From the NCBI RefSeq assembly GCF_014836935.1, contig NZ_JACSPW010000017.1, positions 1 to 64,000 of the forward strand: 64,000 nucleotides of DNA, written 5' to 3'. Below the pieces are notes generated by a model. The model had not been told where the DNA came from. It did not search any database and saw only the letters and a list, made by a program, of their open reading frames with translations. This DNA is from Solibacillus merdavium (GTDB taxonomy: Bacteria; Bacillota; Bacilli; Bacillales_A; Planococcaceae). Each line of letters starts with the position of its first letter. The stretch's first letter is position 1. Below, one piece after another: positions 1 through 64,000 of the stretch. A program made the position numbers and the translations under genes.

Positions 1-29
1 TCGGGACCTAATTTGATAAAAGAAATGAC

Positions 30-65
30 AAAAGGCATCGAGAGACGAGCTCTCGATGCCTTTTG
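30..65. terminator. Intrinsic hairpin at the left edge
   Basis: A near-perfect 14-15 bp inverted repeat (arms about 30-44 and 50-64) with a 5-nt loop is flanked by A-rich and T-rich ends. It probably terminates a gene lying to the left of the window. The flanks suit termination in either direction. Confidence 0.75.
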
Positions 66-181
66 TCGACAATCTGAAGCCATGTCATTCGAACATGGCT
101 TTTTCCTATTATGAAATATTTTTCGTTAGTTTGTGGAATAATATAAATCAGAAATTATTAAACGGGAAAGGAGGAGAATAT

Positions 182-403
182 TTGGACATTCTATTAGAAC
201 AAATTCATCGAGATTTGGATTATCTATATTCACAAGGTAAGCACGTAAAGAAAATTAAAATGAATCCCAAGGTTTACGAAAGGATGACAAATAAGCTTAC
301 TGGAGTTGAAATCATTAATGAAGCTGTTATTGTATTTGGTATTCCTATTGAGGCAGATGAAAATATCGAAAAATTTGCATTTATTTTAGACGAAGCCACT
401 TAA
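182..403 (+). CDS. Small uncharacterised protein, 73 aa
   Basis: Not recognised as a known family. I place the start at TTG 182 because AAAGGAGGAG (about 169-178) sits just upstream. The frame stays open back to an ATG at 56, but that would overlap the terminator hairpin at 30-65. The product is acidic, predicted cytoplasmic, with no membrane segment; it runs from DILLEQIHRDLDYLY to FILDEAT. It has its own terminator at 395-424, so it appears to be a single-gene transcript. It lies between the left-edge gene and ynzC, close to where Bacillus carries lexA-yneA-yneB. Function unknown. Confidence 0.6.
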   Translation: MDILLEQIHRDLDYLYSQGKHVKKIKMNPKVYERMTNKLTGVEIINEAVIVFGIPIEADENIEKFAFILDEAT

Positions 404-424
404 TTAAGGAGTGGCTTTTTTTAT
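395..424 (+). terminator. Terminator of the 73-aa gene
   Basis: Arms GCCACT (395-400) and AGTGGC (410-415) are followed by a run of T. The 5' arm overlaps the end of the coding sequence. Confidence 0.75.
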
Positions 425-620
425 ATGGAAGATTGGGGAATAAAAAGATGCCCATATTTTAATGCATTGAATTGCAAAAGTTAAGAGTGCTACTTTACAA
501 AAACCTTCCTATTTCAATGTTTTTAAGATATTGGGGGCTTATCACAAAGCGTTTTTACTTGCCCTTCCAGTCTTTTTTTTATACCTTTGTATTATTGGTA
601 CGAAGAAAGGTGAGATTGAG

Positions 621-857
621 ATGTTATCAAAAGAAAAATTAGCTCGGATTAATGAGCTTTCAAAATTAGCAAAAGAAGGAAAGTTAACGGAAGAACTAGC
701 AAAGGAACGTACGGCACTTCGCAAGGAATATTTAGACACATTCCGATCGACTATGCGGGATACGATAGAGCATATGAAAGTTATTGATGAAGAAGGCAAT
801 GATGTAACGCCTGAAAAACTAAAACAAATAAAATCGCAAAAAAACTTTCTAAATTAG
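621..857 (+). CDS. ynzC: DUF896 family protein YnzC
   Basis: Small helical protein of 78 aa matching the DUF896/YnzC family. It begins MLSKEKLARINELSKLAKEG and has the family's basic helical hairpin followed by LRKEYLDTFR. Start at ATG 621 with GAAAGGTGAG about 7 nt upstream; an upstream in-frame ATG at 531 would add a hydrophobic stretch unlike the family and has no ribosome binding site. In Bacillus ynzC lies next to yneB and tkt, and here it directly precedes tkt. Its molecular role is not established; it is probably cytoplasmic. Confidence 0.9.
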   Translation: MLSKEKLARINELSKLAKEGKLTEELAKERTALRKEYLDTFRSTMRDTIEHMKVIDEEGNDVTPEKLKQIKSQKNFLN

Positions 858-992
858 AATGTTTAATAATATGACACATTTCTTATAAAGTATGACATAA
901 ATTAATAAACTCTTTAGAAATGATTGTTTTCTTAGGGGAATTTGTCTAAACTATAGGATGTAGAATTATCGTACGAGAAAGGATGTCACATA

Positions 993-2987
993 ATGACACA
1001 ACAGATGGATCAGTTAGCAATTAGCGCAATCCGTACATTATCAATCGACGCAATAGAGAAGGCGAACTCAGGCCACCCAGGTTTACCTATGGGTGCAGCT
1101 CCAATGGCTTATACTTTATGGACGAAGCAATTACGTCATAACCCACAAAATCCAAATTGGTACAATCGTGACCGCTTTGTATTATCAGCTGGACATGGCT
1201 CAATGCTTTTATATAGTTTATTGCACTTAGGTGGATATGGTTTAGAGATGGAAGAAATTAAAAATTTCCGTCAGTGGAATTCAAAAACTCCAGGGCATCC
1301 AGAATATGGCCATACTGTAGGTGTAGAAGCTACTACAGGTCCTTTAGGGCAAGGTATTGCGATGTCAGTAGGTATGGCAATGGCTGAGCGTCATTTAGCT
1401 GCAACATACAATAAGCCAGGTTTAGATATCGTAGACCACTATACATTTGCGCTATGTGGCGATGGTGATTTAATGGAAGGTGTTGCTGCAGAAGCGATTT
1501 CACTAGCAGGACACTTGAAATTGGATAAGCTGATTGTGCTATACGATTCAAATGATATTTCACTTGATGGTGATCTTGAAAAGTCATTCTCAGAAAACAT
1601 CCAAAAACGTTTTGAATCTTACGGTTGGAATTATTTAAAAGTTCAAAATGGCACAGATATTGTTGAAATTAATACAGCAATAGAAAAAGCGAAACAAAAT
1701 ACTGGTGGACCAACTATTATCGAAGTTAAGACAGTGATTGGTTTTGGTTCTCCAAATAAATCAGGTAAAGCAGATTGCCATGGTGCACCACTTGGATTTG
1801 ATGAAGTAGCTTTAACGAAAGCTGCATACGCATGGGAACACGAATCATTCTTCGTTCCTAATGAAGTGTACGAAACATTTAAAACAGCAAGCGAAGTACA
1901 AGGTGTACAGGCCGAAGCAACATGGAATGAATTATTCGAGAACTATAAAAACGAATATCCTGAGTTGGCTGCACAATTTGTGAACGCAATGGAAAATAAA
2001 TTACCAGAACACTATGCTTCTGAGTTACCAGTGTACGAAGCTGGCACTGCAGTAGCAACACGTTCATCTTCTGGTGATGCAATCAATGCTATTGCAAAAA
2101 CAACTCCGTCATTCTTTGGTGGTTCTGCTGACTTGGCAGGTTCAAACAAAACAACTATTAAAGGCGCAGGTGACTTCTTCGCTGATACTCCAGAAGGTCG
2201 AAATATTTGGTTTGGTGTTCGTGAATTTGCAATGGGTGCTGCAATGAATGGTATGGCATTACATGGCGGATTAAATGTATTTGGCGGAACTTTCTTTGTA
2301 TTCTCTGATTATGTTCGTCCAGCGATTCGTTTATCCGCATTAATGGGCCTACCTGTAACATATGTGTTTACACATGACTCAATTGCAGTAGGTGAAGATG
2401 GTCCGACACATGAGCCAGTCGAACATTTAGCATCATTACGTGCAATGCCGAATCTTTCGGTAATTCGACCGGCAGATGCTAATGAATCTGTTGCGGCATG
2501 GAAATTGGCTGTAGAAAGCAAGTCAATTCCAACTGTATTAGTATTATCCCGCCAAAACTTACCGGTATTAGACGTAGCGAAAGATGCTGTATATGATGGT
2601 GTTGAAAAAGGAGCCTATGTGGTTGCAGCTTCAATAAAAGAAACACCGGATGCTATTTTAATTGCAACGGGTTCTGAAGTAGGCTTGGCTGTAGAGGCGA
2701 AAAAAGCGCTACTCGAAGAAGGAATTGATGCATCTGTTGTATCAATGCCGTCTATGGACCGCTTTGAAAAGCAATCTAAGGAATACAAGGAATCGGTATT
2801 GCCAAAAGCTGTTACAAAACGTTTAGCAATTGAGATGGGTGCTTCATTCGGTTGGCATAAATATGTTGGCTTTGAAGGTGACGTTCTTGCAATTGATAAA
2901 TTCGGTGCATCAGCTCCAGAAAAAATTGTTATAAAAGAATATGGCTTCACTGTAGAAAACGTTGTTGCTAAAGTAAAAGCACTTTAA
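993..2987 (+). CDS. tkt: Transketolase
   Basis: Transketolase (664 aa, full family length), thiamine-diphosphate and Mg dependent. It moves two-carbon units between ketose and aldose phosphates in the non-oxidative pentose phosphate pathway. Visible motifs are SGHPGLPMG near the N-terminus, the ThDP/Mg motif beginning GDGDLMEG and ending near DSNDISLDG, the pyrimidine-domain segment [13 protein letters not shown], and a C-terminal transketolase domain ([13 protein letters not shown]). ATG 993 has AAAGGATG 8-9 nt upstream. Single-gene unit closed by a terminator at 3001-3034. The gene order ynzC-tkt matches Bacillus. Confidence 0.98.
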
Positions 2988-3000
2988 TTCAAAGTTTAAA

Positions 3001-3034
3001 TGTCACTTGTCTACTAGGGCAAGTGGCATTTTTT
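3001..3034 (+). terminator. tkt terminator
   Basis: Inverted repeat TGTCACTTG (3001-3009) / CAAGTGGCA (3020-3028), one wobble pair, followed by six T. Confidence 0.85.
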
Positions 3035-3199
3035 ACTTATTTCGTATTCATGCCCACTTATTTAGAGTGCATTCAATTTAATAGCTTATTTTCCATGCAA
3101 ACTCCCTGTTGAAATGTATTTGAAAACGTGCGATATTGTTGGAGGAATGGTACGATAGTAATTGGAAAACGAAGTAACAGAATAAGGAAGTGAATAATT

Positions 3200-3757
3200 A
3201 TGACAGCCGTACAAAAGGACATTGCTACATATGTAGAAAAAGCACTATTTTTATTATCCAGTAAAGCAGATCCTCAAAAATTTCAAACAATGATTCAACA
3301 AAATATTAATGATAAACGAGAATCTTCCACTTCAACAATAGACTTTTATGACCGTCTAATGTTAAATATGGCCTACTTCGTTGAAAATAAAATGGCGTGG
3401 ACAGAACTTGTTCGTTCTACATTTAATGGAGGCGAATTACCGACTGTATCATATATTGAAAACGAATTAATGGTACATCAAATGCAAATTCGTAACAGTG
3501 TTGCGGAAAAGATGGATGATTATACGAAAGCCTTCCACCAGCAATATGAAACTTTAAAAGTAGAAGATGAAGATGTAATTTATGATTATGCATATGCATC
3601 AGTAGAGCATGCATTACGTGTTGATTTTTTAACATTAGTCTGTGCAAATAAAGCGACAATTTTAGCACAAGGTAATATTGACGAAACGTTAAAAACGATG
3701 GACGGTTATGTTGCTTATTTTACCGACCAAATCGTCAATAAAATGACGCTTTCTTAA
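3200..3757 (+). CDS. Uncharacterised 185-aa protein
   Basis: Not recognised. A soluble, mostly helical, acidic protein of 185 aa with no signal peptide, membrane segment or obvious catalytic motif. ATG 3200 is preceded by GGAAGTGA, a moderate ribosome binding site. The next gene, an esterase-like protein lacking its nucleophile, starts 16 nt after the stop, so the two are probably co-transcribed. The pairing is the only functional clue. I infer a lineage-restricted cytoplasmic protein. Confidence 0.75.
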   Translation: MTAVQKDIATYVEKALFLLSSKADPQKFQTMIQQNINDKRESSTSTIDFYDRLMLNMAYFVENKMAWTELVRSTFNGGELPTVSYIENELMVHQMQIRNSVAEKMDDYTKAFHQQYETLKVEDEDVIYDYAYASVEHALRVDFLTLVCANKATILAQGNIDETLKTMDGYVAYFTDQIVNKMTLS

Positions 3758-3773
3758 AAGGAGATACAACAAA

Positions 3774-4421
3774 ATGAATACACCATTTACTTTTTTACAC
3801 AAAGCCCCTGTAATGAATGCAGAGAAAAAACCTGCAATCTTTTTATTACACGGTTTAGGAAGTGATGAAAATGATTTATTACAATTAGTTAATTCATTTT
3901 CAACACAGTGCCATATTTTTAGTTTGCAAGGACCTATTAAACATCGACCTGGCTATGCCTTCTATACTTTCGAAGAGGAAGGTAAACCAAATCGCGCCAT
4001 TTTTGATAAGGTATTAAAGGGAATTGAAGCATTTATTAATGAAGCCGTTCGAGAATACAATTTAGATGAACAACAAATTTATGTGGTTGGTTTTAATCAA
4101 GGCGCAGCATTGGCACAATCCCTTGCAATGGTTATGGGGGATGCTATTCGTGGGACAGCAGCGTTAAGTGGCTATTTGCCGGAGTTTGCTGCACTTGAGT
4201 ATAGTAAAAAAACGATGAATCATTCTAAAATTTTCATTTCCCATGGTGAATATGACTACGATTACCCATTTGAATGGGCGGAGCATGCAGTGCGTTTCTT
4301 CAATGATTATGGCACGAATGTTACATTTAAATCATATCCGGTAGGCCATGGTGTAAGTGAGCAAAACTTACAGGATTTAATCGCATTTTTATCAGAGGAT
4401 CTACCAAATAATTTAAACTAA
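3774..4421 (+). CDS. Esterase-like alpha/beta-hydrolase, nucleophile lost
   Basis: Phospholipase/carboxylesterase family (MhqD/YodD-type) by HGLGSDENDL (oxyanion region, residues 26-35) and a C-terminal YPVGHGVSEQ with the catalytic His. An HGEYDYDYP segment supplies the usual Asp. The nucleophile elbow normally reads G-F-S-Q-G; here it is G-F-N-Q-G, with Asn108 encoded by AAT at 4095-4097. Reading frame and length (215 aa) are otherwise intact. As read, the protein should lack normal Ser-hydrolase activity and may bind rather than hydrolyse. Ribosome binding site AAAAGGAGA; it follows the 185-aa gene by 16 nt. A single-base sequencing error (AGT to AAT) is an alternative explanation. Confidence 0.9.
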   Translation: MNTPFTFLHKAPVMNAEKKPAIFLLHGLGSDENDLLQLVNSFSTQCHIFSLQGPIKHRPGYAFYTFEEEGKPNRAIFDKVLKGIEAFINEAVREYNLDEQQIYVVGFNQGAALAQSLAMVMGDAIRGTAALSGYLPEFAALEYSKKTMNHSKIFISHGEYDYDYPFEWAEHAVRFFNDYGTNVTFKSYPVGHGVSEQNLQDLIAFLSEDLPNNLN

Positions 4422-4467
4422 AAAACAGCTGACGGGGATGGAAATTATTTCTCGTCAGCTGTTTTTT
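4420..4467. terminator. Bidirectional terminator between convergent genes
   Basis: Arms AAAAAACAGCTGACG (about 4420-4434) and CGTCAGCTGTTTTTT (4453-4467) serve the esterase-like gene on + and the EAL gene on -. The right arm lies inside the last codons of the EAL gene. Confidence 0.85.
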
Positions 4468-6628
4468 CTATGTCCAATAATTGTTCGGCATCGTTAATCG
4501 ACATCGGTTTGTAGAAATAGTATCCCTGGCCAGCAGGGCAGCCGAGTTGCTGAAGCATTACCAGTTGTTCCTTAGTTTCAATACCTTCAGCAATCGCTCG
4601 CATTTTAATATTTTTTGCAAGTAGGATAATGGTTTGTACAATCGCATACATGCCGGGTTCATTCATTGAGCTAACAAAGCTACGGTCAATTTTTATTTCA
4701 GAAAAAGGCAATTGAGGTAAGTAGCTTAAGGAAGAAAAACCTACACCAAAATCATCAATGGAACATCCAATTCCAAGTGCATTTAATTGATTTAAAATTT
4801 CCTTTGCTCTACTCAAATCCACTAATTCAATGCTTTCTGTTACCTCAAGTTTAATATATTGTGGAGGAATATTAAATTGATTAAAAATATTCCTAATATT
4901 TTCTAAAAATAGAGGGTCGTAAAAATGATCCGGTGAAATATTAAGAGATACAGGTAATATTTTTTTCCCTTTATTCAAACGATTTTGTAGCCAACTCAAA
5001 ATATGTTTAAAATTCAGCAAATCAATATCTTTTATTTTCCCGGTTTGTTCAGCTATTGGAATATATTTAATCGGTGAAATAAAACCGAGTCTGCTTGAAT
5101 TCCACCGGGATAATGCCTCGAATCCTTCCACCTCAAGTGTTGTAAAATTTATTTTCGGCTGTAAATATACTAAAAATTCTTCGTGATGGAGCGCGTATGC
5201 CAATTGATTGAAAATCTCCATTTCCTCTATCAGTTGCTTTGTACTGTTTTCTTCATATGCTTCAAAACTATTTCCGCTTCTGTTACGAGCTTTAGATAAG
5301 GCAATATCCGACTGATGTATAATTTGATCTACTGTTAAGGATTGGTCGAAATTTGTATAGCCGATCTTTATAGTGATATAGGTTTCTTTATCATCAATTA
5401 AATAGGGAATAAGTGTAAGTAACTCAATCTGTTGATAATAAGAGGTAAAACTATCACTTTCTCCTTTTACTCCAAGAACGATGGAATTAGAAAATCGTGA
5501 AATGAGAACATCATCTACAGCTAAATACTCGCTCAATCGATTGGCCATTTGACTTAGTAGGTCAGCACCTGCACTACGCCCATATAAATCCACAATTTTG
5601 TTAAATTCGGCAGGGTGGATAATTGCAGCAAAACCTGAATCCCCTGTATTTAACCATTTTGAAAATTGCGTCTTAAAATAATGTAAATTCGGTAAATTAG
5701 TCTCTACATCATAAAAGGCTAAATGACGCAGTTGAATTTTTTGTTCCGCATATTTAATGGCAAGCTGAATAAGTAGCGTTAATCGATTTAAATAATTGAT
5801 ATCAATTTGCTTTAATTCGGTACTGTCTTGATTAAATAATGTTAAGATACCGCTTATTTCATTTTGTGGCGTCAAAATCAACTTTGTCCAGGAACCTTGA
5901 ATCGTTCCTAATTCATAATTTTCTGAAATATCGTTATATAGTGGGGTGTCAGTAAAATCTTTTAAGTATATAGCGCTCTTATTGAAGTTGGAATTTGATT
6001 TGATTTCAAAAAAGGCAAGTTTATTAATTACGTGTACTGGTAATGTATAGGAACCGATAGATTTAATATCATAGTTTTCATTATATAAATGAATCGTACA
6101 ATAGACATCCCGAATATAAAAGAGTTCAATTTTTTCCGAAATCAAATTCAATATTGACTGTAAATTACTTTCATGATCGATCGCTTGATATACTTCGTGC
6201 TCCAATTTATAAATCATTTTATTTAACGTTTCTTCTGTTGTATCTTCGCAGGTCAATAATATATATTGAATTATATTTTCATTATTCCTAATAGGATGCA
6301 ATGTAATCGAATTCCAAAAGGCAGAACCTTCTTTATTGTAATGTAAAATCGTTAATTTTTTAGGGGAGCCGGATTTTAAATGTAAATTTAATGCTTCAAT
6401 CGACTTTTTACTAGTACGTTTTCCGTTTAAAATGCTGATGTTTTGATTAATGATTTGTTCATTTTCAAAAGAAGTTAATTTAAAAAAATAAGGGTTTGCA
6501 TGTAGAATTGATAGATTCTCATCGTTAATATCAATGATAAGCGTACCTTTCGAAAGTTGGTTACTTAAGGTTTTTAACCAATTAAATAATCGATCTTTTG
6601 ATAGGGGTATAGATTGATCAATTGTCAT
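4445..6628 (-). CDS. PAS-GAF-(degenerate GGDEF)-EAL c-di-GMP phosphodiesterase
   Basis: 727-aa cytoplasmic signalling protein with no membrane segment. Order: PAS-like domain (about 25-140, ending near LLTCEDTTEE), GAF-like domain (about 150-295), GGDEF-like domain (about 300-460) and EAL domain (about 470-720). In the GGDEF-like domain the signature reads FSNSIVLG instead of GGDEF, so cyclase activity is unlikely. The EAL domain keeps GFEALSRW, LEVTES, the DDFGVGFSSL loop, IKIDRSF and AIAEGIET, which carry the metal and substrate ligands, so it should hydrolyse c-di-GMP to pGpG. The PAS and GAF domains are presumably the sensory input; ligand unknown. ATG 6628 follows an A/T-rich leader with AAAGGGGCAG. 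Confidence 0.93.
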   Translation of the reverse strand: MTIDQSIPLSKDRLFNWLKTLSNQLSKGTLIIDINDENLSILHANPYFFKLTSFENEQIINQNISILNGKRTSKKSIEALNLHLKSGSPKKLTILHYNKEGSAFWNSITLHPIRNNENIIQYILLTCEDTTEETLNKMIYKLEHEVYQAIDHESNLQSILNLISEKIELFYIRDVYCTIHLYNENYDIKSIGSYTLPVHVINKLAFFEIKSNSNFNKSAIYLKDFTDTPLYNDISENYELGTIQGSWTKLILTPQNEISGILTLFNQDSTELKQIDINYLNRLTLLIQLAIKYAEQKIQLRHLAFYDVETNLPNLHYFKTQFSKWLNTGDSGFAAIIHPAEFNKIVDLYGRSAGADLLSQMANRLSEYLAVDDVLISRFSNSIVLGVKGESDSFTSYYQQIELLTLIPYLIDDKETYITIKIGYTNFDQSLTVDQIIHQSDIALSKARNRSGNSFEAYEENSTKQLIEEMEIFNQLAYALHHEEFLVYLQPKINFTTLEVEGFEALSRWNSSRLGFISPIKYIPIAEQTGKIKDIDLLNFKHILSWLQNRLNKGKKILPVSLNISPDHFYDPLFLENIRNIFNQFNIPPQYIKLEVTESIELVDLSRAKEILNQLNALGIGCSIDDFGVGFSSLSYLPQLPFSEIKIDRSFVSSMNEPGMYAIVQTIILLAKNIKMRAIAEGIETKEQLVMLQQLGCPAGQGYYFYKPMSINDAEQLLDIEKTADEK

Positions 6629-6770
6629 AGTTACTGCCCCTTTTTAATTATAAGATTTACTAAAGTATAACAAATTCCCTATAAATAGGAAGTGGATTAT
6701 TATAATATATAAAAAGTTCTTTTTAGTTGAGTCTTATTTGCTGTTAGAAATAAACTAAAGAATTTTTAAC

Positions 6771-6803
6771 AAAAAAAACTAGTAACGATAGATTACTAGT
6801 TTT
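6771..6803 (-). terminator. csbD terminator
   Basis: Perfect 11-bp repeat AAAACTAGTAA (6775-6785) / TTACTAGTTTT (6793-6803). On the minus strand it is followed by a run of eight T. Confidence 0.85.
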
Positions 6804-6819
6804 GGGGATTTGTATTTTA

Positions 6820-7014
6820 TTATCTATTGTCCATTCTGTCGGAGATGTTTTTCTTAACATCGCCAATTTTTTCTTGTGCTTTACCTTTTACTTGATCACG
6901 TTTTCCTTCAGCTTGCAGGGATGGGTCGTTTGTATTTCGACCGACTGACTCTTTTACTTCCCCTTTTAGTTTGTTCCCAGTACCTTTTACTTTATCTGAA
7001 AATCCATTTGACAT
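6820..7014 (-). CDS. csbD: CsbD family stress protein
   Basis: 64-aa hydrophilic CsbD-family protein (SNGFSDKVKGTGNKLKGEVK at the N-terminus and a second VKGKAQEKIGDVKK repeat). CsbD proteins belong to the sigma-B general stress regulon of Bacillus; biochemical role unknown. ATG 7014 is preceded by TAGGAGGTT. A sigma-B-like promoter is visible upstream (7049-7073). Monocistronic, with its own terminator. Confidence 0.93.
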   Translation of the reverse strand: MSNGFSDKVKGTGNKLKGEVKESVGRNTNDPSLQAEGKRDQVKGKAQEKIGDVKKNISDRMDNR

Positions 7015-7048
7015 AGTATAACCTCCTAAAAGTATTTACATATGTCTA

Positions 7049-7073
7049 TTTCCCTTAACAGGAAAGAGTAAAC
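7049..7073 (-). promoter_or_regulatory. Candidate sigma-B promoter of csbD
   Basis: On the minus strand GTTTAC (7068-7073), a 13-nt spacer and GGGAAA (7049-7054) resemble the sigma-B consensus GTTTAA-N12-14-GGGTAT. Its position 35 bp before a csbD homologue supports the reading. Confidence 0.6.
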
Positions 7074-7079
7074 AAAATT

Positions 7080-7574
7080 TCAATTCATCGTGTAGACCTT
7101 GTAAAAGTGGTGAAGGGATTCACTGCCTTTTTGATCAATAATTGTTTGTCCATTTTGATTCATGCTGACAGTTGTTTTTTTCTCCTCTAGCACCCCTTTA
7201 TGGAAATACAAAACGACCTCAATTTTACTATTTTCAATCAATTGTTGCTTCTCGGCTTCTGAAAAATTCCCATCTGCAAAAAGTCCATTATCCTGCCATG
7301 TACCAGTTATTTTTAATTGTTGCTCGTCCTCATTTTCGTCATAATACCACTGCACATCGCGTAATATAGTTTTAAATAAATCGTTAATTGTAAAAGTTTC
7401 ATTGTCGAACTCAATTTCGACCGAACGAATGGAATGTACATCGGTAGAAATGGCGGTTGCCGCTTCATTAGCCTTGGAGTTAATACCAGCTGCTGCCTTT
7501 TTAACATCACCAATCGTTTCTCCGCAACCTGCTAACAAAATTGCCGTAATTAAAAATAATATAGAACTTCTCAT
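7080..7574 (-). CDS. Putative lipoprotein, 164 aa
   Basis: Signal peptide followed by a lipobox LLAGC (Cys16) predicts an N-acyl-diglyceride-anchored extracytoplasmic lipoprotein. The mature part is hydrophilic, with an ITGTWQDNGLF strand and a C-terminal beta-rich stretch that suggests a small beta-sandwich; no family recognised. ATG 7574 has TGGAGGGAC upstream. It is transcribed toward csbD, but the sigma-B-like promoter lies between them, so csbD need not depend on it. Function unknown. Confidence 0.82.
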   Translation of the reverse strand: MRSSILFLITAILLAGCGETIGDVKKAAAGINSKANEAATAISTDVHSIRSVEIEFDNETFTINDLFKTILRDVQWYYDENEDEQQLKITGTWQDNGLFADGNFSEAEKQQLIENSKIEVVLYFHKGVLEEKKTTVSMNQNGQTIIDQKGSESLHHFYKVYTMN

Positions 7575-7838
7575 TAGAGTCCCTCCAATGTTGTCATTAC
7601 TATCATTTTACTAAAATGTGCAAAAGGAAACGCATGAATTTAGTAGTAGAATGTGAAATGTTTGTAACAGATTGGAATTCAAAATGAAGAAAGCGATTTT
7701 CCATTAAAAATGTTATTAATTTTTCATCTTGCTGTATCTGTTCATGTATACGATGTTCGATGTTGGGTCACAATAGTTTATAAGTGGATAGTATATGGAA
7801 TAGAGAGTCGTGAAAAAAGTGGAAAGTGAGTGTTGGAG
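7575..7838. other. Intergenic region between divergent genes
   Basis: A/T-rich spacer between the lipoprotein gene on - and the small gene on +. It must hold promoters for both, but I could not assign convincing -35/-10 pairs. Confidence 0.4.
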
Positions 7839-7967
7839 ATGCGAATCGATGATGAGTTACTTGAAAAGCTTGGTAGTTATTTTGTATATCATGAAGTGTA
7901 TAACCGGTACGGCATTACATTTGAGACTTTTGTAGATCGTTGGACGAGAGGGATTCTTGAATTATAA
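7839..7967 (+). CDS. Small ORF, 42 aa
   Basis: ATG 7839 to TAA 7967 encodes a 42-aa acidic peptide with aromatic residues (starts MRIDDELLEKLGSYF, ends RWTRGILEL). GGAAAGTGAG (7821-7830) is a plausible ribosome binding site; in-frame GTG 7830 and TTG 7833 are alternative starts, and the GGAG directly before the ATG is too close to serve. A clear intrinsic terminator follows at 8016-8056, which argues that this stretch is transcribed as its own unit. No homologue recognised. Confidence 0.55.
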   Translation: MRIDDELLEKLGSYFVYHEVYNRYGITFETFVDRWTRGILEL

Positions 7968-8015
7968 ATTCAATTAAAGAAGTTTGATCAGATGTATAAC
8001 ATTTTGAATTAGTAA

Positions 8016-8056
8016 TACACTCCTCAGTTAAAATTGAGGGGTGTGTTTTCATTTTT
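8016..8056 (+). terminator. Terminator after the 42-aa ORF
   Basis: ACACTCCTCA (8017-8026) pairs with TGAGGGGTGT (8035-8044) with one wobble, followed by a T-rich tail. Confidence 0.8.
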
Positions 8057-8124
8057 GCTGTCCTTTTTTGGGAATTACTATTACGATAGATTTATAAAAC
8101 CCCCTAAACAAAGGAGCTATGATT

Positions 8125-9168
8125 ATGAAAGTACGCGATATGGGCATTAAGATCGGGCAATTACATACAGGAGACAAAAATTGCATTACGGACGTCGAAG
8201 GGGTAAAGGTTGGTCATGTTACACTGGATTATCCAATAAATGATTCTGGTGATGCAGCATGTACAGGAGTAACGGCAGTTTTACCGCATACAGGAAATTT
8301 ATATCGGGAAAAAGTAACGGCAGCAAGCTATGTTTTAAATGGATATGGAAAAACGACCGGTCTAATTCAAGTGGAAGAGCTAGGGTTAATTGAATCCCCA
8401 ATTATGCTTACAAATACTTTTGGCGTTGCAAATGTTACACAGGGCACGCTCCAATATTTGCTTGAGCAAAATGAAGAAATTGGAATAACGACCGGTACGG
8501 TGAATGTAGTAGTTGGTGAATGTAATGATAGCTATTTAAATTCGATTCGACATTTTCCTGTAAAACCTGAGCATGCCATAGAGGCGATTCATAAGGCCTC
8601 GAACAACAATCATGCCGAAGAGGGGGCAATCGGGGCGGGCAAAGGAATGATGTGCTTTGGTCATAAAGGGGGCATTGGCACTTCATCACGTGTCGTAAAT
8701 GATAATGATGGAGAACAATATATAGTCGGTTGCCTCGTATTAAGTAATTTTGGAAAGGCAAATGAATTGCTAAAGGAACGCTACATTACTACTTCAAATA
8801 ACAGTGAATCGACTATGAGTCCGACTGATGGTTCGATTATTATAATACTTGCAACAGATGCTCCGCTTAGCAGCCGTCAGTTAAAACGTGTGATTAAACG
8901 TTGCGGTATTGGATTAGGACGCACTGGTAGCCATTTCTCAAATGGAAGTGGGGATATCGTAATCGGATTTACAACAGCTAGAAAAATTCAGCATCATTAC
9001 GATGATACTTTGGAAATACGCCAGCAATTGCGTGACGACCAAGAAGTAATGAACTCTTTATTTATGGCAGCAGCCGAAGCGACAGAAGAAGCGATTATTA
9101 ATTCATTGTCACAGGCAGAAACAACAACTGGCAGACATAATCATATAGTACAAAAACTACTCTTTTAA
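8125..9168 (+). CDS. P1 family (DmpA-type) aminopeptidase
   Basis: DmpA/BapA-family N-terminal nucleophile peptidase, about 347 aa. These enzymes self-cleave before a Ser and release N-terminal D- or beta-amino acids from small peptides. Family hallmarks are ITDVEGVKVGH near the start, the Gly-rich GAIGAGKGMMCFGHKGGIG segment, and DGSIIIILATDAPL, in which the Ser after DG is the expected autoproteolytic nucleophile. No signal peptide, so probably cytoplasmic. ATG 8125 lies 8 nt after AAGGAG; ATG 8119 is only 2 nt away. It has its own terminator but stands next to the D-peptide and murein-peptide locus, so a role in degrading D- or unusual peptides is inferred. Confidence 0.9.
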   Translation: MKVRDMGIKIGQLHTGDKNCITDVEGVKVGHVTLDYPINDSGDAACTGVTAVLPHTGNLYREKVTAASYVLNGYGKTTGLIQVEELGLIESPIMLTNTFGVANVTQGTLQYLLEQNEEIGITTGTVNVVVGECNDSYLNSIRHFPVKPEHAIEAIHKASNNNHAEEGAIGAGKGMMCFGHKGGIGTSSRVVNDNDGEQYIVGCLVLSNFGKANELLKERYITTSNNSESTMSPTDGSIIIILATDAPLSSRQLKRVIKRCGIGLGRTGSHFSNGSGDIVIGFTTARKIQHHYDDTLEIRQQLRDDQEVMNSLFMAAAEATEEAIINSLSQAETTTGRHNHIVQKLLF

Positions 9169-9508
9169 ATAATCAAATACAATTTTCTAAGTGGAAACCT
9201 TCTACAATGGCTTGTCTTTTACATTATTATTCTGTGAAAGACTTTTTTCATATAAAAATATAATAAATTTTACAAAAAATGTAACATTACAGAGGGTCAT
9301 TACATTGATATTAAACTAATAGCAAATTTACAAGAAAAAAACTTCCACAATCGAAATATATGTGATATTTTAAATTTATACTTAAAAGATTGAAAAATCA
9401 AAATTTTTAGACATATTAATAATGTAAGTCACTTTTGTTTTTCAAACACATTAAAATTATGTTAGAAAATTATTTTGATGTTCGAATAGGTAGGAGGTAT
9501 TCATCACT
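9169..9508 (+). promoter_or_regulatory. Leader of the wall-peptide locus with promoter and weak CodY-like site
   Basis: 340 bp, very A/T-rich, no ORF. After the terminator at 9214-9248 there is TTGAAA (9390-9395), an 18-nt spacer and TATTAA (9414-9419). A 15-mer at 9402-9416 matches 11 of 15 positions of the CodY consensus and would overlap this promoter. CodY represses dpp in B. subtilis, so the site is plausible but weak. A strong AGGAGGT lies at 9492-9498. Confidence 0.4.
9214..9248 (+). terminator. Terminator of the DmpA-type gene
   Basis: GTCTTTTACA (9214-9223) pairs with TGTGAAAGAC (9233-9242) with one wobble, followed by six T. Confidence 0.8.
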
Positions 9509-10237
9509 ATAAAAAATTATTCTTTTCCCATATCCATAAACGCAACAGCGGAAAAGATTCCTGCTTTAATGGAAAACGGGGATCCTTTAGTGGAAATAAA
9601 GCCAATAGTAAATAAATTATATCTCAAGCCACAATATTTTTTTGAAGGTATCCCAAATAGTCTTAATAAAATATATTTGCGGCAGGAAGCTGCAAGTAAA
9701 TTAATAAAAGCACTTCAGCTAATACCGGAAACGATGAGCTTTATTTTGTACGATGGGTTTCGCCCGCTGCAAGTTCAGTCGTTTTTATATAACGATATTA
9801 AAAATAAAATACGATTAAAATTTCCGCAATGGACAATTGAACAAATCGAATACGAGACGTTAAAGTATGTTGCATTTCCAAGCATAGAAAACAGTTCTCC
9901 ATCGCCACATTTAACAGGAGGAGCAATTGATTTAACGTTAGGCGACGAGCGGGGATATCCGTTGGATTTAGGTACAGCATTTGATGCGACGGAGGAAAAA
10001 TCGGCTACCGCCTATTTTGAAAAGCATCGTTCGGAAAATGAAGCAGCGCATATCAATCGGCGTATCTTGTTTCATTGCATGACACAAGCAGGATTTCAAA
10101 ATTACGAAGCAGAGTGGTGGCATTATGATTATGGAAATAGAGCATGGGCGCGGAAATCAAATAAAGACCAATGCTTGTATGGTCCAATTATCGCCACAAT
10201 TGAACAGAATGAACTAAAGGAGTATAAATTCAGATGA
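9509..10237 (+). CDS. ddpX: D-Ala-D-Ala dipeptidase, VanX/DdpX family
   Basis: Zinc D,D-dipeptidase (M15D) hydrolysing D-Ala-D-Ala. Visible are the zinc/substrate motif SPHLTGGAIDLTL (H...GxxxD) and EWWHYDYG, which carries the catalytic Glu and third zinc ligand His, plus DGFRPLQVQ typical of the family. No signal peptide, so cytoplasmic. The first canonical ATG (9569) leaves only four residues before the conserved PLVEI and lacks a good ribosome binding site. A strong AGGAGGT (9492-9498) is followed in frame by ATA 9509 (IKNYSFPIS), with ATC 9503 also possible; I infer a non-AUG start. The stop overlaps the dppA ATG by 4 nt, so translation is coupled. Role: recovering D-Ala. Confidence 0.88.
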   Translation: MKNYSFPISINATAEKIPALMENGDPLVEIKPIVNKLYLKPQYFFEGIPNSLNKIYLRQEAASKLIKALQLIPETMSFILYDGFRPLQVQSFLYNDIKNKIRLKFPQWTIEQIEYETLKYVAFPSIENSSPSPHLTGGAIDLTLGDERGYPLDLGTAFDATEEKSATAYFEKHRSENEAAHINRRILFHCMTQAGFQNYEAEWWHYDYGNRAWARKSNKDQCLYGPIIATIEQNELKEYKFR

Positions 10238-11028
10238 AAGTATATATAAGTGCAGATATTGAGGGAATTACAGGAACGACCGTATGGAGTGAAACCGAAC
10301 TAAATACTTCTGACTATGTACAATTTCAGCAACAAATGACAAAAGAAGTGCTTGCTGCGATAGAGGGCGCATTTGCCGGTGGGGCTTCAGAAATATTACT
10401 GAAAGATGCTCATGATTCTGGGCGTAATATTTTAATCGAAAACTTACCGGAGAACGTTAAAATTATTCGTGGTTGGACACAAGAGCCAATGTGTATGGTT
10501 GCTGGATTGGATGAAAGCTTTGATCGCGCAATCTTTATCGGTTACCACAGTGAGGGGGGGAGTGAAAAAAACCCGCTTGCCCATACGTTAAGCCTGCTGG
10601 CAGATGTCAAAATCAATGGCGAATATGCAAGTGAGTTTCTAATTAATACATACGCAGCTGCACTGCATGGCGTGCCTGTAGCATTCGTTAGTGGCGATAA
10701 AGCATTAACAGAGCACATCTCCCGCCATAATGACGAAATCATAACGTTTGCAACAAAAGAAGGAATCGGTCATGCAACAATCAGTGTTAGCCCACAAACT
10801 ACATTAAAAGAAACGAAAAGACTGATTGAAGAAGCAATGAAAATAGAACGCAGTAAGCTTCAAATCGAACTGCCCAAACAATTTAATGTAGAGATTATTT
10901 ATAAAGACCATATAAAAGCATATCGAAACTCATTTTATCCCGGGGCTAAATTTAAAGCGCACAATACCGTGCAGTTTGAAACGACAGATTACTTTGAGGT
11001 ACTTCGACTGCTGCAGTTTTTAACTTAA
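10234..11028 (+). CDS. dppA: D-aminopeptidase DppA (M55)
   Basis: Zinc D-aminopeptidase of the DppA family (264 aa; B. subtilis DppA is 274), cleaving D-Ala-D-Ala and related D-amino peptides in the cytoplasm. It begins KVYISADIEGITGTT with the metal ligands Asp and Glu, followed by KDAHDSGRN and IGYHSEGGSEKNP. Family enzymes form a decameric ring. The start overlaps the upstream dipeptidase by 4 nt (ATGA). Two D-Ala-D-Ala-acting enzymes side by side suggest heavy flux of wall-derived D-peptides. Confidence 0.95.
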   Translation: MKVYISADIEGITGTTVWSETELNTSDYVQFQQQMTKEVLAAIEGAFAGGASEILLKDAHDSGRNILIENLPENVKIIRGWTQEPMCMVAGLDESFDRAIFIGYHSEGGSEKNPLAHTLSLLADVKINGEYASEFLINTYAAALHGVPVAFVSGDKALTEHISRHNDEIITFATKEGIGHATISVSPQTTLKETKRLIEEAMKIERSKLQIELPKQFNVEIIYKDHIKAYRNSFYPGAKFKAHNTVQFETTDYFEVLRLLQFLT

Positions 11029-11041
11029 GGTGGGTGGTTTT

Positions 11042-12127
11042 ATGAAAATTAAAAAAGTAGACGTTGGTTTAGTTGAAGCACCACTTATTACACCTTTTAA
11101 AACAGCATTGCGCACTGTAAATAATATACAAAATATCTTCGTAACTATTTATACTGACAATGGATATATTGGGATTGGGGAAGCGGCGCCTACACACGTT
11201 ATTACAGGAGAATCGCTTCAATCAATTCGCTATGCAATTGAAGAGGTCATTGCACCGGTCATTATTGGAATAGAAATTGATGAAATTGCCCTGCTTTGTG
11301 AACGAATCGATAAATGTATGTATCAAAATACAAGTGCAAAGGCAGCGGTCGAAATTGCTCTTTATGACTTATGGGCCAAAAAATACGATGCTCCACTCTA
11401 TAAATTGCTCGGTGGATATCGGAGCAAGATTACGACTGATATTACAATCAGTGTAAATGACGAAGAAGAAATGGTGAAGGACAGTATAGCAGCAGTTAAA
11501 CGCGGGTTTTCTATTCTAAAAGTTAAAGTAGGAAAAAATCCACATAGTGATGTAAACAGTATATTAGCTATTCGAAACGCTGTCGGACCAGGCGTCGTTT
11601 TACGTGTTGATGCGAACCAAGGATGGACACCGAAAGAAGCTGTGAAAATTATAGGACAGCTGGAAGATCGTGGAGCTGATATTGAGTTGGTTGAACAACC
11701 TGTTCATTATAGTAATATTTCCGGCATGCAATACGTAACGAGTCAAACATATACAAATATTTTAGCAGACGAAAGTGTATTTTCGCCTAAGCAAGCAATC
11801 GAAGTTATCGAAAAGCGTGCAGCGGATTTAATAAATATTAAGCTTATGAAAACTGGCGGTATTTCAAAAGCCCAGCAAATTAACTCCATTGCAGAAGCTA
11901 ATGGGGTGGAATGCATGATTGGCTGTATGCTTGAAACAAAAATTAGTGTTAGTGCAGCGGCACATTTTGCTGCAGCGAATAAAAATGTAACGATGGTTGA
12001 TTTAGATGGACCGAGCTTATGTGTTAAGGATCCAATCGATGGAGGGCCGTTCTTTGAAGGGGAAAGCATTCAAATGAGCGATGATTCGGGAATTGGGTTT
12101 TTAATAGAGGCTTTTATAGCCAAATAA
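11042..12127 (+). CDS. ykfB: L-Ala-D/L-Glu epimerase (YkfB type)
   Basis: Enolase-superfamily dipeptide epimerase, about 361 aa, converting L-Ala-D-Glu from murein peptides to L-Ala-L-Glu. Catalytic features visible: LKVKVGK (KxK acid/base pair), RVDANQGW, ELVEQP and ILADES (three Mg ligands), and INIKLMKTGG (second Lys), with DLDGP near the C-terminus. ATG 11042 lies 8 nt after AAGGTGG; an ATG 12 nt upstream has no suitable site. It follows dppA by 13 nt in the operon, matching the dpp-ykf arrangement of B. subtilis. Epimerisation makes the dipeptide degradable by ordinary dipeptidases. Confidence 0.95.
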   Translation: MKIKKVDVGLVEAPLITPFKTALRTVNNIQNIFVTIYTDNGYIGIGEAAPTHVITGESLQSIRYAIEEVIAPVIIGIEIDEIALLCERIDKCMYQNTSAKAAVEIALYDLWAKKYDAPLYKLLGGYRSKITTDITISVNDEEEMVKDSIAAVKRGFSILKVKVGKNPHSDVNSILAIRNAVGPGVVLRVDANQGWTPKEAVKIIGQLEDRGADIELVEQPVHYSNISGMQYVTSQTYTNILADESVFSPKQAIEVIEKRAADLINIKLMKTGGISKAQQINSIAEANGVECMIGCMLETKISVSAAAHFAAANKNVTMVDLDGPSLCVKDPIDGGPFFEGESIQMSDDSGIGFLIEAFIAK

Positions 12128-12151
12128 AAATAGAGAATTGGGGGAAAGTTC

Positions 12152-13960
12152 ATGAAAAAATATTTATTTATTGTAGTGAGTATGTTTGCTCTATTATTGG
12201 CAGCATGCGGTGATTCTACAGATTCAGGTGAAACGTCAGAATATAGAACTGTTTATTCTGGCGAAATTAAAACGTTAAACTATTTAAAAACTGCAGAAAC
12301 TAATGAGTTCGCATTATCTGCAAATCTCGTTGAAGGTTTAATTGAGTACGATGAGTACGGAGTAGTAAAACCTGGCTTGGCTGAAAGTTGGGAATCAAAT
12401 GATGATGCGACGGTCTGGACATTCAAACTACGCGATGATGTGAAATGGGTAGATCACGAAGGGAAAGAAGTGGCAGATGTTGTCGCTCAAGACTTCGTTG
12501 ACGGATTAAACTACGTGCTTGATGCAAAAAATGAGTCATCGACGGCATGGATTGCAACTGTTGTTAAAAACGGTGATGCATTTTACAACGGAGAAGTGAC
12601 AGATTTCGCTCAGGTTGGTATAAAAGCAATCGATGAAAAGACAGTGGAATATACGTTGGAAGGTCAAACGCCATACTTCTTATCAATGTTAAACTACGTA
12701 TGTTTCTTCCCTGTAAGCGGTGAGTTTTTAGCTGAAAAAGGCGATGCATTCGGTACAAATCGAGAAAATATTCTATACAACGGCGCATATATTTTAGATA
12801 AGTTTGAGCCTCAAAATGAACGTGTCCTTGTGAAAAATAAGAAATATTGGGATAAAGAAACTGTTAAAATCGACAGAATTCGTTATAAGTACAATAAAGA
12901 AGCAGCTACTGTAGCACCAGAACTATTTTTACGTGGTGAAATTGATGGTGCAGTTATTCCGACATCCATTTTAGATGAATGGTTAAATAGCGAAGACAAA
13001 AAGGATTTAGTACGTCAAAACAACAACAACTTCTATACTTACTTCTATGCATTAAACTTTGATCCACAATATGATGCAGAGTATGAACCGGAAAACTGGA
13101 AAGTGGTAGTAAATAACAAAGATTTCCGTAAGTCACTATACCATGCGTTAGATCGTGTATCAGCGATGTTAACGATTGAGCCATACAACCCTCAAGATCT
13201 ATTGTCGAACACAATTACACCGAAAAACTTCGTAGACGTTGAAGGTGTTGATTACACATTATTAGAGCCTTTAAAAGCTATTACTGAAAATGATTCATTT
13301 GATAAAGATTTAGCATTGCAACATAAAGAAGCAGCTATGGCAGCTTTAAATGGTAAAGCAACATTCCCAGTAAAAGTTGTGCTGCCGTATAACTCGGGTT
13401 CGCCTGAATGGGCAAACCGCTCACAAGTTGTTGAACAACAGCTGGAAAACTTATTAGGTGCAGATTATATCGATGTTGAGCTTTATGCAGGTCCTGCAAC
13501 AGGCTTCCTAGGTGAAATTCGTCGTCCAGGTAAGTTCTCTATGATTGAAGCGAACTGGGGTCCAGACTTTGCAGATCCATCCACTTATACAGATCCATTT
13601 ACTGAAGGTGGATCGTATAACAAACCAGAATTGGCAGAAGGATACAATGGTCAGTACGATAAGCTGGTAGCAGCTGCAAAAGCTGAAGTAGATCCAGCGG
13701 TTAGATATGAACTATTTGCAAAAGCGGAAGCATTTTTAATTGAAGAAGCATTTGTAATTCCATACGCTGTTGGTGGCGGTGGCTATGTTGCTTCAAAATT
13801 AAATCCATTTGAATCACAATATTCACCATTTGGTGTAACATCCGAGAAATTTAAAGGTCAATCTATCCTAGAAAAGCCAATGAGTAATGAAGAATTTAAG
13901 TCTGCTAAGGAAGCATGGGAAAAAGCACGTGCTGAAGCTTTAGCAAATGCTTCTAATTAA
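12152..13960 (+). CDS. dppE: Oligopeptide-binding lipoprotein DppE
   Basis: Family 5 solute-binding lipoprotein (602 aa) that captures peptides outside the membrane and delivers them to DppBC. Signal peptide with lipobox LLAAC (Cys20), followed by an acidic linker and the family pattern TLNYLKTAETNEF, LAESWESNDDATVWTFKLRDD. C-terminal segments NWGPDFADPSTY and EEAFVIPYAVGG are typical of OppA/DppE proteins. ATG 12152 is preceded by TTGGGGGAAAG. A hairpin (13993-14036) follows before dppB, which should give more binding protein than permease. Confidence 0.96.
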   Translation: MKKYLFIVVSMFALLLAACGDSTDSGETSEYRTVYSGEIKTLNYLKTAETNEFALSANLVEGLIEYDEYGVVKPGLAESWESNDDATVWTFKLRDDVKWVDHEGKEVADVVAQDFVDGLNYVLDAKNESSTAWIATVVKNGDAFYNGEVTDFAQVGIKAIDEKTVEYTLEGQTPYFLSMLNYVCFFPVSGEFLAEKGDAFGTNRENILYNGAYILDKFEPQNERVLVKNKKYWDKETVKIDRIRYKYNKEAATVAPELFLRGEIDGAVIPTSILDEWLNSEDKKDLVRQNNNNFYTYFYALNFDPQYDAEYEPENWKVVVNNKDFRKSLYHALDRVSAMLTIEPYNPQDLLSNTITPKNFVDVEGVDYTLLEPLKAITENDSFDKDLALQHKEAAMAALNGKATFPVKVVLPYNSGSPEWANRSQVVEQQLENLLGADYIDVELYAGPATGFLGEIRRPGKFSMIEANWGPDFADPSTYTDPFTEGGSYNKPELAEGYNGQYDKLVAAAKAEVDPAVRYELFAKAEAFLIEEAFVIPYAVGGGGYVASKLNPFESQYSPFGVTSEKFKGQSILEKPMSNEEFKSAKEAWEKARAEALANASN

Positions 13961-13992
13961 TTAATTTAGCGCTTTTTAAATGCATGAAGATT

Positions 13993-14036
13993 AGGAGATG
14001 ACAGGAATATTTCTGCATCTCCTTTCTTATTTTATT
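13993..14036 (+). terminator. Partial terminator between dppE and dppB
   Basis: AGGAGATG (13993-14000) pairs with CATCTCCT (14016-14023), followed by TTCTTATTTTATT. The T tract is imperfect, consistent with read-through into dppB and higher expression of the binding protein. Confidence 0.65.
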
Positions 14037-14053
14037 GTAAGGAGGAGACATGT

Positions 14054-14998
14054 TTGATAAAGTATATCGCTAAACGTTTAGGACAATCAATTTTGACATT
14101 ATTTATTATTGTTACGATTGTTTTCTCCCTGTTACGATTGATGCCGGATGAAGGCTATTTAGGAGCAGCAGCGGAAAAGATGTCGCTGGAGCAACAAGAA
14201 GTTTATTTAACAAATTTAGGTTTACGGGACCCTTTACTAATCCAACTTAAAAATTTCTATATCGGTCTATTTCAAGGGGATTTGGGAAAATCGGTTACAT
14301 ACCGTACTGATGTACCTGTCTTGGACATTATACAAGATAAAATGATGTATTCGATTGTGTTTGGGTTAGGAGCCGTAGCATTATCTCTACTTGTCGGTGT
14401 GCCCCTTGGTATATTTATGGCTCAGTTTAAGGGGCGTTGGCTTGACCGTCTCGGAACGGGCTATATTGTATTCGTAGTAGCCGTACCAGCAATGGTCTAT
14501 TTCTTAATGATACAAATGTATATTTCCGATTGGTTTAATTTACCGATGCTATTTGATGAGTACAATCCTAAGAGCTTTATATTACCGTTATTCTGTTTAG
14601 CTTTGGGACCGATTGCTTCCTATGCCATGTGGATGCGTCGTTATATGGTAGATGAGCTTAATAAGGATTATATTAAACTGGCGCGCGCAAAAGGGGTTAC
14701 AGAGCGTACAATTATGTTCAGTCACGTAATGCGAAATGCCTTTATACCAATGGCACAGTATTTACCTGCAACAATTTTATTTACAATCACAGGTTCGATT
14801 TATATTGAATCGTTATTCTCTATACCTGGTATGGGCGGTTTGTTAGTTGATGCGATTCAACGTCAGGATAACAACGTGGTACAAGGGCTCGTTTTAGTGT
14901 TCTCTTCGCTGGGAATTATCGGTTTAATTTTAGGGGACATTTTAATGGCGATTGTCGATCCTCGAATTAAGCTAGGGAAAGGAGATAGTGTACGCTAA
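14054..14998 (+). CDS. dppB: Dipeptide ABC transporter permease DppB
   Basis: Membrane permease (314 aa) of the peptide importer, with about six transmembrane helices and the EAA-type loop DYIKLARAKGVTERTI that contacts the ATPases. Start is TTG 14054, 8 nt after GGAGG; the ATG at 14050 is in another frame and stops within a few codons. The stop overlaps the first base of the dppC ATG. Acts with DppC, the ATPases DppD/DppF and the DppE lipoprotein. Confidence 0.96.
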   Translation: MIKYIAKRLGQSILTLFIIVTIVFSLLRLMPDEGYLGAAAEKMSLEQQEVYLTNLGLRDPLLIQLKNFYIGLFQGDLGKSVTYRTDVPVLDIIQDKMMYSIVFGLGAVALSLLVGVPLGIFMAQFKGRWLDRLGTGYIVFVVAVPAMVYFLMIQMYISDWFNLPMLFDEYNPKSFILPLFCLALGPIASYAMWMRRYMVDELNKDYIKLARAKGVTERTIMFSHVMRNAFIPMAQYLPATILFTITGSIYIESLFSIPGMGGLLVDAIQRQDNNVVQGLVLVFSSLGIIGLILGDILMAIVDPRIKLGKGDSVR

Positions 14999-15984
14999 TG
15001 GGATTATTTACAAAAGAAATTCAGAATATTTCGGAAAAATCGAATAACCAATTAAATGATCACTTATTTGAATTTGCCACTGTTGATGATGCGAAAGCAG
15101 AAGAGACAGCGTATTCAAATTACTCCTATTGGCGATCTACTTTCCGTTCCTTTAGGAAAAATAAAATAGCGGTATTTTTATTAATATTTGTAATCGGTTT
15201 AATTTTATTTACATTTATTCAGCCGTATTTACCAGATCAAAAATCACCTACACAAATCTATATTAATGCTGAAACGGGAATGCAGGATCGAAATGTTGCA
15301 CCGAACGACGAATATATATTCGGTACAAACTCAATTGGTCAAGATTTATGGTCACGTATTTGGGAAGGAACTAGAACGTCGTTATTTATCGGCTTTGCGG
15401 TTGCCATTATTGAAGTAATCATCGGCTTTTCAGTCGGGGCATTGTGGGGCTACTCTCGAAAGCTGGAAATGCCGATAACTCAGCTTTATAACATAGTGGA
15501 CAACATTCCGACTACGATTGTCTTAATATTAATGGCCTACATTTTACGACCGGGCATTTCGACAATTATTATTGCAATGTGTATTACCGGCTGGGTTGAA
15601 ATGGCGCGATTTTTACGGAACCAAATCGTTATACTACGAGATCGGGAGTATAATTTAGCTTCAAAAACATTAGGAACACCTGGCTATAAGATTATTATTA
15701 AAAACCTGCTTCCCTATTTAATTTCGGTAATTATGCTGCGTATGAGCTTAGCGGTACCAGCTGCAATTGGGGCTGAAGTATTTTTAACTTATATCGGTTT
15801 AGGTTTACCGGTAAGCGAGCCATCGTTAGGGAATTTAATTAACGAAGGTCGTGTCTTGATGATGTCACCAGATTTACGTTACCAGCTTATTTTCCCGAGT
15901 ATTGTGCTGAGTGTAATTACAATTGCTTTTTATATTATTGGTAATGCATTTGCAGATGCAGCAGATCCGAAAAATCACGTATAG
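14998..15984 (+). CDS. dppC: Dipeptide ABC transporter permease DppC
   Basis: Second permease subunit (328 aa). It has a hydrophilic N-terminal tail of about 55 residues, then six predicted membrane segments, the OppC-type FGTNSIGQDLWSRI motif after TM1 and the EAA loop REYNLASKTLGTPGYKII. Start ATG overlaps the dppB stop by one base (TAATG), indicating translational coupling. Pairs with DppB to form the peptide channel. Confidence 0.96.
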   Translation: MGLFTKEIQNISEKSNNQLNDHLFEFATVDDAKAEETAYSNYSYWRSTFRSFRKNKIAVFLLIFVIGLILFTFIQPYLPDQKSPTQIYINAETGMQDRNVAPNDEYIFGTNSIGQDLWSRIWEGTRTSLFIGFAVAIIEVIIGFSVGALWGYSRKLEMPITQLYNIVDNIPTTIVLILMAYILRPGISTIIIAMCITGWVEMARFLRNQIVILRDREYNLASKTLGTPGYKIIIKNLLPYLISVIMLRMSLAVPAAIGAEVFLTYIGLGLPVSEPSLGNLINEGRVLMMSPDLRYQLIFPSIVLSVITIAFYIIGNAFADAADPKNHV

Positions 15985-15999
15985 GGAGGAAGGCGTTAA

Positions 16000-17034
16000 A
16001 TGGAACAGGAAAAAATATTATCAATCGAAAATTTAGTCATTAAATTTAAATTACGAGGTCAAACATTAACAGCCATCCGTGATATTTCACTGGATTTATA
16101 TAAAGGGGAAAGCCTTGCGATTGTAGGGGAATCAGGATCAGGTAAATCCGTTTTAGTAAAATCCATTATGGGACTACTCGATAAAAACGGTTATATTGAC
16201 TCAGGTCAAATCATCTTTGATGGGCATGATTTATCAAAATTCAAAACAGAAGCAGATTGGCTTAAAGTGCGAGGTAAAAAAATAGCAATGGTGACGCAAG
16301 ATCCGATGACGTCACTTAATCCGCTAAAAACGATTGGCAAGCAAATTGAAGAAAGTGTTATTTTACATCAAGGATTAAAAGGAAAAGACGCCTATGAAAA
16401 AACGTTGCAGTTACTGCGCGATGTTGGGATTCATGAGGTAGAAAGACGCTATGGGCAATACCCGCACGAATTCTCAGGAGGCATGCGTCAACGTATTGTT
16501 ATTGCAATCGCAGTTGCATGCAATCCCCAGATTTTAATTTGTGATGAGCCGACAACCGCTTTAGATGTAACCATTCAAGCGCAAATTTTACAGCTATTGA
16601 CTAACTTGCAGGAGAAATATTTGTTGACGACAATTTACATTACGCATGATTTAGGTGTAGTCGCAAAAGTTGCCGACCGAATTGCGGTAATGTATGCAGG
16701 GGACATTATCGAAGTTGGCCAAACGAACGAAGTATTTTTCAATGCTAAACACCCGTACACGTGGGCACTAATTTCATCCTTACCCCAGCTAGGAATAAAA
16801 GGGCAAGAGCTTTATTCGATTAAAGGTACGCCTCCGAATTTATTTAAGGAAATTAAAGGGGATGCGTTTGCACCGAGAAATCAGTATGCCTTAAAAATTG
16901 ATTTTGTTGAACGTCCTCCTTTCTTTAAAGTTAGCGATACACATTATGCAAGGACATGGCTTCTCGATCCAAAAGCGCCACAGGTAAGTCCTCCAGAAGT
17001 GTTGCTAGCATTTTTCAAAGGGGAGGGACAATAA
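16000..17034 (+). CDS. dppD: Peptide ABC transporter ATPase DppD
   Basis: ABC ATPase of 344 aa. Walker [11 protein letters not shown]-loop [11 protein letters not shown], signature FSGGMRQR, Walker [13 protein letters not shown] and H-loop YITHDLG are intact. The C-terminal oligopeptide-transporter extension ([14 protein letters not shown] onward) is present, but the Cys cluster of classical DppD/OppD proteins is not evident. GGAGG lies about 10 nt upstream of the ATG. Works as a heterodimer with DppF. Confidence 0.95.
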
Positions 17035-17038
17035 GTAT

Positions 17039-17989
17039 ATGAGTAAAACTTCTAGAGAAAAACTAATTGAAATTAAAAATATTGATATCATTTTCGGTAC
17101 AGGAAAAAAACAATTTAAAGCGGTTGATAATGTAAGCTTCGATATATATAAAGGAGAAACATTCGGTCTTGTAGGTGAATCAGGGTCAGGTAAAACAACG
17201 ATAGGGCGAGCGATAATGCGTCTCAACTCAGTTGCAAACGGAGAGATTCTCTTTCATGGTAAACCAATCAATGGGCGCATAACAAAAGAATGGGATCGTG
17301 AAATTACACAAAAAATACAAATGATTTTCCAAGATCCTGGTGCTTCATTAAACGAGCGTGCGAAAGTTGATTATATCGTTTCGGAAGGATTAATAAATAA
17401 TAAAAAGTATAGCAGTGAGCAAGAGCGTATTGAAAAAGTAAAAAAAGCATTAATGGAAGTAGGGTTACTCCCGGAATTCGCTTCTCGTTTCCCCCATGAG
17501 TTTTCTGGTGGTCAGCGTCAGCGTATCGGGATTGCTCGTGCGCTTGTGATGGAGCCGGAATTTATCGTAGCGGATGAACCGATTTCAGCTTTGGATGTTT
17601 CGATTCGTGCTCAAGTATTGAATTTATTATCTAATTTGCAGGAGGACCGCGATTTAACCTATTTATTCATTGCTCACGATTTATCTATTGTACGCTTCAT
17701 TACAAATCGTACTGCTGTAATTTATAAAGGGAGAATTGTTGAGCTTGGAGAAACGGAAAAGCTGTTTAACAATCCGCTTCACCCGTATACTCAAGCACTT
17801 TTAACTGCTGTACCCGAGCCGAACCCTATTAAGGAACGCCAAAAAAAGCTGCAAGTTTACGATCCATCCGTTCATCAATATGAGATGGATCCACCTGAAT
17901 TTGTTGAGATTGAAGAAGGTCATTTCGTATTGGCGAATAAAGAGGAACAAGAACAATACAAAGCTGTTCTTGTAGGAAAAGGAGTGTAA
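17039..17989 (+). CDS. dppF: Peptide ABC transporter ATPase DppF
   Basis: Second ABC ATPase (316 aa). Walker [11 protein letters not shown]-loop [10 protein letters not shown], signature FSGGQRQR, Walker [13 protein letters not shown] and AHDLS are intact; the C-terminal [14 protein letters not shown] segment is typical of OppF/DppF. ATG 17039 follows GGGAGGGAC. In several B. subtilis dpp models the second ATPase is encoded elsewhere, so its inclusion here makes the importer self-sufficient. Confidence 0.95.
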
Positions 17990-17992
17990 TCG

Positions 17993-18931
17993 ATGAGTAT
18001 TGTGATCCCGAAGTCGTTAAAAATGGGGGACACCGTTGCGCTAATAAGTGCATCAGGTGCTACACCGACTGAGCGCTTGCAGCCTGCTATTGAAGCCGTA
18101 GAAAAGTTGGGGTTTCGTGTAGTAGTTGGTGAAACTTGCCGTACACGTCATGGCTATTTCGGTGGAGATGATGCATTACGCGCAAAAGAGGTAAATGAAA
18201 TGTTTGCCAACGCTGAAATTGACGGTATTTTCTGTATTCGAGGTGGGTACGGGGCAACACGAATTTTACCGATGCTTGATTTGGAGTTGATTTCAAATAA
18301 TCCGAAGGTTTTTGCTGGATATAGTGATGTAACTGCACTGCACACCGTTTTCAATCAGATATGTGGATTTGTTACTTACCACACGCCAATGCCATCGACA
18401 GAATTCATAAAGGAAAATATGGATGAATATACTTGGGAATATTTCATTAAAAGTGTTACCAATACCAATTGGAGCGACTATTTACTTGAAAATGCGAAAG
18501 ACGATCCGCTGGAAACTCTTGTTTCTGGTGCTGCTACAGGGCAATTGGTAGGTGGTAATTTAACGCTTGTCACAGCATCTTTAGGAACACCTTTTGAAAT
18601 TGATTTAAAGGGAAAGATATTATTTTTGGAAGATATCGATGAAAATGTACAACGTATTGACCGTATGTTAACGCAACTCTCAACGTCGGGGAAACTAAAT
18701 GAACTGGCGGGTATTTTACTTGGTGGTTGGACAGATTGCGGACCAATGGATGCGAAAAATCCGGAAAATAATTTGGATTTAATTACTGTATTTGAAGAAA
18801 TTTTGGCTCCATTAAATATCCCAATTTTAATGAATGTCACATGTGGTCATATGTTGCCGACAATGTCATTACCACTTGGAAAAACAATTACGATGGATGC
18901 AACGAATAAAACGATACGAGTAGTCGGGTAA
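17993..18931 (+). CDS. ykfA: LD-carboxypeptidase (S66, YkfA/LdcA type)
   Basis: Cytoplasmic S66 peptidase (312 aa) that removes the terminal D-Ala from murein tetrapeptides. Motifs: IRGGYGATR, FAGYSDVTALH carrying the nucleophilic Ser, FLEDIDENVQRIDRML carrying the Glu, and TCGHMLPT carrying the His. No signal peptide. ATG 17993 follows AAAAGGAGTG, 3 nt after dppF. Position after the importer matches ykfA in the Bacillus dpp-ykf locus. Confidence 0.95.
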   Translation: MSIVIPKSLKMGDTVALISASGATPTERLQPAIEAVEKLGFRVVVGETCRTRHGYFGGDDALRAKEVNEMFANAEIDGIFCIRGGYGATRILPMLDLELISNNPKVFAGYSDVTALHTVFNQICGFVTYHTPMPSTEFIKENMDEYTWEYFIKSVTNTNWSDYLLENAKDDPLETLVSGAATGQLVGGNLTLVTASLGTPFEIDLKGKILFLEDIDENVQRIDRMLTQLSTSGKLNELAGILLGGWTDCGPMDAKNPENNLDLITVFEEILAPLNIPILMNVTCGHMLPTMSLPLGKTITMDATNKTIRVVG

Positions 18932-18936
18932 ACCGG

Positions 18937-19704
18937 ATGAAAAATCAAATTGAGAAATTAATTGAGCAATGTCCTTACAAAGTACATATCGTTGTCGAGG
19001 ACTATAAAACATCCAGCCCTGCATTTCAATTACGTGAGCAGGAAGTATTTAGTAGCGCAAGTATTATTAAAGTACCTATATTAATGGCTATTTTGGTACA
19101 TTTACAAAAAACGAACGGTGACCTGCAGCAGATAGTGGAAATTGCAGACGAGAATGTCGTTGATTTTAGTGTCCTTACAGAACAAGAGCAAACGAGTGCT
19201 ACACTGTATGAGTTATTGTTATGGATGATTATTACAAGTGATAATACTGCGACAAATGTATGTATCGATTTTTTAGGTATGGATACGTTGAATAATTACT
19301 TTAACGAATTCGGACTTAAAAATACGCGTGTGCAACGTAAAATGATGGATTTTCAACGGCAAAAGCTAGGAATGGATAATGTAACGAATGCTTCTGATAT
19401 ACAGCGTTTGTTCCAGCAAATTTATGAAGGTCATCTACTTTCAAAAAAATGGAATGATATAGCAATCGATATATTATGTCGTCAACGCAGTCATGAGTCA
19501 CTTAAGCGTTATATTGTCGATCATGTAAAAATGGCTCATAAAACAGGTGGTCTTGATACAGTCGATCATGATGCAGGCATTGTCTTTACGAAAGAATGCG
19601 ACTATTTTATAGGTGTGTTTATATCTGAAGTTGAAGATAACGATAAGGCAAAGCAATATATTGGAGCAATTTCGAAAGTTGTGTATGACCATTTTACGAA
19701 ATAG
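18937..19704 (+). CDS. Cytoplasmic SxxK serine hydrolase, class A beta-lactamase fold
   Basis: 255-aa protein with the three penicillin-recognising motifs SIIK (in SSASIIKVPIL), SDN (in TSDNTATN) and KTG (in HKTGGLD), so it has the class A beta-lactamase/D-peptidase fold. It lacks a signal peptide, and I do not see the omega-loop ExxLN that supplies the deacylating Glu of class A beta-lactamases. Inside a murein-peptide catabolic operon, a cytoplasmic peptidase or amidase acting on wall peptides is more likely than antibiotic resistance. Starts 5 nt after ykfA with no strong ribosome binding site, so translation is probably coupled. Confidence 0.85.
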   Translation: MKNQIEKLIEQCPYKVHIVVEDYKTSSPAFQLREQEVFSSASIIKVPILMAILVHLQKTNGDLQQIVEIADENVVDFSVLTEQEQTSATLYELLLWMIITSDNTATNVCIDFLGMDTLNNYFNEFGLKNTRVQRKMMDFQRQKLGMDNVTNASDIQRLFQQIYEGHLLSKKWNDIAIDILCRQRSHESLKRYIVDHVKMAHKTGGLDTVDHDAGIVFTKECDYFIGVFISEVEDNDKAKQYIGAISKVVYDHFTK

Positions 19705-19719
19705 TGGGGAGGGGAAATT

Positions 19720-20529
19720 TTGAACGCAGTAGTGAAAGTAATGATAGCAAATCTACACGAGAGTACAGATGTAAATTCGGAGTTAACCGATGAAGCACTT
19801 TATGGAATGCCAGTTCAGGTGTTGGAGGACATCGAAGAGACATGGGTAAAAATTCGAACGTTTTATCGTTATGAAGGCTATACTCTAAAAACGAATTTGC
19901 ACATGGGAAGTGAAGATTTACTTTCATGGGTTGATGCGGATTATGTTGTAATTCAAAACTTTGCCGATGTGCTAGTTAGACCGAAAATTCAAAGCAGTAA
20001 AATTATTACGTTAACGCGCGGTTCGTTTATTCAGGTTGTGCTGGAAGCAGATTTGGATGCTACTTGGACAAAGGTAGTGTTAGTAACAGGTGAAGTTGGC
20101 TATGTCCGTTCCGAATGGATTCAAAAGCGTGTAAAAGTGTACACGACAGATGAATTGGCTTTCCGTGAGCAAGTTGTTCAGGATGCGTTTCGATATATTG
20201 GTACACCGTATCGCTGGGGTGGAAAATCTCCTTTAGGCATCGACTGTTCAGGTCTTGTATCCATGGCATATATGTTGAATGGTGCATACATTTACCGGGA
20301 TGCAAAAATATTGGACGGTTTCCCAATACGTAAAATTGAAAAGGAAGGGCTAAAGCGCGGCGATTTAATTATGTTCCCAGGTCATGTTGCATTGTATATT
20401 GGGGAAGGCTTGTACATACATTCTTCGCTCGGTGGCAATGAAGTGAATGTCAATAGCTTAAACCCGCAGCATGCAGAGTACCGCCACGACTTGGCAACGA
20501 CGATTACTGAATATGGGAGTATATTTTAA
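19720..20529 (+). CDS. ykfC: NlpC/P60 gamma-D-Glu-diamino acid endopeptidase (YkfC type)
   Basis: 269 aa, YkfC-like. Two SH3-like domains (about 1-60 and 65-140) precede an NlpC/P60 domain with the catalytic Cys in GIDCSGLVSMAY and His in PGHVALYIGEG. The RWGGKSPLG stretch before the Cys is typical. The family cuts L-Ala-gamma-D-Glu-|-meso-Dap type peptides. No signal peptide, so it acts on imported peptides. Start is TTG 19720 after GGGGAGGGG, 16 nt after the preceding gene. Last gene of the locus; a strong terminator follows. Confidence 0.95.
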   Translation: MNAVVKVMIANLHESTDVNSELTDEALYGMPVQVLEDIEETWVKIRTFYRYEGYTLKTNLHMGSEDLLSWVDADYVVIQNFADVLVRPKIQSSKIITLTRGSFIQVVLEADLDATWTKVVLVTGEVGYVRSEWIQKRVKVYTTDELAFREQVVQDAFRYIGTPYRWGGKSPLGIDCSGLVSMAYMLNGAYIYRDAKILDGFPIRKIEKEGLKRGDLIMFPGHVALYIGEGLYIHSSLGGNEVNVNSLNPQHAEYRHDLATTITEYGSIF

Positions 20530-20536
20530 ATCAACA

Positions 20537-20580
20537 AGAGGCGAGTTAAAAGTGTTTGCTTTTAACTCGCCTCTAATTTT
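20537..20580. terminator. Terminator closing the dpp-ykf locus
   Basis: Perfect 16-bp repeat, arms 20537-20552 and 20559-20574 with a 6-nt loop. It lies between convergent genes and could serve both, though T tracts are short. Confidence 0.8.
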
Positions 20581-20590
20581 GTGCTGATTT

Positions 20591-21166
20591 TTAAAAGTTC
20601 TTTTGAATCCATTCGTTTGCTTCTGTCCAATTATAAACACGAACAACGTTATTCGGTACGCTCATTTGATTGTAAGGCGTATCGAAAAGGATGACAGGGA
20701 TTTTAAGTTCCTCAGCAATTTCCACTGCATTATCATGTTTATCCTCAAAAAAGGCCTCTACACGATGCTTTTTTGCCACTTCTATTTTGTTGTGACTACC
20801 GATACATTCGATATGATCGTAAGGTACTTTGTAGTTTTCGAACCATGTTTTCGTAATGTCAAAAACATTTTCCCCACGTGCCGAAATATAATAAAGCTCA
20901 TATTGCTGTTGCCAAGCCGACAATATATGCTGTGCATCGGCAGCCAGTTCACTCACTTCATACAGGCGGGGTTCATTTTCTTTAAACCAAGCTTGAAATT
21001 GTGCGCGATCAACTGGATATGGAAACCCGCTTAAAAAATCATATTCCGTTACATCCTGTAGCGTCATATTAATATTGTATTGTTTATTAATATGTGGAAT
21101 TAATGTAGCAGGACATGTAACTGTCCCATCAATATCAATACCAAATCGATGCTTTAAGTTTGTCAT
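20591..21166 (-). CDS. yqfW: Putative 5'(3')-nucleotidase, HAD superfamily (YqfW type)
   Basis: About 191-aa HAD-fold protein of the NT5C/YqfW nucleotidase group. The N-terminal motif GIDIDGTVTCP contains the nucleophilic Asp and acid/base Asp, motif II lies around YYISARGE, and motif III/IV is EAFFEDKHDNAVE. ATG 21166 is 8 nt from GGAG; the ATG at 21172 is only 2 nt away. Follows ispG by about 18 nt, so likely co-transcribed. Substrate not proven. Confidence 0.88.
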   Translation of the reverse strand: MTNLKHRFGIDIDGTVTCPATLIPHINKQYNINMTLQDVTEYDFLSGFPYPVDRAQFQAWFKENEPRLYEVSELAADAQHILSAWQQQYELYYISARGENVFDITKTWFENYKVPYDHIECIGSHNKIEVAKKHRVEAFFEDKHDNAVEIAEELKIPVILFDTPYNQMSVPNNVVRVYNWTEANEWIQKNF

Positions 21167-21184
21167 TTCCATTGCTCCATTTCT

Positions 21185-22288
21185 TTATACGTTTGCTTCT
21201 GCTTCGCGTTTTTCCGCCATTTCAGCCGCTAATTTATCGATTTCTTTTTTTAGTTCTTCCACCATTGTTTCTTCTGGTACTTTTCGAACTGTTTTTCCTT
21301 TCATGAATAACAGTCCTTCACCGCGAGCACCAGCTATTCCGATATCTGCTTCACGTGCTTCACCAGGTCCGTTTACTGCACAGCCAAGTACAGCTACTTT
21401 TAATGGAACACTTAGTTTTGAAATGTATTCTTCCACTTCATTAGCAATCGAAATTAAATCGATTTCAATACGACCACATGTCGGGCAAGAAATTAATGTT
21501 GCCATATTTGAAGCTAGACCAAATGATTTTAGTAATTCGCGCGCAACTTTAATTTCTTCAACAGGGTCAGCTGATAAAGAAATACGTAGTGTATTACCGA
21601 TACCTTTAGATAAAATGGCACCTAACCCCGCAGCGGATTTTACTGTTCCGGCAAATAATGTACCAGACTCTGTAATTCCTAAGTGTAGCGGGTAGTTAAA
21701 TGCTTTAGAAGCTTTTTCATAGGCTTCGATCGCAAGGTTAACGTCAGACGCTTTCATTGATACGATTATGTCATGGAAATCTAGATCTTCTAGAATTTTG
21801 ATATGGTGTAACGCAGATTCAACCATACCATCTGCAGTAGGGTAGCCGTATTTTTCAAGGATATGGCGCTCTAAAGAACCAGCATTTACACCAATACGAA
21901 TTGGAATCCCTTTCGCTTTAGCAGCATTTACTACGGCTTCTACTTTTTCGCGTCGCCCAATATTCCCCGGGTTAATTCGAACTTTATCGATACCACCTTC
22001 AATGGCTTTTAATGCTAATTTGTAATCAAAGTGAATATCTGCAACTAAAGGTATATTGATCTGTTTTTTTATTTCCGGTATTGCATCAGCTGCACGCTCA
22101 TCTGGAACTGCAATACGTACAATTTGACATCCAGCTTCTTCTAAACGTTTAATTTCAGCAACAGTTGCTTCAACATCATGTGTTTTTGTCGTACACATAC
22201 TTTGTATTATGACTTCGTTATTCCCACCAATTGTTAAGTTACCGACACGTACAGGACGTGTTTTCGTACGGTGAACGATTTCACTCAT
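21185..22288 (-). CDS. ispG: 4-hydroxy-3-methylbut-2-en-1-yl diphosphate synthase IspG
   Basis: IspG/GcpE [4Fe-4S] enzyme of the MEP isoprenoid pathway, converting MEcPP to HMBPP. Fe-S motifs [12 protein letters not shown] and [10 protein letters not shown] provide the cysteines and Glu; the TIM-barrel part begins [17 protein letters not shown]. Length about 367 aa fits the short bacterial form. Start ATG 22288 has AAGGAGAG 8 nt upstream; an in-frame ATG 75 nt upstream lacks a site. Gene order with yqfW, yqfZ, yqgB, yqgC and sodA follows Bacillus. Confidence 0.97.
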
Positions 22289-22418
22289 GAAAAATTCTCT
22301 CCTTCTCAGGCTTGTTAATGTTGTTACATCACCTAAAAGATATAACGATATGTAAGCCGTCACTGTTCCTTATTTTATCAGTGTATGAAAAGAAGAACAA
22401 GGAAGAAACGTTACGAAT

Positions 22419-22754
22419 TCATTTTGTGCAATTTTCCTTCGCATGAGAGATAATTGGTACGAACACTGTGTCACCTGGAACAAGTGGCTGTAAATTCAAA
22501 TGTGGGTTCAATTTATAGAATTGTGCAAGTCTTTCAGGGAAAGTTGTTTTAACTGGAGAGGGAGTTGCTGAGAATAGGCTGTAAATTGTATCATCTTGTT
22601 GGATTTTTACGACAACATAGCTTTCTTGCAGGATTTCATCACAGGACTGTGTAGAGGCGTAAAAGGATGTTAAAGGCAGAGTGCCTTCTTGTAAATCTAC
22701 TTTAATGACAAATGCAATTAATAAAAGCACAATGGAAGCTATTAAAAAGCGCAA
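22419..22754 (-). CDS. yqfZ: LysM-domain protein (YqfZ type)
   Basis: 111-aa protein with one N-terminal membrane segment (RFLIASIVLLLIAFVI) and a C-terminal LysM-like domain (VKIQQDDTIYSLF ... LNPHLNLQPLVPGDTVFVP). It is likely anchored outside the membrane and binds peptidoglycan. Located beside ispG exactly as yqfZ in B. subtilis. ATG 22754 is preceded by AAGGAGGATT. Confidence 0.85.
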   Translation of the reverse strand: MRFLIASIVLLLIAFVIKVDLQEGTLPLTSFYASTQSCDEILQESYVVVKIQQDDTIYSLFSATPSPVKTTFPERLAQFYKLNPHLNLQPLVPGDTVFVPIISHAKENCTK

Positions 22755-22829
22755 AAAAATCCTCCTTATCTCTACAATTTAACTCACAAACACAGGTAGT
22801 TAAACTATATGATTCATAAGGAGAATTTA

Positions 22830-23336
22830 TTATTTTTCAATCGGATATTTCGTTAAGGCAATTATAATAAATAGCATCGTAATAAAAATACTAATAAGGG
22901 TAGCAACTGTTGATGAAATAGGAAATAAATTTCCGAACATCGTGATAAATGTTCCCCATGTACTTGCAAATACAGCGGTCCGCCATACTTGGCGATATTC
23001 TCCACGACGCTTCATCGGCTTAATAAAAAACTGCCCTGCAAGCGCAAATAAACTTACTTTCACAAAATAGATTGAAGTATTTAAAACGAATAAAAAAATA
23101 ATGGCAATAGGATAAACAATCCATTGAATATCTTGAGCATACAGTTCGATTTCAGAGTAACTGAAAATCTCGTCTGTTCCACCATTAATAAATTGACCGA
23201 ATGAAAATGCTGTTATTAGCGTAATCATTAAAAAGGCATATTGCATTACTTTTCCTATTGAAAGAATTCGATAAGGTCCAAGTTTTCTAGGGTTGGTTAA
23301 GCTATGAATAAATAGCTGCATGTGCGAAATTTTCAT
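22830..23336 (-). CDS. DUF1189-like membrane protein (YqgB type)
   Basis: 168 aa, four predicted transmembrane helices with short loops. The N-terminal MQLFIHSLTNPRKLGPYRI and the position between yqfZ and yqgC suggest the YqgB/DUF1189 family, although it is shorter than typical members and lacks an extended extracellular domain. Function unknown. ATG 23336 with AAAGGAGCC upstream. Confidence 0.7.
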   Translation of the reverse strand: MKISHMQLFIHSLTNPRKLGPYRILSIGKVMQYAFLMITLITAFSFGQFINGGTDEIFSYSEIELYAQDIQWIVYPIAIIFLFVLNTSIYFVKVSLFALAGQFFIKPMKRRGEYRQVWRTAVFASTWGTFITMFGNLFPISSTVATLISIFITMLFIIIALTKYPIEK

Positions 23337-23467
23337 ATGTATGTGGCTCCTTTAAACAGTAGTTTAACATGAACAAAATGTTATTTGAACTTGATAAGTT
23401 AAAATTGAATCTTTTCGTTGTTTTTTTCGTATAATTTGTGAATACGCTTTTAAAGGATGTGGAACAT

Positions 23468-23947
23468 ATAGATATCATTGCATGGGTACTAATTATAGCT
23501 TTATTTGTGATCGCGTTTATCGGTTTAGTCTATCCGATTATACCTTCTGTCATATTTTTACTAGGCGGATTTATTGTTTATGGTTTATTTTACGGCTTTG
23601 GAGAATTACCTTGGTGGTTTTGGGTAATTGAGCTTTTATTTGTAGTTTTGCTATTTGTTGCTGATACGATTTCCAATTTAATAGGTGTCAAGAAATTTGG
23701 AGGTTCTAAAGCAGGGATGTGGGGGAGCACTATCGGTCTATTAATTGGACCATTCGTCATTCCATTTGCGGGAATTATAGCAGGACCCTTTATTGGTGCT
23801 ATCATTGGTGAATTGATAGTTACTCGCAGTAATTTACAGCAGGCCATTCAAGTAGGCATTGGCTCGGTAGTGGGATTTTTAACTTCTGTTGTGACAAAAG
23901 GAATAATACAGGTGGTCATGATTGTAATATTTATTATTGCGATTTAA
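23468..23947 (+). CDS. yqgC: DUF456 membrane protein (YqgC type)
   Basis: Small hydrophobic DUF456 protein of about 160 aa with several membrane segments and the family's Gly-rich [11 protein letters not shown] repeat. The start is unclear. GTG 23438 lies 3 nt after a TATAAT box (23430-23435), upstream of the expected transcription start, and has no ribosome binding site. GTG 23459 is 1 nt from AAAGGA. ATA 23468, reading IDIIAW where the Bacillus protein starts with Met, sits 11 nt from AGG and is my preferred, non-canonical start. Divergent from yqgB and upstream of sodA. Function unknown. Confidence 0.8.
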
Positions 23948-24158
23948 TAAGGAGCAAATATTTGTAAATCTTAACTTGTATCGCTTACACTAGTATTGAA
24001 TAAGATTACAGACAACAGGCAATGCAAGAAATAGATGGTTGTCAGTCAAAAGACTGAAATGTTATTATTACAGTTTTTTTGATTGAATGACGAATCATTT
24101 TTTGATAACCTAGTATTGTAATCAACATTAATTATATGTTCCAGGGAGGAATAGAAAC

Positions 24159-24764
24159 ATGGCTTTCAAATTACCAGAATTAACTTACGCTTACGATGCA
24201 TTAGAACCACATATCGATGCAAAAACAATGGAAATTCACCATTCAAAACACCACAATACTTATGTAACAAACTTAAACGCAGCGGTAGAAGGTACTGAAT
24301 ATGCTGACAAAGACATCAACGAGTTAATCGCTAACATTGATGCTTTACCAGCTGACAAACAAACTGCTGTACGTAACAACGGTGGCGGACATGCTAACCA
24401 CACATTATTCTGGGAATTAATCGCTCCAGGCGGTTCAAACACTCCAGTAGGTGAAGTTGCTAAAGCAATCGACGCTAAATTCGGTTCATTCGACGCTTTC
24501 AAAGAAGAGTTTGCTAAAGCTGCAACAACTCGTTTCGGTTCAGGCTGGGCTTGGTTAATCGTTGAAGGTGACGGTGTAGCTGTTACTTCAACTCCAAACC
24601 AAGACTCTCCAGTAATGGAAGGTAAAACACCAATCCTAGGCTTAGACGTTTGGGAGCATGCTTATTACTTAAACTACCAAAACCGTCGTCCAGACTACAT
24701 CGGTGCATTCTGGAACGTAGTGAACTGGGACGTAGTAGAAGCTAAATTCCAAGCTGCAAAATAA
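24159..24764 (+). CDS. sodA: Superoxide dismutase (Mn/Fe)
   Basis: 201-aa Mn/Fe superoxide dismutase. Metal ligands are His27 (HHSKHH), the His in NHTLFWE, and Asp and His in [17 protein letters not shown] together with the Gln-poor pattern fits a Mn-type Bacillus SodA, but metal choice cannot be settled by eye. Codons are highly biased (AAA, GAA, TTA), as expected for an abundant protein. AGGGAGGAAT is the ribosome binding site. Monocistronic, with a strong terminator. Confidence 0.98.
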
Positions 24765-24840
24765 TTAAAATTGAAATTCAATTTTAATTACTTCTGCACC
24801 GAAAGCAATGCGACAGGTGCAAAATAATTATCTGAAAGAT

Positions 24841-24879
24841 ACGCATGGGAAGTATTATCGCTTCCCATGCGTTTTTTTA
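24841..24879 (+). terminator. sodA terminator
   Basis: Perfect 12-bp repeat ACGCATGGGAAG (24841-24852) / CTTCCCATGCGT (24861-24872) followed by seven T. Confidence 0.9.
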
Positions 24880-24904
24880 TTGATTTCTTCCACATTAGTT
24901 TATT

Positions 24905-25477
24905 TTATATTATCTTTTGCAATGTTTCTTTTAAGCGGGAAAAGTCATAAATATATTGATTTAAAGTTTCAGGTGAAAGTACATAATCTTCTTTATGCCA
25001 CTGGAGGAGCAGGCCAATGATGGAGTTTGCAGTATAGCTTGCTAAGTATTCAAGCTGCTGGTCTGACATGTGCTCCGTCTCTTTGGTATGTGATTCGATA
25101 ACGAATAAGCGAATCGTCTTTAATAATTTGTGATAGTAAAGCATAGGTGTTTTTTCATCAAAAACAATGCGGTAAAAAGCTTCATACTTTTTGACGTGGT
25201 GAAAAATTTGAATCATTTCAGGTGTTAGCATAGCTAAATTATCTTTAGTAACATCATATGGAAAATCATAAGAAAGTTTTAAATCTTTAACGATATCATT
25301 AAAGTAGCGTTCAAAGACTCCGTGTACGTTTTTATAATGCAAATAAAAAGTTCCACGATTAATTTCAGCAATGCGACATATTTCTGCAACCGATATATTT
25401 TCTAATGATTTTTGATTTAATAAAACTATTAATGCCTTTTGTAGGTTGTCGTGTGTTTTCTTTACACGTAAATCCAA
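24905..25477 (-). CDS. TetR family transcriptional regulator
   Basis: About 190 aa. N-terminal helix-turn-helix (about 10-55) with ISVAEICRIAEINRGTFYLHYKN, a classical TetR recognition helix; the C-terminal ligand domain is unspecific. Start TTG 25477 has AAAGGGGG about 7 nt upstream, whereas the in-frame ATG at 25501 lies before that site. Divergent from the SDR gene; an inverted repeat at 25583-25602 over the SDR transcription start is a candidate binding site. Likely represses the SDR gene and itself. Confidence 0.9.
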   Translation of the reverse strand: MDLRVKKTHDNLQKALIVLLNQKSLENISVAEICRIAEINRGTFYLHYKNVHGVFERYFNDIVKDLKLSYDFPYDVTKDNLAMLTPEMIQIFHHVKKYEAFYRIVFDEKTPMLYYHKLLKTIRLFVIESHTKETEHMSDQQLEYLASYTANSIIGLLLQWHKEDYVLSPETLNQYIYDFSRLKETLQKII

Positions 25478-25550
25478 AATATTTCCCCCTTTAATGAACA
25501 TAAAATTAAAAAAGTGTTGAATAATAAACTAAAGTTCATATAACTGTCGT

Positions 25551-25579
25551 TTGTGCATTTTTTTTCTTTCAATTATAAT
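25551..25579 (+). promoter_or_regulatory. Promoter of the SDR gene
   Basis: TTGTGC (25551-25556), 17-nt spacer, TATAAT (25574-25579). Predicted start near 25586. Confidence 0.65.
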
Positions 25580-25582
25580 TTT

Positions 25583-25602
25583 TATTGAACAGATGTACAA
25601 TA
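25583..25602. promoter_or_regulatory. Candidate TetR operator
   Basis: 20-bp imperfect palindrome with 16 of 20 symmetric positions (half-site TATTGAAC / GTACAATA). It covers the predicted transcription start of the SDR gene, a position suited to repression by the divergently encoded TetR protein. Confidence 0.5.
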
Positions 25603-25628
25603 ACTTCGATTTAAAAGGAGAGATTTAA

Positions 25629-26387
25629 TTGAAATTACAGAATAAAGTAGCGATCGTTACAGGAGCTGCATCTGGTATGGGGAAGGCAATTGCTGAAGCA
25701 TATGCTAAAGAAGGTGCCAAGGTAGTTGTTTCCGATTTAAATGAAGAAGGCGCAAAAACTGTTGCAGATGAAATTACGGCAAATGGTGGCACAGCATTTG
25801 CAATCGGAACAAACGTAATAAAAGATGAAGACTTACAACAATTATTTGATACAACAATTGAAAAATTTGGTCAATTAGACATTTTAGTAAATAATGCTGG
25901 AATCATGGATGGTTTTGAGCCAGTAAATGAAATTACGGATGCTCGTTGGGATATGATTTTTGCTGTAAACACAACGTCTGTTATGAAGTCGATGCGTATA
26001 GCAACTGATATGTTCCTTAAACAAGGACATGGTATCATTGTAAACAATATTTCTGCAGGTGGTTTAAATGGAGGCCGCGCAGGCGCTGCCTACACAGCTT
26101 CAAAGCATGCAGTAGTTGGGTTAACGAAAAATACAGCATTCATGTTCTCGCAATCAGGCATTCGTGTAAATGGTATTGCACCGGGTGCTGTTATGACAAA
26201 TATTCAACAATCAATGCAAAACATAAGCCAGTATGGTGCTGGGCAACAACAAAAAGGTTCTGCGTTGATTCCACGTGTTGGTAATCCGGAAGAAATCGCA
26301 AACTTAGCAGTCTTTTTAGGCTCAGAAGATTCAAGTTTCATTAATGGTCAGATTATTACAGCTGATGCAGGTTGGACAACTTACTAA
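25629..26387 (+). CDS. SDR family NAD(P)-dependent oxidoreductase
   Basis: 252-aa short-chain dehydrogenase. TGAASGMGKAI cofactor motif near residue 12, NNAG near 88, catalytic Ser in NNISAGG, YTASK (Tyr/Lys) near 157, and C-terminal GQIITADAGW. SDLNEEG after strand 2 (Asp) suggests NAD(H) preference. Substrate unknown. Start TTG 25629 preceded by AAAAGGAGAG. Divergent from a TetR regulator, so probably induced by a small molecule that it detoxifies or oxidises. Confidence 0.93.
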   Translation: MKLQNKVAIVTGAASGMGKAIAEAYAKEGAKVVVSDLNEEGAKTVADEITANGGTAFAIGTNVIKDEDLQQLFDTTIEKFGQLDILVNNAGIMDGFEPVNEITDARWDMIFAVNTTSVMKSMRIATDMFLKQGHGIIVNNISAGGLNGGRAGAAYTASKHAVVGLTKNTAFMFSQSGIRVNGIAPGAVMTNIQQSMQNISQYGAGQQQKGSALIPRVGNPEEIANLAVFLGSEDSSFINGQIITADAGWTTY

Positions 26388-26401
26388 TAGTTTTTTTTAA
26401 G

Positions 26402-26438
26402 CAGTTTTGGAACTTCGGTTTCAGAACTGTTTTTTTTT
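26402..26438 (+). terminator. SDR terminator with UUCG loop
   Basis: 12-bp stem (26402-26413 / 26418-26429, two wobbles) closed by a TTCG tetraloop and followed by nine T. Confidence 0.9.
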
Positions 26439-26445
26439 GAATTTA

Positions 26446-26466
26446 TATCCTCTTTTGAAGAGGATA
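26446..26466. repeat. Perfect 9-bp inverted repeat upstream of usp
   Basis: TATCCTCTT-TTG-AAGAGGATA, 50 bp upstream of the universal stress protein start. No T tract follows, so an operator or a 5' UTR hairpin is more likely than a terminator. Confidence 0.5.
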
Positions 26467-26517
26467 GTACATATAAAGCAATCGTGTCTGAATAAAGTGT
26501 AAAGAGGTGAGGAATAA

Positions 26518-26961
26518 ATGAGCATGACGTATAAAAATATATTGGTCGCTGTGGATGAGTCAAGTGAAGCGAAGATTGCATTTAAAAGAGCGGTGCAAGT
26601 TGCAATCAACAATGTCGGCAGTAGGCTATATATCATTCATGTAATTGATACTCGTTCCTTTGCGTTTTCAGAAGGATACAATTTTGATTTAGCGGATCAA
26701 TATGCTAAAAGTAAGAAGGATATGCTGGATGGATATGAAGAAATTGCAGTACAATTAGGTTATGACAGTATATATAAAATAATGGAGTATGGGACACCTA
26801 AGGAAATCATAGCAAGGGATTTTCCTAAGCAAAAACAAATTGATCTAATAATTTGCGGTGTCACAGGTAAAGGAGAGCTAGCACGTTTTTTCCTGGGCTC
26901 TGTATCTGAAGCAATTGTACGAACTGCAAAATGCGATGTACTTGTTGTAAGAAATCTATAA
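26518..26961 (+). CDS. Universal stress protein (UspA family)
   Basis: 147-aa single-domain Usp. It starts YKNILVAVDESSEAKIAF and contains the ATP-binding pattern G-x2-G-x9-GS-V in GVTGKGELARFFLGSVSE near the C-terminus, ending DVLVVRN. ATP-binding Usps help survival under stress. ATG 26518 with AAGAGGTGAGG upstream. It lies between the SDR and pbpA genes with terminators on both sides, so it is monocistronic. Confidence 0.93.
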   Translation: MSMTYKNILVAVDESSEAKIAFKRAVQVAINNVGSRLYIIHVIDTRSFAFSEGYNFDLADQYAKSKKDMLDGYEEIAVQLGYDSIYKIMEYGTPKEIIARDFPKQKQIDLIICGVTGKGELARFFLGSVSEAIVRTAKCDVLVVRNL

Positions 26962-27032
26962 ATGATTTAACGGGTTGTAAGGACAGGGATTATCTTACCT
27001 AATCCTTAACTTATTAAATATTTTTTGCGAAT

Positions 27033-27082
27033 GAAGGCTGTGTTAAATGTCATTTCGACCTTTAGCATAGCCTTCATCTTTC
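27033..27082 (+). terminator. usp terminator, copy A of a dispersed palindrome
   Basis: Imperfect 15-bp stem (27033-27047 / 27061-27075) with core GGCTGTGTTAAA / TTTAGCATAGCC, followed by a weak T tract. The core resembles the hairpins at 39421 and 45903. Confidence 0.65.
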
Positions 27083-27160
27083 CTATGAAACTTTACGACA
27101 ATAGAACCGTCTAAAAGATGAATGATATAAATCTGAACTCTTTTTTCAATAGGTTTTCAG

Positions 27161-27169
27161 TGTTATACT
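27161..27169 (+). promoter_or_regulatory. Extended -10 element of pbpA
   Basis: TGTTATACT, an extended -10 (TGnTATAcT), about 60 bp before the pbpA start; the -35 is poor. Confidence 0.45.
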
Positions 27170-27228
27170 AAAAGGCATGACTAAGCATTCATGTACAATC
27201 TACATAAAGCAAGAGAGGGGAGTTTCAG

Positions 27229-29439
27229 TTGCGCAAAATTATGCCAAATCGTCAGCAAAATCCGAAGGCAAAGCAACGGTCAAGTTTAACGTTTCGAATG
27301 AACATCCTTTTCTTTTCCATATTTGTTCTGTTCTCTGTACTAATTTTTCGTCTAGGGTATTTACAAATTGTTAAAGGTGAGGATTATGTGCGTGAATTAG
27401 AACGTACTGAGGAAGTACGTGTTAATACAAGCGTACCGCGTGGGAGGATTTTTGACCGTTATGGTCGCATATTGGTTGATAATCAGCCTGAAAATGCAAT
27501 TACTTATACAAAAATGCAAACGACAAAATCTGCTGAAATGCTTGAAATAGCAGAAAAGCTTGCACATTTGATCGAGCAGCCTACTGATAAAGTAACATAT
27601 CGAGATAAATTAGACTTTTGGATTTTACGTAACCAAGAAGATGCATTAGCAAAAGTATCACAAGAGGAAATGACGAAGTTCAGAAACGAAAATGAAGAGC
27701 TGGAGACAAAAGAAATCAACCAAGAATTCGATCGTCGAATACGTGAACGAATTACAGATAAAGAGCTTGAGCAACTTACTGAGTTCGATTTAGAAGTTCT
27801 AGCGATTTATCGTGAAATGATGACAGGGTATAATTTATCTCCACAAATTATTAAAGGGGAAAGTGTTACACCTGAAGAATTTGCACGGGTTTCTGAACAA
27901 TTGGCTGATTTACCTGGTGTGAATACAACAACGGATTGGAAGCGTGTCCGCCAATCACCTTTAGCCATTTTAGGACGTACAACCGTACCAAGTAAAGGTG
28001 TTCCGAAATCAAAACTAAACTTTTATTTAGCAAGGGATTATTCCCGAAATGATCGTGTAGGCGAGAGTTATTTTGAAGCCCAATATGAGGAAATTCTACA
28101 AGGTGAAAAGTCAGTTGTAAAAAATATTACGAACAAAAAAGGTCAAGTAGTTGAAACGGTGACGACTTTTGATGGTTTGCCAGGGAAGGATTTAGTAACT
28201 ACATTAGATGTAGAACTTCAGCAAAAAGCAGATGAAATTTTAGAGCGTCAGCTACTGGATTTAAAATCGAAAAATGGGTCGGAATTATTAGATCGTGCCT
28301 TTTTAGTGGCAATGAGTCCAAAAACAGGTGAACTATTATCTGTTGTAGGCAAAAAAATAGAAAAAGATAAAGAGACAGGCAAACCTTATATTGTCGATTA
28401 TTCATATGGTACATTTACAACTGCCTATGAAGCAGGGTCAACAGTAAAGGCAGCAACTGTATTAATGGGCTATAACGAAGGAGTTATAAAACCAGGAACA
28501 AGAATGCTCGATTCTCCAATGCGTATCGGGAATATTACATTAAATACACTATTTAATAAGCATGGTAGTGTCATATTAGATGATTTAACAGCATTAGAAC
28601 GGTCTTCCAATGTTTATATGTTCAAAATTGCCATGGGTATTGGCGGTCGAACGTATTCACCTGGTATGCGCTTTAGTCTAGCTCCAGGAACGCTGCAAAC
28701 GATTCGTAATGAGTATGCACAATTCGGTTTAGGCGTGCCAACAGGTCTTGACTTGCCAGGAGAAACAGTTGGTTATCAGGCAGAGCCGGATACAGATGTA
28801 AAATTGCTGAACTTAGCTATTGGACAGTTTGATACTTATACAACGATGCAGTTGGCGCAATATATTTCTACAATTGCAAATGGCGGGTACCGTATTCAAC
28901 CACGAATGCTGAAAGAAATTCGTAACCCTTCAAAAGATGGGAAATATTTAGGCCAAGTGGTTGAAGAAGTTTCACCAACGATTTTAAACAAAATTGAAAA
29001 TAGTGAAGCAGAAATTGCTCATGTTCAAGAAGGTTTGCGTCGGGTATACTTTGGAGTAAATGGCTCAGCTAAACGTCAGTTTGAAACAGCTGATTATACA
29101 GGAGCGGGTAAAACAGGTACAGCAGAGGTTGTTTATTATGGTCCACAACGAGATAAATGGAAAACAAATACGATTAATATCGTACACGTTGGCTATGCAC
29201 CATTTGAAAATCCTGAAATTGCCTATGCCATCATTTATCCATGGGCAACTACAATCTTCAATAATAATTACTTGCCACATGCAAATTTAACAGCACGTGA
29301 ATTAGTTGATTCCTATTTTGAGTTAAAAAACAAATATGCAGAAGAGGGTCTATCTACTAGTAAAGTAGAAAAATCAATTATTAAGCATTCAGATGAAAAA
29401 CTGGATGAAGATGAAGAAGTAGAAACAGTAAATGAATAA
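27229..29439 (+). CDS. pbpA: Penicillin-binding protein 2A, class B transpeptidase
   Basis: 736-aa elongation-specific class B PBP (B. subtilis PbpA is 716 aa). One membrane anchor (about residues 25-45), PBP dimer domain starting VPRGRIFDRYGRIL, and a transpeptidase domain with EAGSTVK (SxxK nucleophile), RSSN (SxN) and GKTGTAE (KTG). It crosslinks peptidoglycan outside the membrane during side-wall growth. Start TTG 27229 follows GAGAGGGGAG. The C-terminus is strongly acidic (DEKLDEDEEVE). Its position before pstS matches Bacillus. Confidence 0.96.
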   Translation: MRKIMPNRQQNPKAKQRSSLTFRMNILFFSIFVLFSVLIFRLGYLQIVKGEDYVRELERTEEVRVNTSVPRGRIFDRYGRILVDNQPENAITYTKMQTTKSAEMLEIAEKLAHLIEQPTDKVTYRDKLDFWILRNQEDALAKVSQEEMTKFRNENEELETKEINQEFDRRIRERITDKELEQLTEFDLEVLAIYREMMTGYNLSPQIIKGESVTPEEFARVSEQLADLPGVNTTTDWKRVRQSPLAILGRTTVPSKGVPKSKLNFYLARDYSRNDRVGESYFEAQYEEILQGEKSVVKNITNKKGQVVETVTTFDGLPGKDLVTTLDVELQQKADEILERQLLDLKSKNGSELLDRAFLVAMSPKTGELLSVVGKKIEKDKETGKPYIVDYSYGTFTTAYEAGSTVKAATVLMGYNEGVIKPGTRMLDSPMRIGNITLNTLFNKHGSVILDDLTALERSSNVYMFKIAMGIGGRTYSPGMRFSLAPGTLQTIRNEYAQFGLGVPTGLDLPGETVGYQAEPDTDVKLLNLAIGQFDTYTTMQLAQYISTIANGGYRIQPRMLKEIRNPSKDGKYLGQVVEEVSPTILNKIENSEAEIAHVQEGLRRVYFGVNGSAKRQFETADYTGAGKTGTAEVVYYGPQRDKWKTNTINIVHVGYAPFENPEIAYAIIYPWATTIFNNNYLPHANLTARELVDSYFELKNKYAEEGLSTSKVEKSIIKHSDEKLDEDEEVETVNE

Positions 29440-29440
29440 A

Positions 29441-29474
29441 AAAGTTCCCGTAGTTTCATACTACGGGATTTTTT
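29441..29474 (+). terminator. pbpA terminator
   Basis: CCCGTAGT (29447-29454) / ACTACGGG (29460-29467), then six T. Confidence 0.85.
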
Positions 29475-29490
29475 AAAGGAGAAATATAAA

Positions 29491-29904
29491 ATGAAGAAAA
29501 AGATTTTGCACACAGTCGTCATTGTTGGTGCCTTAAGCAATGCAGTGATTTTAGCCATTATGGACATGCCACCTTGGTTAATCATTTTAATGTCAGTAAT
29601 CTACGTCGTTATTTTTGAAGGACTTCTTCTATTATTAGAACCAAGACTAGTACGCGCAGAAAGAGAACGTAATGTAAAAGCATACCCTTATTTAAGGGAG
29701 CTGGTGGATGCAAAAAAAGCTACTGTCACGTTGCGAGATGGCACAGTTCTTTACAATGTAACATTTGAAGGGTATGCGAATCCGAAAGACGCAAAAACAA
29801 TTTTATTACATGTACATACTGTAAAGACAAAAAAGGATAAATCTACATTTACGGAACATCCTGTTAAACTAATTAACATAAAGAGTGTAAAAAAAGTTCA
29901 ATAA
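29491..29904 (+). CDS. Uncharacterised membrane protein, 137 aa
   Basis: Not recognised. Two adjacent N-terminal membrane segments (about 5-25 and 29-50), then a basic cytoplasmic domain of about 85 residues containing ELVDAKKATVTLRDGTVLYNV, which suggests a small beta-barrel of Sm- or SH3-like size. ATG 29491 follows AAAGGAGAAA. Separate terminators flank it, so it is independent of pbpA and pst. Confidence 0.75.
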   Translation: MKKKILHTVVIVGALSNAVILAIMDMPPWLIILMSVIYVVIFEGLLLLLEPRLVRAERERNVKAYPYLRELVDAKKATVTLRDGTVLYNVTFEGYANPKDAKTILLHVHTVKTKKDKSTFTEHPVKLINIKSVKKVQ

Positions 29905-29915
29905 TAAGAAAATGA

Positions 29916-29952
29916 GACAATTTGCAGAAAATAATGCAAATTGTCTTTTTTA
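29916..29952 (+). terminator. Terminator upstream of the pst promoter
   Basis: Perfect 11-bp repeat GACAATTTGCA (29916-29926) / TGCAAATTGTC (29935-29945) followed by T-rich sequence. Confidence 0.85.
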
Positions 29953-30016
29953 TTTACAAAGCTTTACGGTCAATTAACGAATGGAATATATTTGCTCAAC
30001 AAATTTTCATTATAGT
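29953..30016 (+). promoter_or_regulatory. Pho box and promoter of pstS
   Basis: Three TT(A/T/C)AC(A/G) hexamers repeat at 29953, 29963 and 29974, about 10-11 bp apart, as expected for PhoP dimers. A TATAGT -10 lies at 30011-30016. This predicts activation by PhoP under phosphate limitation, as for B. subtilis pst. Confidence 0.65.
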
Positions 30017-30063
30017 TGGAATTGTAAGAAAAAACATTTTTAAAACAAGCGGAGGAATTACAA

Positions 30064-31029
30064 ATGAAAAAGTGGCAGTACTTAACATCAACAGCTTTAC
30101 TTAGTTCAGCAATTCTTTTAGGAGCATGTGGCGGGGAAAAAGATGAATCTTCTACATCAGCAGAAACGCAAACAGAACAGGCTGAGTCAGGAAGTGCACA
30201 AATATCAGGTAATGTAGTAGGCGATGGCTCGTCAACAGTAGCTCCAATTACAGAAGCGTTAGTTGAAGAATACGCAGCAGTACAAAAAGATGTACGTGTA
30301 GCAGTTGGTGTATCCGGTACAGGCGGCGGATTCGAAAAATTCATTAATGGAGAAACGGACTTCTCTAACGCTTCCCGTCCAATTAAAGATTCGGAAGTGG
30401 AAGAGCTTAAAAATGCGGGTGTTGAATACACGGAATTTGAATTGGCTTACGATGGTTTATCGGTCGTAGTACACCCGGAAAATACATGGGCAAAAGATTT
30501 AACGGTTGATCAATTAAAGCAAATTTGGATTGAGGACGGAACTACAAAAAAATGGTCTGATATCGATTCATCTTGGCCGGCAGAAGAAATTGTTTTCTAT
30601 TCACCGGGCTCCGATTCAGGAACTTATGATTACTTTGATGAAGTTATTTTAGATGGGGAAGACATTGTAAAATCTGCAACATTATCTGAAGATGACAATG
30701 TATTGGTCCAAGGCGTAACAGCAGATAAAAATGCGATCGGTTACTTCGGTTATGCATATTACCTGGAAAACAAGGATAAATTGCAAGTTGTTACTGTGAA
30801 TGGTGTCGAACCTACGAATGACACAATTGAAACTGGTGACTATTCTCCATTGTCCCGTCCACTGTTCATTTACGTGAAAAACAGTGCGATAAAAGATAAT
30901 GAAGCAACTTATGATTTCATTAAGTTTACTTTAGAGAATGCCGGAGAAATGGCGGAAGTTGTTGGCTATGTAAGTTTACCGTCCGAAAAGTATGATGAGA
31001 GTTTAGAAGTATTGGAAGGCTTAAAATAA
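30064..31029 (+). CDS. pstS: Phosphate-binding lipoprotein PstS
   Basis: High-affinity phosphate-binding lipoprotein (321 aa). Signal peptide with lipobox LLGAC, an acidic linker, then the phosphate-binding loop [10 protein letters not shown] and the [20 protein letters not shown] region, plus [12 protein letters not shown]. It captures phosphate outside the cell and delivers it to PstCA. AGCGGAGGAA precedes the ATG. A hairpin with T tract follows before pstC. Confidence 0.97.
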
Positions 31030-31044
31030 GAGAAGTGAGAAATA

Positions 31045-31078
31045 GTGTGGGGTGGCTCTCATGCCCCTCACGTTTTTT
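31045..31078 (+). terminator. Attenuating hairpin between pstS and pstC
   Basis: GTGTGGGG (31045-31052) / CCCCTCAC (31064-31071) with one mismatch, followed by six T. Partial termination here would give more PstS than permease. Confidence 0.7.
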
Positions 31079-31131
31079 GATGAAAATAAACAGTAAAATG
31101 TATCATTGAATTTTGGAAGGAGTTTTCGCTC

Positions 31132-32076
31132 ATGGCTCTTAAACAACAGGAGCAAGCAAGTGTCCAACAATTAATCGAGCGTTCGCGCAATCGCAAAGGA
31201 AAGAAAGTAATTGAAAAGTTAGTGCCGATAGGGTTATTTTTGGCAGCGACGATTTCGGTTCTTACAACGTTTGGGATTGTATTTACATTAATTTTTGAAA
31301 CGATAGAGTTTTTCACGCGTGTGTCGATTATGGACTATTTATTTGGTACAGAGTGGCTACCATTCTCGGGAAAAGAGCCGTTGTATGGAATCTTGCCGTT
31401 AATAATAGGGACTTTTAAAATTACATTTATCGCTGTTTTAGTAGCAATTCCATTTGGTTTAGGTGCAGCAATTTATTTAAGTGAATATGCTTCAGAGCGT
31501 GTACGAAAAATCATTAAACCTATTTTGGAGGTGCTTGCAGGCGTTCCGACAATTGTTTACGGTTTCTTTGCTTTAACGTTTATTACGCCAATTTTGCAAG
31601 CACTTATTCCGAACCTTAAAATTTTCAATGCAATCAGTCCAGGCATTGTAGTGGGCATTATGATTCTACCAATGATTACGTCAATGTCAGAAGATGCGAT
31701 GAGCTCGGTACCCCGTTCAATTCGTGAAGGAGCGTTAGGTTTAGGTGCAACAAAGTTCGAGGTAGCAATTAAAATTGTATTGCCTGCAGCATTATCCGGT
31801 ATTATCGCTTCCATTGTACTGGGTATTTCCCGCGCAATAGGAGAAACAATGATTGTTTCCTTAGCAGGCGGATCTACACCAAAATTCGACTTTGGGTTTA
31901 CAGATTCCATTCAAACTATGACAGCCTATATTGTTCAAGTAACTACAGGTGATGCAGGTTACGGAACGACAATTTACTACTCGATCTATGCAGTAGGATT
32001 CACATTATTTATATTTACATTGATGATGAATCTACTTGCATCCTACATTTCAAAACGCTTCAGAGAGGAGTATTAA
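31132..32076 (+). CDS. pstC: Phosphate ABC transporter permease PstC
   Basis: 314-aa permease with six predicted helices. The EAA loop is GALGLGATKFEVAIKI and there is a family LAGVPTIVYGFFAL stretch. The N-terminal 30 residues are cytoplasmic and basic. AAGGAGTT precedes ATG 31132. It forms the phosphate channel with PstA. Confidence 0.96.
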   Translation: MALKQQEQASVQQLIERSRNRKGKKVIEKLVPIGLFLAATISVLTTFGIVFTLIFETIEFFTRVSIMDYLFGTEWLPFSGKEPLYGILPLIIGTFKITFIAVLVAIPFGLGAAIYLSEYASERVRKIIKPILEVLAGVPTIVYGFFALTFITPILQALIPNLKIFNAISPGIVVGIMILPMITSMSEDAMSSVPRSIREGALGLGATKFEVAIKIVLPAALSGIIASIVLGISRAIGETMIVSLAGGSTPKFDFGFTDSIQTMTAYIVQVTTGDAGYGTTIYYSIYAVGFTLFIFTLMMNLLASYISKRFREEY

Positions 32077-32077
32077 A

Positions 32078-32956
32078 ATGCGCTATATACAGGAAGACCT
32101 AGTCATGAAGCGAATGAATAAACGTCTCATTTCAAATAAAGTGTGGAAGTTCATTTTTTTTATTGCCACAAGCTTTGCTCTTGTGTCATTAGGGATGCTG
32201 CTGTATCGGATTATATCGCAAGGAATAGGCTTTTTGGATTGGGAGTTCATTACAAACTTTGCTTCTCGAATCCCTGAAAATGCAGGAATTAAAGCCGCTT
32301 TAATCGGTTCACTCTGGCTAATGAGTGTTGTGGCACCTGTATCAATTATTTTAGGCGTGAGTACAGCCATTTACTTGGAAGAATATGCGAAGCAAAATAA
32401 ACTAAATGATTTTATACGAATGAATATTTCCAATTTAGCGGGTGTCCCTTCCATTGTATTCGGTTTACTTGGATTGACAATTTTCGTACGATTGTTTGGT
32501 TTTGAAAAAAGTATTTTAGCGGCTGGGTTGACGATGAGTTTATTAATACTGCCGGTTATTATTGTAGCGGCTCAAGAAGCGATCCGAGCAGTACCGAACG
32601 AGCAGCGGGAAGCTTCATTTGGAATGGGAGCGACAAAGTGGCAAACTATTGTCCGTGTTATAATTCCAGCGGCGATTCCTGGTATTTTGACAGGTAGTAT
32701 TTTGGCATTATCCCGTGCAATTGGGGAAACGGCCCCATTAGTCGTAATTGGAATCCCAGTAATTTTACAATTTTTGCCGACTGGCTACCTGGATACTTTT
32801 ACGGCATTGCCGATGCAAATTTTTGACTGGGCAAAGCGTCCACAGGAAGCATTTCAATATGTTGCATCAGCAGGCATTATCGTATTGATGGTTGTGCTAT
32901 TGACGATGAACTCGATAGCAATCTTTATTCGAAATAAGTTCCAAAAACGTTACTAG
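32078..32956 (+). CDS. pstA: Phosphate ABC transporter permease PstA
   Basis: 292-aa permease partner of PstC. Helices and the motifs LAGVPSIVFGLLGL and ASFGMGATKWQTIVRV (EAA loop) are present. Start ATG 32078, 7 nt after GAGAGGAG, directly behind the pstC stop. An upstream in-frame ATG at 32036 would lie inside pstC. Confidence 0.96.
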   Translation: MRYIQEDLVMKRMNKRLISNKVWKFIFFIATSFALVSLGMLLYRIISQGIGFLDWEFITNFASRIPENAGIKAALIGSLWLMSVVAPVSIILGVSTAIYLEEYAKQNKLNDFIRMNISNLAGVPSIVFGLLGLTIFVRLFGFEKSILAAGLTMSLLILPVIIVAAQEAIRAVPNEQREASFGMGATKWQTIVRVIIPAAIPGILTGSILALSRAIGETAPLVVIGIPVILQFLPTGYLDTFTALPMQIFDWAKRPQEAFQYVASAGIIVLMVVLLTMNSIAIFIRNKFQKRY

Positions 32957-32968
32957 GAGTGAAATGGA

Positions 32969-33784
32969 ATGGTACAAATTTTAACTGAATTTAATGGAAC
33001 GAGGCATGCTGTGCATGAAATTAATAGTAAATCCATTGTTATGCAATCAAATAATTTTAACTTATGGTACGGGAGTAACCATGCTTTAAAAGATATTAAT
33101 TTAAATATGCAGGAGAATGAAGTGACAGCCATTATCGGTCCTTCAGGCTGTGGGAAATCTACGTATATCAAAGCTTTAAATCGCATGGTGGAACTTGTAC
33201 CTATCGTACGTACAGCGGGTGAAATTAGTTATAGAGGACGTAATATTTTTGCAAATGGTTATGAGGTGGAAGAACTACGAACAAAAGTCGGCATGGTTTT
33301 CCAAAAGCCAAACCCATTTCCAAAATCGATTTATGATAACATCGCTTACGGTCCGCGGATCCACGGTATTAAAAACAAGAAAATTTTAGATGAAATTGTG
33401 GAAAAGTCATTACGGGGGGCAGCCATCTGGGATGAAGTGAAAGACCGTTTAAACGAAAATGCATATGGTTTATCGGGTGGTCAACAGCAGCGTATTTGTA
33501 TCGCGCGGTGTTTAGCAATTGAACCTGATGTAATTTTAATGGATGAACCGACGTCAGCGCTTGATCCAATTTCGACTTTGAAAGTAGAGGAACTTGTGCA
33601 GGAAATGAAAGAACAATATTCGATTGTAATTGTCACACATAATATGCAACAAGCTGCTCGTATTTCGGATAAAACTGCATTCTTCCTAAATGGAGAAGTG
33701 ATTGAATTTGATCAAACAGATACGATTTTCTCGACGCCGTCAGATCAGCGTACAGAAGATTATATATCAGGTCGATTTGGATAG
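32969..33784 (+). CDS. pstB: Phosphate ABC transporter ATPase PstB
   Basis: 271-aa ABC ATPase. Walker [11 protein letters not shown]-loop [11 protein letters not shown] (PstB-typical), signature LSGGQQQR, Walker [13 protein letters not shown] and VTHNMQQA are intact. About 25 extra N-terminal residues precede the usual start; the ATG at 32969 has AGGAGTG upstream. It energises phosphate import through PstCA. Confidence 0.97.
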
Positions 33785-33796
33785 GGAAGGGGTTTT

Positions 33797-34456
33797 GTGA
33801 ATATGATTCGGGAGCGATTTGAACATGATTTAATTGCGGTACAACAAGATTTAATGGAAATTTGTGATTTAAGTATAGATTCGTTGCAAACTGCATTTAA
33901 AGCGTTTGTTAACAAAGATATTGATTTAGCTCTTCAGGTAATAAAGACGGATTTAAAAATTAATCGGTTGGAAGAAACAATTAATGACCGTGTTATTTTA
34001 CTTATAGCAAAGCAACAGCCTGTTGCTACGGATTTACGAAGATTAATCGTAGTAATTAAAGCAGCTACCGATATGGAACGCATAGGAGATCATGCGGTAA
34101 ATATTGCAAAGGAAACAATTCGAATCGGAAAAGAACCATTTGTATCGAGTATTGAGCCAATTGAGGAAATGTTCCATAAATCGATATTAATGTTACGTCA
34201 AATTGTCGAGGCATTTTTGGAAGAAAATACGACAAAAGCAAAAGAAATTGCACAGCTTGATGACGAGGTTGATGAGTTGACCGGCAATACAATCAGTAAT
34301 TTAATGAAATTAACGGTTTCCAATGAGCAGGTGTCACAAATAACGAGCTTATCTTATGTATGCCGTTGCATCGAACGCTCAGCAGACCACGCGACAAATA
34401 TTGCAGAGCATTTATTCTATCTCTTAAAAGGCAAGCACTATGAATTGAATAACTAA
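33797..34456 (+). CDS. phoU: Phosphate signalling protein PhoU
   Basis: 219-aa all-helical PhoU with two repeats of the metal-binding three-helix bundle (MERIGDHAVNIAKE and IERSADHATNIAEH). It links Pst activity to Pho two-component control. Start GTG 33797 or ATG 33803, both after AAGGGG. Last gene of the pst operon; a terminator follows. Confidence 0.96.
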   Translation: MNMIRERFEHDLIAVQQDLMEICDLSIDSLQTAFKAFVNKDIDLALQVIKTDLKINRLEETINDRVILLIAKQQPVATDLRRLIVVIKAATDMERIGDHAVNIAKETIRIGKEPFVSSIEPIEEMFHKSILMLRQIVEAFLEENTTKAKEIAQLDDEVDELTGNTISNLMKLTVSNEQVSQITSLSYVCRCIERSADHATNIAEHLFYLLKGKHYELNN

Positions 34457-34461
34457 TTTTT

Positions 34462-34500
34462 AAAGTATAGGGGGGTGACTTCTTATACTTTTCTTTTTAT
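34462..34500 (+). terminator. Terminator of the pst operon
   Basis: AAAGTATA (34462-34469) / TATACTTT (34484-34491) followed by TCTTTTTAT. Confidence 0.65.
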
Positions 34501-34635
34501 GCAGAAAATAGTCAGGAATAGAGTTTTATCCTGCAATTCATAGCTAAATAATTCATGTATTACTTGGATACATGTTACAATAAAGGTAATACGATAAGCG
34601 TCTGTTATGCTTATAAATTCAAAGGAGTCTGAAAC

Positions 34636-35064
34636 ATGTTAAAAACAATTGTATTTGATCAGTTAAAACTAGCAATGAAAAATAAGGACACATTGGCTAA
34701 AGGTGTCTTAACACTTGTAAAATCTGCATTGGATTCAGCCGAAAAAGAAAAAGGCTCTGAATTAACACCGCTAGAGGAAACGGCAATCATTAACCGTGAG
34801 ATTAAACAGACGAATCAGTCACTGGACGGGGCAAAGCAAGCGGACCGTGCAGACTTAATCGAAAAAGAAGAAGCAAAATTAGTGATCTTAAAAAGCTTCT
34901 TACCAAAACAGCTAACTGAAGAAGAGATTGTCGCAGAACTTCAGGCAGCCGGTATTGTAACTGGCATGAATATGGGGGATGCAATGAAAATTGCAAAGCC
35001 ATTATTGGACGGCAAAGCAGATGGCGCAACAATTTCAAAAGTTGTAAAATCACTGATTTCTTAA
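34636..35064 (+). CDS. yqeY: GatB/YqeY domain protein
   Basis: 142-aa YqeY family protein related to the tail domain of GatB. Typical are LKLAMKNKDTLAKGVLTLVKSA, EEEAKLVILKSFLPKQLTEEEI and the C-terminal GATISKVVKSLI. Probably an RNA- or tRNA-associated accessory protein; exact role unproven. ATG 34636 with AAAGGAGTC upstream. In Bacillus yqeY follows rpsU; here it stands alone behind the pst operon. Confidence 0.93.
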   Translation: MLKTIVFDQLKLAMKNKDTLAKGVLTLVKSALDSAEKEKGSELTPLEETAIINREIKQTNQSLDGAKQADRADLIEKEEAKLVILKSFLPKQLTEEEIVAELQAAGIVTGMNMGDAMKIAKPLLDGKADGATISKVVKSLIS

Positions 35065-35079
35065 TTTGAATTATATGTT

Positions 35080-35114
35080 GGAGTGTCTAAAGTTTTATTT
35101 TAGGCGCTCCTTTT
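35080..35114 (+). terminator. yqeY terminator
   Basis: GGAGTGTCTAAA (35080-35091) pairs with TTTAGGCGCTCC (35099-35110) with wobbles, then TTTT. Confidence 0.75.
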
Positions 35115-35180
35115 CGCTATGTTTTTATATTTCCATCCCTTACAATATAAAAAAGGGAAACTGATAGGGGGAAAATCATT

Positions 35181-35744
35181 TTGAATTTACATGATCAAAT
35201 ACAATTATACGTACCTTTTAATGAACAGGAAGAAACAGATAAGGATATTATGTTGCGTGCAATGGTAACTTTATCGGATGTACTTACACGAAATAATGAA
35301 GTGCTGCACTTTACTGCTTCAGCCTTTGTATTTAATCCTGCCCGTACACATGTTTTAATGGTTTACCATAATATTTACAACTCATGGGGGTGGACTGGCG
35401 GTCATGCAGATGGGGACCCGAATCTATTTAATGTAGCAAAAAAGGAACTTATGGAAGAAGCAGGACTTACAGAAGTAAAGCCTATTCAAAAAGAAATGAT
35501 TTCCCTAGATATATTACCGGTTATCGGACATATGAAAAATGGGAAATATGTCGCTGCGCATTTGCATTTTAATGCAACATATGTGTTTGAAGTTGCGGAT
35601 GACGCATCTCTTAAATCAAAACCAGATGAAAATAGCGCGGTAGGATGGATTGCCATCGATGAAGTAGCTCAAAAATGTTCGGAGCAGCATATGATACCGA
35701 TTTATGAAAAGATAATTGAAAAAGTTAAAAAAATAGAAGGTTAA
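35181..35744 (+). CDS. Nudix hydrolase
   Basis: 187-aa Nudix protein. The Nudix box lies around residue 72: GGHADGDPNLF followed by AKKELMEEAGL. The REUxEExGU core appears as KELMEEAGL, with Lys for the usual Arg and the metal-binding Glu pair kept. Substrate not deducible; some relatives near this size are annotated as isopentenyl-diphosphate isomerase-like or general NUDIX. Start TTG 35181 after GGGGGAAA. Monocistronic. Confidence 0.9.
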   Translation: MNLHDQIQLYVPFNEQEETDKDIMLRAMVTLSDVLTRNNEVLHFTASAFVFNPARTHVLMVYHNIYNSWGWTGGHADGDPNLFNVAKKELMEEAGLTEVKPIQKEMISLDILPVIGHMKNGKYVAAHLHFNATYVFEVADDASLKSKPDENSAVGWIAIDEVAQKCSEQHMIPIYEKIIEKVKKIEG

Positions 35745-35752
35745 ATGCAAAT

Positions 35753-35792
35753 AGATGTGTTGATTGTTCATACAATCAGCACATCTTTTTCT
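35753..35792 (+). terminator. Nudix gene terminator
   Basis: Near-perfect 15-bp stem (35753-35767 / 35772-35786) followed by five T. Confidence 0.85.
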
Positions 35793-35816
35793 ATACCGTG
35801 CCATTGTATGACGGTT

Positions 35817-36671
35817 TTAAATTAAATCAACAGGTCTAGTTCTTAGGAATTCCTGGAATCTGCGAACTTCACGATAGGGTAGTAACCGTTGCTGATTTCG
35901 ATAATCCTCTACATCCATTTGGAATGGTTCAATTCTTCCTTTTTGAAAATAGATGAGACGCTGGAAGGGATTAATCGCAATTGCTTTCGAATATTTTCCA
36001 AATAAAGTCAAATTATGGCCCTTCATAAAATAGAGATTTAAAATAGCGCGATTATGAGCGATGGCGTGTGGGGTATCACATCGATACCAAACATCTTTAA
36101 AGGTTATTCCCAGCAATACCGCATACTCAATATTATCATCATTAGGAACTTCGATATAACCTGTTGGATGATTGTTTAATAATTTGTATATTGTTATTGT
36201 GGGATCGAAGGCATTCAATTCATAATATATGATTGGAATAGGTGTTGATTTACTGCGATTTCTTACCATTAAGTTTGATGGAGGACGTTTTGAACATAAA
36301 AAAAGATTATTTTTCGCATAATAGGAAATATCTTTTCCAATTACTTGTTGGTGCTGCGAATTTTCATAAACAACAGCATAATATTGATTATAAAATTTAA
36401 CGATACGATATAATTCGTTGTCATAGCTCGTCGAGTAGATGTATGATAGACAATCTTCCATTGTCTCAAAACCATCATAAAATGAATAACTTTTATAAAT
36501 GGATAATAACCAATCCCGGCATAAGCTATCTTCTGTTACAAAGCCATACGTATCGTCTGATATGGCACGGGAAGTTGCCAGCTTTCCGTTAAATGGACGT
36601 AAAAAACGGATGGCTAGTAACTGTGTCACTAACCGAATTTCGTAGTCCACTTGAGAAATATTTGGTAGCAA
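35817..36671 (-). CDS. Uncharacterised 284-aa protein
   Basis: Not recognised. Predicted soluble, rich in aromatic residues (many Tyr and Phe) with alternating beta and alpha stretches and no signal peptide. A central CSKRPPSNLMVRNRS and a C-terminal Arg-rich tail are the only distinctive parts. Start TTG 36671 with AAGGAAG about 7 nt upstream. Alone on the minus strand between + genes. Function unknown. Confidence 0.75.
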   Translation of the reverse strand: MLPNISQVDYEIRLVTQLLAIRFLRPFNGKLATSRAISDDTYGFVTEDSLCRDWLLSIYKSYSFYDGFETMEDCLSYIYSTSYDNELYRIVKFYNQYYAVVYENSQHQQVIGKDISYYAKNNLFLCSKRPPSNLMVRNRSKSTPIPIIYYELNAFDPTITIYKLLNNHPTGYIEVPNDDNIEYAVLLGITFKDVWYRCDTPHAIAHNRAILNLYFMKGHNLTLFGKYSKAIAINPFQRLIYFQKGRIEPFQMDVEDYRNQQRLLPYREVRRFQEFLRTRPVDLI

Positions 36672-36901
36672 ATCAATCTTCCTTTCATCGAGCTAATGCT
36701 GATTAATAGAAATGCCTATTTAATAGGTAAAAATAATTATAACACATGTATAAATATCATAAGGAATAATTTGCCTATGTATTGTTTGCTGTAAAATTAC
36801 TAAAAATGTCTGAATGGCTCTATGATTTTGAAAAAAATTCACAAAATCAAACTACATATGCTAAAATAACGTTGTATAAACAAAAGGGAGGCTGTTTTTA
36901 A

Positions 36902-37123
36902 ATGGCAAAAAAAGTGAAAGAATATACAATTAATCCTGATCGTGTGGAAGAAGCATTATTAGTTCAAAATCGTATGCTTCTTGAATTATTAGTTCAAGTG
37001 TTAGATGAGCAATTGGTAATTGAGCGTCCAATTTTGCATGAACGCTTAGCTAACCTAGTAGAGCTTTCAAACCATGACCGCGAGTTAAAAGATACATTAC
37101 ACGGTTTAACTCAAAAATTATAA
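36902..37123 (+). CDS. Small uncharacterised protein, 73 aa
   Basis: 73-aa helical protein (AKKVKEYTINPDRVEEALLV start) with heptad-like leucines through LLELLVQVLDEQL, suggesting a coiled coil or helical bundle. Not recognised. ATG 36902 preceded by AAAGGGAGGC. Own terminator at 37145-37177. Confidence 0.75.
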   Translation: MAKKVKEYTINPDRVEEALLVQNRMLLELLVQVLDEQLVIERPILHERLANLVELSNHDRELKDTLHGLTQKL

Positions 37124-37144
37124 TTACATACTAAACGGTATGGT

Positions 37145-37177
37145 ACGGCATCCTTAATTATGGATGTCGTTTTTTTA
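37145..37177 (+). terminator. Terminator of the 73-aa gene
   Basis: ACGGCATCC (37145-37153) / GGATGTCGT (37162-37170) with one wobble, then seven T. Confidence 0.85.
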
Positions 37178-37300
37178 TTCAAATTTGCATTGTTCTTAAC
37201 ACAAGTTAGTTGGACTTTGTCAGTTAAAATTACTACTTTTTCATTTTATTTTTCGCTATACTATCGATATTGATTTGAAAAACAGGTGGAGGAGTTTCGC

Positions 37301-38083
37301 ATGACAAATGATAGGACTGTTTTAACAGATGAAATTCTTCATTTTCTATATCGTAATGCATCATTTCAGGCTTTAGAAGAAGAGCAGCAACAAATACTTT
37401 TAGCTAAATTTAAGCATGAACCATTGTTTAAAGAAGTAGTTGAAATTTCCATTGCTCTTGAAGAAATGATTGAAGAAGTAGAGGCAACGCTGCCCAAAAT
37501 ACAGGATAAGGACTTTTTATTTCCACAAGAACAGCAAAAACTATTACTGAAGAATCGAACAGTAACGTGTGGAAATGTATTGTACGTTCCTTTTGATGAA
37601 ATGGAAAATCTATACTCACCTATGATTGTGATTGTACAGCAATCTGACTCAATGAGTGAGTATGAAAGCTTTAGTAAAGGAACAATTCTGCCCTTGTTTA
37701 ACCTTTGTGCTTTGCAAAAGAGGGATCTAATTATTCTTCCGTTTAGTCATACAATAGCTGAACCTCTTATCTTTAAAAAGGGAGCTCTGCAGATTACATT
37801 GTTTGAACGCTTCTTATACAAACATTTAAATGGTAATGCACAAATTGTCCCAGCTTTACAGAAGGCACTTGATCTATTTGACCAGGACAAAATCAATAAT
37901 CAACGCGATTTAATGATCATTACGGACAATCAGTTTAACGATTTCCAACCATTAATTGAATCGGATTTCACGGAGCGTTTACGCGAACTGTCCATAGATA
38001 TATCTGTTATAGCAATGAGTGAAACTGACTTTGAAGTACAGCCTATACCATTTGCAGATAAAGTATTTTTTGCAAATGAATAA
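37301..38083 (+). CDS. VWA-like protein with degenerate metal site
   Basis: 260 aa. The N-terminal 100 residues are helical and acidic. From about residue 107 the pattern resembles a von Willebrand A domain: hydrophobic strand MIVIV, then QQSDSMSE where DxSxS would be the MIDAS, then RDLIILPFS, and later RDLMIITDNQFND in the position of the ITDG strand. The first MIDAS Asp is Gln (Q113), so canonical metal binding is doubtful. Cytoplasmic. ATG 37301 with GGTGGAGGAG upstream. Related CoxE/VWA proteins often partner MoxR ATPases, but none is adjacent. Moderate confidence in the fold. Confidence 0.7.
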   Translation: MTNDRTVLTDEILHFLYRNASFQALEEEQQQILLAKFKHEPLFKEVVEISIALEEMIEEVEATLPKIQDKDFLFPQEQQKLLLKNRTVTCGNVLYVPFDEMENLYSPMIVIVQQSDSMSEYESFSKGTILPLFNLCALQKRDLIILPFSHTIAEPLIFKKGALQITLFERFLYKHLNGNAQIVPALQKALDLFDQDKINNQRDLMIITDNQFNDFQPLIESDFTERLRELSIDISVIAMSETDFEVQPIPFADKVFFANE

Positions 38084-38094
38084 GTATTGAAATG

Positions 38095-38121
38095 ACGAAT
38101 CCGAAATGGGTTCGTTTTTAT
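38095..38121 (+). terminator. Terminator of the VWA-like gene
   Basis: ACGAATCC (38095-38102) / GGGTTCGT (38108-38115, one wobble) with a GAAAT loop and a T tract. Confidence 0.75.
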
Positions 38122-38213
38122 TTGGGTATTTTTATGTGAAGCAAGGAATTTCCAGCAGATATGCGGAATATTAAATGGAGGGGTACATAAATAGAGAGAA
38201 ATGGAGTGTTACG

Positions 38214-39413
38214 ATGTATACAGCTTATTGTAGAACATTTCAAAGTTCGATGCGTATTGGTATGAAGCTGATGAACTGGAGAAAGCCTGATTTACTGCAA
38301 GGCGAAAACAGTATATTGAAATTACCGGTACTTATCCAGAAGTTAAATTTGAAGACTGTCCTGATTATTACAGATGAAGGGATTAATAAGCTCCAATTGA
38401 TGGATTCATTATTAGTAGAACTGCATGAGCAAAATATTGAGTACGTCATCTACAGTAAAACTGTGCCAAACCCGACATTCACTAATATTGAGGAAGCATT
38501 GGCACTTTATTATTTGCATGATTGTGAGGGGATTATTGCCTTTGGAGGGGGATCGCCGATAGATTGTGCAAAAGCGGTCGCGGCTCGTATCGCACAACCT
38601 ACAAAATCTATTCCTGATTTAAAAGGCTTATTTAAAGTAAGAAAAGAAATACCGCCCTTCTTTGCAGTTCCTACAACGGCCGGTACTGGAAGTGAGGGAA
38701 CGATTGCAGCAGTTGTTTCAAATAGTGATACACATGAAAAGTTTGCCATTATGGATCCTGTACTTGTACCGCATTATGCTGTTCTAGATCCTGTATTGAC
38801 TGTTAATTTACCGCCACACATCACTTCTACAACAGGAATGGACGCATTAACACATGCTGTAGAAGCCTATATAGGAAAAAGCAATACTGAAGAAACAAGA
38901 AAATATGCCAGAGAAGCTGTTATTCTTATTTTTAAGCACTTGTTAAGGGCATATGAGGATGGGTCCGATATGAAAGCGAGGGCTGAAATGCAACGCGCCT
39001 CTTATTTAGCAGGGCTTGCATTTACACGCGCCTATGTTGGTTATGTTCATGCAATCGCGCATACGTTAGGTGGCTTTTATCAAATTCCCCACGGCTTTGC
39101 AAATGCTGTAATTTTACCGCATGTCCTGCGTTTTTACGGGGATAGTGCAACAAAGCCATTAGCCGAACTTGCCAATATTGTAGGAATCGGGAATATTAAT
39201 GATAATGACGAAAGAAAAGCTCAGCTATTTATAGAGGAGATTGAAGCATTAAATCTAAAAATGAATATACCTTCGAAAATAAAGGGAATCACCAACCGAG
39301 ATGTGCCATTAATGGTCGAGCGTGCTATACAGGAGGCGAATCCGTTGTATCCTGTCCCACGAATTTTAAATGAAGATGAATTGTTTTATTTGTATCAAAT
39401 AATCCAGGAATAA
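38214..39413 (+). CDS. Iron-containing alcohol dehydrogenase
   Basis: 399-aa group III (Fe-dependent) alcohol dehydrogenase. NAD-binding FGGGSPIDCAKAVA, the TTAGTGSEGT motif and the iron ligands in TGMDALTHAVEAYIG, GYVHAIAHTLGG and IPHGFANA are intact. Substrate unknown; could reduce aldehydes or oxidise alcohols or lactaldehyde. Start ATG 38214 with GGAG 7-8 nt upstream. Monocistronic, converging on the amidase gene. Confidence 0.94.
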   Translation: MYTAYCRTFQSSMRIGMKLMNWRKPDLLQGENSILKLPVLIQKLNLKTVLIITDEGINKLQLMDSLLVELHEQNIEYVIYSKTVPNPTFTNIEEALALYYLHDCEGIIAFGGGSPIDCAKAVAARIAQPTKSIPDLKGLFKVRKEIPPFFAVPTTAGTGSEGTIAAVVSNSDTHEKFAIMDPVLVPHYAVLDPVLTVNLPPHITSTTGMDALTHAVEAYIGKSNTEETRKYAREAVILIFKHLLRAYEDGSDMKARAEMQRASYLAGLAFTRAYVGYVHAIAHTLGGFYQIPHGFANAVILPHVLRFYGDSATKPLAELANIVGIGNINDNDERKAQLFIEEIEALNLKMNIPSKIKGITNRDVPLMVERAIQEANPLYPVPRILNEDELFYLYQIIQE

Positions 39414-39420
39414 TTAAAAA

Positions 39421-39466
39421 GGGCTGTGTTAAAGTCAATTTGGACTTATAACACAGCTCATTTTTC
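39421..39466. terminator. Bidirectional terminator, copy B of a dispersed palindrome
   Basis: Long imperfect hairpin with core GCTGTGTTAAAGTC / GACTTATAACACAGC between convergent genes, with an A run before and T run after. It shares its core with the hairpins at 27033 and 45903. Confidence 0.85.
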
Positions 39467-41077
39467 TTATTGTTCAAGTTGGGCATCAAAGTAGTTGAGT
39501 AAACCTTGATAAATTCCAAGTGTTGCTTGTTCTCGGTAGTAATCTGTAGTAATTGCTCGTTCTTCAGATGGATTACTTAAATAGCCTAGCTCCAATAAAA
39601 TAGCGTTTTGACGGTTTTCACGCAATACTAAATAATCACCAAAGCGTGCTCCGCGGTCTTTAAGGTCAACTTTGGATGCGAGTCCTGCATGAACATATTC
39701 GGCAAGTTCCTGCTGATAGCTATTCGTATAATAAGTTGTAAAGCCACTAACAGAACTATCTTCAATTGCATCATAGTGAATGCTGATGAATGCATCGGCA
39801 TTTGTCTGATGCGAAACAGCGACACGTTTTCGCAAGTCGACAAACACATCGGACTCACGTGTCATCACAACATTTGCACCAGCAGCTTGCAGTTTAGATC
39901 TGAGCAATTCTGTTGTCATGATGTTAATATCTTTTTCATCTGTCCCACGAGCTCCTGTAGTCCCACGATCATTTCCGCCATGACCGGCATCCAGTACGAT
40001 CGTTACGCCTTTTAAAGTCCCTTTTTTTCGATCTTCTAACTGTTTTGTATTGTTTTGATAAGTTTGGCCTGTTGCACTACTCTCAGTTACAACCCAGTTT
40101 GCAACATAGGCTGTTCTCCCATCATTTAATTCGATTTTATACCAATCGCCTTCATTTCCCACAATCGGATATGTATTACCAGCATCTGCACGAGTCGCGA
40201 CATTTGAAGAAGTGGATGCAGATTCACGTAAATTTGTCCCGTTATAAATTACTGTGACAAAGTTATTCGCCTCTTCTTGTTCTTTTTCAGAAGATTGTTC
40301 AGATTTCAGCTGTTTTGTAAATGTTCCATAAAAGCTATAAATCCAACCCTTATCTCCTTTTTTATATTCAATTTCAACCCAGTTATGATCCCGGCTAATT
40401 ACTTTAAATTGCTGGCCATTTGTTGCCACGCCAAGTTTTTTTGCGGTTAAATCAGGTTTTTTCCGAATGTTTACGGCATTTACATTAATGGTGAATGTAT
40501 TTGGATCAAATTGCTGAGGTGATACACTCGACTCTTCATTGTTGGTGTTCGAAGGTGTAGAGGGTGTTTCCAATATCGTCTCTTCTTTAATCGTCACATA
40601 TTTTTCAAATACCCAACCGACCAGTTCTCCATTTTGAATTTGAATCCAATCTTGTTCTTGATGTAAAAATTTACTCTCCGTCCCGGAAGAAAGCTTTGTT
40701 AATACCGAAGAAGATAATGACGGACCAGCACGAAGATTTAAATCATTTACTTGAGCAATGACCGTTTTTTCGGATTTAGCAGCCGATTTACTTTCGACTG
40801 ATTTGACTAGCCATGCTGCAACCCATCCTTCAACGTCACCATATTTGACATGTTGCCAATCTCCTTCTTTTTGTATCGACAGCAACTCTGTTCCTTCTTT
40901 TAATGTCTCAAGCACAGGGTAGGAAAGTCCAGGACCTTCACGCAAATATAATTTTTCTGCTTTTACAAATAAGTGCTCGCCATTTGCCGATACTTGGTTA
41001 TTGGAAAAATTATACGGGAGAATGTTTGTAAATAATAATAAAAGTGATAGACCTATTAATATTTTGCTTTTATTCAT
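39467..41077 (-). CDS. SH3b-repeat N-acetylmuramoyl-L-alanine amidase
   Basis: 536-aa secreted wall hydrolase. Signal peptide (about 1-32), four bacterial SH3 repeats (about 33-95, 105-165, 195-255, 275-335; each with a LYLREGP- or LNLRAGP-like core), then an Amidase_3 domain (about 355-530) with zinc ligands in DAGHGG, the Glu after TD (TDEKDIN) and SIHYDA, and catalytic Glu in LLELGYLSNP. It cleaves the MurNAc-L-Ala bond. AAAAGGAGGAAGC precedes ATG 41077. The YrvJ-like amidase beside hisS matches Bacillus. Confidence 0.95.
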   Translation of the reverse strand: MNKSKILIGLSLLLLFTNILPYNFSNNQVSANGEHLFVKAEKLYLREGPGLSYPVLETLKEGTELLSIQKEGDWQHVKYGDVEGWVAAWLVKSVESKSAAKSEKTVIAQVNDLNLRAGPSLSSSVLTKLSSGTESKFLHQEQDWIQIQNGELVGWVFEKYVTIKEETILETPSTPSNTNNEESSVSPQQFDPNTFTINVNAVNIRKKPDLTAKKLGVATNGQQFKVISRDHNWVEIEYKKGDKGWIYSFYGTFTKQLKSEQSSEKEQEEANNFVTVIYNGTNLRESASTSSNVATRADAGNTYPIVGNEGDWYKIELNDGRTAYVANWVVTESSATGQTYQNNTKQLEDRKKGTLKGVTIVLDAGHGGNDRGTTGARGTDEKDINIMTTELLRSKLQAAGANVVMTRESDVFVDLRKRVAVSHQTNADAFISIHYDAIEDSSVSGFTTYYTNSYQQELAEYVHAGLASKVDLKDRGARFGDYLVLRENRQNAILLELGYLSNPSEERAITTDYYREQATLGIYQGLLNYFDAQLEQ

Positions 41078-41182
41078 AGCTTCCTCCTTTTAATTGGTTT
41101 GTACTTTTACAATGCTAAAAATATATACTCCTCTATTATAAAAGTAAATATGACAAAAAATATAGCGTTTTATTGAAAATGG

Positions 41183-41211
41183 TTGACAACTTGACATGAC
41201 ATCATTAAGAT
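41183..41211 (+). promoter_or_regulatory. Promoter of the hisS-aspS operon
   Basis: TTGACA (41183-41188), 17-nt spacer, TAAGAT (41206-41211). Predicted start near 41218, just ahead of the T-box. Confidence 0.75.
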
Positions 41212-41217
41212 TAGTGT

Positions 41218-41496
41218 TAATTTAACAAAAGTAACATTGCCAATGACCAAAAAAGTAGCGGTTGCCAATGCTGAAAAGAGAGGGAAAGACATGGGCTGTA
41301 ATCTTTCCTACAGTATGTAACAGGTGAACAACAGTTGAGAGGCGTTTCCTCGAAAAAATTTCTAGTAGGGGAAGACGGAATCGGCCGTTATCCGAATACG
41401 AGAGGATGTAGAAATACATCAATTAGGGTGGAACCGCGGAAGATGATAATAGCTTTCGTCCCTTGCATTTTTTGCAAGGGGCGGAAGCTTTTTTAT
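41218..41496 (+). ncRNA. T-box leader of hisS-aspS
   Basis: The T-box sequence AGGGTGGAACCGCG is at 41425-41438, followed by a strong terminator (41451-41495; stem from AGCTTTCGTCCC, T tract after). Stem I landmarks: AGTA (about 41250), AGAGAG (about 41277) and an apical GGGCTG loop. The presumed 3' side of the specifier loop reads GAACAAC (41326-41332). Counting as in the tryptophan T-box below gives CAA; shifting by one gives AAC (Asn). No His (CAC/CAT) or Asp (GAC) codon sits there. Uncharged tRNA should favour the antiterminator. Confidence 0.9.
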
Positions 41497-41537
41497 TTTC
41501 CCCGAATGTTTGGTCAAATAAGAGAGGAGTCCTTTTC

Positions 41538-42806
41538 ATGAATTTTAAAGTACCTAAAGGAACACAAGACATTTTACCTGGTCAATCAGAAAAATGGCAG
41601 TATGTAGAGCGTGTCATTAGAGATTTATGCGATAAATACCGTTATAACGAAATTCGTACACCGATGTTTGAATCCACTGAGCTATTTCAACGTGGCGTAG
41701 GTGATACAACTGATATTGTCCAAAAAGAAATGTACACATTTATGGATAAGGGAAATCGTTCGTTAACATTACGTCCGGAAGGCACAGCATCGGCAGTACG
41801 TGCCTATGTCGAACATAAAATGTTTGGTCAAGTAGACCAACCTGTAAAACTTTATTACACAGGACCAATGTTTCGCTATGAACGTCAACAAGCGGGCCGC
41901 TACAGACAATTTGTACAGTTTGGTGTTGAGGCAATCGGTTCAGCCGACCCTGCAATTGATGCCGAGGTAATGGCACTTGCAATGGATGTTTATACAACAC
42001 TCGGTTTAAAAGATTTAAAATTAGTTATTAATTCATTAGGTGACAAAGATACACGTGATGCACACCGCAGTGCATTAATCGCGCATTTCACACCAATAGT
42101 GGGGGAGCTTTGCAGTGATTGTCAAAGCCGTCTGGAAAAAAATCCTTTACGCATTTTAGATTGTAAAGTTGATTCAAAGCATCCAGCGATGGCAACGGCT
42201 CCGGCATTAACGAATTATTTAACGGAAGGATCTGCCGAATACTTTACTAAAGTAAAACAATATTTAGATGTATTAGGGATTTCCTATGAAGTGGATCCAA
42301 ACTTAGTGCGCGGCTTGGATTATTATAACCATACAGCATTTGAAATAATGATTACTGGAGATGGTTTCGGATCAATTACAACACTTTGTGGTGGTGGCCG
42401 CTATAACGGGTTAGTGGAAGATATAGGCGGACCAGAATCACCAGGTATTGGTTTTGCCCTTTCAATTGAACGCCTATTATTGGCGCTTGAAGCGAAAAAC
42501 ATTGAATTGCCTACTGAAAATGAGTTAGATATGTACGTAGTAGCAATGGGTGAAGAGGCGAAATTAAAAGCTGTAGAGCTCGTAAGTACATTCCGTGCAA
42601 AAGGCATTTCAGCAGATATGGATTATTTGGACCGCAAGATGAAAGCACAAATGAAAGCTGCTGACAGAGCCCAAGCAAAGTTTGTCATTGTGCTAGGTGA
42701 GACAGAGCTGGAAGAACAAGTAGTAAATGTAAAAGCAATGAAAACAGGTGATCAGACGAAATTGGAATTCGGTCAGCTTGTACATTACGTTTTAGAAAAC
42801 AAATAG
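41538..42806 (+). CDS. hisS: Histidyl-tRNA synthetase
   Basis: Class II aminoacyl-tRNA synthetase (422 aa) charging tRNA-His. It starts [20 protein letters not shown]; motif 2 is [19 protein letters not shown], the His motifs are [14 protein letters not shown] and [10 protein letters not shown], and motif 3 is [15 protein letters not shown]. Start ATG 41538 with AGAGGAG; an in-frame ATG upstream lies within the T-box terminator. Followed by aspS after 14 nt; both are controlled by the T-box. Confidence 0.98.
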
Positions 42807-42820
42807 TTGGAGGAATTATA

Positions 42821-44587
42821 ATGGCACAAAGAACACATGCATGTGGCTTAGTAACTGCTGCGGAAGCAGGGCAGGAAATTGTTTTAAAAGGTTGGGTACA
42901 AAAACGACGTGATTTAGGTGGATTAATTTTCGTGGATATGCGTGACCGTGAAGGAATCGTACAAGTAGTTTTCGGTGATCAAGCGAAGGATGCATTGGAG
43001 ATAGCGGAAAAAATCCGTAATGAATATGTAATTGAAGTAAAAGGTAAAGTTGTTTTACGTGATGCGTCACAAGTAAATAAAAATATGCAAACAGGCGAAA
43101 TTGAAGTGGTGGCTTCTGAGTTAACAATTATTAACGAAGCAAAGAATCCTCCGTTCGCAATTGATAACAATGTTGAAGTTTCGGAAGAGTTACGCTTAAA
43201 ATATCGTTATTTAGATTTACGTCGTCCAGTAATGTATGACACATTTAAAATGCGTTCAGATGTAACACGTACGATTCGTAACTTCCTGCAAAATGAAGGT
43301 TTTCTTGAAGTGGAGACACCAATCTTAACTAAGTCGACTCCAGAAGGTGCTCGTGACTATTTAGTTCCATCTCGTGTTCATGACGGTGAATTTTATGCGT
43401 TGCCACAATCACCACAGTTATTTAAACAGCTACTAATGGTAGGTGGATTCGAGAAGTACTTCCAAATTGCCCGTTGTTTCCGTGATGAGGACTTGCGTGC
43501 TGACCGTCAACCTGAATTTACACAAGTGGACATCGAAACTTCATTCTTATCAATGGATGAAATTATTGAGATGAACGAACGTCTTTTAACACAAGTTATG
43601 AAAGATGTGAAGGGAATTGATGTTGTAACGCCATTCCCACGTATGAGTTATAAGGAGGCTATGGATCGTTTCGGTTCAGACAAGCCAGATGTACGTTTCG
43701 GATTAGAGTTAAAACAACTTTCTCATATCGTAAAAGACTCAGCGTTCGGTGTATTTGCAAATGCTGTAGTTAATGGCGGAGAAGTGAAAGCAATCAACGT
43801 AAAAGGCGCGGCGGCAAATTACTCTCGTAAGGACATTGATGCATTAGGTGAATTTGCAGGACGATATGGCGCGAAAGGTTTAGCCTGGTTAAAAGTGACA
43901 GAAGAAGGCTTAAATGGCCCAATCGCAAAGTTCTTTGAAGGTGATGCAGCGAACGGGATTATCGAAGCAACTGAAGCACAAGCAGGCGACTTATTATTAT
44001 TCGTTGCAGATAAATCTTCTGTAGTAGCAGATGCACTTGGTGCATTACGTTTAAAATTAGCAAAAGAATTAGGCTTAATCGATGAGTCGAAATTCGAATT
44101 TTTATGGATTGTTGATTGGCCATTATTCGAATACGATGAGGCGGAAGGTCGCTATTATGCAGCGCACCACCCATTCACTCGTCCATTCGATGAAGATTTA
44201 GAGTTAATGAATACAAACCCTAAAGAAGTTCGTGCACAAGCATATGATATCGTATTAAACGGTTATGAGCTTGGTGGGGGATCATTACGTATTTATGAGC
44301 CTGATTTACAAGCGAAAATGTTCGAACTTCTAGGATTCTCTGAAGAAGAGGCACGTGCACAGTTTGGTTTCCTATTGGAAGCGTTTGACTACGGTGTTCC
44401 TCCACATGGTGGTTTAGCAATGGGTCTTGACCGTTTAGTGATGCTACTTGCTGGCCGCACTAACTTACGTGATACAATTGCATTCCCTAAAACAGCAACG
44501 GCAAGCTGTTTATTAACAGAGGCTCCATCACAAGTTTCAGATGCACAGCTAGAAGAGTTAAGTCTTCGCGTCGCTTTGAAAAAATAA
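42821..44587 (+). CDS. aspS: Aspartyl-tRNA synthetase
   Basis: 588-aa bacterial-type AspRS. OB-fold anticodon domain (about 1-105, [19 protein letters not shown]), class II catalytic core with motif 2 [18 protein letters not shown], a GAD insertion (about 290-410) and motif 3 [16 protein letters not shown]. Whether it is discriminating, or also charges tRNA-Asn for GatCAB, cannot be decided by eye, but matters for reading the T-box specifier. TTGGAGGAATT precedes ATG 42821. Confidence 0.98.
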
Positions 44588-44598
44588 TAAAACAAAGG

Positions 44599-44639
44599 AC
44601 TCGACAGCTTGAAAAGAAGTTTAAAGCTGTCGAGTTTTT
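44599..44639 (+). terminator. hisS-aspS terminator
   Basis: Perfect 12-bp repeat ACTCGACAGCTT (44599-44610) / AAGCTGTCGAGT (44624-44635), then T. Confidence 0.9.
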
Positions 44640-44699
44640 CTAAATATTTCAAGTGAAATAGTACATTTTTATTATTTTGAACTAAAAATGATATTTTAA

Positions 44700-44728
44700 T
44701 TGAATTATCAGAAATTTGATGTTAATAT
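44700..44728 (+). promoter_or_regulatory. Promoter of the 6S RNA
   Basis: TTGAAT (44700-44705), 17-nt spacer, TAATAT (44723-44728). Predicted start near 44735, three bases before the closing stem of the RNA. Confidence 0.75.
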
Positions 44729-44734
44729 CTATTT

Positions 44735-44989
44735 AACACGAATCCTAAAGTGTTCGTCGCTAAATTTGTTACTTAACACTTTTGACCGAACATTAAATCG
44801 TTGGGAGCTACTTATTACCGTAGCGGCAAACATGCCCCATTTGGAGCGGGACGTTTAAAGTTACGACTAGTGCACCCCCTTGCTATTCATGCGGGATCAA
44901 AACGATGTTGTTTAGCAAGACGGCACATTTGGGATTCGTATTTAATTTCTCTACTCTTCGACTAATAAGTTAGAAGGGTATTTTTTTTG
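44735..44989 (+). ncRNA. ssrS: 6S RNA (bsrB/ssrS type)
   Basis: A non-coding stretch between aspS and tcdA with its own promoter and terminator folds into a long rod. The closing stem pairs 44738-44752 with 44924-44939 (12 pairs, a bulge, 3 pairs). A second helix pairs GCTAAA (44759 on) with TTTAGC (44911-44916), flanked by GTC/GAC. A terminal hairpin GCTAC...GTAGC lies near 44798-44815. The mature RNA would be about 205 nt, ending near 44940; a terminator hairpin with eight T follows at 44951-44989. Size, rod shape and location next to aspS fit a Bacillus 6S RNA, which binds the vegetative RNA polymerase. Confidence 0.85.
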
Positions 44990-45133
44990 TTGAAAAATAC
45001 ACTATTTTATTTAACTGGAAGATTAAATTAAAACTTTATCAACACTCGAATACTTTTAATATGTTGCTTGCATATAAGAATTGTTGTCGTTATAATGCCT
45101 AGTAGAATGATAAAGATTGAGGGGTAAAATTAA

Positions 45134-45895
45134 ATGTTACATCAATTTTCACGAAATGAGCTAGCTATCGGTACAGAGGGCTTACAAAAATTAAAAAATA
45201 CAACAGTCGCAATTTTAGGTGTAGGAGGGGTGGGCTCTTTTGCAGCTGAGGCATGTGCACGCAGTGGTATCGGTCGAATAATTTTAGTCGATAAAGATAA
45301 TGTCGATATAACAAATGTAAACCGTCAGTTAGTTGCGTATTTATCAACAGTAGGGAAGTCAAAATCAGCAGTTATGAAAGAACGCATTGCAGATATTAAC
45401 CCAGAATGTGAAGTAATTGATATGCATATGTTCTATACGGAAGAGACATATGAAGAGTTTTTTGCACAGGGGATTGATTATGTTATTGATGCATCCGATA
45501 CAGTCATGTACAAAATTCATATTATGAAGGAATGTTTAAAGCGTGATATTCCAATTATCTCAAGTATGGGTGCAGCTAATAAGATGGACCCAACACGTTT
45601 CCAAATTGCCGATATTTCGAAAACACATACTGATCCACTTGCAAAAGTAATCCGTACTAAGCTCCGTAAAGAGGGTATCAAAAAGGGTATTACAGTTGTG
45701 TTTTCTGATGAATCACCTATTGTTGTACGTCCAGATGTCGCGCAATATGTAGGGAAACCTGAAGCAGAAATTCGTAAAGCAAAATTACCGCCTTCTTCAA
45801 ATGCATTCGTACCATCTGTTGCTGGTTTAATTTCAGCAAGCTGGGTAATCAATACCATTTTAAAAGATGTGGAAATTAACCGCGTTCAAGGATAG
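45134..45895 (+). CDS. tcdA: tRNA threonylcarbamoyladenosine dehydratase TcdA
   Basis: E1-like ATP-dependent enzyme (253 aa) that cyclises t6A37 to ct6A in tRNAs reading ANN codons. ATP-binding GVGGVGSFAAEACARSG, DKDNVDITNVNRQ and the SSMGAANKMDPTRF segment are family marks. The catalytic-Cys position of some homologues is not obvious, as in other Bacillus YrvM proteins. TTGAGGGGTAAA precedes ATG 45134. It follows the 6S RNA, as yrvM does in Bacillus. Confidence 0.95.
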   Translation: MLHQFSRNELAIGTEGLQKLKNTTVAILGVGGVGSFAAEACARSGIGRIILVDKDNVDITNVNRQLVAYLSTVGKSKSAVMKERIADINPECEVIDMHMFYTEETYEEFFAQGIDYVIDASDTVMYKIHIMKECLKRDIPIISSMGAANKMDPTRFQIADISKTHTDPLAKVIRTKLRKEGIKKGITVVFSDESPIVVRPDVAQYVGKPEAEIRKAKLPPSSNAFVPSVAGLISASWVINTILKDVEINRVQG

Positions 45896-45902
45896 TATAA
45901 GG

Positions 45903-45949
45903 AAAAAGCTGTGTAAAAAGTCAAAATGACTTTTTACACAGCTTTTTTT
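45903..45949. terminator. Bidirectional terminator, copy C of a dispersed palindrome
   Basis: Perfect arms of about 18 bp (45904-45922 region / 45927-45946) with core AGCTGTGTAAAAAGTCA, then seven T. It lies between convergent tcdA and the chemoreceptor gene. Confidence 0.9.
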
Positions 45950-45993
45950 CGTAAAGGATGTCTACTGAGATGTCCTTTCGGATACCTATATAT

Positions 45994-47451
45994 TTATTGA
46001 ATTATTTTTAATGCTTGTTGATAAGTTTCTTCAATATTTTTCGTCACATCGTCTTGATCTTTAGAAATTCTCTCTAAAACGTTGCATAGTTCATCAATGG
46101 AGCTAGTACTTTGCTCAATAATTGCAGCGAATTCGTTTGTTGCAACTTGTACTGATTCGCCATTTTTTTCTATCGATTTTACGCTTGTTGAAAACTGAGT
46201 TAAATTTTGCTGTAAATTATTCATAGCTTGAAATAAATTCGTGAAAGTATTATTAGAATTTTCAATCATTTGAACTTGGATTTCGACATGATTTAATCCA
46301 TACGTTAATCGATCAAGAGCAAGTTTATTATACGAATTGACCTGTGCTAAATTTTCATCAATCTTTAGTACAGTATCATCTGTCAAGCTTGCCAATTTAC
46401 GGATTTCCTGTGCAACTACCGCAAATCCTTTTCCATGTTCGCCTGCACGCGCAGCTTCTATAGAGGCATTCAATGCCAATAAATTGGTTTGTTCCGTAAT
46501 TTTATGAATTGAATAAGCAAACTGATTCGTTTCATTTATTTTATCTGATAAGGACATAAATGTCATATTAAGGTCATTGAAAAATGCAGTAAACTGATCA
46601 ATTTCCTGCTTGAGCTTTGTCATGGAATTGACTCCATCTACAGCACTCACACTTCCATCTTCCGCTTCAGTGACAATTTTATTAAGCTCTGTAACGATGG
46701 AGTGTAGCTCTCTATTCGTTAAATCGGTGTTTTGAACAATGGATTGTACGTGATCGGATTGTTTATGTGCCCCGGTTCTCACTTCTTTTAGAGAAGCCAA
46801 CATTTGTTGATGTGCAGCACTCGATTGATTAGTACTGTCTGTTATAAGTTCAAGTTTCGAAGTGATACCTTGCACGGAAGATTCCAGAAGCTGATGCAAT
46901 TGTTCTTCATGAACAGCGCGCTCGTTTGCCTGAATCATATAATTCTCAATATTGCTGAACATTTTTTTATTTTGTCTCACTTGTAGAAGAATAGCGACAA
47001 ACATTAAGGTTTGAACTACGAAAACATTTGCTGGATCAACGGCAAAACCTTCAGTATCCATAGTGAAATTAAATACCAAACCAAGAGTAGAGGCAATATA
47101 TCCTGCGCACAGAACTTTTATTCGATTGTGGACACTACTTAAAATTAGTACAAAAATACTTAAAATAATTGTCGCTAATGTTACTTTATTGGTAATGATT
47201 GTACCGTACACAGTCAAGACTGACGCGATGATAACGACGTATGGAAAATAAGGATGCAATACTACTACTTTTCGTTGGATAAAGTAACATATAAGTGTAA
47301 TAGTCAAAGGGATAATTAACGATAGAGCGACTCCGATGGGACGATCAATAATAAGTTGGGCAACGCTGCCTAAAAAAGCGGCCATCCCGTAGACAATCAT
47401 TAAAATTGTGTTTTTTTCTTGTAAATCTTTTGCATTTAATTGATGAATCAT
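45994..47451 (-). CDS. Methyl-accepting chemotaxis protein with membrane-embedded sensor
   Basis: 485 aa. The first about 165 residues form six predicted transmembrane helices with very short loops, so there is no extracytoplasmic ligand domain. A coiled-coil and MCP signalling domain follow (about 200-485) with the hairpin tip [26 protein letters not shown] in its conserved core (split here: [30 protein letters not shown]). No HAMP domain is seen. It should dock to CheW/CheA; the signal may be membrane state, proton motive force or a lipophilic ligand. ATG 47451 with AAGGTGAT upstream. Confidence 0.93.
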
Positions 47452-47624
47452 AATATCACCTTTCCATAAAATGTCGTTATTTTACAACAAATTACATGCT
47501 TTTATTAATTTATACAGTATTTTCCTCACATTGTCACGTCTTTTTGAATGACTATTCATTTCATTTTTTTGGTTATTATTATTGTGATAAAATAATAAGA
47601 AGAGTGTGAAAGGGGACTACCACA

Positions 47625-48029
47625 ATGCCAATTCTACAGTTGGAGTACCGGGGGCTTAATCTATACGATTTGGTGGATACAGTAGAAATCGCGATTGATG
47701 CCGATTTACAAATGATTCACATTTATGATACGCAGCAAATTGTAGAACCTGAGTATGATTTTTCAACGAAAAGTTACATGTTAAGTGAAGGGTTTTGGAA
47801 GATGGCTAAAACGATAAAAGAAAAACAATTTTTTCTTGAAAATGAAGAAAGTAATCTGGAAATGTGGATTACACCTTTTAAATGGGTTTTTTATAGTTCT
47901 AATCAATTAATTAAAGTTTTTGAAGATGGAAAGATTAAAGTACACTCTATAGCCACATGTTCTGAAGATATGCTATTGTACGAAAAGTACTTTTCTCGTC
48001 TGAAGGGCGAATTTTTCAATGGCAAATGA
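47625..48029 (+). CDS. Uncharacterised 134-aa protein
   Basis: Not recognised. Soluble and acidic, with predicted beta strands at the N-terminus (LQLEYRGLNLYDLVDTVEIA, then MIHIYDT) and Trp residues in the middle (MWITPFKWVFYSS). Start ATG 47625, upstream AAAGGGGAC. No terminator was seen between it and the next gene (147 bp away), so they may be co-transcribed. Function unknown. Confidence 0.7.
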   Translation: MPILQLEYRGLNLYDLVDTVEIAIDADLQMIHIYDTQQIVEPEYDFSTKSYMLSEGFWKMAKTIKEKQFFLENEESNLEMWITPFKWVFYSSNQLIKVFEDGKIKVHSIATCSEDMLLYEKYFSRLKGEFFNGK

Positions 48030-48176
48030 CATAATATTCTATTAAAGGGGTTAATAATGGCAAAAATATGGCAGGATTTAAGTTAATTCTTCGTTTTTGC
48101 AGTATAATACCTTTTTTTTGTTATAGTAAAGATACGTATTGATTATAATGCATGGGGATGCAAGGAGGACAATAGA

Positions 48177-48671
48177 ATGACAATTGAAATGAAAAATGAT
48201 TTATTGAATTTACCTAGTCTACAATTGAAAATGGATAATATCGTTTTTGATAATATTGATACAAAGCCTAATTGGTCAAAAGCTTATGAACAGCTTGACG
48301 AGCTATTGCAGAAGGTAGCTTTCAATTTTATTAATTATATTGCAAAAAGCAATGGAGAAATGCCACCATCAACTACTTACTGGACTTTATATATGGACAT
48401 TACTTCAAAACTTCTTTATTTTACTGGTTTAGCTCATTCGAATTTAATTGCAGAAGATGATGCGGATGCACGTGCACATATTATTGAGCTTTATCATATT
48501 AGCGCAGGCTGCATTCCAAATGCCCTTTTGGAAAATAATGAAGAATTAATTTCTGAAATTAAAAAGAGTATCCAGCAATTAAGTGGTCAAGAAGAAGTAG
48601 AGTTGCAAGTTGCAGAAAATTTAGAAAACTGCATGGAAAAATTTTATGCTTTTACGAAGTCCTACGAATAA
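48177..48671 (+). CDS. Uncharacterised 164-aa helical protein
   Basis: Not recognised. Almost entirely alpha-helical and acidic, no signal peptide; a central segment with paired Trp/Tyr (TYWTLYMDITSKLLYFTG) and an HIIELYHISAGCIPNALL motif suggest a compact bundle. ATG 48177 after AAGGAGGAC. Converges on rarA with a shared terminator. Function unknown. Confidence 0.72.
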   Translation: MTIEMKNDLLNLPSLQLKMDNIVFDNIDTKPNWSKAYEQLDELLQKVAFNFINYIAKSNGEMPPSTTYWTLYMDITSKLLYFTGLAHSNLIAEDDADARAHIIELYHISAGCIPNALLENNEELISEIKKSIQQLSGQEEVELQVAENLENCMEKFYAFTKSYE

Positions 48672-48679
48672 AATAATGA

Positions 48680-48716
48680 AAGAGCCATTTTCTTAAGCTG
48701 AAAATGGCTCTTTTTA
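48680..48716. terminator. Bidirectional terminator before rarA
   Basis: AAAGAGCCATTTTC / GAAAATGGCTCTTT, perfect 14-bp arms with a short loop and T on the + side. Confidence 0.85.
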
Positions 48717-48741
48717 TAATTATGAGTTAGAATACCGCAGA

Positions 48742-50034
48742 TTAACTTTTTGTTTCATTGCGGAATGATTTTAATTTTTCATAAATTGCAGCCATTCTTT
48801 TTTCTTCCCCAGCAATGACAGGTTGATAAAATTCCAACCCTACTAGTTCATCCGGTAAGTATTGCTGTTGAACCCAGCCTCCAAATGTTCCAATTGGGGA
48901 ATCGTGTGGGTATTTGTATCCGACATGACCGAGGGTTGCCGCTCCCGCGTAGTGTGCATCTTTAAGATGGTTCGGAATAGCACCTGTTTTTCCATCATGG
49001 ATCGCAGCTATTGCTTTGTCGAGCGCTTTATAGGCTGAATTTGATTTGTCAGAAAGACACATTTCCACTACAGCCGTTGCGAGGGGGATACGGGCTTCAG
49101 GTAAACCGAGCTTTACGGCTGCCTCAGTTGCTGCCTGTACATTTGCACCTACACTTGGATTTGCAAGACCGATATCTTCATACGCCATGACGAGAAGTCG
49201 CCGGCATACTGCAATTAAATCTCCACTTTCCAATAAGTGGGCTAAATAATAAAGTGCTGCATTTGGGTCACTGCCGCGGACAGACTTTTGAAGGGCTGAT
49301 AATAAATTATAGAAATTCGAACCCCCTTTATCCCCGAAAACACCAATCCGTTTAGCGAGTGCCTCTATCGCATTATCATTTAATTCAGTAACTCCATCCA
49401 CTTCATCTGAAGCATAATATACAGATTCAAGCAATGTTAAAGCTTTCCTCGCATCGCCGTTTGAAGCATTTGCAATATTTTCGATTTGTGTAGTTGTTGC
49501 TTCTATTTTTTCATTCCCTAATCCACGTTCTTTATCTTTTAATGCCATGTGAAGTAACTGTTTTACATCTTCTATTGTGAGCCGTTCCAACTGTAAAATT
49601 TCCCCACACCTTGAACGAATGGCTGGGTTGACATCGTGAAATGGATTTTCAGTTGTTGCACCAATAAGGATAATTGAGCCGTTTTCAACATGCGGCAGCA
49701 ATGTATCCTGCTGTAATTTGTTGAAGCGATGTATTTCGTCGAGAAACAAAATGACCTTTCCGCTCATCCGTGCATCCATCACAACTTGTTCAATGTCTTT
49801 TTTTCCGGCATGAGTTGCATTTAAAGCGAAAAAAGGGAGCTTTGTACTACCAGCAATGGCATTTGCGATTGAAGTTTTTCCTACTCCTGGAGGACCATAT
49901 AGCAGCATTGACGGAATATGGTCTTTTTCAATCATTTTAAAAAGTGGTGTATGTGGGCCAATAATATTCTGTTGTCCGACAATTTCCCGAATGGTACGAG
50001 GTCTCATTTTATAGGCGAGCGGTTCGTTCTGCAC
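48742..50034 (-). CDS. rarA: Replication-associated recombination protein RarA (MgsA)
   Basis: AAA+ ATPase (430 aa) of the RarA/MgsA/WRNIP1 family that acts at stalled replication forks with SSB. Walker [10 protein letters not shown], Walker [12 protein letters not shown], sensor [13 protein letters not shown] and the C-terminal tetramerisation region ([19 protein letters not shown]) are intact. I choose GTG 50034 ([15 protein letters not shown]) because AAGGAG lies 9 nt upstream; the in-frame ATG at 50067 precedes that site. Divergent from cymR, as yrvN in Bacillus. Confidence 0.95.
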
Positions 50035-50119
50035 AATTGTTCGCTCCTTTACTTTTTTATAGAACATAAACTTTATATCATTTATAATAAAGTATTTCCG
50101 AGTGGTTTAAAAGGAGTTA

Positions 50120-50128
50120 TGGTATAAT
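50120..50128 (+). promoter_or_regulatory. Extended -10 element of cymR
   Basis: TGGTATAAT (extended -10) about 38 bp before the cymR start. Confidence 0.55.
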
Positions 50129-50165
50129 AGATGTTATAAATGGACTAGAAAATAGAGGTGTTACA

Positions 50166-50585
50166 ATGAAAATTTCAACAAAAGGTCGTTACGGTTTAAC
50201 AATAATGATAGAACTTGCTAAACAATATGGAGGAGGACCAATTCCTTTGCGTCAAATTGCAGCAGACAAAGAGTTATCTGAAGCATACTTGGAGCAGTTA
50301 GTTTCTCCACTCCGTAATGCAGGACTTGTAAAAAGTGTACGTGGCGCTTATGGCGGTTATATGTTAGCACATAAGCCAAACGAAATTTCAGCTGCAGATG
50401 TTATTCGCGTATTGGAAGGTCCGATTCAACCGGTCGAAGGAATTGAAAATGAAGAGGCTCCTCAACGTGAATTGTGGATGCGCATCCGGGATGCAGTAAA
50501 AAATGTTTTGGACACAACTACAATTGAAGATTTAGCGAAATATACAAATAATGAAGTATCTGACGGCTATATGTTTTACATTTAG
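50166..50585 (+). CDS. cymR: Rrf2-family cysteine metabolism regulator CymR
   Basis: 139-aa Rrf2 regulator. N-terminal winged HTH begins MKISTKGRYGLTIMIELAK and contains LRQIAADKELSEAYLEQLV; the VRGAYGGYML wing and VIRVLEGP are family marks. No Fe-S cysteines are present, as in CymR, which represses cysteine-uptake and synthesis genes together with CysK. AGAGGTGTTAC precedes ATG 50166. First gene of the cymR-iscS-mnmA cluster. Confidence 0.95.
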   Translation: MKISTKGRYGLTIMIELAKQYGGGPIPLRQIAADKELSEAYLEQLVSPLRNAGLVKSVRGAYGGYMLAHKPNEISAADVIRVLEGPIQPVEGIENEEAPQRELWMRIRDAVKNVLDTTTIEDLAKYTNNEVSDGYMFYI

Positions 50586-50609
50586 TGTTATTTAAAGGAG
50601 TTAGTTAGT

Positions 50610-51755
50610 TTGAAAAATACAATTTACCTCGATCATGCAGCCACGTCACCAGTAGCACCTGAAGTCATTGAGGTGATGGCCCGTGCAATGGCGGAGGAAA
50701 GTGGAAATGCATCAAGTATTCATACAGTAGGACGCCGTGCACGTAAAGCACTGGATGAGGCGAGAACAAGCTTGGCTCAAAAAATCAACGCGAAATCGTC
50801 TGAGATAATTTTCACAAGTGGAGGTACAGAAGCCGATAATATGGCTATTTTTGGTACTGCCTATGCCCGCCAACATGAAGGGAAGCATATTATTACCACT
50901 CAAATTGAACACCACGCCGTTTTACATGCATGTGAAAAGCTTGAAAAAGAAGGCTTTACGGTGACTTATTTACCTGTCGATCGCACAGGCCGAGTAAGTG
51001 CAGATCAAGTAAAGGCTGCTTTACGTGAAGATACGATATTGGTAACGATTATGTATGGCAACAATGAAATTGGTACGATTCAGCCAATCGCTGAAATTGG
51101 AGAGGTTTTAAAAAACCATATAACAACATTCCATACTGATGCCGTCCAAGCTTTTGGCTTAGAGAAGATTGATGTTGAAGCACTTCATATTGATTTATTA
51201 AGTGTTTCTGCGCATAAAATAAACGGTCCAAAAGGCATCGGTTTTTTATATGCAAAAACAGGTGTAAAAGTTTCAAGCTTACTGCACGGTGGTTCTCAAG
51301 AAAAAAAACGACGCGCAGGAACGGAAAATGTACCGGCTGTTGTAGCATTTTCAAAGGCTGCAGACTTAGTCGAAGAAGAGCTTCAGCTGCGCAAAGAAAA
51401 ATATAATAATTTTAAAAATATTTTAATTGAACAGTTCAGAGTGGCAAATATCGATTTCCATATAAATGGTCATCAAACAGACGTGTTGGCACATGTGTTT
51501 AACGTGACATTCCCAGGAACAGATGTAGAGTCATTTTTAATCAATCTGGATATGGCTGGAGTACTTGTATCGAGTGGTTCTGCATGTACAGCAGGTTCGA
51601 TCGATCCATCCCATGTATTAGTGGCAATGTTTGGACAAGATGCGCCTGAGCTTCGTAGTTCCATTCGTTTCAGTTTTGGGTTAGGATTAACAGATGAGTT
51701 AGTGCGAGAAGCAGGTAAGCGTACTGCTGAAATTGTGAAACGTCTAACTTCGTAA
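50610..51755 (+). CDS. iscS: Cysteine desulfurase (IscS/NifS type, YrvO)
   Basis: PLP-dependent cysteine desulfurase (381 aa) moving sulfur from Cys to acceptors, probably MnmA next door for tRNA 2-thiouridine. YLDHAATSPVA start, FHTDAVQAFG, the PLP lysine in SVSAHKINGPKG and the active-site Cys in SSGSACTAGS are intact. Start TTG 50610 with AAAGGAG 9 nt upstream. Follows cymR by 24 nt. Confidence 0.96.
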   Translation: MKNTIYLDHAATSPVAPEVIEVMARAMAEESGNASSIHTVGRRARKALDEARTSLAQKINAKSSEIIFTSGGTEADNMAIFGTAYARQHEGKHIITTQIEHHAVLHACEKLEKEGFTVTYLPVDRTGRVSADQVKAALREDTILVTIMYGNNEIGTIQPIAEIGEVLKNHITTFHTDAVQAFGLEKIDVEALHIDLLSVSAHKINGPKGIGFLYAKTGVKVSSLLHGGSQEKKRRAGTENVPAVVAFSKAADLVEEELQLRKEKYNNFKNILIEQFRVANIDFHINGHQTDVLAHVFNVTFPGTDVESFLINLDMAGVLVSSGSACTAGSIDPSHVLVAMFGQDAPELRSSIRFSFGLGLTDELVREAGKRTAEIVKRLTS

Positions 51756-51814
51756 ATATATAAGGAAGACTTCGCGCCTTTTACGCGATTTGTCTAAGAA
51801 AAGGTGAATAGTAA

Positions 51815-52933
<1,119 letters not shown>

Positions 52934-52990
52934 TTTACGGTAGACGTTCATAATAATTGAGCGTCTATACTTTTGTTTTGAGGTGGAATA

Positions 52991-53656
52991 ATGGATACAA
53001 ACTATAATGAAATTGGAATTAAAGCATTTCAGGAGAAGCGTTATGAAGAAGCTGCACAAGCTTTTACCCAAGCAATTGAATCAAATCCAAATGATGCAAT
53101 AGGTTATGTGAATTTTGGTACACTCCTTGCAGCTATGGGAGATATCGAAAGATCAGAACGATTTTTCCAAAAAGCGATAACGGTTGATGAAAAAGCGGCC
53201 ACGGCATATTATGGCTTAGCAAATCTATATTATGAAGCAGAGCGTTATACGGAAGCTGCAAAACTGTATCAAAAGTCGATTGATTTTGGTATAGAAGGAG
53301 CAGATGCGTATTATATGTTGGCGAAATCCTTTGAGCGTGAGCAACATTTTAAATTGGCATTGCCATATATGCAGCGTGCTGCAGAGCTTGCGCCAAAAGA
53401 TCTGCAAATTCGTTTAGCTTACGGCATATTACTTTGTACAATGGAAATGTTCGATTTTGCAAAACCAGAATTGGAGTTTGTAATTGAAGAGGATTGGAAT
53501 AATGCAGATGCACACTACAATTTGGGTGTATTATATGCAGTTTCCACGACAGATACAGACAAAGCAAAATATCATTTAAAACAAGCTTATACATTACAGC
53601 CAGAATTCGAACAGGCGAAATATTTATATGATATGATTTGCCAACGTTCAAATTAA
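52991..53656 (+). CDS. yrrB: TPR-repeat protein (YrrB type)
   Basis: 221-aa cytoplasmic protein made of about six tetratricopeptide repeats (for example YEEAAQAFTQAIESNPNDAI and YTEAAKLYQKSIDFG). TPRs mediate protein-protein contacts. In Bacillus yrrB follows trmU, as here. TTGAGGTGG precedes ATG 52991. Partner unknown, possibly linked to tRNA thiolation by context. Confidence 0.93.
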   Translation: MDTNYNEIGIKAFQEKRYEEAAQAFTQAIESNPNDAIGYVNFGTLLAAMGDIERSERFFQKAITVDEKAATAYYGLANLYYEAERYTEAAKLYQKSIDFGIEGADAYYMLAKSFEREQHFKLALPYMQRAAELAPKDLQIRLAYGILLCTMEMFDFAKPELEFVIEEDWNNADAHYNLGVLYAVSTTDTDKAKYHLKQAYTLQPEFEQAKYLYDMICQRSN

Positions 53657-53814
53657 ATAGTGTCTATTTCTATAAAAAATATAAAGGAGTGGTGATTGAA
53701 GATTATTTTTCATTCATCACTTTTTTTGACTTAATAATGATAAAGAAATGAAATATATATTATGAAAACATTATGATATGATGGATTAAACTGACAATTG
53801 TTTGAGGTGATAAC

Positions 53815-54456
53815 ATGCAAGCTAAATTAGATAAATCAGACTGTATGTTTTTAATTTCGGATGAGAAGTTAAATCAATTTCAACAAATGATTGATGAACT
53901 TGATTTATTTACACTTGTACTTCCATTTGTTGAAGAATCTTACCAACGTTCTATTTGGATATTGGATATTTGGTATTCAATATCTAATGAAGAAATCAAT
54001 CGTATATCCAATCCGGAAAATACAATGATCTATCCATATAGGAATTCAATATTAGGGATTATTAAAACTTTACCAATAAAACGTTATATACAGCTTGCTC
54101 TTTATGAGAATGAAAGGTTAGCATTTTTATGTGCTATTTATATTTATAATGAGTTAGATGATTTTATTTCTAAGAAAATGGCTATAAAAGAAGAAGTTAA
54201 GGAAAACTTTGATGCACTAAAGAAATATAGCAATAAAAGTTTAAGACCCTTTTTTGACTCGAAATATATTGAATATGAGAATTATCCCAAAAAATTAGCT
54301 ATGTTGCAGAATACTGTCGTAAATGAATTGCACGAAATACATAAAAAATATGAAATACCATTGTCTTGGACTTTCGAAAAAGCAATTGATGATGCAAGCA
54401 AAGTTTATGAAGCGGTGTTCGGGCTAATAAATGATTGGGGTGGACGTGTTCCATGA
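53815..54456 (+). CDS. Uncharacterised 213-aa protein, first gene of a coupled pair
   Basis: Not recognised. Helical, soluble, Tyr- and Glu-rich (SWTFEKAIDDASKVYEAVFG at the C-terminus); no signal peptide or membrane segment. ATG 53815 has TTTGAGGTG upstream. Its TGA overlaps the next gene's ATG by 4 nt (ATGA), which indicates a stable two-gene unit with translational coupling. Codon use is more A/T-rich than the neighbouring housekeeping genes. I infer it works with the TPR/GGDEF-like protein. Confidence 0.75.
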   Translation: MQAKLDKSDCMFLISDEKLNQFQQMIDELDLFTLVLPFVEESYQRSIWILDIWYSISNEEINRISNPENTMIYPYRNSILGIIKTLPIKRYIQLALYENERLAFLCAIYIYNELDDFISKKMAIKEEVKENFDALKKYSNKSLRPFFDSKYIEYENYPKKLAMLQNTVVNELHEIHKKYEIPLSWTFEKAIDDASKVYEAVFGLINDWGGRVP

Positions 54457-55817
54457 TTATTTCAAATCAAATAGAACATTTAAAAAATTTGTATAAAGAC
54501 CTGAAATTTTTGGAAGTTATCCAATTTGGAACAATTACGTTACCTATTACGCTCCAAGAAAAACGGTATGATGATGCACTGATCTGTTATCAGTATCTAG
54601 CTTCTGCTTACTATGAAAACGGAAGCTATGAAAATTTCCACGTTGTTATGACAGAGTATGAAAAGTTATGTTTAACATATGGGAAAGATGAAAATAAAAT
54701 GTATTTTTATTATTTATATAGCCTTTTACAAGTTATTGTTAGAGACTTTGATGCAGCGGTAGAAGCAACAAAAAAATCAATCAAATATGCACATTTTTTA
54801 AAGTATCATGACCTAATTGTGGTGAATTATTATAATATTGCTGCCCAATTAGTCCATAAAAAGGAATTGGAAAAAGCAAGAATAGGAATGAGCTTGGCGA
54901 AGTTTTATAAAAATAACATTTGCGAATCAAATATCACGATTGTTAGAGGGTATATAGGGGCGCTCTATTATTTTGCAACAATGGGCAACAATGAGGAATT
55001 TCAAGAAGTAAAGCAGGTTTTTTTAAAACTTATAAAAGATAGACAAACATTTTATGATGCAAAGATTTCGTTTGCAGAAGCAATCTTAACATTAAACTTA
55101 GGGCAACTAGAGGAAAGTGTTATATTTTTTGAATATGCATACCTTCGATTTAAAGAGCAACAAAATATTATGTTTTTAATAAATATAGAAGAATATATTA
55201 ATAATTTTAATCTAGGTGATAAATTTCAATATACAAAAGAGCTAAGAGAAATTATTAAAAATTCACATCGAAAACCGTTGGATATAAATAATGTTAAAAG
55301 TGTATTGTCAGATTTATTTGAAGATGATACTTCCACCTTATCTATCAAGTATCCAAATGTCATTTCGAAAGAGCTAATCGTACAGCATGTTGAACATGCC
55401 CTTCAAAATAATGAAACACTGTATTGTTTCCATTGGTGTTTTATTACGGATGAAATTGAAGAGTTATTTGGTAAGTTATTCGTAGAACAGTTGTTGTTTA
55501 CATTATTTGAAACGGTTTATCACTTCATTTTTAAACATAATGCAGAAGTTAATGTCCTATCCAAAAATGAAGGAGAGGCATTTATAAGGGGTATATCAGA
55601 ATCGGAATTTTTCGAACTGTTAATGGAGTTAGAAGAGAAGCTACAATCAAAAGTAGTACATTCTAAAATGGGGATTTTGGAAGTACCGATACATTTTGGT
55701 TTTATACATTCAAATCAATTGCCAGAAAAGCAAGCTTCTTATGAACAATTAACAGCTCATGCTGATGCAAGCCTATATTATGCAAAGTCACACGGGCAAC
55801 TTTATATTTATAATTAA
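54453..55817 (+). CDS. TPR-like protein with degenerate C-terminal GGDEF domain
   Basis: 454 aa. N-terminal about 270 residues are helical repeats of TPR-like length (YDDALICYQYLASAYYENGS, DFDAAVEATKKSIKYAH). The last about 100 resemble a GGDEF domain: NEGEAFIRG stands where the GGDEF signature should be, MGILEVPIHFGFI matches the later strand, and AHADASLYYAKSHGQLYIY matches the C-terminal helix. The catalytic signature is lost, so cyclase activity is unlikely; it may bind a nucleotide or act as a scaffold. Start ATG 54453 overlaps the previous stop and has GGGGTGG 8 nt upstream. No output domain. Confidence 0.8.
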   Translation: MIISNQIEHLKNLYKDLKFLEVIQFGTITLPITLQEKRYDDALICYQYLASAYYENGSYENFHVVMTEYEKLCLTYGKDENKMYFYYLYSLLQVIVRDFDAAVEATKKSIKYAHFLKYHDLIVVNYYNIAAQLVHKKELEKARIGMSLAKFYKNNICESNITIVRGYIGALYYFATMGNNEEFQEVKQVFLKLIKDRQTFYDAKISFAEAILTLNLGQLEESVIFFEYAYLRFKEQQNIMFLINIEEYINNFNLGDKFQYTKELREIIKNSHRKPLDINNVKSVLSDLFEDDTSTLSIKYPNVISKELIVQHVEHALQNNETLYCFHWCFITDEIEELFGKLFVEQLLFTLFETVYHFIFKHNAEVNVLSKNEGEAFIRGISESEFFELLMELEEKLQSKVVHSKMGILEVPIHFGFIHSNQLPEKQASYEQLTAHADASLYYAKSHGQLYIYN

Positions 55818-55828
55818 TTCGAAATAGT

Positions 55829-55857
55829 TTGAAAAAAATATATTTAAGCTTTACAAT
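55829..55857 (+). promoter_or_regulatory. Promoter of the trpEG operon
   Basis: TTGAAA (55829-55834), 17-nt spacer, TACAAT (55852-55857). Predicted start near 55864, at the T-box 5' end. Confidence 0.7.
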
Positions 55858-55863
55858 ATAATG

Positions 55864-56087
55864 TATAGTAAAAGCAATGATGAAAGAAGAGTAGTAAAGT
55901 TTCGTTTTCTAGAGAGCTAACGGTCGGTGGAAGTTAGTAAACGCACTTTATGAATGGAATTTCTAGCTGCACGAAGGAAATGTCGTGCCGTAGCTCTCAC
56001 GTTACGAGATTTGAGTGGACTAATTTTTTTAGTCAATAAAGGTGGCACCACGGCTCTTTCGTCCTTTAATAACGAAAGGGCCTTTTT
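55864..56087 (+). ncRNA. Tryptophan T-box leader
   Basis: Stem I carries AGTA, AGAGAG, an apical GGTGG loop and the specifier context GAA-TGG-A, with the Trp codon TGG at 55955-55957. The T-box AGGTGGCACCACGG is at 56040-56053 and the terminator GGCTCTTTCGT / ACGAAAGGGCC with T tract ends at 56087. Uncharged tRNA-Trp should allow read-through into trpE. Specifier and downstream anthranilate synthase agree. Confidence 0.92.
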
Positions 56088-56122
56088 GTATGCATTTTTA
56101 GTTGAGTTGAGGAGAGATGAGC

Positions 56123-57511
56123 ATGGTAGTTGAGATGAGAAGTTATGTAGTAAAGCAAATAAATGGAGATACTTATACACCGATTTCTATTTATGAATCA
56201 GTGCAGGGGACAAAAAAAGTATTATTTGAATCGAATGCTAAATTTAAACATAATGGGCGCTATTCATTTATTGCATTTAATCCTGTAGGGGAGTTAAAAG
56301 GTGATGCAACAACGAGCACATTCCGTATTCATGACGAGCCTTTAGCAACCGAGCAACTCCCTGTGCTGGCAAAGTTAAAAGAATTACTGCCGATTTGTGA
56401 TGAGCAATTTCCGTTTGCCTTTTTCGGTGGAGCAATTGGCTATTTCGGCTATGAAACAGCCTTCCACTTTGAAAATATAGGGGAAATTGTAGGCGACAAC
56501 TATAATATGCCAGATGTTCATGTATATTTTTATGAAACATTTATCGTAATTGATCATTTATTGCAGCAAATTTCGATTGTTGCACTCGATCTTTTTGAAA
56601 AAGGCTATTCCGCTGAACAAATGCAGCAGAAAGTGGATGTAATTGAACAGATGCTTACTAAAGCAACACAGTTAACACCTAATAACCCTGTTGAAGTGAA
56701 ATTTTCTCCAACGATTAAAAAGGACTGCTTTATCGAAATGGTTGAAACTGCGAAAGAACATATACGTAAAGGTGATATATTTCAAGTTGTTTTATCACAA
56801 ACTTTTGAAGCGGATTATAGTGAAAATCCATTTTCGCTTTATCGGAAATTACGTACGTCAAATCCATCTCCTTATATGTTTTATATTGATTTTGACGATT
56901 ATACGATTTTAGGAACATCACCTGAAAGCCTAGTAAAAGTTCAGGATGGTATTGTGACGACGAATCCGATTGCAGGAACGAAACCTCGTGGGAAAACACC
57001 ACAAGAAGATGAAGCATTGGCGACATCGCTTTTACAGGATGAAAAGGAAATTGCCGAGCATAAAATGTTAGTCGATCTTGGACGAAATGATGTCGGTCGC
57101 GTTGCACAAATCGGAACGGTGCAAGTGACGAAATATATGGAAATCGAAAAATATAAATTCGTTATGCACATCGTGTCGGAAGTGTCTGGCAAATTGCGAG
57201 ATGATGCACATTTAGTCGATGTTCTTGCATCAAGCCTGCCTGCTGGAACTGTTTCAGGAGCGCCGAAAATTCGAGCGATGCAGATTATTAATGACTTGGA
57301 GCGTCGCAAACGCGGCATATATGCTGGGGCAATAGGTTATTTATCCACTTCAGGCAATATGGATTTAGCACTTGCGATTCGGACGATGATTGTAAAAGAT
57401 GGGAAAGCCTATGTTCAGGCGGGTGCCGGTATAGTGTATGACTCAGTGCCGGAGAAAGAATACGAAGAAACGTTAAATAAGGCAAAGGCATTGCTGGAGG
57501 TGCGCTCATGA
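56123..57511 (+). CDS. trpE: Anthranilate synthase component I
   Basis: About 462-aa chorismate-utilising enzyme making anthranilate with TrpG. I favour TrpE over PabB because the active-site motif is NPIAGTKPRG (PabB has PIKGT), and for SLPAGTVSGAPKIRAM, VDLGRNDVGRV, an N-terminal FESNAK/GRYSF region like the Trp feedback site, and the Trp T-box upstream. ATG 56123 is 8 nt from GGAG; ATG 56117 is only 2 nt away. Its stop overlaps the trpG start by 4 nt. Confidence 0.93.
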   Translation: MVVEMRSYVVKQINGDTYTPISIYESVQGTKKVLFESNAKFKHNGRYSFIAFNPVGELKGDATTSTFRIHDEPLATEQLPVLAKLKELLPICDEQFPFAFFGGAIGYFGYETAFHFENIGEIVGDNYNMPDVHVYFYETFIVIDHLLQQISIVALDLFEKGYSAEQMQQKVDVIEQMLTKATQLTPNNPVEVKFSPTIKKDCFIEMVETAKEHIRKGDIFQVVLSQTFEADYSENPFSLYRKLRTSNPSPYMFYIDFDDYTILGTSPESLVKVQDGIVTTNPIAGTKPRGKTPQEDEALATSLLQDEKEIAEHKMLVDLGRNDVGRVAQIGTVQVTKYMEIEKYKFVMHIVSEVSGKLRDDAHLVDVLASSLPAGTVSGAPKIRAMQIINDLERRKRGIYAGAIGYLSTSGNMDLALAIRTMIVKDGKAYVQAGAGIVYDSVPEKEYEETLNKAKALLEVRS

Positions 57512-58089
57512 TTTTACTCATCGATAATTATGATTCGTTTACGTATAATTTGTATCATCAAATTGCAGAGTTTGGTGAAGAAGTAAAGGTTGTTCGGAAT
57601 GATACTGTAACAGTTAATGATATTCGTTCAATGAAACCGAAAGCCATTGTTATTTCACCAGGTCCGGGTGAGCCAAAGGAAGCGGGTATTGTAATAGAAA
57701 TGATCCAACAGCTATACACAGAGTTTCCGATTTTAGGTATTTGCTTAGGGCACCAATCAATTGGGGAAGCTTTTGGGGCAACAGTGAGCCAGGCGAAAAA
57801 TATAATGCACGGCAAAACGAGTAAGCTTCGATTTGATAAAAAAGGTTTGTTTGAGCATTTTGAAAGGGAAATTGAAGTGATGCGCTATCATTCACTTATT
57901 ATCGAAAAAGAGACATTGCATGAGGAATTTGAGATTGTTGCAATAAGCGCGGATGATAAGGAAATTATGGCGATTCAACATTGTAAGTTCCCTGTATACG
58001 GTTTACAGTTCCACCCTGAGTCTATTGGAACAAAGCTTGGTTCCGAGATGATTAGGAAATTTCTAAAAGAGGTGGAGGTCCGTGTATGA
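57508..58089 (+). CDS. trpG: Anthranilate/aminodeoxychorismate synthase glutamine amidotransferase
   Basis: 193-aa class I glutamine amidotransferase that supplies ammonia to TrpE. Catalytic Cys in GICLGHQSIGEAFG, His/Glu in FHPESIGT, and the oxyanion PGPGEP are present. In many Bacillales one such subunit serves both TrpE and PabB. Coupled to trpE and to the next gene by ATGA overlaps. Confidence 0.94.
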   Translation: MILLIDNYDSFTYNLYHQIAEFGEEVKVVRNDTVTVNDIRSMKPKAIVISPGPGEPKEAGIVIEMIQQLYTEFPILGICLGHQSIGEAFGATVSQAKNIMHGKTSKLRFDKKGLFEHFEREIEVMRYHSLIIEKETLHEEFEIVAISADDKEIMAIQHCKFPVYGLQFHPESIGTKLGSEMIRKFLKEVEVRV

Positions 58090-58457
58090 TTCCAAAAGAT
58101 AAACATGATTTAGCGGCAGTGGAACAGTTAAAAAAAGCAGATGCTGAATTTGTCATCCCTATATTGCCACAACTGCTTGAATGGATTCAGGATATGAACT
58201 GGCCGGTAGCTGAGCCAATGGTCGAACTATTGCTTCACTATCCAAATGAGATAACTCCACTTGTTGAAGAGGTTCTTCGTGGAGACGATGATATGTGGAT
58301 TTACTGGTGCTTAGTAAGCATCGTACCGAAGCTACCGTTTTATTCGAAGCTTGTATTGGCAGATGCAGTGGAGAAAATTGCTGCTCTGGAGGAAAACCCA
58401 TTTAATGAAAGTAATATTGAAGCTGCTAAAGAGGCATTACAAAGTTTCGAACCATAA
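58086..58457 (+). CDS. DUF5071-like small protein
   Basis: 123-aa acidic helical protein (IPKDKHDLAAVEQLKKAD, later DDDMWIYWCLVSIVPKL) resembling DUF5071 HEAT-like proteins. Overlaps trpG by 4 nt (ATGA), so it is expressed with anthranilate synthase under the Trp T-box. No known role in Trp synthesis; linkage may be incidental. Confidence 0.8.
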   Translation: MIPKDKHDLAAVEQLKKADAEFVIPILPQLLEWIQDMNWPVAEPMVELLLHYPNEITPLVEEVLRGDDDMWIYWCLVSIVPKLPFYSKLVLADAVEKIAALEENPFNESNIEAAKEALQSFEP

Positions 58458-58498
58458 AAATATAGCCTAATCAGATATCTGGTTAGGCTATATTTTTG
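58456..58498 (+). terminator. trpEG operon terminator
   Basis: AAAATATAGCCTAATCAG / CTGGTTAGGCTATATTTT (one wobble), then T. Confidence 0.88.
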
Positions 58499-58597
58499 AG
58501 GGAATTGAAAAGAAAATGAGTCCAATTTTAAATATATATCCGTCTATAAAAACTGTATTACTCTAAAAAATACCGTTAAATAATAGGAATATTAACG

Positions 58598-58744
58598 ATG
58601 CAAACTTCGGCAATTTTAATCCTCTCTCCTTATTTTGGCTTACTAATTCCATTAACCATTCTATGTATTGTATTTTTTATACTCGTAACGTTTTTCGTAA
58701 TCATGCCATTATATCTAGAAATACAACAGGAGGAAAAATTTTAA
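58598..58744 (+). CDS. Possible small membrane protein, 48 aa
   Basis: ATG 58598 to TAA 58744. A 48-residue peptide with one long hydrophobic stretch (about residues 12-40) and a charged tail QQEEKF, as expected for a single-span membrane protein. TAGGAAT about 10 nt upstream is a weak ribosome binding site. No homologue recognised; could be chance. Confidence 0.35.
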   Translation: MQTSAILILSPYFGLLIPLTILCIVFFILVTFFVIMPLYLEIQQEEKF

Positions 58745-58746
58745 TT

Positions 58747-58784
58747 TTAAAAAAAATGCAGCCGAATTCAAATGTTCGGCTGCA
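58747..58784 (-). terminator. gpx terminator
   Basis: TGCAGCCGAA (58757-58766) / TTCGGCTGCA (58775-58784), perfect; on the minus strand a run of about nine T follows. Confidence 0.88.
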
Positions 58785-58805
58785 GTTACTCTTTATATGT
58801 CAACG

Positions 58806-59276
58806 TTATAGTAATTTTGTAATATCAGTTTCAGCCTTCATTGGATTATCCTTTGGGGCATAGCGTTTAATGACATTGCCATCCCGATCGACTAAAAACT
58901 TCGTGAAATTCCATTTTACCGATTGACCTAAAAGTCCTTTTGCCTCGGAAGATAAATGTTTAAACAATGGGTGAGCCTCTGCGCCGTTTACTTTAATCAT
59001 TTCATGCATTGGAAAAGTTACGCCATAGTCCATACGGCAAAATTCAGCAGCATCTTCACTTGAAGATAATTCCTGTTTAAATTGATCTGATGGGAAACCA
59101 AGTACGACAAATCCTTCTTCTTTATACTTTTCATAAAGTTCTTCGAGTTCAGAAAATTGATTCGTAAAGCCACATTTGCTCGCTGTATTGACGATCATCA
59201 TTACCTGCCCTTTATAGCGGTCTAATTCATATTGTTCCCCTTTTTCTGTTTTAACCGGGATATCATAAATATTCAT
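58806..59276 (-). CDS. bsaA: Glutathione peroxidase family peroxidase (BsaA type)
   Basis: 156-aa thiol peroxidase of the GPx family. Peroxidatic Cys in NTASKCGFTNQ, Gln in GFPSDQFKQE (usual GFPCNQF; the second, resolving-type Cys is Ser here) and the Trp/Asn motif VKWNFTKFLVD. In Bacillales these enzymes likely use thioredoxin or bacillithiol rather than glutathione. ATG 59276 with AGGAGGAGAG upstream. Monocistronic. Confidence 0.93.
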   Translation of the reverse strand: MNIYDIPVKTEKGEQYELDRYKGQVMMIVNTASKCGFTNQFSELEELYEKYKEEGFVVLGFPSDQFKQELSSSEDAAEFCRMDYGVTFPMHEMIKVNGAEAHPLFKHLSSEAKGLLGQSVKWNFTKFLVDRDGNVIKRYAPKDNPMKAETDITKLL

Positions 59277-59433
59277 TAATACTCTCCTCCTAAAAACCTA
59301 CTAATATTATATTTTGTATTATTATCGTACGGAAAAAATACCTGTATGTAAAATAATCCATTCCAATAGAATGAAAAATTAAAATATAATTATTGTCGAA
59401 AAAATGTCGAATGAGGAATTTTATTATGTAAAC

Positions 59434-59447
59434 GTGACAGTTGTCAC
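59434..59447. promoter_or_regulatory. Perfect palindrome upstream of the degV gene
   Basis: GTGACAGTTGTCAC, a perfect 14-bp palindrome, just after TATTAT (59422-59427), that is, near the probable transcription start. Candidate operator; regulator unknown. Confidence 0.45.
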
Positions 59448-59515
59448 TGTGTGAGAACTATGTTTGCGCTTACATTATGTGGAGCAAATAATTTTATACA
59501 TCAAGGGGATTTACA

Positions 59516-60367
59516 ATGACAAAAAAAATTGCATGGGTTACAGATACAGCGGCATTATTATCACCGGATTTTATAAAGAAGCATAACATACACGTGCTTG
59601 CATTGAATATTGTTTTTGAAGAGGGCGCATTGCGCGAAACAATTGATATGACACATGATGAATTTTACGATAAATTAAAAAATGCAAAAGCACATCCAAA
59701 AACATCCCAACCAGCTTTTGGTGAACATGTAGCACTATATGAAAAATTAAAACAAGAAGGCTATGATTGTGCAATTGCCATTCATACATCCGAGCAATTA
59801 TCGGGAACAGTATTAAGTGCTCCAATGGCCGCTGCACAAGCGGGTTTTAGAAATTATGTTATTGATGCAAAAATTGGGTCCTACCCAATGCAATACATGC
59901 TGGAGTTAGGATTGGAACTGGAAAAAGAAGGCCTAGAACCTGAAGAAATAGTAGAGAAAATTGAAGCAATGCGTGGAAATGCAGAACTTGCCTTTATACC
60001 AGCGAGCTTAGAACAGTTGAATAAAAGTGGAAGAGTTTCAGGGACAGCTATGTTTCTTAGTAATTTATTAAATATTAAATTAGTCATTGAATATAATAAA
60101 GAAGGCGGCGTAGAGGTTGCACAAAAAGTACGTGCCGATAAGCGTGCGAAAAAAGCCGTTATTGAAAAACTACAGCACGCCATTCAAAAATCACAGGTAA
60201 AAGAAGTGGCTGTTATACATTGTAATAATCTTGCTGGAGCAATTGAGTGGAAAAAGGAACTAGAAGTTCAGTTTCCCAAAATTATTTTTACTCCGACACC
60301 ATTATCTGCATGTGTAGGTGTTCATGCGGGTGAAGGGACTTTAGGTCTAACTTGGGTACGTGAATAG
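59516..60367 (+). CDS. DegV family fatty acid-binding protein
   Basis: 283-aa DegV/EDD protein. WVTDTAALLSPDF, KTSQPAFGEH and SEQLSGTVLSAP form the acyl-carboxylate pocket, and the C-terminal domain starts ASLEQLNKSGRVSG. Homologues (FakB) present fatty acids to the kinase FakA for phospholipid synthesis. TCAAGGGGATT precedes ATG 59516. Upstream palindrome suggests specific control. Confidence 0.93.
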   Translation: MTKKIAWVTDTAALLSPDFIKKHNIHVLALNIVFEEGALRETIDMTHDEFYDKLKNAKAHPKTSQPAFGEHVALYEKLKQEGYDCAIAIHTSEQLSGTVLSAPMAAAQAGFRNYVIDAKIGSYPMQYMLELGLELEKEGLEPEEIVEKIEAMRGNAELAFIPASLEQLNKSGRVSGTAMFLSNLLNIKLVIEYNKEGGVEVAQKVRADKRAKKAVIEKLQHAIQKSQVKEVAVIHCNNLAGAIEWKKELEVQFPKIIFTPTPLSACVGVHAGEGTLGLTWVRE

Positions 60368-60369
60368 AA

Positions 60370-60408
60370 AAATGCAGGGTATCATTCAGATGCCCTGCAT
60401 TTTTTTGA
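60370..60408. terminator. Bidirectional terminator between degV and MFS genes
   Basis: ATGCAGGG / CCCTGCAT arms extended by AAAA/TTTT; the 3' arm contains the last codons of the MFS gene on the minus strand. Confidence 0.88.
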
Positions 60409-61591
60409 AGTTTAAATTAATATAATGAATTAAGCTAGCGAAAATCAATGTCATTAAAAGGGAAGATGCCATAAAGGTTACCGTACCTGTCCAGCCGTAT
60501 TTTGACCAAAACAAACCTCCGATGGTTCCTCCTATACTGGAACCCATATAATAGGCAAATAAGTATAAGGAAGAGGCTTGTGCCTTATCGGTCTTTGCTA
60601 ATTGAGTTACCCAACTGCTTGCTATGGAATGGGACCCGAAAAAACCAAATGTAAAAATGATAAGACCCATAATTTTTAATGTTAAATTTACTGGAAAAGT
60701 CAATAAGGTCCCGGCCAGCATAATAATTATACCGCTATATAAAACCTTTTGACGTCCATATGTATCGGACAAGCTGCCAAACCAAGCGGAGCTCCATGAC
60801 CCGACTAGGTATACGATAAAAAGCCAACTGACAATTGTCATGCTTAAAAGATACGGTGGCTCGACTAATTTGAATCCAATATAGTTGTACATAGTGACAA
60901 AGCTACCCATTAATGTGAAACCAATCCCAAATAATAATACAAGTTTTTTGTTTTTAATATGCTGAAGCAATGTTTTTGATAACAGTTTAAACTGTAATGG
61001 TCGTGGCTTGAAATGTTTCGATTCCGGAAGTGCCCAGACGAAATAACAACTTATAATAATGCTGATTACACCAAGAACAATCATACCTATTTGCCAACTG
61101 TAAAGATCAGACATTGTACCAATAATGATTCGCCCGGATAGTCCTCCAACAGCATTTCCACTTATGTAAAGTCCCATTGCAGCACCAAAACTTGATGGAT
61201 CCATTTCTTCCCCTAAATATGCCATTGCAATTGCGGGAACCCCTGCAAATACAAAACCTTGCAGAATTCGAAGTACAAGAATAGCTTCAAAATTAGGTGC
61301 AAAAGCTAATGCGAAAGTTAGGAAAGATGCCGCAAATATCGAGATTGTCATCAACTTTTTCCGTCCCCACGATTCGGATAAGGAGCTGAATAGTATAAGG
61401 CTAAATGCAAGGGCAGAAGTAGCTGCAGAGAGCGACAAGCTTGCTATAGCCGGGGAAACATTATAGTCTTTTGAAAACTGGGGCAGAAGTGGCTGTGTAA
61501 CGTAAAGATTTGCAAAAGTAATAAAGCCCGCGGAAAACAGAGCGATATTCGTCATTGTAAATGCTTTCGTTCCCTTTTTTATGTATTCCAT
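60386..61591 (-). CDS. MFS transporter (DHA1, YnfM-like)
   Basis: 401 aa with 12 predicted transmembrane helices. Loop 2-3 motif SESWGRKKLMT fits the MFS motif A, the motif C-like region in helix 5 is GNAVGGLSGRIIIG, and the second-half loop is GSLSDTYGRQKVL. Resembles YnfM/arabinose-efflux-like exporters; substrate unknown. GGGGG precedes ATG 61591. The end of the coding region overlaps the shared terminator. Confidence 0.92.
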   Translation of the reverse strand: MEYIKKGTKAFTMTNIALFSAGFITFANLYVTQPLLPQFSKDYNVSPAIASLSLSAATSALAFSLILFSSLSESWGRKKLMTISIFAASFLTFALAFAPNFEAILVLRILQGFVFAGVPAIAMAYLGEEMDPSSFGAAMGLYISGNAVGGLSGRIIIGTMSDLYSWQIGMIVLGVISIIISCYFVWALPESKHFKPRPLQFKLLSKTLLQHIKNKKLVLLFGIGFTLMGSFVTMYNYIGFKLVEPPYLLSMTIVSWLFIVYLVGSWSSAWFGSLSDTYGRQKVLYSGIIIMLAGTLLTFPVNLTLKIMGLIIFTFGFFGSHSIASSWVTQLAKTDKAQASSLYLFAYYMGSSIGGTIGGLFWSKYGWTGTVTFMASSLLMTLIFASLIHYINLNFKKMQGI

Positions 61592-61644
61592 AATACCCCC
61601 ATCAATCGTGAATAGCTGACCACAAGGACAGCTTTTCGTATTCG

Positions 61645-62145
61645 CTATTCCATTGATTGTCCTGTTAACACTTTAGCAATTTGTTCAATTGTCATGTCAG
61701 AGTTCAAATCAAAGGCACCTTTTTGAATGGAGCGTGCGTAATCCGGTTTGGATAAATACAACTCGAGCTCGCGTCCATTTGTAACAATACCCAAATCTTC
61801 TGCCTGCTGTCCGATTGTATAAATGGAAACATCTTCATATATATAAATCGTCGCTTCTGTAGTTTGCTTATTATTCGCTGTTTCTTCATTTAAAGAAGAG
61901 GAATCCTCTGAGCGATTCGTTTTTTCAGGTGTTTCATTATTAGATTTTTCTTCTGAATTAGAATTTTGTTTGTCCAATTGCTCGGTTAACAAGGTTATTT
62001 GATCTTCATAATCTTTTAACTGCTGTTCATATAGCGCTATATCTTTTTGTTCGGATTCAGTTTCAATAGAGGGTAGATCAATTACAGCGATGCTTGCACC
62101 CGCAACAAATAGACCGATTCCAAATGCTCGCAACGAGGATTTCAT
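61645..62145 (-). CDS. MltG/YceG-like N-terminal domain protein
   Basis: 166 aa. An N-terminal membrane segment (about 8-25) is followed by a coiled coil (LYEQQLKDYEDQITLLTEQL), a Ser/Asn/Glu-rich linker (about 65-100) and a domain (about 100-160) with SIYTIGQQAEDLGIV and KGAFDLNSDMTIEQIAKVLTG, which resembles the LysM-like N-terminal part of MltG. The lytic domain is absent, so a binding or regulatory role outside the membrane is inferred. Overlaps the preceding gene by 4 nt. Confidence 0.8.
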   Translation of the reverse strand: MKSSLRAFGIGLFVAGASIAVIDLPSIETESEQKDIALYEQQLKDYEDQITLLTEQLDKQNSNSEEKSNNETPEKTNRSEDSSSLNEETANNKQTTEATIYIYEDVSIYTIGQQAEDLGIVTNGRELELYLSKPDYARSIQKGAFDLNSDMTIEQIAKVLTGQSME

Positions 62146-62591
62146 TGTTTACCTCCATTTGCCAAAATCGATTGGATTTGAGCATGTGATAAAGTGGAAA
62201 GCTTACTGATTTCATCAATTGATAAACCTTGATTGTTTAATGCCAAAACCTGGCTTACTAAAATTCCGTTAATGGGCTTATTATTTTTTTCAGATTTTAA
62301 TCCCGATTGGGTACTATTGTGTTGGGCTGTTTTCATTTGATCAGCCACTTTCTGAAAAGAAGTAAAAGCATCTGTTTGGTTGGTTTCGGGTTGCTTCACC
62401 TGGAAATTCGGTTCTACCAGTAACTCCTCCTCCAATAGCTTAATCCGGCGTTTTAAAGCATTAGTTTCCTGATAAATATTAATAGATAAATCTTCTACAT
62501 CTTTTTCAACCTGTACGGACTTATCTTTTAAAAATAACGATAAGATAATGACGATAATTCCTACAATCATTAATATCGAAGAAAGTTCCAT
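62142..62591 (-). CDS. Membrane-anchored coiled-coil protein with C-terminal HTH-like tail
   Basis: 149 aa. One N-terminal membrane helix (MELSSILMIVGIIVIILSLF), coiled coil to about residue 60, disordered Gln/Asn/Lys linker, and a C-terminal NNQGLSIDEISKLSTLSHAQI that looks like a small helix-turn-helix, as in SwrB/DUF6115-type proteins. First gene of a two-gene unit with the MltG-like protein (ATGA overlap). Weak family assignment. Preceded by GGAGGAATA. Confidence 0.72.
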   Translation of the reverse strand: MELSSILMIVGIIVIILSLFLKDKSVQVEKDVEDLSINIYQETNALKRRIKLLEEELLVEPNFQVKQPETNQTDAFTSFQKVADQMKTAQHNSTQSGLKSEKNNKPINGILVSQVLALNNQGLSIDEISKLSTLSHAQIQSILANGGKQ

Positions 62592-62743
62592 ATATATTCC
62601 TCCGTTTTAATTTACTAATCTTATTAAAGATGTAATGAAACTGGCACTTGTTTGTATAAAAACTTGCCATCTCATTACAGATTCACTTTATTTTAACATA
62701 GTAAAACTTAATAATAAATCATACTAGATTTTTTGAGAGAGTG

Positions 62744-62752
62744 TGTTATAAT
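62744..62752 (+). promoter_or_regulatory. Extended -10 of rpmG
   Basis: TGTTATAAT, a textbook extended -10, about 65 bp before rpmG. Confidence 0.55.
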
Positions 62753-62815
62753 AGGTAAGTCGTATAAATCATGCTCAAATAAATTTATTCTTAATTTAGA
62801 GTGGGAGGGTTAATG

Positions 62816-62965
62816 ATGCGCGTAAACATTACTTTAGCTTGCACAGACTGCGGCGAACGTAACTACATTTCAAAAAAGAACAAGCGTAACAATCCAGAGC
62901 GTCTTGAACTTAAAAAATATTGCTCTCGCGAGAAGAAGTACACTCTTCACCGTGAAACAAAGTAA
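62816..62965 (+). CDS. rpmG: Ribosomal protein L33 (RpmG)
   Basis: 49-aa bL33 ([18 protein letters not shown] to TLHRETK). Cys9 and Cys12 form the first half of the zinc ribbon; in the second half Cys36 is kept but the fourth position is Glu39 (CSRE), between the C+ and C- forms of L33. ATG 62816 has GGGAGGG 7 nt upstream; ATG 62813 would add one Met. Too short for most gene-length cut-offs. Own promoter and terminator. Confidence 0.95.
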
Positions 62966-62978
62966 TAATCGCTCAGTT

Positions 62979-63010
62979 AGCCAAAACCACTTGTGGGTTT
63001 TGGCTTTTTA
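62979..63010 (+). terminator. rpmG terminator
   Basis: AGCCAAAACC / GGTTTTGGCT perfect arms with a short loop and T tract. Confidence 0.88.
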
Positions 63011-63111
63011 CTTGAACATGGACAATGTTGAACGTTTTTATGATGGATGGATTAAAAATTGATCTATGATAATAACTGTTAACTTTTATATGAGGGAAGT
63101 AGGGAGATTTG

Positions 63112-63675
63112 GTGGATAAAAGGGATTATCGTAAACAAGTGCAGGAAAATTTGAAGCGTATGACTTATCAAACATATCGTGAGCGCTCATTGAATTTAGC
63201 CAGACAGTTATTACAAGAACCTTCCATTAAAAACGCTAGTACCATCGCAATCACTTTATCAAATCAACCTGAAGTAGAAACAACGTTTATAATCGAGCAA
63301 TTTTGGTTATTAAATAAGAAGGTTGTCGTTCCAAAATGCAATCCTGCAGATCGTTCGATGCAGTTTTATAAAATAGATAGCTTTGCTGAAACGGAACGGG
63401 CATACAAAAATATTTTAGAACCCATTCCGGAATTGACACAATTAGTCGATAAAGAGGAAATAGACGTGATAGTTGTTCCAGGTGTAGTATTTGATCGTCA
63501 AGGCTACCGCATCGGTTTTGGTGGTGGTTATTATGATCGCTTTTTGGTTGGATATAACGGAAAACGCATTTCCCTTGCTTTTGAAGAACAGTTGTTGAAT
63601 GAAGTGCCGAGAGAATCACATGATCTTCCGGTACATATACTACTTACAGACAAAGAGCGCATAATTTGTGCATAA
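63112..63675 (+). CDS. yqgN: 5-formyltetrahydrofolate cyclo-ligase
   Basis: 187-aa cyclo-ligase (MTHFS, YqgN) converting 5-formyl-THF to 5,10-methenyl-THF with ATP. Basic N-terminus DKRDYRKQVQENLKRM, VPKCNP, and the signature YRIGFGGGYYDRFL are intact. GTG 63112 lies about 6 nt after AGGGAG; TTG 63109 is a less likely start. Followed closely by yqgQ, as in Bacillus downstream of rpmG. Confidence 0.95.
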   Translation: MDKRDYRKQVQENLKRMTYQTYRERSLNLARQLLQEPSIKNASTIAITLSNQPEVETTFIIEQFWLLNKKVVVPKCNPADRSMQFYKIDSFAETERAYKNILEPIPELTQLVDKEEIDVIVVPGVVFDRQGYRIGFGGGYYDRFLVGYNGKRISLAFEEQLLNEVPRESHDLPVHILLTDKERIICA

Positions 63676-63693
63676 ATGTTGGAGGAACGACAA

Positions 63694-63900
63694 ATGAAGT
63701 CAATGTTGGATATAATTGGATTGCTGAAACAATACGGAATTTACATTTATACGAAGGATCGTATTGGTGATCTATATTTGATGGAAGATGAGATTAAGGA
63801 ATTATATAAGACAAACGTACTGGATATTAAAGATTTTCAAATGGCTTTATTAATTTTACGTCAAGAAGAGCAAAGGCTTAAGCGTGAAAATAATTATTAG
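63694..63900 (+). CDS. yqgQ: DUF910 family protein YqgQ
   Basis: 68-aa small helical protein of the YqgQ/DUF910 family (starts KSMLDIIGLLKQYGIYIY, with GDLYLMEDEIKELY and a C-terminal LRQEEQRLKREN). Thought to bind single-stranded nucleic acid from structure; role unknown. ATG 63694 after TTGGAGGAA; the frame opens earlier at 63676 without a better site. Last complete gene in the window. Confidence 0.92.
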   Translation: MKSMLDIIGLLKQYGIYIYTKDRIGDLYLMEDEIKELYKTNVLDIKDFQMALLILRQEEQRLKRENNY

Positions 63901-64000
63901 TTATTGTATAATACTAGGTATCGTTTACTTGACTGCTATAACTAGGGGTTTTAAACGTTCTGATAATTATACCCTTAGTTTAACAGCGGAAATTAACCGC
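63901..64000 (+). other. Right-edge intergenic region
   Basis: Contains TATAAT (63907-63912) and an imperfect repeat ACTAGGGG ... CCCTTAGT. It is probably the promoter or leader of a gene beyond the window; no coding region can be called. Confidence 0.3.

Follow-up and report, generated by a model that had tools for sequence, protein, structure and literature searches.

In Escherichia coli, the VWA-domain protein ViaA binds RavA through its middle domain and FrdA through its VWA domain, and it requires an N-terminal domain whose exact function is called not known in the accessible part of PMC10585395, from which these statements are taken. According to the sections available of a second study (PMC9489729), ViaA residues 1-319 are sufficient to bind RavA, the VWA part is credited with lipid binding, and the N-terminal part has a sequence like that of no other known protein. 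Several degenerate GGDEF proteins of E. coli make homo- or heteromeric contacts in two-hybrid tests (PMC5635695, available in part). As far as the accessible part of PMC7159879 goes, the nearest published idea to the locus described here is that of conflict systems built on MoxR and vWA, some of which include domains for nucleotide signals.

The window, a stretch of 64,000 nucleotides from Solibacillus merdavium, contains on its forward strand, to which all features of the pair belong, two adjoining genes that are here called A (53815..54456, 213 amino acids) and B (54453..55817, 454 amino acids). A GAGGTG stretch upstream of A (53804..53809) resembles a ribosome-binding site. The ORFs confirm the 4-nt ATGA overlap given in the preliminary description, which joins the start codon of B to the stop codon of A (54453..54456); the start of B was taken as the ATG at 54453, while the mechanical ORF list uses a TTG at 54435 (460 amino acids). 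The A/T-rich composition noted in the same place also holds, the G+C content being 0.29 for A and 0.30 for B versus 0.37 for the window, and 6 of 620 same-length sliding windows (step 100, those over the pair included) are as G+C-poor as the pair. Phenylalanine, tryptophan and tyrosine together make up 14-15% of the residues of A and B, a raw figure taken without a control set. Promoter-like matches in the region of the pair show no excess over shuffled sequence.

The pair is preceded by a yrrB-like TPR gene (TPR by Pfam) and followed by a T-box leader (55868-56069, Rfam 128 bits) and a trpE-like gene. A DUF5071 protein (58086-58457, Pfam E 1e-36) is encoded beyond the trp-like genes, and a rarA-cymR-iscS-mnmA group lies upstream of the pair. 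The window also contains a second T-box (41234-41466) and a 6S RNA (44739-44939). The names yrrB, trpE, aconitase, rarA, cymR and beta-helix, as used here for neighbouring genes, are presumed identities, recognised from the sequence. Inspection of the ORFs from 48742 to 60367 revealed no MoxR or VWA gene close to the pair.

Searches of A against Pfam, NCBIfam, PADLOC and the PDB sequences returned nothing above a cut-off. Two proteins of genus g3, each 480 residues long, were matched over their first 200 residues when the A profile was searched more widely (E 3e-5 and 2e-4); both carry a VWA domain, and the gene preceding each encodes a MoxR ATPase. In NCBIfam, the VWA proteins are nearest to ViaA (E 1e-22 to 3e-19) and the ATPases to RavA (E 3e-57), far below the equivalog cut-offs in either case. 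Comparison of profiles by hhalign, the P-values of which are those of single comparisons, aligned A over its full length with 32 VWA N-domains (P 3.8e-11). The match was also obtained when 19 N-domains were aligned separately (P 2e-10) and with 11 N-domains that all come from outside the family (P 1.7e-6), and ten window-type A proteins alone matched a combined set (P 2.2e-5). Eight controls set against A, namely the remainder of the VWA protein, the TPR and GGDEF parts of B, MoxR, RarA, DUF2785, ndh and CBS, reached at most 0.4% probability, some of these families being small (3 and 6 rows), and six further control comparisons in a later round gave at most 0.5%.

Plain hmmsearch gave a weaker signal. 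At E up to 10, the A profile recovered 9 of the 32 VWA proteins, a small set in which the best domain E-value was 1.1e-10, and it recovered 1 of 12 when distant relatives were part of the set. In the reverse search, N-domain profiles were run over 755 distinct ORFs, of which 52 were VWA and 67 A-family proteins, and the top 26 non-VWA matches were all A-family with either of two profiles; the best E-values were 1.6e-7 and 1.3e-8, falling to about 0.2 by rank 26, and the A protein of the window itself stood at 0.8. The share of A-family proteins in this search is high by design, since the ORFs come from A-rich loci, and the ranking is still clear. Together these comparisons indicate that A is homologous to the helical N-domain of ViaA-like VWA proteins of Bacilli. 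The first protein had been described simply as helical; the helical domain stands, and what had been overlooked is its homology to the N-domain of VWA proteins that partner a MoxR ATPase.

Two short motifs of A contain conserved residues. In the DIW of A residues 51-53 (53965..53973), the aspartate is nearly invariant among A proteins as well as VWA N-domains, and the tryptophan nearly invariant only in the latter. In the YPKKL of residues 157-161 (54283..54297), the proline is invariant in the 24 rows of profile A1, which was built from 24 A proteins, and the tyrosine is present in at least 90%. The A protein ends after the N-domain, without the middle and VWA domains. Since N-domains extend beyond the family and no A was detected there, descent of A from the VWA protein is the most likely course. 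The possibilities that A is a TPR or a GGDEF fragment (0.1% and 0.3% probability) and that B is itself a relative of the VWA N-domain (0.1%) were rejected by the same kind of comparison.

In its middle and VWA parts (residues 201-466), the ViaA of E. coli is clearly related to the VWA proteins of Bacilli (P 1.9e-22), and its N-domain shows no detectable similarity to A or to the N-domains of Bacilli (0.1-0.2% probability, repeated with wider sets). The VAN fold of 7UGC is therefore not claimed for A. AlphaFold models from two-row alignments of the window and Solibacillus faecavium proteins had mean pLDDT values of 35 and 42, too poor for a comparison of folds.

Gene B encodes a TPR protein with a degenerate GGDEF domain. 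Alignment and profile searches place the TPR region at approximately residues 1-270 (54453..55262), and the GGDEF-derived domain covers about residues 300-454 (55350..55814). Both parts had been proposed from the sequence of this gene, the second as a GGDEF-like end with its signature lost, and both are borne out: Pfam TPR_12 matches 8 of 20 B-family members and Pfam GGDEF 7 of 20 at E up to 0.1 (best GGDEF match 1.1e-4), and intact TPR-GGDEF proteins from related genera can be aligned with B over its whole length. The B of the window gives a weak match to PF00990 (E 0.031, residues 334-449), below the cut-off. Among solved structures, the B profile matches the DosC cyclase (E 0.004, profile stretch 333-457). 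The C-terminal domain is thus homologous to GGDEF, weak as the signal is for the window protein alone. The B protein of the window contains no GG[DE]EF; NEGEAF (residues 372-377, 55566..55583) stands about where the signature would be expected, and one glutamate of the signature loop may align. A C-terminal motif of the GGDEF family, ADASLYYAK (residues 437-445, 55761..55787), is retained, its tyrosine being kept in all 45 proteins aligned, 35 of them paired with A and 10 intact.

The TPR part of B raises the question of a peptide sensor, since the B profile matches RapH over 46-278 (E 9e-5), in a list of 75 mostly TPR matches. B could then be a Rap/RRNPP-like TPR protein and A the partner that it holds or releases, a role for which the regular linkage of strong A places to B (described below) would be suitable. 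However, designed and eukaryotic TPR proteins score equally well or better in the same search, and no peptide gene was noticed among the ORFs of at least 60 amino acids at the loci read; this interpretation is considered unlikely.

The catalytic positions of the C-terminal domain have been replaced. The metal-binding aspartate, the second aspartate of that strand, and the base-contacting asparagine and aspartate of ten intact relatives correspond to Cys, Ile, Glu and Glu in the window B; the metal- and base-contacting positions are invariant in these ten relatives and variable among 35 paired proteins. The residue roles are those usually given for GGDEF domains. Nor was an RxxD, which is taken here to be the I-site motif, seen before NEGEAF when the alignment with intact relatives was inspected by eye. 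The preliminary description had suggested that the pair is responsive to c-di-GMP or nucleotides, and the Cys, Glu and Glu at the metal- and base-contacting positions, together with the loss of GG[DE]EF, speak against that part of it. A nucleotide-responsive scaffold, in which the domain has kept its affinity for c-di-GMP, GTP or some other nucleotide, would agree with its GGDEF origin and with its constraint, the ratio dN/dS relative to S. faecavium being 0.105 for this domain and 0.24 for the TPR part. GGDEF matches were found in 29 of 29 genomes searched, 6 to 29 in each, so that c-di-GMP is probably made there, and the degenerate GGDEF protein CdgI, which has an intact I-site, binds c-di-GMP according to the accessible part of PMC5635695. 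Against it weigh the replacement and variability of the contact residues and the missing I-site motif, and such binding is judged improbable. The low dN/dS of the GGDEF-derived part implies that the dead domain is maintained by selection.

Loss of the signature coincides with the presence of A. In a tree of 45 TPR proteins, a single branch divides the intact from the degenerate proteins with support of 100/98, and an A gene lies within 300 bases of all 35 degenerate proteins and of none of the 10 intact ones. This set was drawn from loci fetched through A or B matches, with B-profile matches of E >1e-8, ORFs shorter than 380 amino acids and duplicates dropped, so that the split B of genome G007, the B-like gene of locus L119 and the short TPR-like ORFs of locus L061 are absent from it. 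Since the first loci had been picked via A or B, 20 B-profile matches without a listed A nearby were read separately. Seventeen of them carry GG[DE]EF, with no A gene in the stretch read; another is an ORF cut short ahead of the signature, and the two without GG[DE]EF (G008 and G004) proved to adjoin an A gene that the A survey had overlooked. With the shortened ORF left uncounted, an A neighbour is thus present at 37 of 37 degenerate and 0 of 27 intact TPR proteins.

Window-type A and B both occur in the same 11 of the 16 genomes of the window's genus, the window's own genome included, and the same five lack both, four of these having weaker A relatives. The nearest named relative is that of S. 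faecavium (Caryophanaceae), with 76% identity for A and 72% for B. Distant A relatives pointed to further A-B pairs elsewhere, one of them in the window's own genome (contig C53). When 200 genomes of the family were searched with profile A1, 68 of them gave matches, at 115 places in all. A place is termed strong at 75 bits or more, and a B neighbour is a B-profile match within 800 bases on the same strand. An adjoining B is found at 45 of the 49 strong places, which agrees with the two-gene module suggested earlier and with the co-occurrence expected of it; a listed B-profile match accounts for 42 (38 in the order A-B, 4 in the order B-A), and three more were recognised by reading the neighbourhood (L092, L093, L096). 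The four exceptions are in G010 (C1:2154006), G039, G021 (C1) and G056. Among the 66 weak places, 29 were examined; a B-like gene or fragment is present at two (L119, L101) and none at 27, with the downstream side of one of the 29 (L127, at a contig end) outside the view.

Several lone A-family genes (L094, L095, L097, L099, L100, L102 and L103; genera g7 and g14) are located near a rarA-like gene, in a neighbourhood that corresponds to the rarA-cymR-iscS-mnmA group of the window; at several of these loci a cymR-like gene, named by eye like the rarA-like one, follows past the rarA-like gene.

When 299 genomes were sampled across the class, A was detected in six, all of which belong to the window's family. 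A sample of 261 genomes from the order covered an equal number of genera (19), all listed genomes being in the family, and added little breadth. The A-B pair is a conserved, repeatedly duplicated two-gene module of one bacterial family, comprising Solibacillus and its relatives.

Two loci of genome G030 are of irregular structure. At L101 (3794-4810), a 338-residue ORF has the A domain behind other sequence and adjoins a B-like fragment, possibly a fusion or a frameshifted pair. At L061 (3227-5940), there is a run of short TPR-like ORFs, two of which match B, and no A gene was noticed alongside.

The two genes diverge in step and are under purifying selection. Distances among A and among B proteins are correlated with r 0.96 over 35 pairs and r 0.79 over 19 pairs thinned to less than 45% A identity, and none of 5000 permutations reached as high a value. 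Relative to S. faecavium, dN/dS is 0.12 for A and 0.18 for B. Broken copies exist: B is split in G007 and shortened in G014, and A contains a stop codon in G006. These copies would suit a reading of the pairs as decaying relics without function; the low dN/dS values and the joint divergence across many paralogues argue against it, and it is regarded as very improbable.

The module also evolves fast. Its identities to S. faecavium stand against 93-99% for four neighbour genes, and in 28 of 28 genome pairs A and B show more nonsynonymous divergence than the two neighbour genes. A single allele replacement as the source of the high synonymous divergence of the pair from S. faecavium was rejected, the excess over neighbours being inconsistent across the 28 genome pairs. 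Fast divergence, several paralogous A-B copies per genome and the broken copies of G006 and G007 are features that could be expected of a conflict module, be it a toxin-antitoxin pair, a defence system or a decoy like the MoxR-vWA conflict systems. One B-A pair of G047 (L058, 1717-4971), on a 14,067-base contig, has a gene nearby that looks ParA-like by eye, and is possibly a plasmid copy. In the accessible part of PMC7159879, the published conflict systems join vWA-MoxR with nucleotide-signal domains, rarely GGDEF. However, neither A nor B matches any defence protein model of PADLOC-DB 2.0.0 (E up to 0.01), A has no Pfam match above the cut-off, and a tblastn search of 72,556 plasmid records at E 0.01 recovered neither A nor B. 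A conflict function is accordingly given a low probability.

The genomic context of some members points to a particular operon. In 9 of the 20 regions read (genera g1, g15 and g19), genes for MoxR, VWA, DUF2785 and an aconitase-like protein stand in a row. The MoxR proteins of this operon match Pfam bpMoxR, and a MoxR gave the one PADLOC match, at E 0.007, which is nothing of note. Two genomes of genus g19, G050 (L187) and G105 (L202), have the row MoxR-VWA-DUF2785-A-B, all in one direction, before the aconitase-like gene; in a third, G033 (L175), A-B is not between DUF2785 and the aconitase-like gene. In two genomes of genus g18 (G116 and G032), DUF2785, a lone A, the aconitase-like gene and a flanking beta-helix-like gene remain, and MoxR and VWA are missing; a lone A likewise follows DUF2785 in G024.

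Rows of MoxR, VWA and DUF2785 ahead of the aconitase-like gene were located at L172 (4503-7963), L187 (9692-13305) and L202 (3942-7566).

Of the 200 genomes, 26 have the pair, and 23 of these have VWA as well, versus 43 of the 174 without the pair (Fisher p 5e-10). This association is confounded by genus: all 16 genomes of genus g1 have VWA, and genus g10, in which eight genomes have an A match, shows no association, VWA occurring in three of four with the pair and in three of four without it. Strict dependence of the pair on MoxR-VWA was rejected because of three pair-bearing genomes, G021, G102 and G138, that have no VWA match at E 1e-20 (G021 has none at 1e-10 either, and G102 is 90% complete). 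The A-B module is historically tied to the MoxR-VWA operon, without needing MoxR-VWA everywhere.

Direct support covers the homologies, the linkage, the joint divergence, the loss of catalytic residues, the constraint and the gene row in two genomes, and a mechanism can be proposed on this ground. The A and B proteins would be two subunits of one physical complex. A would be a separate copy of the N-terminal helical domain found in ViaA-like VWA proteins, minus the middle and VWA domains, and B would act as a TPR scaffold, either descended from TPR-diguanylate cyclases or a sister to them. Its GGDEF domain would have lost c-di-GMP synthesis and been kept as a protein-interaction or dimerisation module. 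The module would have arisen in this family, probably beside a MoxR-VWA-DUF2785 operon, with A and B then duplicated together to several places. A could use the surface by which the VWA N-domain contacts its target, be that a client, the membrane or the machine, and B could bring a client or a dimer to A. In this way the pair may either assist the MoxR-VWA chaperone as an additional adaptor or compete with it. As A consists of the N-domain only, it would more likely bind that domain's own partner than MoxR directly.

That A-B is an adaptor or scaffold complex which arose beside the MoxR-VWA machine and may modulate it is held with about as much confidence as doubt. Several results count against it: no MoxR or VWA gene adjoins the window pair, three pair-bearing genomes give no VWA match, the hmmsearch link of A to the VWA proteins is weak, A lacks the middle domain through which E. 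coli ViaA binds RavA, the E. coli N-domain is not detectably similar to A, 27 of 29 weak A places have no B, and some copies are broken. A more specific version is possible and more doubtful: that A-B is a new type of regulator for MoxR AAA+/VWA chaperones, in which a duplicated free-standing N-domain on a scaffold of TPR and dead cyclase competes with, or redirects, the VWA protein.

If this regulator reading is true, it would be, as far as the literature searched extends, the first stand-alone use of the N-domain of a VWA partner, and the first GGDEF-derived link to RavA-ViaA-type machines beyond the published conflict systems. The open-licence full text searched contained nothing that joins ViaA with Solibacillus, or GGDEF with TPR and Lysinibacillus, and 'VAN fold' together with ViaA occurred there only in the JBC publication. 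In the accessible parts of the open-licence literature, DUF2785 was found only in a genome report; degenerate GGDEF with tetratricopeptide and Bacillus led only to Vibrio work, and RavA with ViaA and Firmicutes led to a group of papers that includes PMC7159879. The A family, being such an N-domain alone and mostly with one fixed partner, would offer a clean route to the binding target of the domain, its kinship with the E. coli domain lacking a sequence signal. The loss of GGDEF with A and its retention without A form a natural experiment on how a signalling enzyme may become a scaffold once its partner is fixed.

Among known systems, the MoxR-vWA ternary conflict systems resemble the present locus in that the MoxR of the related operon matches bpMoxR and in that those systems can include nucleotide-signal domains, to judge from the available part of PMC7159879. 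They differ in that A-B itself is without MoxR and VWA, and without a PADLOC match of note. The likeness to ViaA is that the N-domain to which A is homologous belongs to Bacilli proteins that match ViaA in their middle and VWA parts and are encoded next to a RavA-like gene. Unlike ViaA, A has no VWA and middle domains, stands beside a TPR/GGDEF-derived protein, and has no detectable sequence similarity to the N-domain of the E. coli protein (VAN fold, 7UGC, PMC10585395). The TPR-GGDEF proteins of the same family, which are predicted diguanylate cyclases, align with B from end to end, whereas B has lost GG[DE]EF, has its contact residues replaced and is adjoined by A. Finally, B resembles PdeR, PdeK, CdgI and CsrD of E. 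coli, whose GGDEF domains are without an active A-site according to the accessible part of PMC5635695; in contrast to these proteins, the degenerate domain of B is coupled both to TPR repeats and to A.
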